The position numbers and the translations under genes were made by a program. Of a stretch of DNA of 41,967 bases, positions 1-41,967 are shown piece after piece. Origin of the DNA: Prevotella sp. (GTDB taxonomy: Bacteria; Bacteroidota; Bacteroidia; Bacteroidales; Bacteroidaceae); assembly GCA_017545045.1 (NCBI GenBank), contig JAFYDA010000044.1:1-41967 (forward strand), written 5' to 3'. The notes beneath the pieces were generated by a model. That model was not told where the DNA came from. It worked only from the letters and a program-made list of their open reading frames with translations, and searched no databases. Within the stretch, counting starts at the first letter, position 1, and each line of letters begins with the position of its first letter.

Positions 1-521
1 CGGCGTTCTTGGCGCACAGCACGCGCTCCGAACATTGCAGCACCAGCGCAGGCGGCGTGACACCGAAGATGCGCTGATAACGCTCCTTGCCCTCGGCAAA
101 CGTGGTCTTCAGGAACAGGCACAGCAGTCCGTCCGTTGGCAGCAGTCGCAGGGCGTGCAGCACGTACTCCGTGGCGTACTTGTAGGGCGGATTGGTAACG
201 ATGGCCGTGCAGCCCTCGGGCATCTCCTTCTGCTCGAAAAAGTTTACCCCCCCCCATTCCGTAGCCACGGTCCACGAGGTCGGTGCTTACCACGTGGTAG
301 CCGCGCTGCCGTAACCGCTCACTCAGACAGCCGCTGCCGCACGACGGTTCCCACACTCCCTGCGGCAACTCCACATAGGGGTAGTCGCACAGCAGGTCGA
401 TGGTCACGGGGTCGGTGGCGTAGAAGTCGTCCGTCTCGCGCTCCTTCTCCGTATGGTTCGATGCGCCCAGCGTCTTGAAGATGCTGTTGCCGTTACCGTT
501 CCAGTCTTTATTGGTGCTCAT
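1..521 (-). pseudogene. DNA adenine-type methyltransferase, frameshifted at a 9-G tract, cut by window edge
   Basis: Reading from ATG at 521 the product starts MSTNKDWNGNGNSIF and contains a SAM-binding motif I (EPSCGSG, about residues 65-71). It reaches DRGYGMGG at the G tract (plus-strand C9 at 247-255). With 9 G the frame leaves the conserved one. With 8 G it would continue as VNFFEQKEMPEG and then the amino-methyltransferase motif IV NPPY. This NPPY-type family, usually with DRGYGxGGxxF at this point, is common in Bacteroidales phages, so I take the frame after the tract to be the real one. The enzyme would methylate DNA, probably adenine, to protect phage DNA or mark it. The start overlaps the end of the 244-aa gene by 14 bases, so the two are translationally coupled. 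The gene is truncated at the left edge. The extra base could be a sequencing error, a dead gene or a phase-off state. Confidence 0.75.
247..255. repeat. Homopolymer C9/G9 tract inside methyltransferase gene
   Basis: Nine consecutive C on the plus strand (G9 in the coding sense) lie exactly where the methyltransferase frame breaks. Removing one base restores the frame. Mononucleotide G tracts of 8-11 are classic slipped-strand phase-variation sites in other bacteria. A second C9 lies at 41336-41344. Confidence 0.9.
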
Positions 522-1242
522 TCTCTACAAACATGTCTCGTTCCTCTTCCTCTTCGGGAGCCTGCCATACGCCGTTGATTTCCTCCAGCTCCGTAGCAAG
601 CTCTTTCTCCGTCAGTCCGTACTTGCGGCGCAACTTCTCGCGCTCCTCGTCCGAAAGGCTCTGTCGGTCGCTCTTGACTACGCTGACATCACCCGTGATG
701 TTGATGTTCGTGTTCGGCATCTGCTCCTGCGGGTCTTCGTCGTCCTTGAAGTCGTTGTGCAACTTGAACATCTCCTGGTTGGCTTCCTTTACGGCCTGCC
801 ACGTGCCCGTCTGCCTGCCGAACTCCGACAGCCACTCCACGTTAGCTTCCACCATTGCCTGATGGATGTACCGTTTCGACGTGTTCAGCCGCGCCAGCAA
901 CTGATTCACCAGCCAGATGTCGTTGGCAATGTTCGTCTCCGACCGCAGCGAGATAGCCCCCGTTGCCTCGTCGCGCCGTATGCCCAGCGCCTTGACTATC
1001 TCCATGCTCACGGGGTTGCCCATGTCGGCACAGTCCATTAGTTGCCGGTAGTCCCGCGCCGCCACGTTCTTCACGATGGTGCGTATCGGCGTCCCCGGAT
1101 TGTTCATAAACACGCGGTAGCACTCCAGACACAGGTTGGCCCTGAACTTCTGCTCCAGCGTCATGTGCATCTTGTCGATGGCCACGCCGCTCTGCGTCCA
1201 CGCCACCACCTTATCGACATAGCCCGTAGATAGTTGGCTCAT
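508..1242 (-). CDS. Unknown phage protein (244 aa), possible small-terminase-like
   Basis: I do not recognise the family. The protein has a helical N-terminal two thirds (residues 1-150) and a charged, acidic C-terminal tail (EEEEERDMFVENEHQ). The region around residues 50-75 (TPIRTIVKNVAARDYRQLM) could form a DNA-binding helical segment. Its position just before a methyltransferase and after another charged protein would fit a packaging or DNA-metabolism role such as a small terminase subunit, but this is inference. The start at 1242 is supported by a good Shine-Dalgarno AAGGAGG about nine bases upstream, which is uncommon in Bacteroidetes. It begins only three bases after the stop of the 462-aa gene, so the two genes form one unit. 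Confidence 0.8.
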   Translation of the reverse strand: MSQLSTGYVDKVVAWTQSGVAIDKMHMTLEQKFRANLCLECYRVFMNNPGTPIRTIVKNVAARDYRQLMDCADMGNPVSMEIVKALGIRRDEATGAISLRSETNIANDIWLVNQLLARLNTSKRYIHQAMVEANVEWLSEFGRQTGTWQAVKEANQEMFKLHNDFKDDEDPQEQMPNTNINITGDVSVVKSDRQSLSDEEREKLRRKYGLTEKELATELEEINGVWQAPEEEEERDMFVENEHQ

Positions 1243-1245
1243 TGC

Positions 1246-2634
1246 TTAGTCCTCCTTTTCGTTTTGTTTCTTGCTTGATTGCTTTCTTGAAATCTTTCTT
1301 TCTTGTTTTGTTGCTTGCTTGGCGGAAGCCTTTGTGTCAGCGTCTGGTTTCTTGTGGTTCTTCTCGTAGTCCTCGATAGCGGCATCCACGATGGGGCGAT
1401 ACACCTTCGCTTCCTCTTCGCCTAAGAGTTCTACCAGTCGTGCATAGCGCTTCTCCATCGTCTCGATGCGCTGCTTCACGTTTGGCTTATCCTTGCGCTT
1501 GATATATCGCAGCAGGTCGGTAATCTCCTGCTTCCGTTTCTCCTCGTCCCTCATCTTGGCGGCATATTCTGGACTATCCTGTTCTATGAGCCGCTTGATG
1601 CGGGCGTCGATGGCAGGGTCTTCCCTCCGCACCTTCTCATAGTAGGGTCGTGTGATGTGCATCACTTTTTCTATATCCACGCCCTTGAAGCGAGCCTTAA
1701 ACTTCTCTGTGAAGGGGACATCCAGCTCCAGACGCTTGAACAGCACAGCCAGTTCGTCATCCACCGCTGCGTAGGTACTCTCGAAAGCCTCTCGTGCTTC
1801 CTCGGCCTTCTTTGCCCAACTTGCTATCTCGTTCTGACTGCCATTGTGCTCAGCCAGCACCTTTGCCGTCTGCGCAGCATCGCCAAATGCCGTGCGCTGG
1901 TCGCGCACCCTGTCAATCCGCTCCTGCAGCTCCTTCGAGCACAGCCACTTGATTTCGTGCAGCCTTAATCTATCCTCCTCAATGCGGTCACGATAGACAT
2001 CGCCCATCGTCATTGAGGGCGGTGTGATGCTGGCGGGTTTCTCGGCAGGAGTTTCGTTATTCCGTGATTCCGTTACATCATTATTACGACCATCGCCAAA
2101 CAACGACGGGTTCATCGCTTCTTCCTTCCTGCGCTTCTCTTCCCGTTCCATCGCCAGTTCCGCATTATTCTTCTCCCTCGGTGCCTCGCCCATCACCACC
2201 TGCACACCCAGCATCTGCGCGATAGCCCTGCGCTTTCTGCTCTCCGGCGTATCATCGTCAGGCACGCTCACCTCGCCGCGCAATCGCGCTGCAATCTCCG
2301 CATTGCTCGGACGTCCACGTCTCCGCATGGGCACTTTAGGCACTATCACGGCCACCCTGTTTCCCAGCGTGTCCGTCGTCACCAGTCCCTCGGCCAGTGC
2401 CGCCTTTACCTTTTCTATATATACCGGCAACCGTTGCACTCTCGCCGAAAAGTCACCATACCGCAGTGCTTTCTCGCAGAAGTCCTTGGCAAACGGCCAC
2501 TGCGTCATCATCTCGAACAGCCGTTGCAGTTCCGTCATGTTCGTTGGAATCTCGGCAGACAGTCGTGCAAATTCGTCCACCCACTCTGCCTGTTCCTCTG
2601 GCGTCAAGTCGTTGTAGAATCCTTTTGTCGTCAT
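1246..2634 (-). CDS. Unknown phage protein, highly charged, coiled-coil (462 aa)
   Basis: I take the ATG at 2634 (MTTKGFYNDLTPEEQ). An in-frame upstream ATG at 2745 would run through the hairpin region and looks non-coding. The family is not recognised. Residues 1-110 look globular and end in an AT-hook-like RRRGRPSNAE at about 105-115. This motif is also found in DNA-binding phage proteins. The rest is rich in Glu, Lys and Arg with long helices (about 215-400), and the tail is Lys/Gln-rich (about 425-462). The gene is separated from the tape-measure unit by the attenuator-like hairpins at 2686-2742 and is followed by the 244-aa gene. A packaging-associated or DNA-binding role is possible but not shown. 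Confidence 0.8.
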   Translation of the reverse strand: MTTKGFYNDLTPEEQAEWVDEFARLSAEIPTNMTELQRLFEMMTQWPFAKDFCEKALRYGDFSARVQRLPVYIEKVKAALAEGLVTTDTLGNRVAVIVPKVPMRRRGRPSNAEIAARLRGEVSVPDDDTPESRKRRAIAQMLGVQVVMGEAPREKNNAELAMEREEKRRKEEAMNPSLFGDGRNNDVTESRNNETPAEKPASITPPSMTMGDVYRDRIEEDRLRLHEIKWLCSKELQERIDRVRDQRTAFGDAAQTAKVLAEHNGSQNEIASWAKKAEEAREAFESTYAAVDDELAVLFKRLELDVPFTEKFKARFKGVDIEKVMHITRPYYEKVRREDPAIDARIKRLIEQDSPEYAAKMRDEEKRKQEITDLLRYIKRKDKPNVKQRIETMEKRYARLVELLGEEEAKVYRPIVDAAIEDYEKNHKKPDADTKASAKQATKQERKISRKQSSKKQNEKED

Positions 2635-2662
2635 AATCTTCTTTTTTTTAATATTCTTGCTG

Positions 2663-2670
2663 CAAAAATA
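2663..2670 (-). promoter_or_regulatory. Possible Bacteroidetes -7 box
   Basis: The minus strand reads TATTTTTG, a match to TAnnTTTG, 29 bases upstream of the start codon at 2634. No well-spaced -33 TTTG is visible, so this is a weak call. If active it would allow the 462-aa gene to be expressed independently of read-through past the upstream terminator. Confidence 0.3.
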
Positions 2671-2685
2671 CATGATAATGCCCCA

Positions 2686-2742
2686 AATGGTGCGGACAAC
2701 AAAAAGCGGACAGTCTGCATTGCACAGGCTGTCCGCACCATT
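2686..2742 (-). terminator. Terminator with competing longer hairpin (attenuator-like)
   Basis: On the minus strand GCGGACAG (2735-2728) can pair with CTGTCCGC (2712-2705), followed by TTTTT (2704-2700), which is a standard intrinsic terminator. The same left arm is part of a 13-base sequence, AATGGTGCGGACA (2742-2730), that pairs perfectly with TGTCCGCACCATT (2698-2686) beyond the U tract. The two structures exclude each other, as in attenuators. The hairpins sit between the tape-measure/64-aa unit and the 462-aa gene. Confidence 0.65.
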
Positions 2743-2763
2743 CACGGCGATATGAACGGCAGA

Positions 2764-2958
2764 TTATTTTCTTGCAAATAGCTTACCTAAGAGCCAGAAG
2801 GCAGATGTGGTGAGCACATTGGCGGCGACGTCGCTGCCGAAAGCCTTATACCACTGGTTTTTATCGGCGTGCTCCACGAGGTGCTGCAGGTGGTGTTGGT
2901 TCTGCTGGATGGCGCGGAGGATTTCGTCGTTGCTGGAAAAGCCGCTATGAGTTAAAAT
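2764..2958 (-). CDS. Small phage protein lacking a canonical start codon (~64 aa)
   Basis: The reading frame ends at 2764 and encodes a protein-like sequence. It contains SSNDEILRAIQQNQHHLQHL, then DKNQWYKAFGSDVAAN, then a hydrophobic C-terminus VLTTSAFWLLGKLFARK that could be a membrane helix. The frame is open back to a TAA inside the 3' end of the tape-measure gene, but no ATG, GTG or TTG occurs in it. I give ATT at 2958 as a provisional start. It lies in the -1 frame relative to the tape measure and begins immediately after that gene's stop, so re-initiation at a rare start codon or a sequence error are the alternatives. Function is unknown. It resembles small amphipathic proteins with one C-terminal membrane segment. 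Confidence 0.45.
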   Translation of the reverse strand: MLTHSGFSSNDEILRAIQQNQHHLQHLVEHADKNQWYKAFGSDVAANVLTTSAFWLLGKLFARK

Positions 2959-2975
2959 TGCGTTAAAAAGAGTGC

Positions 2976-5900
2976 CTATCCGCCGTAGCGAGCCATGAAC
3001 TTGTCGGCCTCGTGCATCTTAGTGCGCAAGCCCTTCTTGCCACCCGTGTCGTACATGGCGATTTCTGGCGGTATGGGGTTCTGGAGGTAGTAGAGGACTT
3101 GTGCCATCAGCGCGTCGCTGCGGTCAAGGCGCTGGCGCAGGGCTTCGCGCTCGGCGGCAGCGGGGTCTGGATACTCTGTTTTTTCTGAATACTCCGAAGC
3201 GTTGCCTTCGTCGAAGAGAGCGCGGCCACGGGCGGCGGCGTAGCCCTGACGACCACCGTGGCGCTCGTAGTTGGCCAAGTAGCGGATGAGTTCCGGCTCG
3301 TTCATCATAATGGCGCGGGTGGTCTTGCGGCCTACCACGAGTTCGGGACCATTCTCGGCCACCAGCGCGGGATATCCCTGCACCGTTGTGGCTATGGGGT
3401 GTGTCACCAGCCCGTCCTTCGGTGCGGCTTCGGGCGTGGCGGTATATACGTGCCCGTCGTTGCCGAGATAGCGACCGACATTTCCTTCATCATACGTCAG
3501 CATACCAGAGACGAGCTTAACCTTTGGGGTAGATGCCGTGCTGTTGCTGCTCTTGTTTGACGAGAAGGCAGCCTGAAGCAAGCCTTTGAGCAGGGCAGCG
3601 ATGACAGGTATAAGTGCGATGCCCCACCATCCAAGCGTGCCGATAGTCTTGGCGGCTCCCGATGCCGTACCTGCGGCCACATCGACCGTAGCTTTGTCAA
3701 CTGCTTCCTGCTTAGACTGTGCGTTCATAGATTTCTCCATGATAAGATTTTGGGCATACTGCGCGGTCATGTCGATGACGCTCTCGGCAACGGCGACGGC
3801 CATTGAGCGCCAAATTTCCTTCCACGTCATCGACTGTTCCTCAGCCCCAGCTATCATCTCGCCGAGTTTCTTACCGACATTTCCCGCCATATCAATAACA
3901 GGCTTCTCGAACTGATGCAAGCGGCTAATACGTTGCTGGATATTATCCATGATTTTTTTCGTATAAGCCATTGTCTGATCTTGCATTTCCTGTAGGCGTT
4001 GCTGATATACCTCCTCTGAAATAAGCCCTCGTTCGCGCATTTCCTTCGCCTTTTCCCAAATAGCCATCTTTGCTTCGAGAATAGCTTTTTCTCGCAGCAC
4101 CTCCGGGTCTTTGTTCACATCATTGGTCAGCCCCATGATAAAGCCCATCGTCTCGCCTTGTTTCATGGTGTCGTATTGGAACTGGTACAGCTGGATATTG
4201 CGCAACTGTTTGTCGTTCTCCTTTTTCTCATCGGAATGTTCCCACCACGAATCAAGTCGCTTGTTCTGCAAGTCGTCGCGTTTCTTCAAGGCATCGTAGT
4301 ATTCACCTTCCCATTGTATCATGTCGAAATAGAACTTCTGAACGTCGCTCTTGTGGCTGGCAAAATCTTTAATCCAATCGGTGAGGTGCGGTATTTTCTC
4401 TGCCCAGTCTTCCAAATTCATTCCCCAATCATCCAATTCCGCATCATAATCGCCAGTGGTGACGAGTCGTTTAAGCCAACTTAGCACTTGTTGCTCGTCA
4501 TCGGGGTTGGTAAGATACGCATCGACGTTGTTTTTCAGAAACTTGTTACGAAGTTGTTCTTCAGGTGAAACAGGGCGACGTGCTTTGACAGTAACCTCTG
4601 GAATATCTAAACTCTTCCAAACATCTTTATCGCCTTCTTCGCCCTGGTTCTTTGCGGCATCGGCCTCTTGCTTTAGTCGTTTTACATATTCCTCATAAGT
4701 CTCTGTCATTATTCCGAGTGCCACCAATCGGTCGTGGAACGACTTGCCTGCCTGTTCCACATAGTTGTATTGCAACAACAGTTTGTCAACCTCTTCTGTG
4801 ATGGATGCCTTAATGCGGTTAGCCTCTCGAATATTACCTGCCCTGTTCTTGCTTATCTTGTCGAAGAAGGCCGTGGATGTAATGCCAAGAGTATCTTTCC
4901 CGTTAAACTTCCCGAGTGTTGTGTGCAGGTCTGATAACGAAGTGCTGATAATCTCGCCAAGCAGTTCATTGCTCCACTCTCCCTGGTCTGCCATGATGGG
5001 TTTTAAGTTTTCCTTGACATATTTTTCCCACTCTTCTGCTGAAAATTTCTTGTCGCCCGTCAATGCGCCGCGCACGTCGGCTAATACCTCGTTCTTGGAA
5101 ATCTTTAGTTTCTGGAGGTACATATCTGCATCGACACGCGCCAATTTGCCGTCGGCGACAGCGGCTTCAACCACCGATTCTTGAAGTCGGTAAAATTCCT
5201 CTACCTTGTCAATGATAGCTTGCGACTCAGTTTCCACATCTTGAAGTTCTTTACGAAGGGCCTGTTTCCTCTCGGCAAGGGCTTTCTTGCGCTCCTGTTC
5301 TGCCTTTCGTGCGGCTTCTTCCGCTGCTTTGTCTGGCTTCAAGTTGGATAAATTCCCCTTTCTTTTTATTTGTGCTTTAAGAACTTTTTCCTGGAACTTT
5401 TCCATATTGAAGCCACCGACATCGTTCTTATAAAGTTCGTTTACTTCGAGGTTAGTATTGCGCTCGGTGCGATAGCTGCGTTGATAATTAGCAATGGAGT
5501 TCCATACGCGGTAATTTTCGTCAAGACGCTTCTTTTGAACAGGGTCGTAATAGTAAGTCTCTCCAGCGCCCGTCACAAGCACGATACCCTGACCGTAACG
5601 CTTCTTCATTATTTCACCGTAGATGTCCTGCGTTGAGCGGCCTTGGTTCTTTTGCAACCAAACTTGGTCGTAGCCATCCAGTCCCATAGCTTTTGTAGCC
5701 TGGTCGAACTTCATACCGCTACGCATACGCTCCATCTTGTTCTCGCTGTTTACCTCATCGCGGTACTGCTCACGTTCCTCGTAGGCTTTCTTCTGCTTCA
5801 TCACCTCTACCACTTTGGCGTAGGCTTCTGCAAGGTCAATGGCACCGTCAATCTCAATGCCGAGGTAGTCAAGGTATTGCTGATAGTCACTCTTCAATAA

Positions 5901-8612
5901 GTCTTTCAGCAGACGATTGCGCTCCTCCAACGACTTGTTGCTGCCATCGAGAGCCTTTTTGTAGGACTCCAACGGTGCAACCACAAGGTCTATCTTTTCC
6001 TTCGATTTCAACAGTTTCGCGTCAAGTTCCTCCTGCCGCTTCTGGGCACGCTCTGCGGCTTCGGCGGCGGCGTTCATCTTATCGACAAAGAGGCTGACAC
6101 CTGCCACGACGGCTGAGATACCCGCTAATACCCAGTTGCTGTTCATCAACACCTGTAGCGATGCCGTTGCCGTTCGAGCGGCATTGATGGAAACGACGAG
6201 TGCGGCAAACGAGTTGGCTAGCATCCTGATACCGCCAAAGACAGCCATCCACGTCAGCATCTTAATAAGGAAAGGTAGTATCTTGACAAGCGAAATGACG
6301 GTGTTGGTTATCTTTTCGAGCGACGAGTGGAATACATACATCGACGATTCGCTCTGCGTCAAAGCCTTGCTGACCTCATACCACTGTTCGGCCAGCGACT
6401 TCACCATATCCACACCTTCGGGATTGGTAAATGCCTTGGCCCAAAGATTGCTTGCACGTTGCATCAGGGCCTGAGCAGTCTCGTTCTGAATCATGTACTC
6501 GTTGATGACCGCCGTACCGTCCTTAAACGCTGCGGTAGAAGTGGCGAGATGCTTTTTCAGAATATCCACGCGGTCGGCCATTGTGGTCATCACGGCCACC
6601 AGTCGGGCACCGTCGGAACCAAGGTCTTTGAAGATGCCATCAAGGGCATTCATGTTGCCCTTCTTGTTCATAGCATCAAAGATGTCGATGATAGACTGCA
6701 TCGTCTTGCCCTGCGAGAAGTTCTCGTTGATGGAGCCCTTGACAAGTCCGAGCGACTTCTCAATCATGTTGTGGCCCTTCTGTATCGAAGTGAACAACTT
6801 ATTGAACGCCGTGGCAGCCACTTCTGGCATCAGACCCATTGCATCGGCAGCGGAACCGATGGCCAGCAGTTCGTCGGCACTGACGCGGCTCACATTTGCC
6901 AAACCCATCAGTCGCTTTGAGAACTCCACGATATTCTTGCCTGTTGCCGTTGACGTTGCTCCTAACTGGAAGATGGCAGAAGCCGACTTCTGCATAGCCT
7001 GCTCAACGCCGTAGCGTGGAATAAGGTTCATCACCTCGGTCAACTTAGCCAGTGCGGGCAATGCCTCTTCGCCGAGGTCTTCACCCAATGCCATCTGCAC
7101 TTGCTCAGCCGCACGGACGAAGCCCGTCAAACCCTCGACACCATAATTCTGTCCTATACCGAGCTTTGCACCAGTGTAGGCCAATTTGTTTAAAGTCTCG
7201 ATTGTATTGCGACTGTCAATTTTTGAGATATTCGTATAGAGCTTGTTGATTTCCTCGCTCGTCAGTCCTGACACTTTTCGGATGTCGGCCAACGAATCGC
7301 TAAGTTTCAGATTGCTCTTATAGACCCCCGTAATCTTCGACTTGATCATGTTGAAGGCACCGAACACACCGACGTAAGCAGCGATATCCTTAATGGCAGT
7401 ACCGAAGGTGTTGCCCTGCTGACGGATGGCACCCGTATTGTTCTTGATTTGCGTCTCGACAGCCTTCATGTCGGCCTTCAACTTCTTCGCAGCCTTGCTC
7501 TGTGTAGAGTTGAGCGACTGAAGTTTCTGCTGCAACTGCGTGAGGACATTTTGCAACTGCTGGTTAGTGGCGGTCTTTAAGAACTGCTTATCAATCTTGA
7601 TTTCAGCCTGCATGGCGGCAGTCACCTTGTCGATGCGGTTCTTCAGGAGTGCCATCTGCTGAGCGGCGGCACGCGCCTTGGCATCGTTGGTACCTGCGAA
7701 CTGCTGCTGACGGGCTTGCAACGTCTTGTAAGCGGCTTGCAGTTTTTCCAGTTCGACGGCCTGATTGCGATAGACGGCACGGACAGTCTGTGCTGCCTCT
7801 TGTGTAGCTTGTAATTGCTTAGCTGCTTGGTCGGCTTTCTTCTCGTTCTCGGTGAGCAGTTTCAGTTGCTCGTTGACGGATTTCAGTCGCTGTTCCATAC
7901 CAGCGGTCTTGCTCTCGTAGCCCTTCACTCCGCTGGTAGCAGCAATAGCCGACATCAGGGCGGTACGCTCTGCGCCAAGTTGCTGGGCGTTCATCTTCGT
8001 TACGGGCATTACGCCAGTCGGAGCGGTACGCACGGCCATTGCAGCCTGATACTGCTGCTGCATCTGCTCCAACGAGCGACGCCACTTGTTGCCGATGTTC
8101 GGATTATCAAGCTGGGCTTTGATGGCAGCAAGACCCTGCTTCAACTTATCCATCTTGACGTTATCAAGATTTTTTAGCTGTTTTTGAGCCTCGGTAAACG
8201 ACATGGTTAGGCCAGACGTTCCTGAAATCTGGTCCTTGATGCGCTTAATATCATCGATCAGCTTCTGACGGCCTGGCGACTTCTCACTCATCTTGCCAAG
8301 TGCGGTAGTAGCCTCGCGGAGTCCAGACTTCAAATCCTTCAATTTGGAACCTGACAAGTCTTTCATCACTTGACCGTACTTCACCATCGACTGCTGGTTA
8401 TGGATGATAGCCGAGTCAATGGCCGTGGCCTGCTTGGTCAGGTCGCGGAAATCCTTCTTCATCTGCTCCGTCCAGCCGCTCTTCTCGCCCTTTGCGTTCA
8501 GGTCTTTCAGCTTCTGCTTGACGTCTGCCAGTTGTCGGTTCAGGTATTCAAACACGTCCTTCACCGCCTTGGCGTTACAGGTGATGACGAGTTCAGATTT
8601 TCTTGTTGCCAT
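2976..8612 (-). CDS. Tail tape measure protein (1878 aa)
   Basis: This is the largest gene. The product sets tail length and is threaded into the tail tube, later helping DNA passage through the host envelope. Residues 1-400 are almost entirely coiled coil (repeated Lys/Gln/Glu/Leu heptads). Residues about 430-760 match the TP901-type tape-measure core (for example ALPALAKLTEVMNLIPRYGV and LLAIGSAADAMGLMPEVAAT). Two hydrophobic segments follow at about 775-850 (LVKILPFLIKMLTWMAVFGG and WVLAGISAVVAGVSLFV). The next part is Lys/Glu-rich helical and then a Gly/Ala region with another hydrophobic stretch (about 1650-1690). The C-terminus contains ALVAENGPELVVGRKTTRAI, a motif often seen at tape-measure ends. 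At about 180 nm predicted length this implies a long-tailed siphovirus or myovirus. It lies downstream of the 180-aa tail gene. Confidence 0.95.
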   Translation of the reverse strand: MATRKSELVITCNAKAVKDVFEYLNRQLADVKQKLKDLNAKGEKSGWTEQMKKDFRDLTKQATAIDSAIIHNQQSMVKYGQVMKDLSGSKLKDLKSGLREATTALGKMSEKSPGRQKLIDDIKRIKDQISGTSGLTMSFTEAQKQLKNLDNVKMDKLKQGLAAIKAQLDNPNIGNKWRRSLEQMQQQYQAAMAVRTAPTGVMPVTKMNAQQLGAERTALMSAIAATSGVKGYESKTAGMEQRLKSVNEQLKLLTENEKKADQAAKQLQATQEAAQTVRAVYRNQAVELEKLQAAYKTLQARQQQFAGTNDAKARAAAQQMALLKNRIDKVTAAMQAEIKIDKQFLKTATNQQLQNVLTQLQQKLQSLNSTQSKAAKKLKADMKAVETQIKNNTGAIRQQGNTFGTAIKDIAAYVGVFGAFNMIKSKITGVYKSNLKLSDSLADIRKVSGLTSEEINKLYTNISKIDSRNTIETLNKLAYTGAKLGIGQNYGVEGLTGFVRAAEQVQMALGEDLGEEALPALAKLTEVMNLIPRYGVEQAMQKSASAIFQLGATSTATGKNIVEFSKRLMGLANVSRVSADELLAIGSAADAMGLMPEVAATAFNKLFTSIQKGHNMIEKSLGLVKGSINENFSQGKTMQSIIDIFDAMNKKGNMNALDGIFKDLGSDGARLVAVMTTMADRVDILKKHLATSTAAFKDGTAVINEYMIQNETAQALMQRASNLWAKAFTNPEGVDMVKSLAEQWYEVSKALTQSESSMYVFHSSLEKITNTVISLVKILPFLIKMLTWMAVFGGIRMLANSFAALVVSINAARTATASLQVLMNSNWVLAGISAVVAGVSLFVDKMNAAAEAAERAQKRQEELDAKLLKSKEKIDLVVAPLESYKKALDGSNKSLEERNRLLKDLLKSDYQQYLDYLGIEIDGAIDLAEAYAKVVEVMKQKKAYEEREQYRDEVNSENKMERMRSGMKFDQATKAMGLDGYDQVWLQKNQGRSTQDIYGEIMKKRYGQGIVLVTGAGETYYYDPVQKKRLDENYRVWNSIANYQRSYRTERNTNLEVNELYKNDVGGFNMEKFQEKVLKAQIKRKGNLSNLKPDKAAEEAARKAEQERKKALAERKQALRKELQDVETESQAIIDKVEEFYRLQESVVEAAVADGKLARVDADMYLQKLKISKNEVLADVRGALTGDKKFSAEEWEKYVKENLKPIMADQGEWSNELLGEIISTSLSDLHTTLGKFNGKDTLGITSTAFFDKISKNRAGNIREANRIKASITEEVDKLLLQYNYVEQAGKSFHDRLVALGIMTETYEEYVKRLKQEADAAKNQGEEGDKDVWKSLDIPEVTVKARRPVSPEEQLRNKFLKNNVDAYLTNPDDEQQVLSWLKRLVTTGDYDAELDDWGMNLEDWAEKIPHLTDWIKDFASHKSDVQKFYFDMIQWEGEYYDALKKRDDLQNKRLDSWWEHSDEKKENDKQLRNIQLYQFQYDTMKQGETMGFIMGLTNDVNKDPEVLREKAILEAKMAIWEKAKEMRERGLISEEVYQQRLQEMQDQTMAYTKKIMDNIQQRISRLHQFEKPVIDMAGNVGKKLGEMIAGAEEQSMTWKEIWRSMAVAVAESVIDMTAQYAQNLIMEKSMNAQSKQEAVDKATVDVAAGTASGAAKTIGTLGWWGIALIPVIAALLKGLLQAAFSSNKSSNSTASTPKVKLVSGMLTYDEGNVGRYLGNDGHVYTATPEAAPKDGLVTHPIATTVQGYPALVAENGPELVVGRKTTRAIMMNEPELIRYLANYERHGGRQGYAAARGRALFDEGNASEYSEKTEYPDPAAAEREALRQRLDRSDALMAQVLYYLQNPIPPEIAMYDTGGKKGLRTKMHEADKFMARYGG

Positions 8613-8640
8613 AGTCTATGTCGTTTTTGCGTTGTCGATA

Positions 8641-9183
8641 TTATACAATAGAAAGGTTCATTGGCTGACCCTCGAAAGTTTCAAGCACTTGGAAGTCCAG
8701 TTTGGCATCGTAGAATCGTTGGACGTAGTTCTCCAGTCGGGTCAGCGTATGATTGATTTCAGGCCGTATGCCAGGACGGTGACTGGCTCCCTTCGACGGT
8801 GCCCAGAGCGTGTAGCGGCTCTTGTAACGGACGTTCTTGCCACGCTCAACGTCCTCGGCATGACGGCCAGCGCCTACACCGATGTCAACGTACTGCATAT
8901 AGTCGTTGAAGCGGAATCCCATCGTCACCATGCCCGTCTTCTCGTTGGCCTCGTACACCGTACCCTCGAACGACTTGATACCCTCGCCCTTGGAATACCA
9001 TCCACCGTGCTGACGGCGATACTCGTTCACTTCGGGATAGGCCGAATAGGGGGCGTATGGAAACACCCTCTGCGTCATCATATTGATTTCGAGCTGCGAA
9101 AGCGTCTGCTCCTTGAACAGGTTGGCGATGTAGCGCAGGGGATAGAGCGACTTCCACTCTGACTTGCTCAGTTGGTCTGCCAT
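8641..9183 (-). CDS. Tail-region protein (180 aa)
   Basis: The protein begins MADQLSKSEWKSLYPLRYIA and has a mixed alpha/beta composition with no signal peptide or membrane segment. It is next to the tape-measure gene (28-base gap) and similar-sized proteins occupy this position in Bacteroidales phages. A role as a tail completion or tail-initiation protein is inferred from position only. The N-terminal third is helical, and the middle (residues 70-105, SFEGTVYEANEKTGMVTMGF) looks like beta strands. The TnpB element lies immediately upstream and separates this gene from the chaperone-position genes that would normally be in the same operon. Confidence 0.8.
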   Translation of the reverse strand: MADQLSKSEWKSLYPLRYIANLFKEQTLSQLEINMMTQRVFPYAPYSAYPEVNEYRRQHGGWYSKGEGIKSFEGTVYEANEKTGMVTMGFRFNDYMQYVDIGVGAGRHAEDVERGKNVRYKSRYTLWAPSKGASHRPGIRPEINHTLTRLENYVQRFYDAKLDFQVLETFEGQPMNLSIV

Positions 9184-9307
9184 ATAATAGTCTAATCTTT
9201 GTGTTTATGAGATAAAGCGAGAATACTCCCGGTTTTAATCGGGTGATGAGAGTGTAAAAATTCAGTAGATTTAACAATTAAGAATTGCATATCTCATTGA
9301 AAATTAG

Positions 9308-9315
9308 TATATTTG
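9308..9315 (+). promoter_or_regulatory. Bacteroidetes-type promoter for tnpB
   Basis: TATATTTG matches TAnnTTTG. A TTG at 9285-9287 lies 20 bases upstream as a -33 element. Transcription would start close to the ATG at 9319, so the tnpB message may be nearly leaderless. Confidence 0.5.
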
Positions 9316-9318
9316 CAT

Positions 9319-10455
9319 ATGATTTCATACAAGTACAAGCTATATCGCAACCGGTGCACGAGGCATCTTGATGCGATGCTCCGAGAGGCATCGTTTGTAT
9401 GGAATCATGCCCTTGCGCTTCAGCGCAGGTACTATCTTCTGTACGGGAGGTACGTCAGCTGCAAGCGGATGAAGGCGCACTTTGCGCACCGCATCCACAG
9501 GGAGTTGCTTCACTCGCAGACCGTCCAGGAGATTCTCGAGCGTCTTGACACCGCCTACCAGCGATTCTTCACCCATCTTGCGAAGCGTCCCCCGAAGTTC
9601 CGCAGGTCGAAGGATTTCTCCTCCATCGTGTTCAAGCAAGGCGGCTATTCTTTGAGCGGCAACGTCCTGACGATAAACAGGATCGGCATGCGATTCAAGT
9701 TCTCGTTGAGCCGTCCTTACGACGGGAAGGTGAGGACACTCACCGTCAAGCGCAACCGCCTTGGTGAATATTTCATCGTCCTGGTGCTCGACAAGGTCCC
9801 TCAGTCCATCGGAAAGACACACAATGGTGCATCCGTCGGTATTGATTTCGGGCTGAAGAGGTACCTGACGCTGAGCGACGGCACGATGGTTGACAACCCC
9901 CAGTTCCTGAAAGGCAACCTTGGAGAGCTTCGCCGCAGGAGCCGCAACCTCTCGAAGTGCGTCAGAGGCTCCCGCAACCGTGAGCGGAAGCGCAAGGAGC
10001 TTGACCGTCTCCATGTCCGCATCTGCGACAGAAGGAGCGACTTCCAGTGGAAGCTTGCCCACACGCTTTGCCGCAAATATGACACCATCATCCTCGAGGA
10101 CCTGGTTCTCGAGGGCATGCGCCGCCGATGGGGCAGGAAGGTGGGGGACCTTGCCCATGGCGATTTCGTTGCGAAGTTGCAGTATGTAGCAACCAAGTAT
10201 GGTGTTACCGTACATAAGATTGACCGTTTCTATGCGTCATCGAAGACGTGTGTTTGTGGTAATGTGAATGAAGGGCTTCGGCTGTCGGACAGGCGTTGGA
10301 CGTGTCCCGTATGCGGGATGACGCACGACCGCGACCTGCTTGCGGCCCGTAACATACATCGGCAGGGCATTGCCGATTTGGCGAGTGATGGTAAGACCTC
10401 CCGGCCATTGGCTGGTGGGCTGTCACGCTTGCAGCCAAGAATCTCATCCCTTTAG
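9319..10455 (+). CDS. tnpB: TnpB RNA-guided nuclease (378 aa)
   Basis: TnpB is an RuvC-like, omega-RNA-guided DNA endonuclease and an ancestor of Cas12. The three RuvC acidic motifs are visible: D176 in GIDFGLKRY, E260 in IILEDLVLEG, and D339 in the HDRDLLAARNI motif. The canonical RD.NAA motif has Asn where this protein has Leu340/341. The Cys4 zinc finger between them is intact (CVCG at about 312-315 and CPVCG at about 332-336). Length is typical (350-420 aa). The N-terminal REC/WED region starts MISYKYKLYRNRCTRHLDAM. I use ATG 9319 rather than TTG 9313 because MISYKYKLYRN is the usual start of the family. An omega RNA would overlap the 3' end and extend to the right end of the element, with the guide read from flanking phage DNA after about 10470. 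No TnpA is encoded. Confidence 0.92.
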   Translation: MISYKYKLYRNRCTRHLDAMLREASFVWNHALALQRRYYLLYGRYVSCKRMKAHFAHRIHRELLHSQTVQEILERLDTAYQRFFTHLAKRPPKFRRSKDFSSIVFKQGGYSLSGNVLTINRIGMRFKFSLSRPYDGKVRTLTVKRNRLGEYFIVLVLDKVPQSIGKTHNGASVGIDFGLKRYLTLSDGTMVDNPQFLKGNLGELRRRSRNLSKCVRGSRNRERKRKELDRLHVRICDRRSDFQWKLAHTLCRKYDTIILEDLVLEGMRRRWGRKVGDLAHGDFVAKLQYVATKYGVTVHKIDRFYASSKTCVCGNVNEGLRLSDRRWTCPVCGMTHDRDLLAARNIHRQGIADLASDGKTSRPLAGGLSRLQPRISSL

Positions 10456-10490
10456 GGGTGGGAGTATGTCAATTTGCCGTAAAATTACTG
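10350..10490 (+). ncRNA. Candidate omega (reRNA) guide RNA of TnpB
   Basis: By analogy with IS200/IS605 TnpB systems, the RNA would cover the last part of tnpB and the right end, including the CATCCC-TTTA-GGGGTG hairpin. It would end with about 16-20 bases of flanking sequence, starting near 10468-10471, that act as the guide. The exact 5' end cannot be read. Function depends on the RNA being processed here. Confidence 0.4.
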
Positions 10491-10526
10491 CTTTCGGTGG
10501 GAGCGATACGGACATAGGAGTAACAG

Positions 10527-10566
10527 AAAACCGCCCGACAGGCTCTTGGTATGTCCTGCGGGGCGG
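10527..10566 (-). terminator. Intrinsic terminator of the HTH gene
   Basis: On the minus strand CCGCCC pairs with GGGCGG and a second stem CAGG/CCTG extends it, followed by TTTTC. It lies about 100 bases downstream of the stop of the 76-aa HTH gene and reads in the same direction. Confidence 0.65.
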
Positions 10567-10668
10567 ATAGTTTCTCCACGATCGATTTTCTACCGAACCT
10601 GTTCAGCTTGCAAATTGGACTTCTTTGGCTTAGGAAATAAACATGCCTGCCTTCGAGGTTGGACTCGC

Positions 10669-10899
10669 TTAGCCAATCTTCTTTTCCAGATGCTTAATGA
10701 TGTTATACACTTGGCGGTCGGTAATGCCGTATTTCTGGGATAAAGAAAGAATGACCACCTTGCGGCTTTCCGTAGTCTTCATCAACACTACATAGTCACG
10801 GTATATCGGCGCATACCTGTAATCGTCAAGGCGAATGCCCGCTTCTTTCAACTTTCTCATTGTTTCTTCGTTAAACAATACTAAATCTGCTCTGTTCAT
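10669..10899 (-). CDS. Small helix-turn-helix protein (76 aa)
   Basis: Residues about 48-75 (VILSLSQKYGITDRQVYNII) form a convincing helix-turn-helix: a helix, a short turn at GIT, and a recognition helix RQVYNIIKHLEK. Mor/C-type activators and many small phage regulators use this layout, but I cannot assign a family. The N-terminal half has tyrosine-rich segments (IRLDDYRYAPIYRDYVVLMK). It is a probable DNA-binding regulator, perhaps controlling the late genes around it. It has its own terminator at 10527-10566, so it is monocistronic and sits as an island between the chaperone-position genes and the TnpB element. A role in element or phage regulation is inference. Confidence 0.8.
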   Translation of the reverse strand: MNRADLVLFNEETMRKLKEAGIRLDDYRYAPIYRDYVVLMKTTESRKVVILSLSQKYGITDRQVYNIIKHLEKKIG

Positions 10900-10923
10900 A
10901 ATCGTCGTTTATTAAAAAATATA

Positions 10924-10931
10924 TACTTTTG
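10924..10931 (+). promoter_or_regulatory. Plus-strand promoter -7 box upstream of long hairpin
   Basis: TACTTTTG matches TAnnTTTG on the plus strand. The expected start (about 5-8 bases downstream) falls at 10936-10939, essentially at the base of the hairpin that starts at 10935. The -33 element is poor, so confidence is modest. Confidence 0.4.
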
Positions 10932-10934
10932 CAT

Positions 10935-11041
10935 ACCACTTTATTTCACATATTAAAAATGTAAGCACATCTGATACCTCGTAAGAACCTTTGGCGGGTT
11001 CTCACGGAGGAGGTACAGATGTGCCGTTGAAATAAAGTGGT
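10935..11041 (+). ncRNA. Long nested hairpin, candidate structured RNA
   Basis: Arms 10935-10948 (ACCACTTTATTTCA) and 11028-11041 (TGAAATAAAGTGGT) are a perfect 14-base inverted repeat. Inside, 10965-10980 pairs with 11010-11024 (15-16 bases, one bulge), and GTAAGAACC (10981-10989) pairs with GGTTCTCAC (10997-11005, one G-U). The stems nest without overlapping, giving a rod of about 107 nt that is too large for a simple terminator. It encodes no protein-like ORF. It could be a small RNA, a MITE-like element or a regulatory hairpin. A promoter box directly before it favours RNA. Confidence 0.5.
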
Positions 11042-11132
11042 GTTTATGAACAAAGCCGTGAGACCCGCTATTCTTTTTACAGATCTCAAAAATTACTGCC
11101 TAACTGGTGTCGCAGGTTTTCATTATGACCGG

Positions 11133-11693
11133 TTAATTGTCGGTTTTAGGAACTTGCAGGTAGGTCTTGACTTCATCCCACGTGGCAACTTCCATTGCGC
11201 CGGTGTTGGGGTCGTAGTGACCGACGGCGATGGGTTCGACCTTTGCGGCGGTGCTGTCTGGGATGATGAAAAACTCAAAGGACTCGACCTTGGGGGCGGG
11301 CATGTCGCTGAGTACGATTTCCTGACGGCGGGAGCGCTTGATGCGGTCAATGTCTGGTCGCTTTAGATACGGGTCTTTGGCGAGGGCCTTTCTGACGGCT
11401 GCGAGTTCTTCCTTCTGCATATAGTCCTCCCATGCTTGCTGGGAGATGCGGAGGTAGGTGTACTGGTAGATTGCGTGGATGCTATTGACCCATCCTTCGG
11501 CACCGTTTGCCATCAGTAGCACGGCCATCGGCTGTGTGATAAACAGTCGGTGAGCTTGGTGGTCGAAGGACAGCAAGCTGGCCTCAAAAAATCGCTCCAG
11601 CCATGCGTAGGCCTGCAGGAGGTCACGCTGTTGTTTTTGCTGGCGCTTTTGGCTGCGGTGCTGTTTCCACCGCCTCAGTAGATTCCAAGTCAT
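11133..11693 (-). CDS. Tail assembly chaperone-position protein (186 aa)
   Basis: The product begins MTWNLLRRWKQHRSQKRQQK, a very basic N-terminus, and is otherwise mostly helical in residues 30-115 and beta-like at the end (FEFFIIPDSTAAKVEPIAVG). It lies after the tail tube gene and before the tape measure, where phages encode tail assembly chaperones. It overlaps the 195-aa upstream gene by 71 bases, in the +1/-2 frame, with its Gln/Lys-rich N-terminus lying in the overlap. In many phages the downstream chaperone is made as a frameshift fusion through just such an overlap. The ATG at 11693 is plausible as an independent start. Function is inferred from position. Confidence 0.75.
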   Translation of the reverse strand: MTWNLLRRWKQHRSQKRQQKQQRDLLQAYAWLERFFEASLLSFDHQAHRLFITQPMAVLLMANGAEGWVNSIHAIYQYTYLRISQQAWEDYMQKEELAAVRKALAKDPYLKRPDIDRIKRSRRQEIVLSDMPAPKVESFEFFIIPDSTAAKVEPIAVGHYDPNTGAMEVATWDEVKTYLQVPKTDN

Positions 11694-12210
11694 TGTACTT
11701 CTTTGTTTTGCGGTTTGACTTCTTTTCGCCCGACGCTGACGCGGCGTGTACGGTGGCTTTTTCCTCGGCTTTTGCCTTTAGTCGGATGCGGGAGGCCATG
11801 AGGGCGGTGAGTGGTGCGGACTTGGTATCGGGTGCGTACTGCCCGGCATAGAGCAGGAGCGAGCCTTTGTCGGCACGGGTGTCGATGATGGGGCCTTGGA
11901 TAATGACAACACCTTTTTCGCCCTCGAACATGACGAGTTGGCCGTTCAGGTCGTTTGTGAGCACATTAACGGTGGTAATCCACTCACGCTGCTGATAGTG
12001 GTCAATGGTCTTCTGCATCTTCGCCGTCACTTCGGGCACGGCAAGGGTCATTGTCAGGATGTTGTTGCCAGCCATCGACGAGACGGCTTTCAGCAGTTGG
12101 TCGAAGGTGACGTCGCCAGCGGTCTGGAACAGGACGGCACGGGGTTGGCTCTCTCGGAGCAACGCGGGCAACTGGCGGTCGGCGCAGCAGGGTTCAATAA
12201 AATGTGTCAT
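11623..12210 (-). CDS. Tail assembly chaperone-position protein (195 aa)
   Basis: Residues 1-140 look globular. The C-terminus (145-195) is a low-complexity Lys/Ala/Thr/Ser tail (ASASGEKKSNRKTKK). Its 3' end overlaps the next gene by 71 bases. A gene in this position normally works with the tail tube and tape measure as a chaperone. A short A5 run in this overlap (GCAAAAACA) could favour slippage, but I find no clear XXXYYYZ heptamer. The -7 box TAATTTTG at 12238-12245 lies just upstream, and the terminator of the tail tube gene lies before it, so this gene begins a new transcription unit. Confidence 0.75.
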   Translation of the reverse strand: MTHFIEPCCADRQLPALLRESQPRAVLFQTAGDVTFDQLLKAVSSMAGNNILTMTLAVPEVTAKMQKTIDHYQQREWITTVNVLTNDLNGQLVMFEGEKGVVIIQGPIIDTRADKGSLLLYAGQYAPDTKSAPLTALMASRIRLKAKAEEKATVHAASASGEKKSNRKTKKYNDLESTEAVETAPQPKAPAKTTA

Positions 12211-12237
12211 AATGTTATCTTATTAGTATTACTGCGA

Positions 12238-12245
12238 CAAAATTA
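12238..12245 (-). promoter_or_regulatory. Bacteroidetes -7 box before the chaperone-position genes
   Basis: TAATTTTG (minus strand) matches TAnnTTTG exactly, 28 bases upstream of the start at 12210 and just downstream of the terminator at 12275-12311. No well-spaced TTTG -33 is seen. Confidence 0.5.
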
Positions 12246-12274
12246 AGCAAAACAAACCTCAGTATTCGGACAAG

Positions 12275-12311
12275 AAAAAGCCCCTACGGTTTCTATCCGC
12301 AAGGGCTTTTT
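12275..12311. terminator. Bidirectional intrinsic terminator after tail tube gene
   Basis: AAAAAGCCC (12275-12283) pairs with GGGCTTTTT (12303-12311), and CGG/CCG extends the stem. A/T runs flank both sides, so it works on both strands. It ends the transcript of the 187-aa tail tube gene. Confidence 0.85.
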
Positions 12312-12341
12312 AGAAATATAATTCAATTTCCATAAAAAGAA

Positions 12342-12905
12342 TCAATCTTCGACTACCAGCTGATCCCAAGAAGTGAAGTCATCTTGACCGACCTTCGTGG
12401 GAGTTTCAACGAACAGATTTCCGTATTTTACCGGACCCAAAATCAGGGCGGCGGTGGTAATACGGTCGCTGTCTGGCGTGTCACCAGTAGTGGTGGTGAT
12501 ACCTCCGCTGTCAGCGTGCACCTTCTTGTTGGGATCGTACATAATCTGGTTGTCGTCACCATCGGGCATGATGATGAAGAGGTCGCCGAGATTGTTCAGT
12601 GCGCGAGAAATAATTGAGGTGGTACGGTTCACGGCGTCAAAAATAAGCGTAGCGGTAAGGTTGTAGCCTTTTCGCTTACCATTGCTGGAACCTTCAATCT
12701 TCTGCGAGTTCTCACGGAGTTCTACCTTGTAAAGACCTTTTCCCGACTTGAAGACAGGAGCGCTGTAAACGTTTTCGGTGGCTACCAGTGGTGCTTCCAA
12801 GTCGCTCTTCAGTCCGATGTATGCAACCTCACCAAGACCAGCCAAGTTCTCCAGGCACTCGTCGCCTGCGAGATAGTTTTGAAGGGTTGGGCAGTTCTGT
12901 GGCAT
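12342..12905 (-). CDS. Probable major tail (tube) protein (187 aa)
   Basis: The product is a small, largely beta protein: KGLYKVELRENSQKIEGSSN and KGYNLTATLIFDAV are typical of strand-turn-strand. The gene lies directly after the major capsid gene and before the chaperone-position genes and tape measure, the standard place for a tail tube protein. Length and composition fit a tube monomer. No sequence motif proves it. A terminator (12275-12311) follows directly, suggesting high-level expression of a single-gene message, as expected for an abundant structural protein. Confidence 0.7.
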   Translation of the reverse strand: MPQNCPTLQNYLAGDECLENLAGLGEVAYIGLKSDLEAPLVATENVYSAPVFKSGKGLYKVELRENSQKIEGSSNGKRKGYNLTATLIFDAVNRTTSIISRALNNLGDLFIIMPDGDDNQIMYDPNKKVHADSGGITTTTGDTPDSDRITTAALILGPVKYGNLFVETPTKVGQDDFTSWDQLVVED

Positions 12906-12984
12906 AATAATTGTATTCCTTATTTAATTGTTTATGTGTTGGTTTCCGTTGCTGTGGCACAGCAACATACTTGACTTTTAGTTA

Positions 12985-13036
12985 AAGGGGAGGGAGGTGT
13001 GGCCGGGCGATATAGCGGTTGACCTCCCTAAACCCC
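12985..13036 (-). terminator. Terminator after major capsid gene
   Basis: On the minus strand GGGG-TTT-AGGGAGGT (13036-13022) pairs with ACCTCCCT-CCCC (12998-12987), with a loop of about 23 bases, then TTTAAC. It lies just downstream of the capsid stop at 13049. The U tract is short, so it may act partly as an mRNA-stabilising hairpin. Confidence 0.5.
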
Positions 13037-13048
13037 TTCCATGAGAGT

Positions 13049-14311
13049 TTAAGTGGTGGCCTCGAAGATAGCAACTGCGCTCTCGGGCTGGCCCTTGGTT
13101 ACGACATTGGCCGTTGCAGTGGTGGCGTTACTTGCGCCCTGCCACTTCACGAACCTGTAACCCGTCTTAGGCGTAGCGGTGATGGTCAGGGTAGTGCCCT
13201 TGGCATATTCTCCGTTGGTGGCCGCGGGAGAAACACTTACTGTGCCATAAGCATCATTGTTGGCTACTACAGTGAAGCTATCCTTCTGGTAGTCGCCGCT
13301 CCAATACTTGTCCTCGATGGTGCCGCCGTTGGTCACGAAGTTGGCAGCGTTGATGCGCAGGATGCGGGTGCCGAACACGCCCTGAATCTGGAACGTGATA
13401 GTTTTGTGGTCTCCACCGGGGGTGGGGTCGCCGTGCATGATGCTGACGAAGCTCTGGTCTGCCTCGCTGTTCACGCCCATCTCCATATTGAAGGGGATGG
13501 TTGCAATCATACGAGTGCCGTCGCCGAAGTCATCACTCGGGCAGAATGTTACCTTCGGGTACTCGCGCACTTTGAAGTTGCCGTTTGCGTCGGGAATGAA
13601 CTGGACGGCCTGATGACTGCGATGCTTCTGCTCGTAAGCATCGGCAATGTAGTTACCGTATGCGGTGCTCATATAGACGATAGTCTCGCGGCGCTTCAGT
13701 GCGGGATGCCACTTGTTGTACCACGACACGAACTCGTCCCAAGCGGCACTGTCGCCCTCGGTGGCGGGACCGTCGAGCACTGCGCAGGGAATCAGGTTGC
13801 CGTTTGCCTCGGAAACGTCGCCGTTGGCAATATCCTTGTCGAGGTCGGCGTGGAAACCGTTGAACAGTGCCATTTCGGGTTTCTCACTTGCTTCGTCTCC
13901 GTGCCAGAGGCAGGGAAATACGTTGTCGTTGAAGGCGATGCCAATCTGGTTGATGAACTCCTCCGTCTTGGGGAAGGAAGGCTGGGCCGAACCGTTGATG
14001 GTAATCTGCACAGGCTTTTCCTTGAAGTCGTCTTCGTTGGCAGTGTAGTGGTCCCAAACAATATGGGCTTCGAGGGTACGCTCGGTCAGATAACCGAGGT
14101 TAGAGTTCTGTGACTGGCCAACCACCTTACGGCGAGCGGTGCCACCCTTGCGGTTGAAGATGGTCGCGGTGTCCTTGAACTCCACACCAGTGATGACCTT
14201 GATGGCCATACGCTTCAACTCATCCTCGCTGTAGTAAGCAGGGCCGAGGATAATGTTACCCTGAAGACGATCCTTCACATGGGTAAGATTGTCAATTCCG
14301 ATGAATGCCAT
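13049..14311 (-). CDS. Major capsid protein with C-terminal InlB-B-like domain (420 aa)
   Basis: The gene follows the protease-scaffold gene and precedes the tail tube, the classic capsid position. The N-terminal 340 residues (MAFIGIDNLTHVKDRLQGNI onward) would be the HK97-fold capsid body. The C-terminal part (residues about 350-420, for example YGTVSVSP, GEYAKGTTLTITATP and YRFVKWQG) is a good match to the InlB B-repeat/Flg_new type beta-grasp module, usually found in bacterial surface proteins. Such an appended domain would lie on the outside of the capsid, where decoration domains bind sugars or host surfaces. The ATG at 14311 is 62 bases after the protease-scaffold stop. Confidence 0.88.
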   Translation of the reverse strand: MAFIGIDNLTHVKDRLQGNIILGPAYYSEDELKRMAIKVITGVEFKDTATIFNRKGGTARRKVVGQSQNSNLGYLTERTLEAHIVWDHYTANEDDFKEKPVQITINGSAQPSFPKTEEFINQIGIAFNDNVFPCLWHGDEASEKPEMALFNGFHADLDKDIANGDVSEANGNLIPCAVLDGPATEGDSAAWDEFVSWYNKWHPALKRRETIVYMSTAYGNYIADAYEQKHRSHQAVQFIPDANGNFKVREYPKVTFCPSDDFGDGTRMIATIPFNMEMGVNSEADQSFVSIMHGDPTPGGDHKTITFQIQGVFGTRILRINAANFVTNGGTIEDKYWSGDYQKDSFTVVANNDAYGTVSVSPAATNGEYAKGTTLTITATPKTGYRFVKWQGASNATTATANVVTKGQPESAVAIFEATT

Positions 14312-14373
14312 AGTTTTGAATATGTGTTGGTGTATAAAAGTTATTAAATAGTTTTTGTGTTGGTTGAGATGTC

Positions 14374-15021
14374 TTATTTATGAGCTGCTTCCCACTCTTT
14401 CTTGGCCTTCATGTTCTCCTCGTATGTCTTTGAAGGGTCCATGACGTACTGCGTGCTAATGGCCACCTCGGCAGTTTCAACGCCAGTTCCGTTGTTGGCA
14501 GGACTGCCATCCTGTGCGCCTTCGCCGGGGTCGTTCTGCAGCTCATCAATCTGTGCGTTCAAGTCGCTGATAGTCTGGTCGCGCTCAGCGATGGTGTTCT
14601 GTGCGGTTTCCAGAGAAGACTTGGCACCGTCGAGGTGAGCCTGCATGGTCTGCCTCTCGCCGTTCAGCGTCTCAATCTGCTCAACTTTGGCATCGCGGTC
14701 GGCTATGAGGTCGGCCTTCTCCTGCTCCAAGTCAGCGATGGTGTTCTGCATCTCTTCGATGGCGGTAGCGTGTTCAGTTTTCAGAGTTTCAATAGCTGTG
14801 GTGTGCTCGCTATTGGCGGTTTCGAGCTTCTGCTCCAATTCAACTTTCTCGGCTTTCAGGCTCTTCACCAATGCCTGTGCATCGGCTTTCTCCTTCTGCA
14901 TTGCCTCGATGTTGCTATTCAGAGTTTGCAGCAAGCCTTCGTTCATAAAGGCGCCACCCTCTGACATCTGCATTTCCTCCACCTGGAGGGCTGCAAACAG
15001 TGCTGGGAATTTTTCTTCCAT
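14374..15021 (-). CDS. Nested scaffold protein (215 aa), internal start
   Basis: Within the protease-scaffold gene an in-frame ATG at 15021 begins MEEKFPALFAALQVEEMQMS, right where the protease domain ends and the coiled coil begins. In lambda (C/Nu3) and many phages the scaffold is made separately from such a nested start. The bases just before (AATAATGTAAAC) are AT-rich, as usual for Bacteroidetes starts. The product would be scaffold alone, abundant and removed by the protease. It is inferred from sequence position only, without a strong ribosome-binding site. Confidence 0.5.
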   Translation of the reverse strand: MEEKFPALFAALQVEEMQMSEGGAFMNEGLLQTLNSNIEAMQKEKADAQALVKSLKAEKVELEQKLETANSEHTTAIETLKTEHATAIEEMQNTIADLEQEKADLIADRDAKVEQIETLNGERQTMQAHLDGAKSSLETAQNTIAERDQTISDLNAQIDELQNDPGEGAQDGSPANNGTGVETAEVAISTQYVMDPSKTYEENMKAKKEWEAAHK

Positions 15022-15948
15022 GTTTACATTATTTATTTGGGTTGATAATGTGTTGCCTTCTCTCTGTGCGGCATCGCGCTTGCCTTTCAGCTCCACAATG
15101 CGGTTCATCGCCTCCTGTATAGTAGCCTGCCCATCAACGAGGATTCCTTCTACGTCCTTCACGTCAAACATCTTGCCGTGCAGGTGTTCATCCTTGACAT
15201 TTGGCCTGCGAGCCTTGATGAAGTTGCGGAAAGCCTCGCCGTCTGCAATGAGTTCTTCCTTGATGAGTGTATCGTCATCGTTCTCTGCAAGGTCGCGGGC
15301 GAATCGGTTCTTGTCGAAAGAAGCGGGGTCATAGACGATATGCCACTTGCCACCTGTCTCTGGGTCGATGTCGCCGTCCTTGTTCAGGATGTTAGCCCAG
15401 TAGATGCCTACGCTGCCAATCTGGTCAGATGGGTTGTTGTAATAGACTTCATCGCACATGGCCGACACCCAAATGTGAGCCGAAGCACATAATCCGTCAA
15501 TACGACCTACGATAGGCTGACCCTTTGAGCGTGCATAGTCTGTTGCCTGCAAGAAGTCGGGGATGGTGTTCGACACACCGCCTGGGCCGTTGATAAGAAG
15601 CAAATGTCCGAGACATGCCTCTTCGTCGGCTGCTGCCATCATTATGTCGCGCAGCTTGCGTGAGCCGTATGTGCAGGCACCGCCCTCACGTGTCAGTGGT
15701 CCTTCCAGATGAAGAACATTGATAAAAGACTCCGTGATGCCATTTTCGCCGCCGTGTTCTTCGCTGTCACCGGCGTAAGCGGCAAACGTACCGTCTGCCT
15801 GCTCGTAGCACCTGACACCATATACCTTTTCATGACCGTCCTGCAGATGACCTGCTGCCATAGCGTTGAGCAATCGCATCGCCTTCAAACCGAAGGTCGG
15901 CTCAATCAACCACTTGTTAGCGGTCATCATTTCCATTAGTCCGTTCAT
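14374..15948 (-). CDS. S49 capsid protease fused to scaffold domain (524 aa)
   Basis: The N-terminal half resembles SppA/peptidase S49 (head maturation protease). Serine 156 in GLCASAHIW is the expected nucleophile and the motif IGSVGIYW follows about 25 residues later, as in the family. LINGPGGVSNTIPDF forms the usual oxyanion/fold segment. From about residue 310 the protein is a long coiled coil rich in Glu, Lys and Leu, typical of a scaffold, and it ends DPSKTYEENMKAKKEWEAAH. The protease cleaves scaffold and perhaps capsid during head assembly. I use ATG 15948 (MNGLMEMMTANKW). The longer in-frame extension to 16098 has no protein-like composition and would include the terminator region. 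The capsid gene follows 62 bases downstream. Confidence 0.9.
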   Translation of the reverse strand: MNGLMEMMTANKWLIEPTFGLKAMRLLNAMAAGHLQDGHEKVYGVRCYEQADGTFAAYAGDSEEHGGENGITESFINVLHLEGPLTREGGACTYGSRKLRDIMMAAADEEACLGHLLLINGPGGVSNTIPDFLQATDYARSKGQPIVGRIDGLCASAHIWVSAMCDEVYYNNPSDQIGSVGIYWANILNKDGDIDPETGGKWHIVYDPASFDKNRFARDLAENDDDTLIKEELIADGEAFRNFIKARRPNVKDEHLHGKMFDVKDVEGILVDGQATIQEAMNRIVELKGKRDAAQREGNTLSTQINNVNMEEKFPALFAALQVEEMQMSEGGAFMNEGLLQTLNSNIEAMQKEKADAQALVKSLKAEKVELEQKLETANSEHTTAIETLKTEHATAIEEMQNTIADLEQEKADLIADRDAKVEQIETLNGERQTMQAHLDGAKSSLETAQNTIAERDQTISDLNAQIDELQNDPGEGAQDGSPANNGTGVETAEVAISTQYVMDPSKTYEENMKAKKEWEAAHK

Positions 15949-16078
15949 AATGCTTGCGATTATATTTTTCTTGCAAAATTCGACAATGCGGGTGCAAGTG
16001 AACGGATAAAAAAGTGGGGATTTGCGTATTTTTAGGGCAAATGTGAAGGGTCGCGCTGGTAGCACAACATATAGAACA

Positions 16079-16116
16079 CAAAAAGGCAGACTATCCATCG
16101 CGGACGGCCTGCCTCG
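16079..16116 (-). terminator. Terminator before the protease-scaffold gene
   Basis: GGCAG (16085-16089) pairs with CTGCC (16109-16113) and TCC/GGA adds an inner stem. On the minus strand it is followed by TTTTT (16084-16080). It lies between the 167-aa gene and the protease-scaffold gene, so the latter is expected to have its own promoter in 15949-16079. I see only an imperfect -7 there, GAATTTTG near 15975-15982. Confidence 0.6.
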
Positions 16117-16284
16117 GACTTGAAATATTCTTTGTTAATTACCGCCTTGCTACTACTCTCGCAAGCATCGCACGACCAAACTTTGAAACTTTTTACCTTA
16201 AAACGATTTATTCAAACTAAGTCAAAAACACACCCAACGCCTTGGACTGAGCTTATCATATAAATATATTAGTATAATTACAAG

Positions 16285-16788
16285 TCATGTCAGCCGAATG
16301 ACGTGGCTCATGCTTTGCAAAGAAACCTTGACGGTCGATTTCTGGTTCACGTCTTGTTCATCAAGCAACACCTCGCTGCTGTTAGGTACGCTATACAGCA
16401 TGTATCTATCACCGCCATGCGTAGTCAAAATTACGTGGAAATCCTTTGTATGCAATAGGTTCACGGCTATTCGTGTCGCCTCGAAGAATGCCGTCACTGG
16501 CACCTGCAAGTCGTGGCTCACCACGATGCCCGCCTTCACACGCTTCTCGGTCTGCTTCAATACTGGCGGCTCGGAAATCTCGCCGTCATCACCGTCCTGC
16601 ACATTATACGCTAACGATAGCAAAGCCGCCCCGATACGGTCAACGGTAGCACCGCCTTCGGTCTTGGTACTTGCCATCGTAGTCAGTCCGCTGACCTGAA
16701 ACGGTACCGACATATCACACTCCGACGCAAGCACGAGGTCCACCCTCACCACGTCGTCCAATAGTTGTTCCAAACAATTCTGCTCCAT
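16285..16788 (-). CDS. Unknown head-region protein (167 aa)
   Basis: The product (MEQNCLEQLLDDVVRVDLVL start) is a mixed alpha/beta protein with no recognisable domain, signal peptide or membrane segment. Its best supported feature is a strong Shine-Dalgarno AAGGAGG eight bases before the ATG, unusual for this group. It lies downstream of two other unknown genes (258 and 260 aa) and upstream of the capsid genes. A head-completion or virion morphogenesis role would fit the position, but is inference. A terminator at 16079-16116 follows, so it ends the unit. Confidence 0.75.
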   Translation of the reverse strand: MEQNCLEQLLDDVVRVDLVLASECDMSVPFQVSGLTTMASTKTEGGATVDRIGAALLSLAYNVQDGDDGEISEPPVLKQTEKRVKAGIVVSHDLQVPVTAFFEATRIAVNLLHTKDFHVILTTHGGDRYMLYSVPNSSEVLLDEQDVNQKSTVKVSLQSMSHVIRLT

Positions 16789-16886
16789 GTTTTCCTCCTT
16801 ATTTTGGTTAATTCCAATAGTTTATTTCTGCCATTTTCGTGTTATGACTAAAAAAACGTTAATGTTGTCAATCTTTTAACTTCCGT

Positions 16887-16919
16887 TAAGTGTGTCATTT
16901 CACTCGTTTAACACACTTA
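16887..16919 (-). other. Weak inverted repeat at end of 258-aa gene
   Basis: TAAGTGTGT (16887-16895) pairs with ACACACTTA (16911-16919), spanning the stop codon of the 258-aa gene. There is no clear U tract. It may be a small mRNA-end hairpin. Confidence 0.3.
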
Positions 16920-17676
16920 CTTTATTTCTGTTTTGCTTAATTTCATCCAACAGCGAGTCAATATATGAAGCCTGATGCTCCGTTTCCTTCTCGTAAGTGA
17001 ACAGCACGTCTTCATCCTGGATATCGTCGGCCAGCATCTTTGCATCCTCAATCCAGCGCATCGCCATGCGTCGCATAGAATCGCGGTCGGTGCCGTTTGT
17101 ACCGAGGCACATGTTGTAATGGTAGAAAAAATGGTCGATGCACATGATGACGTCGCGCTGTATGCCCCGCTCGTCACACAGGGCCAGTTCCTTGCGCACC
17201 CAGTTCAGCAAGATGCGGATGAACTCTGTGCGCAGCTGGCGCACCAGTTCGTTGGACTGGCGGAACGGCAGGGTGAACGATGTCGTCACCTGCTTGTACT
17301 GCCCGCCAATGACAATACTCTTCGGTGCCGCGATGCACAGGTAGTCAAAACCGTCGGTCTTCTTGTTGCGCTTCATGTCAGTCAGACAGTTCACCTCGTC
17401 CATCGTGGGCCACTCTGTCGCGTCGCGCTTCAGCAGCATCTTGCCGCCCTGCGGTTTCTTACCATTCAGTATGTTCTTCCACATGCGCTCCGAGAAGCAC
17501 ATGGTATGCTCCGATGCCTGTTCAGACACGAACATAATGCTTGCCGCTATCATCGTGCTCTCCTGCTGGAACGGGGAAAACTCGACTGGCTGGAACTCGC
17601 CCAGCTGGTTGTTGACATCGCGGCTGCGATAAAACTGCGCCACGTAGGTCGGTACTTTCAAGTATATATTCGCCAT
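16900..17676 (-). CDS. Unknown head-region protein (258 aa)
   Basis: The family is unknown. The protein is soluble and contains MANIYLKVPTYVAQFYRSRD at the start, a basic/charged middle and a helical C-terminal half with ALCDERGIQRDVIMCIDHFF. Cysteines are scattered and no zinc motif is evident. It is next to the 260-aa gene (26-base gap) and separated from the 167-aa gene by 111 bases. Position between the lysis/tail genes and the capsid genes suggests a virion or assembly function. I see no enzyme motif. Confidence 0.75.
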   Translation of the reverse strand: MANIYLKVPTYVAQFYRSRDVNNQLGEFQPVEFSPFQQESTMIAASIMFVSEQASEHTMCFSERMWKNILNGKKPQGGKMLLKRDATEWPTMDEVNCLTDMKRNKKTDGFDYLCIAAPKSIVIGGQYKQVTTSFTLPFRQSNELVRQLRTEFIRILLNWVRKELALCDERGIQRDVIMCIDHFFYHYNMCLGTNGTDRDSMRRMAMRWIEDAKMLADDIQDEDVLFTYEKETEHQASYIDSLLDEIKQNRNKVSVLNE

Positions 17677-17702
17677 TGTTGTATTTTATATTAGCTTGTC
17701 TC

Positions 17703-18485
17703 TTAATTCGGATCGCTCTTCGCCAGCACCTCCATATCTCGCTGCACCCGCAGCAGGTCCGTACGCTTGCTGACATACGTCTCGCTACTAATTTCCTGCA
17801 GCCCCTCAGCCTTGCACGGGAAGGAACACCCCACATACCAATGGTTGCCATACTCCCAGAACGTCGGAGTCTCAGGCTTTACGATGTTCATCCGCTCGCC
17901 CTCCTTGGTGCCGTCCATCATGTCAGCCTGCAGCAGTCGGAATACGCGGAGCGGCGTCACCACGGGCAACATCAGCCTGCGATGCTCCAAGTTAATGGCC
18001 TCACGCTGCAGCTTGCTCATCTCACGCACAGGCTTGTCCGTGTCCTTGCGATACAACTCGACATACCTGATAAACTTCTTGTCCTTTGCCTGTTCCTCCG
18101 GCATTGTCACAAGATGCTTTACCTCGGCATAGCTACGATGCTTGTAGTCGTAAACTCTCGTTGCCGTATTGCTCGGCCTGTATTTGTCATCTTTGGCAAC
18201 GACGACCCCCTCACGACGATTGCAGTTCGGTCGCCAGATGGTCTTGCCGTCCTTGTCCTTCACGATAGCAGTCCACACCGTCTTGTTCACCTGTGTTTCA
18301 TCACCAAACACCACGCCGACCACACCGCCTTCAAAGTTCTGGTCAACTGGCACGATGCTCTCTGCGCCACACTTCTTTCCGAAGTCCATCTGCGCCCGTT
18401 CCGCCTTCTGACAGTCGTTCAACAGTTTTCTCAGTCTCTTTCCAATCTCCGATGTACTTTCGCATCTGTAATAATGCTTTGCCAT
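17703..18485 (-). CDS. Unknown head-region protein (260 aa)
   Basis: I use ATG 18485 (MAKHYYRCESTSEIGKRL). An in-frame ATG at 18533 is AT-rich and upstream of the -7 box. The protein has a basic N-terminal helix (EIGKRLRKLLNDCQKA), then a beta-rich centre (GVVFGDETQVNKTVWTAIV) and a helical end. No known domain is recognised. The gene starts a transcription unit: a TATTTTTG box lies 32 bases upstream. It is followed by the 258-aa gene. Confidence 0.75.
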   Translation of the reverse strand: MAKHYYRCESTSEIGKRLRKLLNDCQKAERAQMDFGKKCGAESIVPVDQNFEGGVVGVVFGDETQVNKTVWTAIVKDKDGKTIWRPNCNRREGVVVAKDDKYRPSNTATRVYDYKHRSYAEVKHLVTMPEEQAKDKKFIRYVELYRKDTDKPVREMSKLQREAINLEHRRLMLPVVTPLRVFRLLQADMMDGTKEGERMNIVKPETPTFWEYGNHWYVGCSFPCKAEGLQEISSETYVSKRTDLLRVQRDMEVLAKSDPN

Positions 18486-18516
18486 ATAAATATACCTTTG
18501 TTTTTTTAATTGTTTG

Positions 18517-18524
18517 CAAAAATA
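18517..18524 (-). promoter_or_regulatory. Bacteroidetes -7 box upstream of the 260-aa gene
   Basis: TATTTTTG on the minus strand matches TAnnTTTG, at 32-39 bases before ATG 18485. The intergenic region 18486-18662 is AT-rich and carries no other gene. A good -33 TTTG is not visible. Confidence 0.5.
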
Positions 18525-18662
18525 TAAAGACATGGATTTGTGCTGATTTATATATAAATCCTTAACTATTATTTAACATTTAACTCATGTTTTTGACTCT
18601 TAAATTTCCTTTTATTCACATAAAATAAGAAGAAAGGATTATGGAAATCTCTGTCCTGCTGG

Positions 18663-19160
18663 TTATGCGAGCAGGGTGGCAGCGACACAGGCAGCGTATG
18701 CCGATGTTTCCACCAGGAAACACCATCCATGCCATCGTCGTGCCGCTGCCACGGCGATGGCGAATGCCGGCAGGAGGAGCGTGGGAGTGAGCAGGACGGT
18801 GGCGGCACCTGCCATGCCTCCCACTACCAGCACACCACCTGCATAATGAACCTCACCAAACTCACTCCTGTAACGGGACGAAGCGGCAACAAGAATACCA
18901 CCGATAACAACAAAAATCGCCAACCAACCGAAATTGTCAGGAAGGGCATCTACCAGAGCAGGCATCAACAACACGCACACCATGCTTATCCAAGCACCAA
19001 ACACATCCTGGTGGAACACATACGCCAGCTCCGACACGCTGTCGGGCATGCGCCCCAGCCTGCGCCATCCCCACCACACGCCGTAACCGCCGGCCATCAT
19101 TCCAAACAAAACGAAAATCAGCATAATATCGAGTTGATAAAAGTCATTTCTCTTTCGCAT
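18663..19160 (-). CDS. Multi-pass membrane protein (165 aa)
   Basis: At least five hydrophobic segments are visible, for example LDIMLIFVLFGMMAGGYGVW (about 10-30), WISMVCVLLMPALVD, FGWLAIFVVIGGILVA and TVLLTPTLLLPAFAIAVAA. It is probably an inner membrane protein. The gene overlaps the end of the spanin-like gene by 17 bases, so the two are translationally coupled and probably act together at the envelope in lysis or host exclusion. I do not recognise a family. It is followed by an AT-rich promoter region for the next unit. Confidence 0.75.
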   Translation of the reverse strand: MRKRNDFYQLDIMLIFVLFGMMAGGYGVWWGWRRLGRMPDSVSELAYVFHQDVFGAWISMVCVLLMPALVDALPDNFGWLAIFVVIGGILVAASSRYRSEFGEVHYAGGVLVVGGMAGAATVLLTPTLLLPAFAIAVAAARRWHGWCFLVETSAYAACVAATLLA

Positions 19161-19734
19161 ACACGCGGTTATACCTCAAAGTCGCGTGCGGATTAAAGTT
19201 CACCGCCTTCAGCTCATACCCTTTCGTCCCCCATTTCCAAAAAAGAAACTGGTGGCGATAGAGCCGCCGGACGGCGATCGCCACGCTGTCCTTGACGCTA
19301 TACGAAAGCCGGGGAGCATCATACCAAAACTCAGCCCACGCATCCTTGTAGTGGAGCGGAGCCTGCGGTGTGGTATCGACGGGCGCGAGATACACCGTGT
19401 CGCGGATGACGGTGCCCGACTGCCTGAAGGCCGACAACTCCCGCACCTTCACGCCGAGGTCGTTAAGCAACGCCCGGTCGTTGTCCGAGAGCACCGACGA
19501 CAGCTTTTCAACCAACCGCACCTGTTGCGTCACCACTTCCACGGTGTCGCGGATGGTGTCCCGAACCAACGGAACGTGCCCCTGTTGCCGCGCCAGTTCC
19601 TCGCGCAAGGCGGCATTCTCCTGCTTGATGATGTCCGCACCCGTGAACGTGACGTAGCACGACCGGGCAACGAGAACAATGAATGCCACGGCTGCAATCC
19701 GCGCCGCCCATTCCAAAAGTCTTTCTTTGTCCAT
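19144..19734 (-). CDS. Membrane-anchored coiled-coil protein, spanin-like (196 aa)
   Basis: An N-terminal hydrophobic segment (residues about 10-30, AARIAAVAFIVLVARSCYVT) is followed by a coiled coil (IIKQENAALREELARQQGHV) and a long exported part with repeated DTV segments (RDTIRDTVEVV and RDTVYLAPVDTT). This layout is like DUF6549-type Bacteroidales phage proteins and like i-spanins, which fuse inner and outer membranes during lysis. I cannot see an o-spanin partner. The gene follows the DUF4376 gene after 3 bases and overlaps the next by 17. Confidence 0.7.
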   Translation of the reverse strand: MDKERLLEWAARIAAVAFIVLVARSCYVTFTGADIIKQENAALREELARQQGHVPLVRDTIRDTVEVVTQQVRLVEKLSSVLSDNDRALLNDLGVKVRELSAFRQSGTVIRDTVYLAPVDTTPQAPLHYKDAWAEFWYDAPRLSYSVKDSVAIAVRRLYRHQFLFWKWGTKGYELKAVNFNPHATLRYNRVYAKEK

Positions 19735-19737
19735 AAT

Positions 19738-20268
19738 TTAAAAACTTAACTTTGAAGGATAATCCGTTGTATAGTCATAACCCTCGACCGCCTCGATGCT
19801 GTCAAGGCCGTTGATGGCCGCGCGGTGGCTTTCAGTAACGTTGAGCGCATCCGCCGCATACACCTCAAGGGCAGTGAGCATCTGGTACCAGGCATTGATG
19901 GGGAACGTGTATTGAACACCGTTGAACCACTTGCTGGCACTCTCTCTGCCCATTGTGTAGCAGGCATCCAATGAAATCCTAAGCTGTTGCCTTGTCGGTG
20001 CATCAAGCCACATTGACACGCCGCCGATGGTGAACCCGTTGACGGCTTCCGACGCGTCGTATGCCTCCAGCTCGGCAATCTTCGCCGCCTTCGCCCGCTC
20101 AAGAAGTTCCTCTTGCGTAGGCTCCGGCTCATGCCATTCCTCAAACCCCCACGCGCTTAACTGTTCCTCACTGGGCACCCCGCTGAACAGCGAGCCGCCT
20201 ACAACACGGGTCATGCTCTGGCCTTCCGTGTACCACTCGCCCGTCGTTTGGTTTTGGTATTTCTTCAT
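19738..20268 (-). CDS. DUF4376-like tail-fibre-associated protein (176 aa)
   Basis: Residues about 63-130 (AKIAELEAYDASEAVNGFTI, then MWLDAPTRQQLRISLDACYT) match the DUF4376 pattern KxxxIExYDxSxAVNxF...WLDxxTR, found in phage tail-fibre-linked proteins. N-terminal 55 residues are a small separate segment (MKKYQNQTTGEWYTEGQSM). It lies right after the lectin-like protein and before the spanin-like protein in one tightly packed cluster. It likely belongs to the adsorption structure, as an accessory or chaperone of the fibre. Function of DUF4376 itself is not known. Confidence 0.8.
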   Translation of the reverse strand: MKKYQNQTTGEWYTEGQSMTRVVGGSLFSGVPSEEQLSAWGFEEWHEPEPTQEELLERAKAAKIAELEAYDASEAVNGFTIGGVSMWLDAPTRQQLRISLDACYTMGRESASKWFNGVQYTFPINAWYQMLTALEVYAADALNVTESHRAAINGLDSIEAVEGYDYTTDYPSKLSF

Positions 20269-20277
20269 ATTATCATT

Positions 20278-20855
20278 TTATTTATCAGGTCCAACAATAA
20301 AGGCTCCCGTTCCCTCGTTTCCATACAATGCACCGCTTACTTTGTCGTACATATATCCAATATTCCCGACGCGCACGGGAATCAGGTCAAAAACCTTTCC
20401 ATTAGCATTCTTTACATAAAAACTCATAAATTGAGTAGGTGAACCATTATTACAAAAGATTGTAATTGTAGTGACCGCCCTTGTCAAAGGTCTCGATAAT
20501 TCACTGAATGTTCCGTTAAACGTCACTCCCGTGGTTGAAACCTCCCAACTGCTAACAACATTCAAAGGAGGCTTCATATATTGCGTTTCATTCACTCTCC
20601 CCATTCCTGTATTAAAAACTATCACCGATGAAAGAGAGCCGTACTTCATTATGTCAATCTCGGATCTTGGATTTGACTCGACAATTCTTTTCCTTCCAGT
20701 GTACTCTCCAGGGTTCAGTTCACCGCCAACTGCTGCATAATCTCCTACAGCAAAACTAACAGGCAATGTGATATACTGCGTACCTGTGCTTTCAAGGTAT
20801 TCCACCTCCGCATCGTAGGGCAGCTTTTTCACTCCCCCCATATATCGTCTCCTCA

Positions 20856-20859
<4 letters not shown>
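20278..20859 (-). CDS. Lectin-like tail tip/receptor-binding protein (193 aa)
   Basis: The pattern [16 protein letters not shown] near residue 18-33 and the end [20 protein letters not shown] are hallmarks of concanavalin-A/LamG-like phage proteins of the gut, which are thought to bind glycans. The start is MMRRRYMGG, overlapping the end of the collagen fibre gene by four bases, so it is translationally coupled to it. The nucleotide composition is more AT-rich than in the genes either side, a sign of replacement by recombination. It is a good candidate for the host-specific tip carried by the fibre before it. Confidence 0.75.
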
Positions 20860-22588
<1,729 letters not shown>

Positions 22589-22589
<1 letters not shown>

Positions 22590-22786
22590 TACTTATATAC
22601 CAAGAAATAAACCAGTTTGTTCTTAACTGCACTGAATACAATCGAGAGCACGTTGTGCCCGTTGCAGAAGTCGTCGAGCACGTCGTTGACGGTCCCATCG
22701 GCGGCTTCCTCCATCGTGAAGGTGAAGGTGTGCTGCCTGACGCCGTGACGGCTGACGGCTGTCTTTATCTTTCCTGTGATGTCCAT
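22589..22786 (-). CDS. Unknown small protein (65 aa)
   Basis: The reading frame ([20 protein letters not shown]) overlaps the start of the collagen fibre gene by one base at the ATGA-type junction. The C-terminus is hydrophobic ([18 protein letters not shown]). Its position right before the fibre suggests a small accessory protein. No family is recognised, and it could also be a translated leader. Confidence 0.55.
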
Positions 22787-22819
22787 GATGACGCTACGCT
22801 AAATGATAGATGACAAATG

Positions 22820-22863
22820 ATAAATCTAAAAAAGGAGTTTGGGAGTTTAGGAGTTCTGGAGTT
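22820..22863. repeat. Dispersed GGAGTTTAGGAGT-type repeat
   Basis: GGAGTTTGGGAGTTTAGGAG-type sequence repeats three times in about 40 bases between the DUF5675 gene and the 65-aa gene. I associate such motifs with host-type (Prevotella-like) short repeats. It contains no gene. Confidence 0.5.
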
Positions 22864-22884
22864 TAGACGTTACTGATGGCGGCA

Positions 22885-22953
22885 GCAAATTGCCACTTCG
22901 TTCTCGCTAATCGCTCGCGATACCTTCGGCATTCTTCACTCTTCACTCTTCAC
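22885..22953. repeat. Dispersed repeat copy A (matches 41429-41490)
   Basis: A 63-base stretch (22885-22947) beginning GCAAATTGCCACTTCG and ending CTTCACTCTTCACT is almost identical to 41429-41490 (about three differences). Inverted pieces (ATCGCTCGCGAT) suggest a stem. It lies right after the stop of the DUF5675 gene. The second copy lies in the broken methyltransferase remnant. Confidence 0.85.
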
Positions 22954-23445
22954 TTAGAGGGGGGCTCCCACCGTCACCCAAATCTCCTCCCCCCGCTCAT
23001 CAGCCGCCATCAATATCTTACAAACATATTCAAACATCTCCTTCGTCTTCGTCAACGCCCCCTTGATAGTATTCAACCCAGTCAATAGGCAACCGGCACT
23101 CATCCCCGCAGTGGCAACGTCGGTTTTCAGGTCGCCAGCGTGGAAGAGAATGCCGTCAAAGCCAGGAACGGCAAGAACCCGCGGGAGCCGACCCTTGCAA
23201 AAGTCCATGTAGTACTTCTTCAAAGAAAACTTCGGGCTCACGACCTTCATCGTCACCCGGTACCGACCCGAGGGAATGGCCGTCTTAGACTTCACCTTCA
23301 ACGACCGTATCTGCGCCAGCGACATCCCTTTGTGCAACCCACGGTCCTTGTCTTCAATGATATTGCACACCCAATCCCCATCTATAAAAAGATTGGAAAT
23401 CGTGTACGTCCCCTTCTTATACTTTCTGTCAACCTTCAATTCCAT
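22954..23445 (-). CDS. DUF5675 protein, probable lysis enzyme (163 aa)
   Basis: The start ATG 23445 gives MELKVDRKYKKGTYTISNLF, typical for DUF5675. The signature segments IPSGRYRVTM (about 70-80) and FDGILFHAGDLKTDVATAGM are present, with a conserved His and the Cys in SAGCLLTG. This layout (His, then SxGC) is like L,D-transpeptidase-related domains and DUF5675 genes usually sit beside the holin, so a peptidoglycan-linked lysis role is likely. I cannot prove catalysis. It overlaps the end of the holin by 17 bases. The longer 5' extension is not used because MELKV is preceded by a purine-rich leader. A truncated copy of its first 11 codons occurs at 24299-24331. Confidence 0.75.
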   Translation of the reverse strand: MELKVDRKYKKGTYTISNLFIDGDWVCNIIEDKDRGLHKGMSLAQIRSLKVKSKTAIPSGRYRVTMKVVSPKFSLKKYYMDFCKGRLPRVLAVPGFDGILFHAGDLKTDVATAGMSAGCLLTGLNTIKGALTKTKEMFEYVCKILMAADERGEEIWVTVGAPL

Positions 23446-23932
23446 TTTCCTTCTTTTTAAGTTCGTCGAGTTCCACATCGAAGTGCCTCTCCGTCTTGTC
23501 TATCATAATCTTTTGCAGCGTGCGCCACAGCCGTCCCTCGTTGTCGCTGCGGCACGACGAGTTATTCTCCAACGCCGACCACATCTGCTCAAAGAGGATG
23601 ACCCCCGTGGCGATGTATGACAGGGGAACGGACACATGCACAAACACATACTTCTCGGCAAGGAAAGCTAAGAGAATGAGCACCAGCCTCTCCGGGATGG
23701 TCTTTCTGACCACCTTACCGAAGGCGAACGAGGTGAACTTCGCTTCGTGCCGTTTCGTCTTGTCAGGATAGGCGGCCTTCACCCGTTTGTCTAATTGCCA
23801 CGCCGTATAAGCATCGTAGAGGATGAACGCCACGGCCACCACAATCAGCGGAAAGGCAGGCGAGAACACGCCGCACAGCCAGCCGACGCAAGCGCCGAGA
23901 AAAAGCCACACAATCTTTAAATACTCAATCAT
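23429..23932 (-). CDS. Phage holin (167 aa)
   Basis: Residues 1-40 are hydrophobic (MIEYLKIVWLFLGACVGWLC and AFPLIVVAVAFILYDAYTAW). A second hydrophobic stretch (ERLVLILLAFLAEKYVFVHV, then PLSYIATGVILFEQMW) is separated by a basic cytoplasmic loop (DKTKRHEAKF). A charged soluble tail follows (RHFDVELDELKKKENG). This is the layout of holins found in Bacteroidales phages. It would permeabilise the inner membrane to release or activate the lysis enzyme. The 3' end overlaps the DUF5675 gene by 17 bases, a typical holin-endolysin pair. Confidence 0.8.
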   Translation of the reverse strand: MIEYLKIVWLFLGACVGWLCGVFSPAFPLIVVAVAFILYDAYTAWQLDKRVKAAYPDKTKRHEAKFTSFAFGKVVRKTIPERLVLILLAFLAEKYVFVHVSVPLSYIATGVILFEQMWSALENNSSCRSDNEGRLWRTLQKIMIDKTERHFDVELDELKKKENGIEG

Positions 23933-24036
23933 TCTTCTTTCTTTTTAATTAAACATCGGCAGGGGAAACGGGTGCCGACTCCGCTTTTGCTCACTGAGCA
24001 TTGCCCTTTCTCCGACGGCGGCAACACCTTCCCCCG

Positions 24037-24068
24037 AAAAAGCCCCCGCACCATCGCGGCGGGGAGGC
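24037..24068 (-). terminator. Terminator of the 1620-aa fibre unit
   Basis: On the minus strand GCCTCCCCGC (24068-24059) pairs with GCGGGGGC (24049-24042), a very GC-rich stem, followed by TTTTT (24041-24037). It closes the fibre transcript and opens the holin unit. Confidence 0.75.
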
Positions 24069-24198
24069 CGCAGTAAAACAATCAATAAAAAACCTAACCT
24101 TTTGCTACTAATCTTTGAAAACTAACTTATAAAACAATCATCTGCATTTGAGTAAGAAATAGAGGCTTCCGAACCGTCGCGGCGGGGAGGTGCAATGT
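24050..24198. repeat. Degenerate direct repeats in the 23933-24331 gap
   Basis: CGCGGCGGGGAGG occurs twice, at about 24055-24067 and 24178-24190, and AAAAACCTA.. occurs near 24089 and 24222 with a similar spacing. The gap 23933-24331 (399 bases) has no protein-like ORF. It holds the terminator, these repeats and the duplicated RBS/start cassette. Confidence 0.4.
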
Positions 24199-24280
24199 CT
24201 GCGCCGTGCCTCATACTAAAAACCTATGTACCTAAACCTTTGAAGATATGAATTTCTCATCCATTTACCCTGAATAAAGT

Positions 24281-24346
24281 CCATATCAACTAACCTCCTT
24301 CTTGTACTTCCTGTCAACCTTCAGTTCCATATCAACTAACCTCCTT
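24281..24346 (-). repeat. Duplicated RBS/start cassette with orphan start of DUF5675
   Basis: AAGGAGGTTAGTTGATATGG occurs twice in the minus sense, at 24346-24327 and 24300-24281. The first copy starts MELKVDRKYKKEVS (24330-24286), whose first 11 residues match the DUF5675 start, then stops. The second copy starts a 22-codon ORF (MDFIQGKWMRNSYLQRF). The last codons of the fibre gene (MKEVS) come from the same cassette. Confidence 0.7.
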
Positions 24347-27300
24347 CATTTCTTCAGTCAACGCAAGCCCAAGCATCTCTTGCCCGTAGGTGGTAGGATG
24401 CACTCCAGAACCCAACAGATGCTTACTATTAGTAGAAGCAGTCACTATCACATTATTTGAATAAGTAATAACACAGGTATGTTCCTCAGGGCTTACAGCT
24501 TCACCAGTACCATTCACTTTCTTGGTGGCAGTACAACTGACAGGATTGCCTGGCGTATATCCTTGAGAATATATCAACTTGTCAGTACTGGGATTAAGCT
24601 GGTAAACATCAACATCACCACCTTCAACAGCTGGCCTTATAGGATTAAGCAAGAAATAAGTGGAATATGCCTTTTTCTCCACTCCATCTTCATAAACCCT
24701 GACAACTATTGTCAACGCTATCGGATATTTCAAGACAACACCCTCCTTAACGGTGATGGTCAATTTCTCCCTGGTGATTGATAAACCGCCAACTACCTCC
24801 GTTTCATCGGAAACGGCAAACTTGAAAAACCGTTTGATACCAGTTCCATAATCGGCATCAATGTATGTGTTCCCAACCTTGCACTGAACATTCCTCGTGT
24901 AACCGTCAAAGTTGATATTCTTACTGACAACGGGAGAACTTGAAGAACTGGTATTTTCCTTTTCCCAAACAGTTTGGGAAAGATAGGTTTCAAACACATA
25001 TTTATCATTACCATTGATACCCTGCACTTTGCCCTCGTAATCACAAACCAGACTGCCAACCTTGTTGGTAAGGTCAGTGACAACACTCAGACCTGCGCTC
25101 CATGACTTAGCAGCCACATTAGGATAAATAACAGGGATAGTCTTTATGTCAACAACCTCTTCACCATGATACAAGGCAAAGGTAAGGGCTTCCTTTACAG
25201 TAGTCACATCAATGGCATTGGTGTAATCAACCTCCTTTTCACGATTGGGGTCTGCTCCATCCTGAGTCTTCACATAAAGCCTCGTAATGGGACTGACAAT
25301 ATCAAAAGTCTTCCAAATGTCAATAATAGGGATATTCCAAAGAGCAGACAATGTTTCAAAGGCACTCTTGCCATTGGCATAGTCAATACTCGTACTCAAC
25401 AGGAATGCAATTCTCGCCTTTGAGTTCAACGAATATATCTTATCCATCAAGAACAGCAACGCACCTATAAAAGTAGTCCTGTGGTCGGCAAAGCTGCTAC
25501 CATCAGTATAACGCCATTCACTGGGATAAAAAGCATTCCAGTCGGAAAGGGAATACTTGCCAGCATTGTTGCCGACAACATCTAAAACCCACAAATCAGC
25601 ATCAGCATTCTCTTGGGTAATAATATGCTCCCATGTCCAATAATACTTGTTATATACGCCACCGGGAACATAATAGCCATCAGGCAGGGCATCGGAAGGC
25701 TTCATGTTTTGACTTGCTTTCCCCTCGGCAATAGCATTCAGATATTCGGCAACAGATAAACAAGAGGAACCGAACTTGTAAGGATAAAGCACACCGTCTG
25801 ATTCCTCGGCAACAATAGACATGCCAGGAACACTGGTCTGAACTAAATTAAAGCCAAGCTTCTTTGCTGCAATATAAGGATAAGCAGCATCGGCAGCACT
25901 GCCAAAGGGAATAGAAGTGCCAAGCCACACAACCTTCTTGCCTCTCCAATGACTTTTCTCCAGAGTCCTCGTAACTCTTATACTGACCGCTATCTCAGGA
26001 GAATTGGCAGTGTAATAATGGAAATACTTGGCAAACGCCGTGGCTTTGAACTTCAACACATAAGGAACACCAGCCTGTACGGATATATTGGGAAGATTCT
26101 GAACAATATACCAGGGATGAGTGGCAACACCTGTTTTAGTCGTGGTAAGATATATTATGCCCAAATTCACAGCACTTGGAGATACAATAGTCACTTCATA
26201 GTCATAACCTTTCTCAAAGTAACATTCAATCCACCTTGAATTGGCAGAAGACACATCATTCTCAACAAGCAGCTCAGTTTTATGGTCTTCATCATACAAT
26301 TCATCAACCTCCTCACCCAAAGCATCTATGGCAGCCTTAGACTTTTCTGTAATAGTTTCGACAGTTACAGTAAAAGCAACCTTGGCATTTGTTGCATAAT
26401 GTAAATAAACAGCATCTCCACCAGGGACAAACTCAAACTCAAATTTGCCATCAACAACATAAACACGACCTGGATAAGAAACACCCTCTGAAATACCTAT
26501 ATAGTCAATCTTATTCCTGTTGGAATCACAGGAATATACATTCATCAAACCAAAAGTCGTTGGATAAACATACTCTGTATCTGGGCCAGTTCCATCAGCA
26601 GTTATGGATACTTTGCATAATGAACCTTTCTTAAATGTTATAGGCACATATATTGAATTATCGCCCGACACACCAGTGGCAGATGTTTCTTCAGACTGAG
26701 TTTCTATATCAAACAACTCTTCATTCAGTTCTTCAATAGTATCTTTCAATTCGTCTATATCGCCACTAATAGCATCAATATCTTCATCTAACGCCCCAAT
26801 GCTGGCTTTCAGTTGGTCAATGGTACTTATAGCAGCAATCTTAATGGTATAATTGACACCAGTAGATGGAACATTCTGATAAAAATGCAAGAAAGCAGCA
26901 TTGCCGGTAGCCTTGAAAGTGGTTACATAAGGTTTTCCTGACTGGATGGACGTATTGCTTAAAGTATCAACAACACCTTCTGCGGTCCTATTCTCAGATG
27001 TAAATACCAGGTTAAGCGTTACATCGGCATTTGTATCTATTTGAATAAGGTAATCAACACCTTCAACAAATCCAAAAGGAATCCACTGGCTTCTTGTATT
27101 AGATGTAACACTTATCTCTATGGGATTCGTATCATAAAGAAGGCCACTTTCAATAACATACAATTCACCGTTAAACGCGGCAGTTGAACGGGAAAAAATA
27201 TGAAAACAAAGGGCATCCACATCACCAGTAACTGTGAATGACACCACCTTGGATACACCATCTTTTATGACAATGTCATCAAGGTCCTGTATCTTGACAC

Positions 27301-29194
27301 CTCCTTGCGTGGCGGTGCTAAGGAACACATTACCTAATACACAGTTGGAATTGGCAGTGGAACCTTCTGCATCAATACCCCTGACAATGATACTGTATGT
27401 CTTGCCTGCCTTGAAAAGACACCTGGCATATATCGAGTTGTTTCCACCATAGACAATGGGAAACTTGCATGCCAACGACTTGAATAAATTGTACATGCCA
27501 TCCCCAAGCTCTTTATCAACCTCCGCAACAGCAGCCTCACGAGCAGCCGTTTCAGCAGCAACAGCAGCCTCACGAGCAGCCGTTTCAGCAGCAACAGCAG
27601 CCTCACGGGCTATAACCTCGCCATCTATGCTCTCCTGTAACGACGCGCTGGCCTCTTCCAAAGCCGTAACCCTTCCATCCAACAAATTACGGAGAGCGGC
27701 TTCTGCGGCAACGGCACTCGATATGGCAGCGTTCATCTGGGCAGTAGTCGAATATCCGCTAAGGTCAACAGTGGTAGAACCTATCTGCTCCCATGAATAG
27801 CGGATGACACCATTCTGCGTAGTCGTTATGGTGATGAACTCATCCTTGACATTCGACGTTTCGGGATTGGTGGAAGGAACAAGGTATATCTTATGTCTTG
27901 TAGAGGAAGATGCCATTGGGAGTTGTGCCACAACAGCGTATTCAAACTGGTTGATGGCATCTATAAGGGCATTGACCTGCTCCTTTGAGTAGGTTTCCGT
28001 CTTTAGGTAATAACCAAGAAGGTCGGTGCGGATGCTGGCTACGGCGTTTGCAAGAATACTGTTATTGACGTAGTTCCAAGGTGTCCACTCGCCTACTACC
28101 GTCGGCAGCGTTCCACCTGAAAGTTTTGCACTACGGTAGATAAGGAAAAGGTCGCTGTCCGAATGAGCACCGGTTATCTGACCGCTATCGTCTAAAACAT
28201 AGTGCGTGGCCATCATCTGCGTCACCACATGCCCCATATTGTCTGATATGACCGACATCACACCGACCTTCAGTTTGTGCAATGTTCCGTCATACACGGT
28301 ATAGTATGCAGGCACACCAGACTCCGACCCTGCAAAAGCGGGATTTGGTGTCAACTGGCCACCATTAAAAATGATGTCGTCGATGTCGTCGATGTCAATC
28401 TCATTAAAAACAGTTCCCGACACCGCCGCCTGTGTCATAATAGCAGACGTTCCAGAGCCGGGTTTTGAGACAATACTAACGTCACCGACCTCCTCGCCAG
28501 TGGCGAACTGCGGGTTGACTTCCGACAATTCTTCATTAAATTCTTGCCGTAGTCCGCTTAGCGCATCAAAAACACCGCCACTGGTTACAAGTTTCTCGCT
28601 GTCCTCAGTAGGCGTTTCGTCATATCCACCAACAATACCCTTCGCCATGATGTCGGTGGCCTTGCTACCACTCCATGTCGAGCCGTTGAAATACAACACA
28701 CCTATTTCACCATCGGAAAGCGTCAGTCCTCCATAGTTTGTGTAAGTACCTGGAGCAAAGGCAAGAAAGAAAATCTTGCTTGTGTTGCCGTTAAGGTTGA
28801 TACTCGCAGCAGGGCTTGCTACACCGGCGAACTGATAGCCTGCACCCTCCAAGGCCGTCACCCTTCCAGCCAACGCAGTCAAGGCAGAACTGGTGGCGTA
28901 CTGAGTAAGGTCAATATCTCCACCGTCGTATGTTTCCTGTGTGGCATACCAAGAGCCGTTGCTCACCATATAGACGGCCATCGGGAATGCACTCCCGACA
29001 TAGGCGAAAGAACCCGCAACAGGGTTTGGATGGGCAGCGGAAAGGGCTGCCGACGTTTCGTACATCCCGCAAAAACCCTCGCGCATATACAAAAGGTGCT
29101 CCAGCTGCTCTTTCACCAGCGTGAAATTCTGGTTAATCAAAGCAATGGCTGCGCCGTATGTTCCGTTGCTCGGTACTGTGTTTAAATTTTGCAT
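24332..29194 (-). CDS. Large mosaic tail fibre with SGNH-hydrolase-like domain (1620 aa)
   Basis: The N-terminal 530 residues look like a conserved base. A three-copy 11-residue repeat (AAVAAETAARE) at about 530-556 is followed by four beta-sandwich-like modules at about 580-680, 696-786, 841-949 and 979-1075, joined by short coiled coils (for example DEDIDAISGDIDELKDTIEE). From W1083 there is an SGNH-hydrolase-like domain: block I VVWLGTSIPFG (Ser1094), a block III position VVGNNAG at 1209 and the His motif GVHPT (His1599). A likely Ig-like insertion is found between about 1350 and 1590. The block III Asn-Asp is Asn-Asn, and the Asp before the His is Ser, so esterase activity is uncertain. 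SGNH domains on fibres usually deacetylate host glycans. The 3' two thirds are AT-rich relative to its 5' part, indicating horizontal replacement of the receptor end. Confidence 0.85.
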   Translation of the reverse strand: MQNLNTVPSNGTYGAAIALINQNFTLVKEQLEHLLYMREGFCGMYETSAALSAAHPNPVAGSFAYVGSAFPMAVYMVSNGSWYATQETYDGGDIDLTQYATSSALTALAGRVTALEGAGYQFAGVASPAASINLNGNTSKIFFLAFAPGTYTNYGGLTLSDGEIGVLYFNGSTWSGSKATDIMAKGIVGGYDETPTEDSEKLVTSGGVFDALSGLRQEFNEELSEVNPQFATGEEVGDVSIVSKPGSGTSAIMTQAAVSGTVFNEIDIDDIDDIIFNGGQLTPNPAFAGSESGVPAYYTVYDGTLHKLKVGVMSVISDNMGHVVTQMMATHYVLDDSGQITGAHSDSDLFLIYRSAKLSGGTLPTVVGEWTPWNYVNNSILANAVASIRTDLLGYYLKTETYSKEQVNALIDAINQFEYAVVAQLPMASSSTRHKIYLVPSTNPETSNVKDEFITITTTQNGVIRYSWEQIGSTTVDLSGYSTTAQMNAAISSAVAAEAALRNLLDGRVTALEEASASLQESIDGEVIAREAAVAAETAAREAAVAAETAAREAAVAEVDKELGDGMYNLFKSLACKFPIVYGGNNSIYARCLFKAGKTYSIIVRGIDAEGSTANSNCVLGNVFLSTATQGGVKIQDLDDIVIKDGVSKVVSFTVTGDVDALCFHIFSRSTAAFNGELYVIESGLLYDTNPIEISVTSNTRSQWIPFGFVEGVDYLIQIDTNADVTLNLVFTSENRTAEGVVDTLSNTSIQSGKPYVTTFKATGNAAFLHFYQNVPSTGVNYTIKIAAISTIDQLKASIGALDEDIDAISGDIDELKDTIEELNEELFDIETQSEETSATGVSGDNSIYVPITFKKGSLCKVSITADGTGPDTEYVYPTTFGLMNVYSCDSNRNKIDYIGISEGVSYPGRVYVVDGKFEFEFVPGGDAVYLHYATNAKVAFTVTVETITEKSKAAIDALGEEVDELYDEDHKTELLVENDVSSANSRWIECYFEKGYDYEVTIVSPSAVNLGIIYLTTTKTGVATHPWYIVQNLPNISVQAGVPYVLKFKATAFAKYFHYYTANSPEIAVSIRVTRTLEKSHWRGKKVVWLGTSIPFGSAADAAYPYIAAKKLGFNLVQTSVPGMSIVAEESDGVLYPYKFGSSCLSVAEYLNAIAEGKASQNMKPSDALPDGYYVPGGVYNKYYWTWEHIITQENADADLWVLDVVGNNAGKYSLSDWNAFYPSEWRYTDGSSFADHRTTFIGALLFLMDKIYSLNSKARIAFLLSTSIDYANGKSAFETLSALWNIPIIDIWKTFDIVSPITRLYVKTQDGADPNREKEVDYTNAIDVTTVKEALTFALYHGEEVVDIKTIPVIYPNVAAKSWSAGLSVVTDLTNKVGSLVCDYEGKVQGINGNDKYVFETYLSQTVWEKENTSSSSSPVVSKNINFDGYTRNVQCKVGNTYIDADYGTGIKRFFKFAVSDETEVVGGLSITREKLTITVKEGVVLKYPIALTIVVRVYEDGVEKKAYSTYFLLNPIRPAVEGGDVDVYQLNPSTDKLIYSQGYTPGNPVSCTATKKVNGTGEAVSPEEHTCVITYSNNVIVTASTNSKHLLGSGVHPTTYGQEMLGLALTEEMKEVS
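27529..27608. repeat. Three copies of a ~33-base tandem repeat in fibre gene
   Basis: The unit contains GCAGCCTCACGAGCAGCC and encodes (V)AAETAAREAAV. Copies are near-identical, so recombination or slippage could change the length of this linker by 11 residues per unit. Confidence 0.85.
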
Positions 29195-29220
29195 AGTATA
29201 TCGTTCTTATCTTTTATTTG

Positions 29221-32200
29221 TCACTCACTTGATGGAAGGTCGCTTATTGCCAAACCATTGTCACCATTGCGCTTAATCCTGCAACTGATGCTTTTTAACA
29301 TCCACATGGTTTCCCTGTGTGTCACCACCTGACCTTCAACTACTGTCGTATATTCATAAGGTGCTCCTACAACGCAGAGAACGCCACTGTCGAAATCTAT
29401 ATAGTTAGTGGCATAATAAGTGATGGTGTGCGAACCGATTGTCCGCTGATATTGGTCTATTCCATAAATATATGTATTCCTTTGGGTAGTTCCCGCATTC
29501 ACAGTCTTCACCCTGACGGAGTTTAAGAAACCTTCATCGTAAATAGCACCTACCGAAAGGATATTCACTTCCTTTCCGATATAGTATTCCGATGTCGGGA
29601 GGATGACTTCAAGTGCAATCTCCGGCGATTGTCTTGTGGCAATGGGGGCATTGAACATTATAGACAAATCTTCTTTGCCCATCGTATATGTCTTTGGAGT
29701 CCCCGATATATATATACCATCTGCAAGTGCTACATCCTTGAAATTAGTCGTAATCAAACCTCCGAATATACCCTTGTCGGCATATACTGTTCCGTTAAAC
29801 ACGCCGCCAAGCGCGTATATATACCCGCGAAGAATGATGTCGTTCAAGATGGCGCGGCCTCCATGCGTGACAACAAACTTCGCCATGTTGTTTAGCACCT
29901 CGGCATCCGTAGCCTGATAGGTTGGGTTGTTGGCATAGCGCATAATGGTATAGATGGCCTGCTCCATAGTGCCGCCACCCCACAGGAAGGGTGAACGGTC
30001 ATCATTGTACGCACCGCTCATGCCACCCGTTTCCTCCGTCATCACCTTGTTGCGGTAATTGCCAACCTTGATAATCTGAGAGAGGATAAGACCGCCGTTG
30101 ATAGTCGTAGATGCCTCCGTAATGGCATTGCGAAGGTACTCATTAGCATAGTAACTGGCCAATGCCCTGTCGTTGTCCTTGTGAGCGGAATGCCACTCGG
30201 AAGGCATATTGCCTGCCATAAGCTGCAACTCCATCACTTTCGCTCCATTGCCAACAAGCGAGAACGGCTCGTTAGACTGACAAACGAACGGGTAATCGTA
30301 GCGTTCCAAATTACCCGACAACTCAAAGACATGGCTCACGCCACCGACATTCATTGTCACACTTCCGCTTTGCCCACGGAAGGAAAAGATGTACCACTCG
30401 CCTACAGTCATGCCACCGTCGATAGTTTGGGTAAGCGTTCCGATGACAGCAGCCATGCCACTCGCGGAAGAAGTATCTTCCACAGCACGGCATCCATTCT
30501 GTTCCCAGCAGTCAAAGGGGTCGGAATAGATAATGGTATCATCAGACACGGACGTTGATGATGTAACCGACTCCGACTCGTAGTCGCCTGTGAATCCGCT
30601 GTTACGAAGAAGGTTGCCCTTCCTCACGCCGAGGTCGTTCACCTCGCGGCCATCCTCCAGCGTCGAACCGACCTCCAACTTTCCCTTCACGACAAACGTA
30701 TTGGTTGATTTGTCGTATTCGGCATAACCGCCACTACGTTCCTTGTCACCGGCATAGAAGTCGCCATAAACAACGGAGCGGTAAATATTCTTTACAGGGT
30801 CGTAATAGTCACCGCGAATCAACTTGCCAGACAATGTGTAGTCGTTGATGCCTTGATACTGTTTGATGGCTGGTGCATCACTGCCGTTTACGATGATTTC
30901 CGTATAGTTCTGACGGGCAATGTCCGACTGGTTGCCTAACTGGATAACATGGTCTTGTGCCTTTGGAATGTCATTGTTTACACCCGTCTGACAGCCTTTT
31001 GTGAAGTCAACACCCTTGTATGTTCCTGTGACGGCGGCTGCGAGGTCAATATAATTATATTCGTTTCCTTCATACTCAAAACTCTCTCCAGCCTCCAATA
31101 CCTTTCGCCAATAGTATCGGTTGCTGACATTGGAATAGACTCCAGGCTTGATATTGAAAGTCTGACAACGGGCTTGGTCATCCACATGCCAGTCGTTAGT
31201 CACGGCATCATCGCCGTCTTTCATCAGCCAGCAACAGCGATATGCAACAGCACCTTCGTTAGTCGCCAAAACGCCACCATTCCCATCCACAGGCAGGACA
31301 AGCAGTAATTTATTGGCCGCATCGGAGAAACCAAGGTCGCCAGCGGAGAACGATTTTTTCTTTATCTCCAGTTCAGCAAAGACTGCCTTCATCCGAACTA
31401 TCAGATTGTCAACCTCGGCGGTACTCACTCCATTGGGGGAAAGATACATGCCAAATCCAGCACCGCCGACTTCGCCACTTTGGAAATTCTTTGATGTTAT
31501 AGCATCAAGAATAGCAGCACCATTTGCGTCTATCCCATGTCCATTTTTACCAAGAAGGAGACCTTTGATAAAAGTAATGTAACCTGCAGCTACGTCGTCC
31601 GCGACCTTTGAGAGGTAAAACTTAGAGATGTAGTTGGGCGTGGCCACCATTGTGTCGCTATTTACCGGGTCGGTGGCGGCACTGGTGGCTACATCGGTAA
31701 GCGACTTGTGGTTGAGTATGAGGTTGCGGAAATTGGCGTCGCCCGTCATGGCAATTTCACGGAGGAAAGTAACGAGCTGCCCGACCTGTGAATATGAGTA
31801 CCAATCAGACTGGTTATTCTTCTCCTCACGTCCCTGGGATGTTTCGAGTATTCCCCAGTCACGTGGTTCCATCGGATCCTCCCAAATACGGGCTGTAATG
31901 CCGTTGGTACTGGAGATGATGCCATGAAGGAAGATGTAGAAGTAGTCTGTGGAGCCGATTTGCTCGTAGGTCTCGGTGGGTTCATCGCCGCCTTCTTCTC
32001 CTGCGGTGGAACCGTCGGACTCGGTGGCGGTCAGTCGCCGTGCGCGTCCGTAAATATCAAGTTCTTCGGAGGGGAATACGATGACAGCCTGTGTGCCGAT
32101 GGTGGTCGAGCGTGGTATGGCGACATAGACGAGTTTTTGGGTGTTGCTGTTGAAATAAGTTGGGTTGCCCGAAATCGGCCAGCGTCGCGGCTCGTGGTTT

Positions 32201-32400
32201 CTGCCGTACCAGAGTCCATCACCATTACCAGCCTCGCCACCCTCGCTCTCGCCCTTGATGCTCTCCACAAAGCACATCACCACGGCGCCGCTGGCCACCG
32301 AGCACTGTATGCGGTTGGCGTCGCCAAGGGCATTCAGAGTGATGGTGACGGCGTTTGGCGCTATCCAATAGTCTTCCGGTTGAGTGATGTAGTATTCCAC
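29221..32400 (-). CDS. Large tail protein, tip or fibre base (1059 aa)
   Basis: The product begins MEYYITQPEDYWIAPNAVTI. It is beta-rich throughout with few helices and without a signal peptide or transmembrane segment. A region near residue 600 (RNSGFTGDYESESVTSSTSV) resembles carbohydrate-binding module starts seen in phage tail proteins (NLLRNSGF). It lies between the 342-aa tail gene and the 1620-aa fibre in one orientation, so a role at the distal tail is likely. A TAATTTTG box lies about 23 bases before the start, and the 96-base gap upstream separates it from the 342-aa gene. Confidence 0.75.
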   Translation of the reverse strand: MEYYITQPEDYWIAPNAVTITLNALGDANRIQCSVASGAVVMCFVESIKGESEGGEAGNGDGLWYGRNHEPRRWPISGNPTYFNSNTQKLVYVAIPRSTTIGTQAVIVFPSEELDIYGRARRLTATESDGSTAGEEGGDEPTETYEQIGSTDYFYIFLHGIISSTNGITARIWEDPMEPRDWGILETSQGREEKNNQSDWYSYSQVGQLVTFLREIAMTGDANFRNLILNHKSLTDVATSAATDPVNSDTMVATPNYISKFYLSKVADDVAAGYITFIKGLLLGKNGHGIDANGAAILDAITSKNFQSGEVGGAGFGMYLSPNGVSTAEVDNLIVRMKAVFAELEIKKKSFSAGDLGFSDAANKLLLVLPVDGNGGVLATNEGAVAYRCCWLMKDGDDAVTNDWHVDDQARCQTFNIKPGVYSNVSNRYYWRKVLEAGESFEYEGNEYNYIDLAAAVTGTYKGVDFTKGCQTGVNNDIPKAQDHVIQLGNQSDIARQNYTEIIVNGSDAPAIKQYQGINDYTLSGKLIRGDYYDPVKNIYRSVVYGDFYAGDKERSGGYAEYDKSTNTFVVKGKLEVGSTLEDGREVNDLGVRKGNLLRNSGFTGDYESESVTSSTSVSDDTIIYSDPFDCWEQNGCRAVEDTSSASGMAAVIGTLTQTIDGGMTVGEWYIFSFRGQSGSVTMNVGGVSHVFELSGNLERYDYPFVCQSNEPFSLVGNGAKVMELQLMAGNMPSEWHSAHKDNDRALASYYANEYLRNAITEASTTINGGLILSQIIKVGNYRNKVMTEETGGMSGAYNDDRSPFLWGGGTMEQAIYTIMRYANNPTYQATDAEVLNNMAKFVVTHGGRAILNDIILRGYIYALGGVFNGTVYADKGIFGGLITTNFKDVALADGIYISGTPKTYTMGKEDLSIMFNAPIATRQSPEIALEVILPTSEYYIGKEVNILSVGAIYDEGFLNSVRVKTVNAGTTQRNTYIYGIDQYQRTIGSHTITYYATNYIDFDSGVLCVVGAPYEYTTVVEGQVVTHRETMWMLKSISCRIKRNGDNGLAISDLPSSE

Positions 32401-32422
32401 GTGCTTCGATTTTTTACAAGGG

Positions 32423-32430
32423 CAAAATTA
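32423..32430 (-). promoter_or_regulatory. Bacteroidetes -7 box before the 1059-aa tail gene
   Basis: TAATTTTG on the minus strand matches TAnnTTTG, 23 bases from ATG 32400. The matching -33 is not clear. Confidence 0.45.
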
Positions 32431-32496
32431 CAAAAGTCATTTTTATTGCGCGGACATCAGATTTTGGACGTGGCACTTCCGCGGCATACGAAACAG

Positions 32497-33525
32497 CTAC
32501 AAAGGCGAGCCGTTGATGTCAAGCTGGAGTTTAAACTGCACTTCGAGCATTTCCGCCTTTTCACGAGAGACGATGGTTGTGGTTTCTTCTGGCAGGACGT
32601 GGCAGGGAATCCAAAGGCCGTTGATGTCTATCCACACCCAGCGAGCCATCAGGAACTCGTGAATGTACCACGACGTCCACGCTTCATCGAGGGGACCAGT
32701 CGAGAACTGCCACGTCTCGTAGTCGTTGCTCTTCATGGCGAGACCACGGGAGAAGCTGGTCAGCGTCTCTTGGCGGGCGATGGTGTACTTCTCTGTAGTG
32801 ATGTTCACCTCCTTTGTTGGCAGTCCGCTCACAAAGATGTTCTCATGCACGCCGAGCGAGTTGATGAATCGGATTTCGTGACCGAATTGAGGGGCGGGAA
32901 TGCCGTAGATGTTGCTCCCAACGGCAAAACCTTTTGGCACAGTGACCGCAGTGACGGATGGGGGGTTAATGCCAGTAATGCCTGGCTGCAGGTGCTTGCT
33001 GCTTCCTTCGGGCTGTCCTTGCGCATTAGGCTTATAGTAGCAAATCTCGGGCGATGTCGTGGGCTTGCGGCTATACCGTGCTGGCTCGCTCCACTGCCCT
33101 GTGACACCTGCGCCGCGCTCGCGGTCGGTCAGTGCGCCGAGATATTTGCCCGTGACCTGCACCGTCTCGCTGGGACTCATGTCCTCATACGACACACCGT
33201 CTATCATGTAGTCATCGCAGGCATTGAGGTTGGCAGCCAGTTGCGGATAGGTGTATGCCGTGGGTGTCGGACTATAGGTATCGGCAAAGGCACGGAAGGC
33301 CGACGATATGTCGAACCACGTCACCTCGCCGTTGCTCACGGGTGTGGAAAACTCAAACTCTGCGTCGTTCTGCGTGATGGCACCGCCGCCGTCGCCTACC
33401 GTCACCTTCAGACGGACACGGTGGAACGTAACGTTGCCCACCGGACTGTCGGCCTGCACCGGCACCATTATAGGGGTGCCGATAAACCTTGACTGCTGTA
33501 TGCTTCCTGGTGGAATTGTTGCCAT
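32497..33525 (-). CDS. Tail/baseplate protein (342 aa)
   Basis: Mostly beta with charged loops. It begins MATIPPGSIQQSRFIGTPIM and has no signal or membrane segment. Such 340-aa proteins sit next to the large tail-tip proteins in Bacteroidales phages. A distal tail or baseplate role is inferred from position. A TAACTTTG box at 33548-33555 lies 23 bases upstream, making it the first gene of a tail unit. The upstream lipoprotein gene is divergent. Confidence 0.75.
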   Translation of the reverse strand: MATIPPGSIQQSRFIGTPIMVPVQADSPVGNVTFHRVRLKVTVGDGGGAITQNDAEFEFSTPVSNGEVTWFDISSAFRAFADTYSPTPTAYTYPQLAANLNACDDYMIDGVSYEDMSPSETVQVTGKYLGALTDRERGAGVTGQWSEPARYSRKPTTSPEICYYKPNAQGQPEGSSKHLQPGITGINPPSVTAVTVPKGFAVGSNIYGIPAPQFGHEIRFINSLGVHENIFVSGLPTKEVNITTEKYTIARQETLTSFSRGLAMKSNDYETWQFSTGPLDEAWTSWYIHEFLMARWVWIDINGLWIPCHVLPEETTTIVSREKAEMLEVQFKLQLDINGSPL

Positions 33526-33547
33526 AATTCTTTGCTTTTATCATTGG

Positions 33548-33555
33548 CAAAGTTA
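33548..33555 (-). promoter_or_regulatory. Bacteroidetes -7 box for the 342-aa tail gene
   Basis: TAACTTTG on the minus strand, exact TAnnTTTG match. An identical box (TAACTTTG) precedes the 324-aa gene at 38667-38674. It is divergent from the lipoprotein promoter at 33607-33614. Confidence 0.55.
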
Positions 33556-33606
33556 TGGTAAAATGAAAAAAGCAGACGGACATTAGGTTTTACTAAAAAT
33601 AATGAT

Positions 33607-33614
33607 TACCTTTG
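33607..33614 (+). promoter_or_regulatory. Bacteroidetes -7 box for the lipoprotein gene
   Basis: TACCTTTG matches TAnnTTTG on the plus strand, 27 bases before the ATG at 33642. The -33 is weak. Confidence 0.55.
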
Positions 33615-33641
33615 CAGCACAAACTTAAAACAAATGGCGAT

Positions 33642-34076
33642 ATGAAAATTACAAGGATTTTATTTGCGATGATGCTGGCGCTCGCTATGACAGCGTGCAG
33701 CAAAAGTGATGACGAAGAAGCAACGCCAAAGCAAAAGGCGATTGACCCTGCGTTGCTTGGAGTGTGGCTGGACAAAGAAGCAACGGGCGTGGATGATTTT
33801 ACAGAAGCTGCTTCGTTTAAGACAAATGGTGATGTACTCTTACGTTATCAGAACGGATGGTTCCTCGGGACGTACAATGTTCTCGAATACGAAGAAAACC
33901 ATTTCATCCTGGACGTTCATTCTGTAAAGATGAACCATTTTACGAATTTCGACCATTTTGATGCCGTAAACGATGGAACATTTAAAGACAGTTGGGTCAT
34001 CATTTACAAAATCACGGGCAAAAAACTTTATCTGGAGCGAGGCGGCAGGAGCATGAATCTCGTGAAATACGAATAG
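33642..34076 (+). CDS. Phage-encoded lipoprotein (moron), 144 aa
   Basis: The N-terminus MKITRILFAMMLALAMTACS is a lipoprotein signal peptide with lipobox LAMTAC and the lipidated Cys at 19. After it comes a Ser/Asp/Glu linker (KSDDEEATPKQ), the type of sorting signal that sends lipoproteins to the outer surface in Bacteroidetes. The mature part is compact and beta-rich (LLGVWLDKEATGVDDF then YLERGGRSMNL), lipocalin-like in length. It is the only protein gene on the plus strand besides tnpB. It has its own promoter and terminator, which is the mark of a moron: a gene expressed in the lysogen. A role in superinfection exclusion or changing the host surface is likely but not shown. Confidence 0.88.
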   Translation: MKITRILFAMMLALAMTACSKSDDEEATPKQKAIDPALLGVWLDKEATGVDDFTEAASFKTNGDVLLRYQNGWFLGTYNVLEYEENHFILDVHSVKMNHFTNFDHFDAVNDGTFKDSWVIIYKITGKKLYLERGGRSMNLVKYE

Positions 34077-34089
34077 ACACTCAGAAACT

Positions 34090-34127
34090 AATGATGCGCA
34101 TTAACGGCCTGGTTAATGCGCATCATT
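34090..34127. terminator. Bidirectional terminator after lipoprotein and 916-aa tail gene
   Basis: AATGATGCGCATTAAC (34090-34105) pairs perfectly with GTTAATGCGCATCATT (34112-34127) around a six-base loop, followed by TTGTTTTT. It ends the lipoprotein gene on the plus strand. On the minus strand it also lies after the 916-aa gene. Confidence 0.9.
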
Positions 34128-34152
34128 TTGTTTTTGCCGGCCTGCACCATTA

Positions 34153-36903
34153 CTATATAATATAGAAGTCTATGGTCACTTCGCCCAGCTCCTTGTCGAT
34201 AGCCAACTGGTACTGCACCTTGTCGATGAAGCCCGTCATGTCGCCTATCTGCCACAACTGCCGCCAGTGGTTCGGTATGTCAGCCAGCTGCGCCACGGTG
34301 GTCATGGCCTTGATGCGCACCTTCTTGCGGTGCAGCAGAAAGTAGCAGAGTTCCGACATGAACGAGTCGAATGTGCCGCGTGTACGAATCTTGGTCTCTA
34401 CCTTGCCCGTCTGCGGGTTGATGACGTCGCCGTCGCAAGGCACGAGCCACGACGGGTCGCCCAGCCACTCCTTCGGGTCGGTCGAGATTTTCAGCTGTCC
34501 ATCGACATACTTATATCGGAAGGGCTTGTAGGCGGCAATCTTCAGTGAGAACCGTTCGCCGTCGCCGATGCCGCTGGCTACACCGTTGTAGTCGAACTCA
34601 TTGCCTATCTGGTCGAGGGTGTCGCTGGTCAGCGCATACTCGCCGCTGACGGTGCGCCACTTGTCGTTGCCGAAGCCGTCGTAGTCGTGGCTGTAGTTCT
34701 GAATGGTCATATTCGTACCGCCACCGCGCATCATCGCAATCGAGAGTCCCCACTCCATTTCCTGCAGCGGCGAGTTGCCGTCGTCGGTGTCGGTGGGGTC
34801 ATAACTCTCCACTAGCCGCAGGATCTCCGTCAGGTAGAGGTCAACCAGGTCGTTCGACAGCACGTTGTTGATCTTATACTCGCAGAACTCGTGCTTCATG
34901 TCCTCGTCGATATATGCCACGAGCATCGGCTGACCGCCGCTCTGTATGTCTTTGAACGTATAAGTATTGCCCTTGCCGTCCGTGGCGGTACGCTCCTTGT
35001 TCAGTCCCAGCACGCTTGTCGAATTGACATCGTTGAACGACATCGGCTGGAAGTCTGAGACGTACTCACGGATGGCGCCGCGCTTGTCGGCAACGCTGGA
35101 GCAGTCGCCCAGCTCGATGCCATGGAACTGCCCCACCTCAAACAGCCTTGCGTCGGCCATCGTCTCTCCGTTCACCTTGTAGCGGTAGGCATTGCCCGTG
35201 GTCAGGTCAACGTATATCTTCGTATTGGTGGCACTAGCCTGCTTGGCAATGTCTATATACGTCTCGTCTATGATAACGCGGTCTTCGGGATATTCCTTGT
35301 AGTCGTAGTCGGTGTCGTAGTCACTCTTGCGACGGCGTATATACTGCTCCTGCTCCTTGGGCGTGCTCTCAGCAGAGTATTTCATACGGAAGCCCGTAAT
35401 CTTCTCCGTCAGTTTCTTCACGCTATGCACCGTACCGTTGAACCTTACGGGCTGCATCGGACTGACTACAATACCGCCCGACTCCCTGACGGGCTTCACC
35501 TGACGGAACACGTCGCGCAGCAAGTAGGCAGTCACCTTGTTCTTCTCATAGTCATAGTGGAACCGTATGCCGAACGATGCCTCCAGCGAGTCGAGAATGG
35601 TTTTCACACTCTCTTCGGGGAAATTGTCGGAGTTCGCCCACATCTTGCAGACGTTGCACGAGAACGTCACCTTGCCGAGCGTAGCCGTGACGGTGATGGT
35701 CTGAACATCGTCCTTGCCTACCTCCACTTCCTCGTAGTCGCCATTGTTCTTCTTATACTTGAACTTCTGTATCTGCTTTGGCTCGGGGTCGCCCACATTC
35801 AGCGTACCACCGCAGCCACGGCTCTCCAGCCATGCGTTAGCATCGTCCATACTATAAAAGGTGTGGCTGCTGTCAGTCATCGGCTCAGAGTCATACTTAT
35901 GATGGGTGGTAAAGAAACACAGATGCTTAAAATCCTCCACGGCCAGCAGTGCGTCCTTGTCGAAAGCCACACCGAGGTGGGCGAACAGGCAGTCCAAAAA
36001 GTAGAGCACATAGAAGCAGATGCCGCTTTGCTGGCGGTCGGCATCCAGCACCCAGTAAGGGTACTTTCCCTCATACACTTCCTCGGCATCCTTATGCTTG
36101 ATCACGTCGTCGCTGCTCGTCCCGTCATCGTTCAGTCCCTTATGCAAGTAGGCCACACGGGCATTGCAATACTTGGCACCGCCCTCGCCCCAGTGCGCCG
36201 AGTTCTCGCCGTAGGCATCGGTCACGTTGATAAACGTCGAGTTCTGGTAGCCAGTCACCTCCCTTGGCACCTTTACCTTGTGCCCGTCGGGATAGGTCTT
36301 GCTCTTAGACGTATTCTCCACAGCCACCTGCTTATCGCCCGTCACCTGACAAATGCCAGGATAGGAAAAGCCCAGCGCCTGCGGCTCGAAGTCGCCCTCC
36401 TCCGTGTCGTTGTCGGGGGCATATTTGTTCCACTCGTCTTTCTTGCCCGACTTGAAATGGATATCCACCTGATAACTGTACGACACCTTCACATGGATAT
36501 TGCCAATCTTCTCGCCTATCTGTATGCGGTCTTTCAGCGGCACGTCACGGCACTGCAAGTCGCCTATCAGGTCGTCGAACGACTGCTTCGAGGCGTCGAT
36601 GTTCAGACTCATGCCGCCGTCCAGTTCCTCGTCCTCCTGCACCACGGTAATGCCCGAGTGCATCGGCAAACCATCGCCATACACCACGGCGGGCAGCCCC
36701 TCCATCGTCATCGGACTCACGTCGCTCTTCACGTCGTCGATGTTCTTCATCAGGTGGCGGTTCTGCTCGAACGGCGGATTGAACGGCAATGAGAACATTT
36801 CCGTATCGTTGAACAGCGGGTTAGCCAGCTCGAAATCTACAGTCTGGTCGGGAAACAAAGTCATTTCCTTGCCCGCAACCTTTATAGCAAGATGACTATT
36901 CAT
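34153..36903 (-). CDS. Large tail protein, probable baseplate hub/tip (916 aa)
   Basis: The protein starts MNSHLAIKVAGKEMTLFPDQ and the N-terminal 110 residues look like a compact tail-tip module (LANPLFNDTEMFSLPFNPPF). The rest is mixed alpha/beta with Tyr- and Asp-rich segments. The C-terminus ends in GEVTIDFYII. It is the first of the large tail-tip genes in transcription order. The position, size and lack of collagen or coiled coil fit a baseplate hub or tip component, but no specific enzyme motif is visible. Confidence 0.75.
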   Translation of the reverse strand: MNSHLAIKVAGKEMTLFPDQTVDFELANPLFNDTEMFSLPFNPPFEQNRHLMKNIDDVKSDVSPMTMEGLPAVVYGDGLPMHSGITVVQEDEELDGGMSLNIDASKQSFDDLIGDLQCRDVPLKDRIQIGEKIGNIHVKVSYSYQVDIHFKSGKKDEWNKYAPDNDTEEGDFEPQALGFSYPGICQVTGDKQVAVENTSKSKTYPDGHKVKVPREVTGYQNSTFINVTDAYGENSAHWGEGGAKYCNARVAYLHKGLNDDGTSSDDVIKHKDAEEVYEGKYPYWVLDADRQQSGICFYVLYFLDCLFAHLGVAFDKDALLAVEDFKHLCFFTTHHKYDSEPMTDSSHTFYSMDDANAWLESRGCGGTLNVGDPEPKQIQKFKYKKNNGDYEEVEVGKDDVQTITVTATLGKVTFSCNVCKMWANSDNFPEESVKTILDSLEASFGIRFHYDYEKNKVTAYLLRDVFRQVKPVRESGGIVVSPMQPVRFNGTVHSVKKLTEKITGFRMKYSAESTPKEQEQYIRRRKSDYDTDYDYKEYPEDRVIIDETYIDIAKQASATNTKIYVDLTTGNAYRYKVNGETMADARLFEVGQFHGIELGDCSSVADKRGAIREYVSDFQPMSFNDVNSTSVLGLNKERTATDGKGNTYTFKDIQSGGQPMLVAYIDEDMKHEFCEYKINNVLSNDLVDLYLTEILRLVESYDPTDTDDGNSPLQEMEWGLSIAMMRGGGTNMTIQNYSHDYDGFGNDKWRTVSGEYALTSDTLDQIGNEFDYNGVASGIGDGERFSLKIAAYKPFRYKYVDGQLKISTDPKEWLGDPSWLVPCDGDVINPQTGKVETKIRTRGTFDSFMSELCYFLLHRKKVRIKAMTTVAQLADIPNHWRQLWQIGDMTGFIDKVQYQLAIDKELGEVTIDFYII

Positions 36904-36913
36904 ATTATCTTAT

Positions 36914-36999
36914 TTTTTCACTTTTCACTTCAGAAAGCGGTAGCCGCTCGACCTTTGGTCGCTTGCACGGCAAGAAATTTTTCACTTTTCACTTCAGAT
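36914..36999. repeat. Dispersed TTTTCACTTTTCACTTC-type repeat
   Basis: Two copies of TTTTCACTTTTCACTTCAGA (36914-36935 and 36978-36997) flank a segment with a small inverted piece (GCGGTAGCCGC, CGACCTTTGGTCG). The segment is host-type repeat sequence. It overlaps the end of the 234-aa gene and supplies its last 22 codons. Confidence 0.7.
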
Positions 37000-37634
37000 A
37001 TCGGGTACTGCCTCGCCTGCCCGCCAATCTCAATGCCCTTCGTGGCGTCGCTATACACCCGCGTACCGCCATAGGCCGCAATTCTTCGGTGGCCGTGGTC
37101 AACCAGCGTGCCGCCCTGTATCACCACCTCTGCCGCATTATACGTCGTACACTGCATCTGCCCCTCGGCATGGGCGAAGTTATACGCCGTCACCTCTGCG
37201 TCGCGGGCCTCTGAGTGACAGTAGGCATGACCGCGCAGCGTCACCTTCACCCCACTGGTGCGGCAATACACCTGCGCATTGTCCGTGGCCGTCACCTCGG
37301 CAGCCGTAAACAGGTATGCGCGAGCCGTACCGCCAACGCTAACAGTCCTGCCGGGATTGCTCACAATGACGTAGCCGTCCTCCCTGTCCTCGTTCACATA
37401 CACCCCGCCCTTGCGCATCTCGTCCATCATCGACTGGTCGAACCGCGCCATCCACGTCACAATGATGTCGGCATAGCGCGAACGGTACACATCGTCCCAG
37501 TTGTCCTTCCATACCTGCATAATCTGCGGTATCGTCTCGGTGTTCATCAGAGCCTTGAAGCCCTGCTCACAAGCACTCCGCTCATGGCAAGCCTTGCGGC
37601 ATATCTCCTTCAGCAAATCAAAATTATTATCCAT
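36930..37634 (-). CDS. Unknown tail-unit protein (234 aa) with repeat-derived C-terminus
   Basis: Residues 1-75 are helical (MDNNFDLLKEICRKACHERS). Residues about 95-210 contain a series of short strands with Val/Thr/Ala alternation (AAEVTATDNAQVYCRTSGV and AEVTAYNFAHAEGQMQCTTY), suggesting a beta-helix or solenoid. The last 20-odd residues (EVKSEKFLAVQATKGRAATA) come from a host-type dispersed repeat (see 36914-36999), which here supplies the stop codon. The position between the 324-aa and 916-aa genes suggests tail function. A family is not recognised. Confidence 0.7.
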   Translation of the reverse strand: MDNNFDLLKEICRKACHERSACEQGFKALMNTETIPQIMQVWKDNWDDVYRSRYADIIVTWMARFDQSMMDEMRKGGVYVNEDREDGYVIVSNPGRTVSVGGTARAYLFTAAEVTATDNAQVYCRTSGVKVTLRGHAYCHSEARDAEVTAYNFAHAEGQMQCTTYNAAEVVIQGGTLVDHGHRRIAAYGGTRVYSDATKGIEIGGQARQYPISEVKSEKFLAVQATKGRAATAF

Positions 37635-37654
37635 ATCCTTTTATTTATATATAT

Positions 37655-37690
37655 TTCTTACCTCTTACATCTCACATCTTACCTCTTCCG
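37655..37690. repeat. Dispersed ACATCTCACATCTTACCTC-type repeat
   Basis: TACCTCTTACATCTCACATC and neighbours lie at the junction of the 324-aa and 234-aa genes and overlap the last codons of the former (KRKR). Same style as the other dispersed repeats. Confidence 0.5.
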
Positions 37691-38653
37691 TTTTATCTTT
37701 TCCATTTCCGCTACTTCGTCGGCCATCATCTCTAATTGTTGCAGGATGGTGCCGTAGGTGGCGTTGTTCACGTCCTGCTCGGATAGGCCGCCGATGTATT
37801 TCTGTATGGTTGCCGTCACGCGGTTATAGAAGTCCCACGGGGTGTCCTGCTGCTGCGGGCGGCGCTTGCCCTGGCCCACGGGCTGCGATTTAAATACCTT
37901 GGGGAACTTCTTCGCCAGCATCGACATCAGCGAGGACCACCAGAAGAGGATGACCTGCCACTTCACGGGCGAGAAGTCCGTGAAGATGGCTGATGTAAGA
38001 TGGCTGATGGATGATGTGTGCTCGGCGGTTTTCCCGTCGAGCGTCTTCGGCTTAAACAATATCGCCAGGAACTCGCGCTGCGCCTGCGCCGCTCCCTCTG
38101 CGTTCTTGGCATTGCTGTGGCGCATATAGGCTTGCATCCAGTCGGTCATCCAGCGGTATTCCTGCCAGGTGTAGCCATCAAGAAGGGGCGGCGGACCGCT
38201 TAAAGTGAAGAGTGAAGAGTGAGGAGTGAAGAATTTGCTTCCGTTCTCCTGTTTTTCAATCACCTGCCATTTGCCGTCTTCTTGTTTGAACGTTAGTTCT
38301 GGGTAAGGAAAATTGAACAAAGGGCGGGTTTTCTCGTCGGTGAGCCATGCGAGGCATTCAGTAAGGGCTACCAGTTGCCCTGTACTGATAGGCCACGACT
38401 CCTTATCCTCTGGTCGCTTAACGAGCCACTCTTTATCATTACCCCCCTCGCCCTTTGGAGAGGGGACGGGGGAGAGACTATTCACGGCGAGAACGATGTT
38501 CAGTTTCACCCTATCCCAATCGAACGGGTGGTAACGGCCTACGCTCTGCTGCTCGGCGATGATGGCGGATGCGATGTGCTCCATCTCGTCGATGGTGCAT
38601 TGGTTCCAGCCTGTAGGCAGGTGAAGGTCTATCTGTCTCATACGATTTGACAA
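37679..38653 (-). CDS. Unknown phage protein with three repeat-derived insertions (324 aa)
   Basis: The gene begins MSNRMRQIDLHLPTGWNQCT and is otherwise a helical, conserved-looking protein (YTWQEYRWMTDWMQAYMRHS). Three segments do not fit it: SLSPVPSPKGEGG (about residues 59-71, from a CTCCCCCGTCCCC-type repeat at 38438-38490), KFFTPHSSLFTLSG (about 138-152, from a CTTCACTCTTCACTTT repeat at 38199-38240) and SSISHLTSAIF (about 211-221, from a GATGGCTGATG repeat at 37985-38020). All three keep the frame open. Function is not recognised. The position at the start of a tail unit suggests a tail-assembly role. An exact TAACTTTG promoter box lies upstream. Confidence 0.75.
   Translation of the reverse strand: MSNRMRQIDLHLPTGWNQCTIDEMEHIASAIIAEQQSVGRYHPFDWDRVKLNIVLAVNSLSPVPSPKGEGGNDKEWLVKRPEDKESWPISTGQLVALTECLAWLTDEKTRPLFNFPYPELTFKQEDGKWQVIEKQENGSKFFTPHSSLFTLSGPPPLLDGYTWQEYRWMTDWMQAYMRHSNAKNAEGAAQAQREFLAILFKPKTLDGKTAEHTSSISHLTSAIFTDFSPVKWQVILFWWSSLMSMLAKKFPKVFKSQPVGQGKRRPQQQDTPWDFYNRVTATIQKYIGGLSEQDVNNATYGTILQQLEMMADEVAEMEKIKRKR
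37985..38020. repeat. In-frame dispersed repeat (GATGGCTGATG type)
   Basis: AAGATGGCTGATGTAAGATG is repeated in itself as a short tandem and lies inside the 324-aa gene, coding SSISHLTSAIF in frame. Confidence 0.6.
38199..38240. repeat. In-frame dispersed repeat (GTGAAGAGTGAAGAGT type)
   Basis: CTTAAAGTGAAGAGTGAAGA and related bases share the core of the copies at 22931-22952 and 41470-41490. It codes TPHSSLFTLSG in frame in the 324-aa gene. Confidence 0.7.
38438..38490. repeat. In-frame dispersed repeat (CCCTCGCCCTTTGGAGAGGG type)
   Basis: The sequence includes CCCCTCGCCCTTTGGAGAGG and codes SLSPVPSPKGEGG in the 324-aa gene. This repeat type is known to me from Bacteroidetes genomes. Confidence 0.7.
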
Positions 38654-38666
38654 TTTATTTCTGACG

Positions 38667-38674
38667 CAAAGTTA
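38667..38674 (-). promoter_or_regulatory. Bacteroidetes -7 box for 324-aa gene
   Basis: TAACTTTG, exact TAnnTTTG match, 14 bases before the start at 38653 and overlapping the terminator of the preceding unit (38674-38708). Confidence 0.6.
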
Positions 38675-38708
38675 GAAAAAAAGGCTGACGTCACACGGAC
38701 ATCAGCCT
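38674..38708 (-). terminator. Terminator after the dnaN-DUF4406 unit
   Basis: On the minus strand AGGCTGATGTC (38708-38698) pairs with GACGTCAGCCT (38692-38682), one G-U, followed by seven T. A canonical intrinsic terminator. Confidence 0.9.
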
Positions 38709-38727
38709 CTCTTGTTTCTCTTCCTCT

Positions 38728-39150
38728 TTAGCTTCTTCGGAGGCAAAGGCGGCGGGTGTTTGGCTCGACTATCAGCACGTTGGCGGGCTTGGACGCTTCT
38801 CCCTTCATACGGCGGTCAACAAGGGACTGGATGCCTTTTGGCAACCGCTGCACGCCCATCTCCTTGGCCCACTTGCGCTCGATGCGCACTCCCCTACTCT
38901 CCCTCCAGTCTGGCTCTATCAGATAGATATTGTCGCACTTGGCGAGTATCCACAGGTCAATGAGCAGGCACACCTTGTAGCCCAACAGCCGGAACAGCCA
39001 CGGCCAACGGCAGAACAGAAAGCGGCAGGGGTTCATCGTCGTGTAGCAAAATTCGCGCAATATCTGCTCTGCACGGAAGAACCGCAGCAGATACTCTCTG
39101 CGCTCCAGCCCGCTTATCTTGCCTGAAATATATACTTTATCCTTCTTCAT
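38728..39150 (-). CDS. DUF4406 nucleotide-deoxyribosyltransferase-like protein (140 aa)
   Basis: The start KVYISGKISGLERREYLLRF with the SGKISG motif, an acidic AE near residue 27 and the NP at about 40 match DUF4406, a family related to nucleoside 2-deoxyribosyltransferases. It may act on nucleotides or modify the base pool. It lies six bases after the dnaN stop, in the same unit. The exact substrate cannot be read from the sequence. Its C-terminal 40 residues are basic and may be an addition (DRRMKGEASKPANVLIVEP). Confidence 0.75.
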   Translation of the reverse strand: MKKDKVYISGKISGLERREYLLRFFRAEQILREFCYTTMNPCRFLFCRWPWLFRLLGYKVCLLIDLWILAKCDNIYLIEPDWRESRGVRIERKWAKEMGVQRLPKGIQSLVDRRMKGEASKPANVLIVEPNTRRLCLRRS

Positions 39151-39156
39151 ATCGCT

Positions 39157-40446
39157 TTACTTCTCATTCAACAGCATCGGCATTACCAATGCGAGCAGGT
39201 GGCTGGTCTTGTCCTCCTCCTGTATGGTGATGGCGCGGCTGCTGTCGGTGAGGTTGATGACGGCGTTCTCGGTGCGCAGGGTGCCAAGCACTTCAAGCAG
39301 GCTGCTGGCCTTGACGCCGATGGCGAAGCCGTCAGGGGCGGTGCTGTCCTGCAAGGTGACGGACTCCGATGCGGTCTTCGAGAAGTCGTAGTCCTCGGTG
39401 GTCAGGCGCAGGCAGGGGTCGCCGCTGATGGGGTCGGTGGTGACGGCGATGCGCAGCAGCTGCGACGAGTCGCTGGCGAAGGGCTGCACGCGCTTGATGG
39501 AGCGCACAATGGCCTCGCGCTCGACGGTGACGCTGTAGGGAGCGCCCTGGGGAATGACCGAGCGCCAGTTGGGGTAGCGTTGCTCGCAGCAGAGGCACGA
39601 CAGCTGTGTGCCGTCGGCGATGGAGAGGCTGACGTGGTGACCGTTGGTGGTAATGGTGACGGTGCAGTCATCCCACTGCGGAGCCTTCTGCTTCTGGTCG
39701 TCGTCGGCGCTGGCGAGGGCTGCCAAGCGCTTCTGGTCGAGGGCTGCGGCGGGAGCGAATGCGTCGGCGAGGATGCCGAAGATGCTCTTGTCGAGCAAGA
39801 TGTTCTGCGGCTGGCCGCCGAGGATGAAGGGCGTGGTGCCGCCGAGACCGTAGTGCAGGCGGTTCTTGTAGAGCTTGTGACCGTCGGAGGCTACGACACA
39901 GACACCCTCCACATCGACATCGAGGCAGACGGCGTTCATCACAGGGCGCAGTTCTTCGCTGGCCACGGCAATCTTAGCGGCGCCCACCTCGCGCAGCAGC
40001 CACTGTGCGGGCAGCACCACGGAGAGCGGCTGCTGTCCGTCATGGGTCTCGATGGTGGGGATGGCAGGATATTCGTCGGCACGCTCCACGGGCACCGAGA
40101 ACTTGCCCTGCAGGTAGCCGACGGTCATCATCGGCTTGTCCATATCCACCTCGATGGTCAGCACCTGGTCGGCGTTAATGTTGGCCAGCACGTCCTTCAC
40201 GTCAAACGGCGACAAGGCGAAGCGATAGTCCTTCGGGCCCTCGATAGTCGCCAGCCCCGCTATCGGCATCTGGATGAAAGCCTCGCCGTTGCCTGCGGTC
40301 ATCGTGGCATTGGTGTTGTCGCTGACGGTGATTACTACGTCGCCCAAAATAGGTAGCGCATTCTTGGTGTTGATAATCTTGGCGCACGATTTCAGTGCCT
40401 TGGTGAAACTGCGGTTCTCAACCGTGAATTTGATTTTGTTGTCCAT
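39157..40446 (-). CDS. dnaN: Phage DNA polymerase III beta (sliding clamp), 429 aa
   Basis: The start MDNKIKFTVENRSFTKALKS and the segment TKNALPILGDVVITVSD (about residues 26-43) match the DnaN N-terminal signature (KxxLPILxxV). The end RAITIQEEDKTSHLLALVMPML fits the C-terminal domain, whose usual YLVMPMRL is here LALVMPMLL. The three-domain clamp needs about 366 residues. This protein is about 60 residues longer, with an extra Ala/Asp/Gln-rich segment around 240-265. It would tether a phage or host polymerase. The gene heads the unit with DUF4406, preceded by the chain of tiny ORFs. Confidence 0.88.
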   Translation of the reverse strand: MDNKIKFTVENRSFTKALKSCAKIINTKNALPILGDVVITVSDNTNATMTAGNGEAFIQMPIAGLATIEGPKDYRFALSPFDVKDVLANINADQVLTIEVDMDKPMMTVGYLQGKFSVPVERADEYPAIPTIETHDGQQPLSVVLPAQWLLREVGAAKIAVASEELRPVMNAVCLDVDVEGVCVVASDGHKLYKNRLHYGLGGTTPFILGGQPQNILLDKSIFGILADAFAPAAALDQKRLAALASADDDQKQKAPQWDDCTVTITTNGHHVSLSIADGTQLSCLCCEQRYPNWRSVIPQGAPYSVTVEREAIVRSIKRVQPFASDSSQLLRIAVTTDPISGDPCLRLTTEDYDFSKTASESVTLQDSTAPDGFAIGVKASSLLEVLGTLRTENAVINLTDSSRAITIQEEDKTSHLLALVMPMLLNEK

Positions 40447-40480
40447 AATCGTTTTGTTTTATTTGTGAATATATAAATGT

Positions 40481-40723
40481 TTATGTGTATTCTATCATTA
40501 GCCATACTTGCGAAGATGCGTCGATGCGAGTGGTGACGGGAAATGGAAACACGCCGTCGAGGGTGTCATAGACGAAGTGGCGACAATCGAACGCACAACC
40601 GCACTTGCCCTTGCAGGCATCCATCATGTAGGGAATGGCATCGTGGAGCGATGTGGTGTGACCGCCATAGATACCCTCCTTCATTCGGAGCTTCTTCGGT
40701 TTGTTGACTCGTTTATACTTCAT
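40481..40723 (-). CDS. Unknown small protein (80 aa), Cys-containing
   Basis: MKYKRVNKPKKLRMKEGIYG at the start is very basic, then KGKCGCAFDCRHFVYD (three Cys and a His, about residues 39-51) could hold metal. It ends SSQVWLMIEYT. It starts inside the end of the 47-aa ORF through an 11-base overlap (ATGAAGTATAA). The ending LMIEYT is like the VLIEYED/VFIEYED endings of its neighbours. No family is recognised. Confidence 0.65.
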   Translation of the reverse strand: MKYKRVNKPKKLRMKEGIYGGHTTSLHDAIPYMMDACKGKCGCAFDCRHFVYDTLDGVFPFPVTTRIDASSQVWLMIEYT

Positions 40724-40856
40724 ATTCTATCAATACTACTTGTCCTCTGTCCGACATGGGGTTTGCGCAGATGCAGAACGCCCACGGCTTGATACTGACC
40801 GATGGTTTGTCGCGGTCGCCTACCAACTGCATGGCTCGTCGAGATTTAATCTTCAT
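40713..40856 (-). CDS. Unknown small protein (47 aa)
   Basis: MKIKSRRAMQLVGDRDKPSV... to ...VVLIEYEV. It starts within the last codons of the 70-aa ORF (ATGAAGATTAA overlap) and its end contains the start of the 80-aa ORF (ATGAAGTATAA overlap). The 20-base stretch AGTATTGATAGAATATGAAG is the same at both of its ends. Basic N-terminus, no domain seen. Confidence 0.6.
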   Translation of the reverse strand: MKIKSRRAMQLVGDRDKPSVSIKPWAFCICANPMSDRGQVVLIEYEV

Positions 40857-41058
40857 ATTCTATCAATACTGCTGTCAGCGGGTATATCTGGCCGGGAAAC
40901 AAGTTCTTGTATGAAATGTTAGCCGAGCGGGTGGTTACGGCCCTGCAAACGCCCTCCTGCCATTCATTGACAGGAATGAGCGTCTTGCCGTCGGCCTTGC
41001 GGACGTGGCTCGACAGGACGGGCTTCGCTGATATGTGGTTCGGGTCGGGTGCTGACAT
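40846..41058 (-). CDS. Unknown small protein (70 aa)
   Basis: MSAPDPNHISAKPVLSSHVR..., with a middle EWQEGVCRAVTTRSANISY and the end LTAVLIEYED. It overlaps the next ORF by 11 bases at ATGAAGATTAA. The alternative frame MKIKRYVS... from 41074 gives a short proline- and arginine-rich sequence, so this frame looks better. A one-base frame change near 41058 would join MKIKRYV to SAPDPNHIS, which may be the original start. Confidence 0.6.
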   Translation of the reverse strand: MSAPDPNHISAKPVLSSHVRKADGKTLIPVNEWQEGVCRAVTTRSANISYKNLFPGQIYPLTAVLIEYED

Positions 41059-41149
41059 AACGCTTAATCTTCATATTGCATTTCATGCGATAATCCTCAC
41101 GCTCGGCATAACTGATGCAAGCATCACACTGCTCTCGCTTAATCTTCAT
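40964..41149 (-). CDS. Unknown small ORF (61 aa), low confidence
   Basis: MKIKREQCDACISYAEREDY... has a CxxC and a second Cys soon after (MKCN), then a tail that overlaps the 70-aa ORF in another frame and looks non-protein-like. It begins within the preceding ORF's end (VFIEYED) by the ATGAAGATTAA junction. Possibly only the first 25 residues are genuine. Confidence 0.35.
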   Translation of the reverse strand: MKIKREQCDACISYAEREDYRMKCNMKIKRYVSTRPEPHISEARPVEPRPQGRRQDAHSCQ

Positions 41150-41412
41150 ATTCTATAAACACATATTGCGATGTTTCGCCTGCCATCAGCGTTCCTGCTA
41201 TGCGTCCACGATCCTTGACCCTTGCCCGTCGCAGTTCGCTTTCGGGATAGGCGGCATCAAACACGCCGTTGGGGTCGCACTCGATGTAGCCCTTTGCCGT
41301 GGCCTGACGGACGCGGAGTACGAGGTGATTTTCTGCCCCCCCCCACTACTTCGAGGAATGGCCGTCGGTCGGTCTTGAACCGCTTTGCCTTCAGTGTCGA
41401 TGGTCGTACCAT
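41139..41412 (-). pseudogene. Small ORF frameshifted at 9-G tract (90 aa if restored)
   Basis: From ATG 41412 the product runs MVRPSTLKAKRFKTDRRPFL, EVVGG, then loses frame at the G9 tract (plus-strand C9, 41336-41344). With 8 G it reads AENHLVLRVRQATAKGYIEC... to ...SQYVFIEYED at 41139, with the segment YPESELRRARVKDRGRIAGT. This segment resembles the end of phage C5-methyltransferases (SxTRRGRVxxG), so it may be the detached C-terminal part of the broken methyltransferase. The break is the same direction and size as in the methyltransferase at 1-521. Confidence 0.55.
41336..41344. repeat. Homopolymer C9/G9 tract
   Basis: Nine C on the plus strand at the frameshift in the small ORF next to the methyltransferase remnant. 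Same length and effect as the tract at 247-255. Confidence 0.9.
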
Positions 41413-41843
41413 ATTTGTCTGTGCGGTAGCAAATTGCCACTTCGTTCTCGCTGTCGCTCGCGATACCTTCGGCATTCTTCACTCTTCACTTTCGCAAGAA
41501 TATCGTCGATTTCTTGCGAACTGGGCTTGTGGTCGGTGGTGACGTAGATCATCTGTTCGCTCTCGTTCTTCTGTAGGAAGGCGGTGACGCTTTCTGGTTT
41601 CAAAAAGTAACGAGAATCGGCATCGGGTTCGAGCACGTCGGCGATGGTGCGGGTCAGCGGCACGGGCTGGGGCCAGGGGAAGGCGTGGGGCAGTCCCATG
41701 TCCCGTCGCCACGAAAGACAGAACACTCGCTCACGGTTCTGCGGCACACCGAAGTCCTTGGCGTTGAGCACGCGGTAGTCGCTGTCGTAGCCGAGGTCGC
41801 TGAGCACGCCGCGCCACTGGTCGAAGCCACTGCGGGACGGCAT
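41391..41843 (-). pseudogene. C5-cytosine DNA methyltransferase fragment (150 aa)
   Basis: The segment YRVLNAKDFGVPQNRERVFC matches motif VIII-type sequence of Dcm/C5 methyltransferases, followed by the family's variable region. The N-terminal SAM-binding region and the PCQ/ENV motifs are absent, so it cannot be active. It ends in host-type repeat sequence (SEECRRYRERQRERS) that supplies a false C-terminus. The start ATG 41843 is fortuitous. It seems to be a remnant of a modification gene interrupted by the repeat copy at 41429-41490 and by a deletion at its 5' end. Confidence 0.75.
41429..41490. repeat. Dispersed repeat copy B (matches 22885-22947)
   Basis: Begins GCAAATTGCCACTTCG and ends CTTCACTCTTCACT, nearly identical to copy A. 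It lies inside the methyltransferase fragment right after EIDDILAK and produces the junk C-terminus. Confidence 0.85.
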
Positions 41844-41901
41844 AGAAGCTGTGAGTACCCATGCGGGTGTTCTCAGCTATCTTCACTTTAATTTTAGCCA
41901 T
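41731..41901 (-). pseudogene. Remnant start of an HU-like or similar small protein
   Basis: The start MAKIKVKIAENTRMGTHSFY resembles the beginning of conserved Bacteroidales HU-like/DNA-binding phage proteins. After about residue 22 the frame runs into methyltransferase sequence in a wrong frame and ends at 41731. It appears as a fusion scar formed by a deletion. Right of it (41902-41967) I see no gene. Confidence 0.45.
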
Positions 41902-41967
41902 AGTTTTGTTCTTTCTTGTTTTATGGCGTTAGCCCGTTGTGAGTGCCGTTGTTCCGCGAGGCCGGGC

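What the first reader, a model, noticed from the sequence alone, without database searches (positions are those of the whole stretch)
247..255. G9 tract puts the adenine-type methyltransferase out of frame
The coding sequence carries nine G where eight would keep DRGYGMGG joined to VNFFEQ and NPPY. G tracts of this length are slipped-strand phase-variation sites in other bacteria. A phage methyltransferase that switches ON/OFF could vary its DNA modification pattern and restriction escape between virions. The same tract length and the same one-base excess recur at 41336-41344, the only two runs of this kind that I see in the window, and both are in modification-related genes.
Basis: partly seen in the sequence, partly recalled or inferred. 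Interest (0 to 1): 0.72.

Follow-up and report, generated by a model that had tools for sequence, protein, structure and literature searches.

The report
Phase-variable phage DNA methyltransferase switches
Runs of the letter G inside DNA-methylation genes of Prevotella-associated phages differ in length between close relatives and so appear to switch these genes on and off, in some phages at a dozen sites at once, which could let a phage vary the chemical marks on its DNA.

Summary
The only two G/C runs of 7 or more in the window are the two G9 tracts (minus strand). The first splits a PHROG 799 adenine methyltransferase exactly at the tract. Reads were not available, so I used relatives. Four other phage contigs carry the same tract at lengths 7, 8, 8 and 9: two in frame, two out of frame. 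The window (9) is out of frame. The frame behind the tract is under purifying selection even between two out-of-frame copies (dN/dS 0.10; 0.06-0.36 over ten pairs).

The second tract leads further. It lies in a small ORF resembling a target recognition domain, beside a remnant of a C5 methyltransferase. In relatives a circularly permuted C5 core without that domain is flanked by arrays of such ORFs, many with their own G tract. In 93-97% identical loci from independent assemblies the tracts change length while the ORFs otherwise keep their frame (7 of 13 tracts in one pair; 4 of 4 gaps in another). I read this as a multi-switch phage modification locus. Switching within one population, partnership of core and small ORFs, and anti-restriction function are inferred. 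The window's own C5 locus looks degenerate.

The parts
247..255 (-). G9 tract 1, inside the adenine methyltransferase
2..521 (-). PHROG 799 adenine-type DNA methyltransferase, out of frame behind the tract, cut by the contig end; piece in front 255-521, piece behind in the other frame (2-253)
   Evidence: homologues
41336..41344 (-). G9 tract 2, inside a class-1 TRD-like cassette
41139..41335 (-). Part of the class-1 cassette behind tract 2 (ENHLVLRVRQATAKGYIEC...VFIEYED)
41391..41843 (-). Open frame holding the motif VIII end of a C5 methyltransferase core (PF00145 positions 123-249 only); frame changes near its end
41476..41489 (-). Heptamer GTGAAGA twice in tandem, where the C5 frame changes
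40846..41058 (-). Small intact ORF of the cassette kind (70 aa, ends VLIEYED), no tract
40713..40856 (-). Small intact ORF of the cassette kind (47 aa, ends VLIEYEV), no tract
40481..40723 (-). Small intact ORF of the cassette kind (80 aa, ends LMIEYT), no tract here; homologues in L257 and L262 carry G10 and G9
40710..41166 (-). Stretch holding the junction repeats (stop of one cassette overlapping the ATG of the next): copies at 40712-40740, 40845-40873, 41138-41166 and a shorter one at 41061-41077

Best explanation
The G9 tract is a slipped-strand contingency site in the adenine DNA methyltransferase of a phage or prophage. Length changes of the tract move the second half of the enzyme, with the NPPY catalytic motif, in or out of frame; the window shows an out-of-frame state. 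In related phages the same idea is extended: a circularly permuted C5 methyltransferase core without its own target recognition domain, and many small TRD-like ORFs around it, carry G or C tracts of their own. Shown here: the tract, the frame break, different lengths and frames in close relatives, purifying selection behind the tract, and frame-changing indels confined to tracts between near-identical loci. Inferred: that lengths change within one phage population, that in-frame copies methylate DNA, that the small ORFs give the core its sequence specificity in trans, and that the benefit is a varied modification pattern against host restriction.
For: (a) Same tract and context: 9 (window, out of frame), 9 (L115, out), 8 (L114, in), 8 (L116, in), 7 (L117, out, stop directly behind). 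(b) dN/dS behind the tract 0.10 window/L115 (both out of frame; 7 synonymous and 2 nonsynonymous changes) and 0.13 window/L117; over ten pairs 0.06-0.13 except one at 0.36. (c) Tracts at two further sites of the same gene family: site B (L110, L111, L113, and the record of L251) and site C (Prevotella sp. P2-180, G10, out of frame; L024, G9, in frame). (d) Split frames in 4 of 13 genes with a run of 7 or more against 3 of 79 without, Fisher p 0.007; after hand correction 4 of 11 against 2 of 80, p not recomputed. (e) L261/L263: 199 mismatches in 6611 positions, 7 of 13 G/C tracts differ in length. L259/L277: 4 of 4 gaps in tracts; L260/L277: 6 of 9; L259/L260: 2 of 3; all 7 tracts of this group differ in at least one pair. 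(f) In four pairwise comparisons 0 of 28 G/C runs of 7 or more were interrupted by a substitution (19 changed length), against 15 of 27 A/T runs of 6 or more interrupted (2 changed length). (g) Cassette parts behind tracts: dN/dS 0.11, 0.11 and 0.06 in three close pairs.
Against: No reads: every length is an assembly consensus, and errors at G runs cannot be excluded case by case. Most distant homologues lack a tract. The sample was gathered around the window gene, so proportions are not population frequencies. dN/dS rests on few changes, and one pair (window/L114) gives 0.36 from 3 synonymous and 3 nonsynonymous changes. The window's C5 part is truncated with further frame breaks, so decay or contig-end error there is possible. 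Nothing here shows that core and small ORFs work together; 8 of 14 cassettes tried had no homologue among canonical C5 enzymes, the class-1 profile found no methyltransferase in the PDB, and its AlphaFold model was of low confidence (mean pLDDT 49.7).
Confidence: 0.82

Rival explanations
1. Sequencing or assembly error at long G runs, made worse by position: tract 1 is 247 bases from one contig end and tract 2 about 620 from the other.
For: All lengths are assembly consensus; the C5 part near the contig end has other frame changes; two homologues (L016, L189) have frame breaks without a tract.
Against: Lengths differ in several independent assemblies, while A/T runs of 6 or more in the same alignments changed length in only 2 of 27 cases. 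Tracts are never interrupted there, arose at three sites of one gene family, and most G>=8 genes in that family are intact. Errors would not explain why pure tracts exist in just these genes.
Confidence: 0.1
2. Plain decay: the adenine methyltransferase is a pseudogene with a one-off frameshift at a mutable run.
For: The neighbouring C5 region of the window is degenerate.
Against: dN/dS 0.10 behind the tract between two out-of-frame copies, no other break in the gene as far as the contig reaches, and in-frame copies with the same pure tract in L114 and L116.
Confidence: 0.06
3. Programmed recoding: ribosomes or RNA polymerase slip on the G run and make both products from one DNA sequence.
For: Long G runs can be slippery; the frame read behind G9 stays open for the rest of the gene in L115.
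Against: A fixed slip needs a fixed offset, but all three phases occur at site A (G7, G8, G9) and the array tracts vary too. The open second frame is not unusual for the gene's own codons (17% of shuffles).
Confidence: 0.05
4. For the arrays only: the small ORFs are remnants of multi-TRD C5 enzymes or act on their own (for example as decoys), and do not serve the core in trans.
For: Several are out of frame in every sequence seen; many have no detectable homologue in canonical enzymes; the same modules are fused in one chain in Dulem virus 40 and L081.
Against: dN/dS about 0.1 in cassette parts behind tracts, a core that has no TRD of its own, overlapping stop-start junctions, and a constant place around the core in 12 loci.
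Confidence: 0.35

Closest known systems
Poly-G phase variation in Campylobacter phages (Sorensen et al. 2021, Cell Rep; original not read, seen through passages of PMC11868660 and PMC10579305 and a reference entry in PMC10877375)
   Same: Phage genes with hypermutable poly-G tracts that switch expression
   Different: There receptor-binding proteins; here DNA methyltransferases and TRD-like ORFs, many tracts per locus, in Prevotella-associated phages
Phase-variable bacterial DNA methyltransferases / phasevarions (review PMC11868660, passages read)
   Same: Repeat tracts switching a methyltransferase
   Different: Bacterial genes acting on host regulons; here phage-borne, with separate tracts for recognition modules in relatives
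Recombinational variation of type I RM target recognition domains (named in PMC11868660, passage read)
   Same: One catalytic part, several exchangeable recognition parts
   Different: That works by DNA recombination; here homopolymer tracts in separate ORFs of a C5 system
Circularly permuted and split C5 methyltransferases such as M.BssHII (PMC5944983, passages read)
   Same: Motifs IX and X precede I-VIII; [quoted passage not shown]
   Different: No TRD is fused to the array core; TRD-like parts are separate, multiple and often tract-bearing
Multi-TRD split C5 methylase of Dulem virus 40 (PP511379) and canonical phage C5 enzyme L081
   Same: Related recognition modules in tandem in front of motif IX
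   Different: Modules fused in one chain; no G or C run of 7 or more in the Dulem stretch fetched

Membership tests
PHROG 799 phage DNA methyltransferase | Profile match over the catalytic region with the NPP motif | tested here: met
   Both pieces match, contiguous at the tract; TNPP(Y/F) in all 12 rows of A1
PHROG 799 phage DNA methyltransferase | Adenine methylation activity | not testable with these tools
   No assay
Homopolymer (SSR) phase-variable gene | Pure long homopolymer within the coding sequence, beyond chance | tested here: met
Homopolymer (SSR) phase-variable gene | Tract length differs between close relatives and changes the frame | tested here: met
   Site A; arrays:
Homopolymer (SSR) phase-variable gene | Reversible switching within a clonal population | not testable with these tools
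   No reads
Phasevarion | Switching methyltransferase alters expression of a gene set | not testable with these tools
   No expression data
Circularly permuted C5 methyltransferase (array core of relatives) | Motifs IX and X in front of I, IV, VI, VIII | tested here: met
   HhaI blocks in permuted order (the IX and X blocks are weak on their own); alignments A2 and A4
Circularly permuted C5 methyltransferase (array core of relatives) | Own TRD in the chain | tested here: not met
   HhaI 202-270 unmatched; core ends soon after motif VIII
[quoted passage not shown]
   Met for class 1 (17 of 75 ORFs at E 0.02 or better, 15 of them below 0.001, all between VIII and IX; some near-duplicates) and class 2 (18 of 75). 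Of 14 cassettes tried, 6 had any hit and 8 none, among these the three intact ones of the window
Small cassettes as C5 target recognition domains | TRD fold | tested here: inconclusive
   AlphaFold2 mean pLDDT 49.7; no fold search run
C5 methyltransferase in the window itself | Catalytic motifs I, IV, VI present | tested here: not met
   Only PF00145 positions 123-249; no core match at 1e-40 in the MAG

The most novel reading that the evidence does not exclude
Prevotella-associated phages carry a combinatorial, phase-variable DNA-modification machine: one circularly permuted C5 methyltransferase core without a recognition domain, with its own poly-C switch in some phages, served in trans by a set of stand-alone recognition domains, many with their own poly-G switch, and in several phages accompanied by a poly-G-switched adenine methyltransferase. 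A dozen independent switches would let one phage lineage produce thousands of modification states.
Probability: 0.5. Interest if true: 0.93.

Novelty: new variant of a known kind. Interest (0 to 1): 0.83.

Why it matters
Phase variation of phage genes is on record for receptor binding, and phase variation of DNA methyltransferases is on record in bacteria. Here both meet: phage modification genes with homopolymer switches, up to 13 tracts in one locus. If the recognition modules work in trans, specificity is set by which modules are in frame. That would be a cheap way for a phage population to present many methylation patterns to host restriction enzymes, and it is directly testable by methylome sequencing. 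It also shows that 'broken' phage genes in metagenome assemblies can be one state of a switch.

Tried and rejected
Circular contig: no terminal overlap, and the end of the adenine methyltransferase does not continue at the other contig end as it does in homologues; rejected. Programmed frameshifting: rejected because all three phases occur. Phage records: near-identity search with both halves of the window gave one weak match in 50,697 records; no phage record holds 80% of the permuted core in one place (15 records with partial matches at 1e-20). Plasmids: 3 distant matches to the adenine methyltransferase. PDB: none with a class-2 cassette; with the class-1 profile one chance-level hit to C3a. 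AlphaFold of a class-1 cassette: low confidence, so no fold search; the core job was never accepted. Open alternative frame behind the tract: 0.3% of resamples with window codon usage but 17% with the gene's own codons, so not counted as a signal. Continuation of the window's far end: only short weak matches in 6 other genomes of 100 searched. In-frame/out-of-frame caller: 56 of 106 G>=7 tracts callable in 12 loci, 16 in frame, 40 out. L277 at 7394 is doubtful as 'in frame', L266 at 7739 was called out of frame although one search shows an open frame, and L248/L262's class-1 cassette was not callable although open. L259 was not given to it and some loci are near-identical, so these are not independent counts. 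Literature: ten searches; in the titles and abstract starts listed I saw no phage-encoded phase-variable methyltransferase and no stand-alone switched TRD. Several listings were capped below the number of papers found and only open-licence papers are held. Of papers I saw passages of PMC11868660, PMC5944983, PMC10877375 and PMC10579305, and listings only for the rest.

Full report
What was claimed and what is there. The two C9 runs (G9 on the coding minus strand) at 247-255 and 41336-41344 are real and are the only G or C runs of 7 or more in the window. The window is a whole contig, C123, of a 2.36 Mb MAG of 59% completeness. It carries phage genes: tape measure and tail fibre matches and a DNA polymerase processivity factor. 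The MAG is in the same genus group as genome G080, whose methyltransferase has the same sequence and contig position as that of Prevotella sp. P2-180 (L022; L109). I therefore call the phage Prevotella-associated; that step is inference. The first tract divides a PHROG 799 methyltransferase: the piece in front matches profile positions 185-269, the piece behind, in another frame, 271-350. Chance expectation for runs of 9 or more is 0.08 per set of 32 genes under synonymous shuffling and 0.22 per window under a Markov model, against 2 observed.

Relatives of the adenine methyltransferase. A pattern scan over IMG/VR for the tract with its flanks found four contigs. Their lengths are G9 (L115, out of frame), G8 (L114, in frame), G8 (L116, in frame) and G7 (L117, out of frame, stop directly behind); the window is G9, out of frame. 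L115 and L114 are about 96% identical to the window in this gene (under the names L008 and L009). L166 has a G9 run in frame at about the same place, not examined further. L006 has the same motif without a tract. The part behind the tract has dN/dS 0.10 between the window and L115, both out of frame, and 0.13 between the window and L117; over all ten pairs it is 0.06-0.13 except window/L114 at 0.36. The counts of changes are small in the closest pairs (7 synonymous and 2 nonsynonymous for window/L115), but a gene that was simply dead would not be expected to look like this.

Other sites in the same family. Tracts also occur in front of the VVSRDLIDRGYG motif (site B: L110 G9, L111 G9, L113 G7, and G8 in the record of L251, all in frame) and near the C-terminus (site C: Prevotella sp. 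P2-180 G10, out of frame; L024 G9, in frame). As scripted, 4 of 13 distinct genes with a run of 7 or more and 3 of 79 without are split, Fisher p 0.007. By hand I then removed one duplicate (L116), moved one gene whose run lies outside it (L162) and discounted one false split (L144, a second gene), giving 4 of 11 against 2 of 80; p was not recomputed. The genes were collected around the window gene, so these are not frequencies. With the own MAG counted, 6 of 398 genomes of the genus matched the front piece and 9 of 399 of the family matched the family alignment, several of them weakly.

The second tract and the arrays. The second tract led to C5-methyltransferase loci. Of 17 phage records searched, 13 hold G8 runs, often clustered (18 loci were given, two lie in one record). 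In G782 and G778 the clusters surround a C5 core. The core is circularly permuted: its early part matches HhaI 271-315 (motifs IX and X; weak blocks on their own) and its later part HhaI 55-201, while HhaI 202-270, the recognition domain, is unmatched. On both sides lie small ORFs, mostly of about 45-85 codons, that end in variants of IEYE; their stops often overlap the next ATG, and many have a G tract in the middle. A scan of IMG/VR with the core alignment gave 12 loci. In the genus sample 8 of 398 genomes matched at 1e-40; G037, G201 and G335 match over much of the model, the other five only over its later part. L267 and the G335 locus are identical over 8961 bases. Counted with a strict ending rule, the 12 loci have 4 to 12 cassette ends each and 1 to 13 G/C tracts of 7 or more; L259 is cut by its contig end.

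Why the small ORFs look like recognition domains. The class-1 cassette profile matches 17 of 75 C5 ORFs with motif VIII at E 0.02 or better, 15 of them below 0.001, in each case between motifs VIII and IX, where the recognition domain lies; some of the 17 are near-duplicates. A class-2 cassette matches 18 of 75, all there. L081 has two cassette types in tandem at that place. In Dulem virus 40 (GenBank PP511379) similar motifs lie in one chain in front of motif IX (judged by eye). PHROG 16427 and 8411 place the class-1 cassette directly in front of motif IX. Against this: eight of the fourteen cassettes tried had no hit at 0.05, among them the three intact ones of the window; Pfam had nothing above its cut-offs for the eight cassettes given; and the fold prediction was of low confidence. 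That all of them are recognition domains is inference from place, shared ending and partial homology.

Natural length variation at the arrays. L261 and L263 differ at 199 of 6611 aligned positions; 7 of 13 G/C tracts have different lengths, including a poly-C tract at motif IX of the core. The other seven of the 14 gap events are three that together make one block inside a cassette (net change of 6 bases) and four short ones that I judge from their context to lie outside the ORFs. L259, L260 and L277 are 93-95.5% identical. Gaps in tracts are 4 of 4 for L259/L277, 6 of 9 for L260/L277 and 2 of 3 for L259/L260, the rest lying outside the array ORFs by their place; all 7 tracts differ in at least one pair. 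In these four comparisons none of 28 G/C runs of 7 or more is interrupted by a substitution and 19 changed length, whereas 15 of 27 A/T runs of 6 or more are interrupted and 2 changed length (pairs share sequences, so these are not independent). The poly-C tract of the core is C8 in L258-L261, where the frame is open from the MIAK start, C7 in L277, where it is not, and C9 in L263, judged from the length. L264 has a C10 a little further on and is also not open from the start. Other cores have no tract there. Cassette parts behind tracts have dN/dS of 0.11, 0.11 and 0.06 in the three close pairs, and the core 0.07-0.13 in four close pairs. Over 12 loci, 56 of 106 G tracts could be called, 16 in frame and 40 out of frame, with the doubtful calls named under Tried and rejected. 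So among callable tracts most are out of frame.

The window's own array. In the window the C5 core is reduced to its motif VIII end, with a heptamer duplication and another frame change before the second tract. The second tract lies in a class-1 cassette that seems to have lost its start. Three further small ORFs of the cassette kind are intact and have no tract; homologues of the one at 40481-40723 carry a tract, out of frame, in L257 and L262. Whether this is real decay or poor assembly at a contig end cannot be decided here.

Other switched genes. In the record of L028 and L251 (G783) an N6/N4 methyltransferase, a PAPS-reductase-domain protein and a gene with a radical-SAM match below the Pfam cut-off also carry G tracts, while a Dam-family gene beside them does not.

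What is known. Poly-G phase variation in Campylobacter phages acts on receptor binding (passages in PMC11868660, and PMC10579305; the original paper was not read). Phase-variable methyltransferases and recombining type I recognition domains are known in bacteria (PMC11868660, passages). Natural permuted C5 enzymes, and complementation of enzymes split between motif VIII and the recognition domain, are known (PMC5944983, passages), which makes a core with separate recognition domains plausible. In the listings of ten searches I saw nothing on phage-encoded phase-variable methyltransferases or stand-alone switched recognition domains (some listings capped).

Verdict. I rate the switch at 0.82 and the full combinatorial reading at 0.5. 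What is missing is reads, methylomes and a co-expression test.

Noticed in passing
L251 (record G783, 19500-26000): N6/N4 methyltransferase, PAPS-reductase-domain protein and a weak radical-SAM match with G8/G9 tracts, next to an adenine methyltransferase and a class-1 cassette.
   Followed up: partly
window 41471-41489 and 22928-22946: The string GTGAAGAGTGAAGAATGCC occurs at both places, with a third heptamer copy at the second, so the frame change in the C5 remnant may come from a dispersed short repeat.
   Followed up: no
L255 (Prevotella sp. P2-180 prophage record G790, 83000-86500): C5 methyltransferase split into a I-VIII part and a part with IX-X, with separate TRD-like ORFs between, one with a G9 tract out of frame: a possible intermediate form.
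   Followed up: partly
L011 1312-1808: The adenine methyltransferase breaks off shortly before its tract site and is followed at once by a class-1 cassette without a tract; a possible recombination between the two genes.
   Followed up: no
L016 and L189: Family members with a frame break but no G tract.
   Followed up: no
MAG contigs C45, C68, C75, C80, C89 (L237-L243): Six other G>=8 tracts of the MAG; some lie in long open frames.
   Followed up: partly
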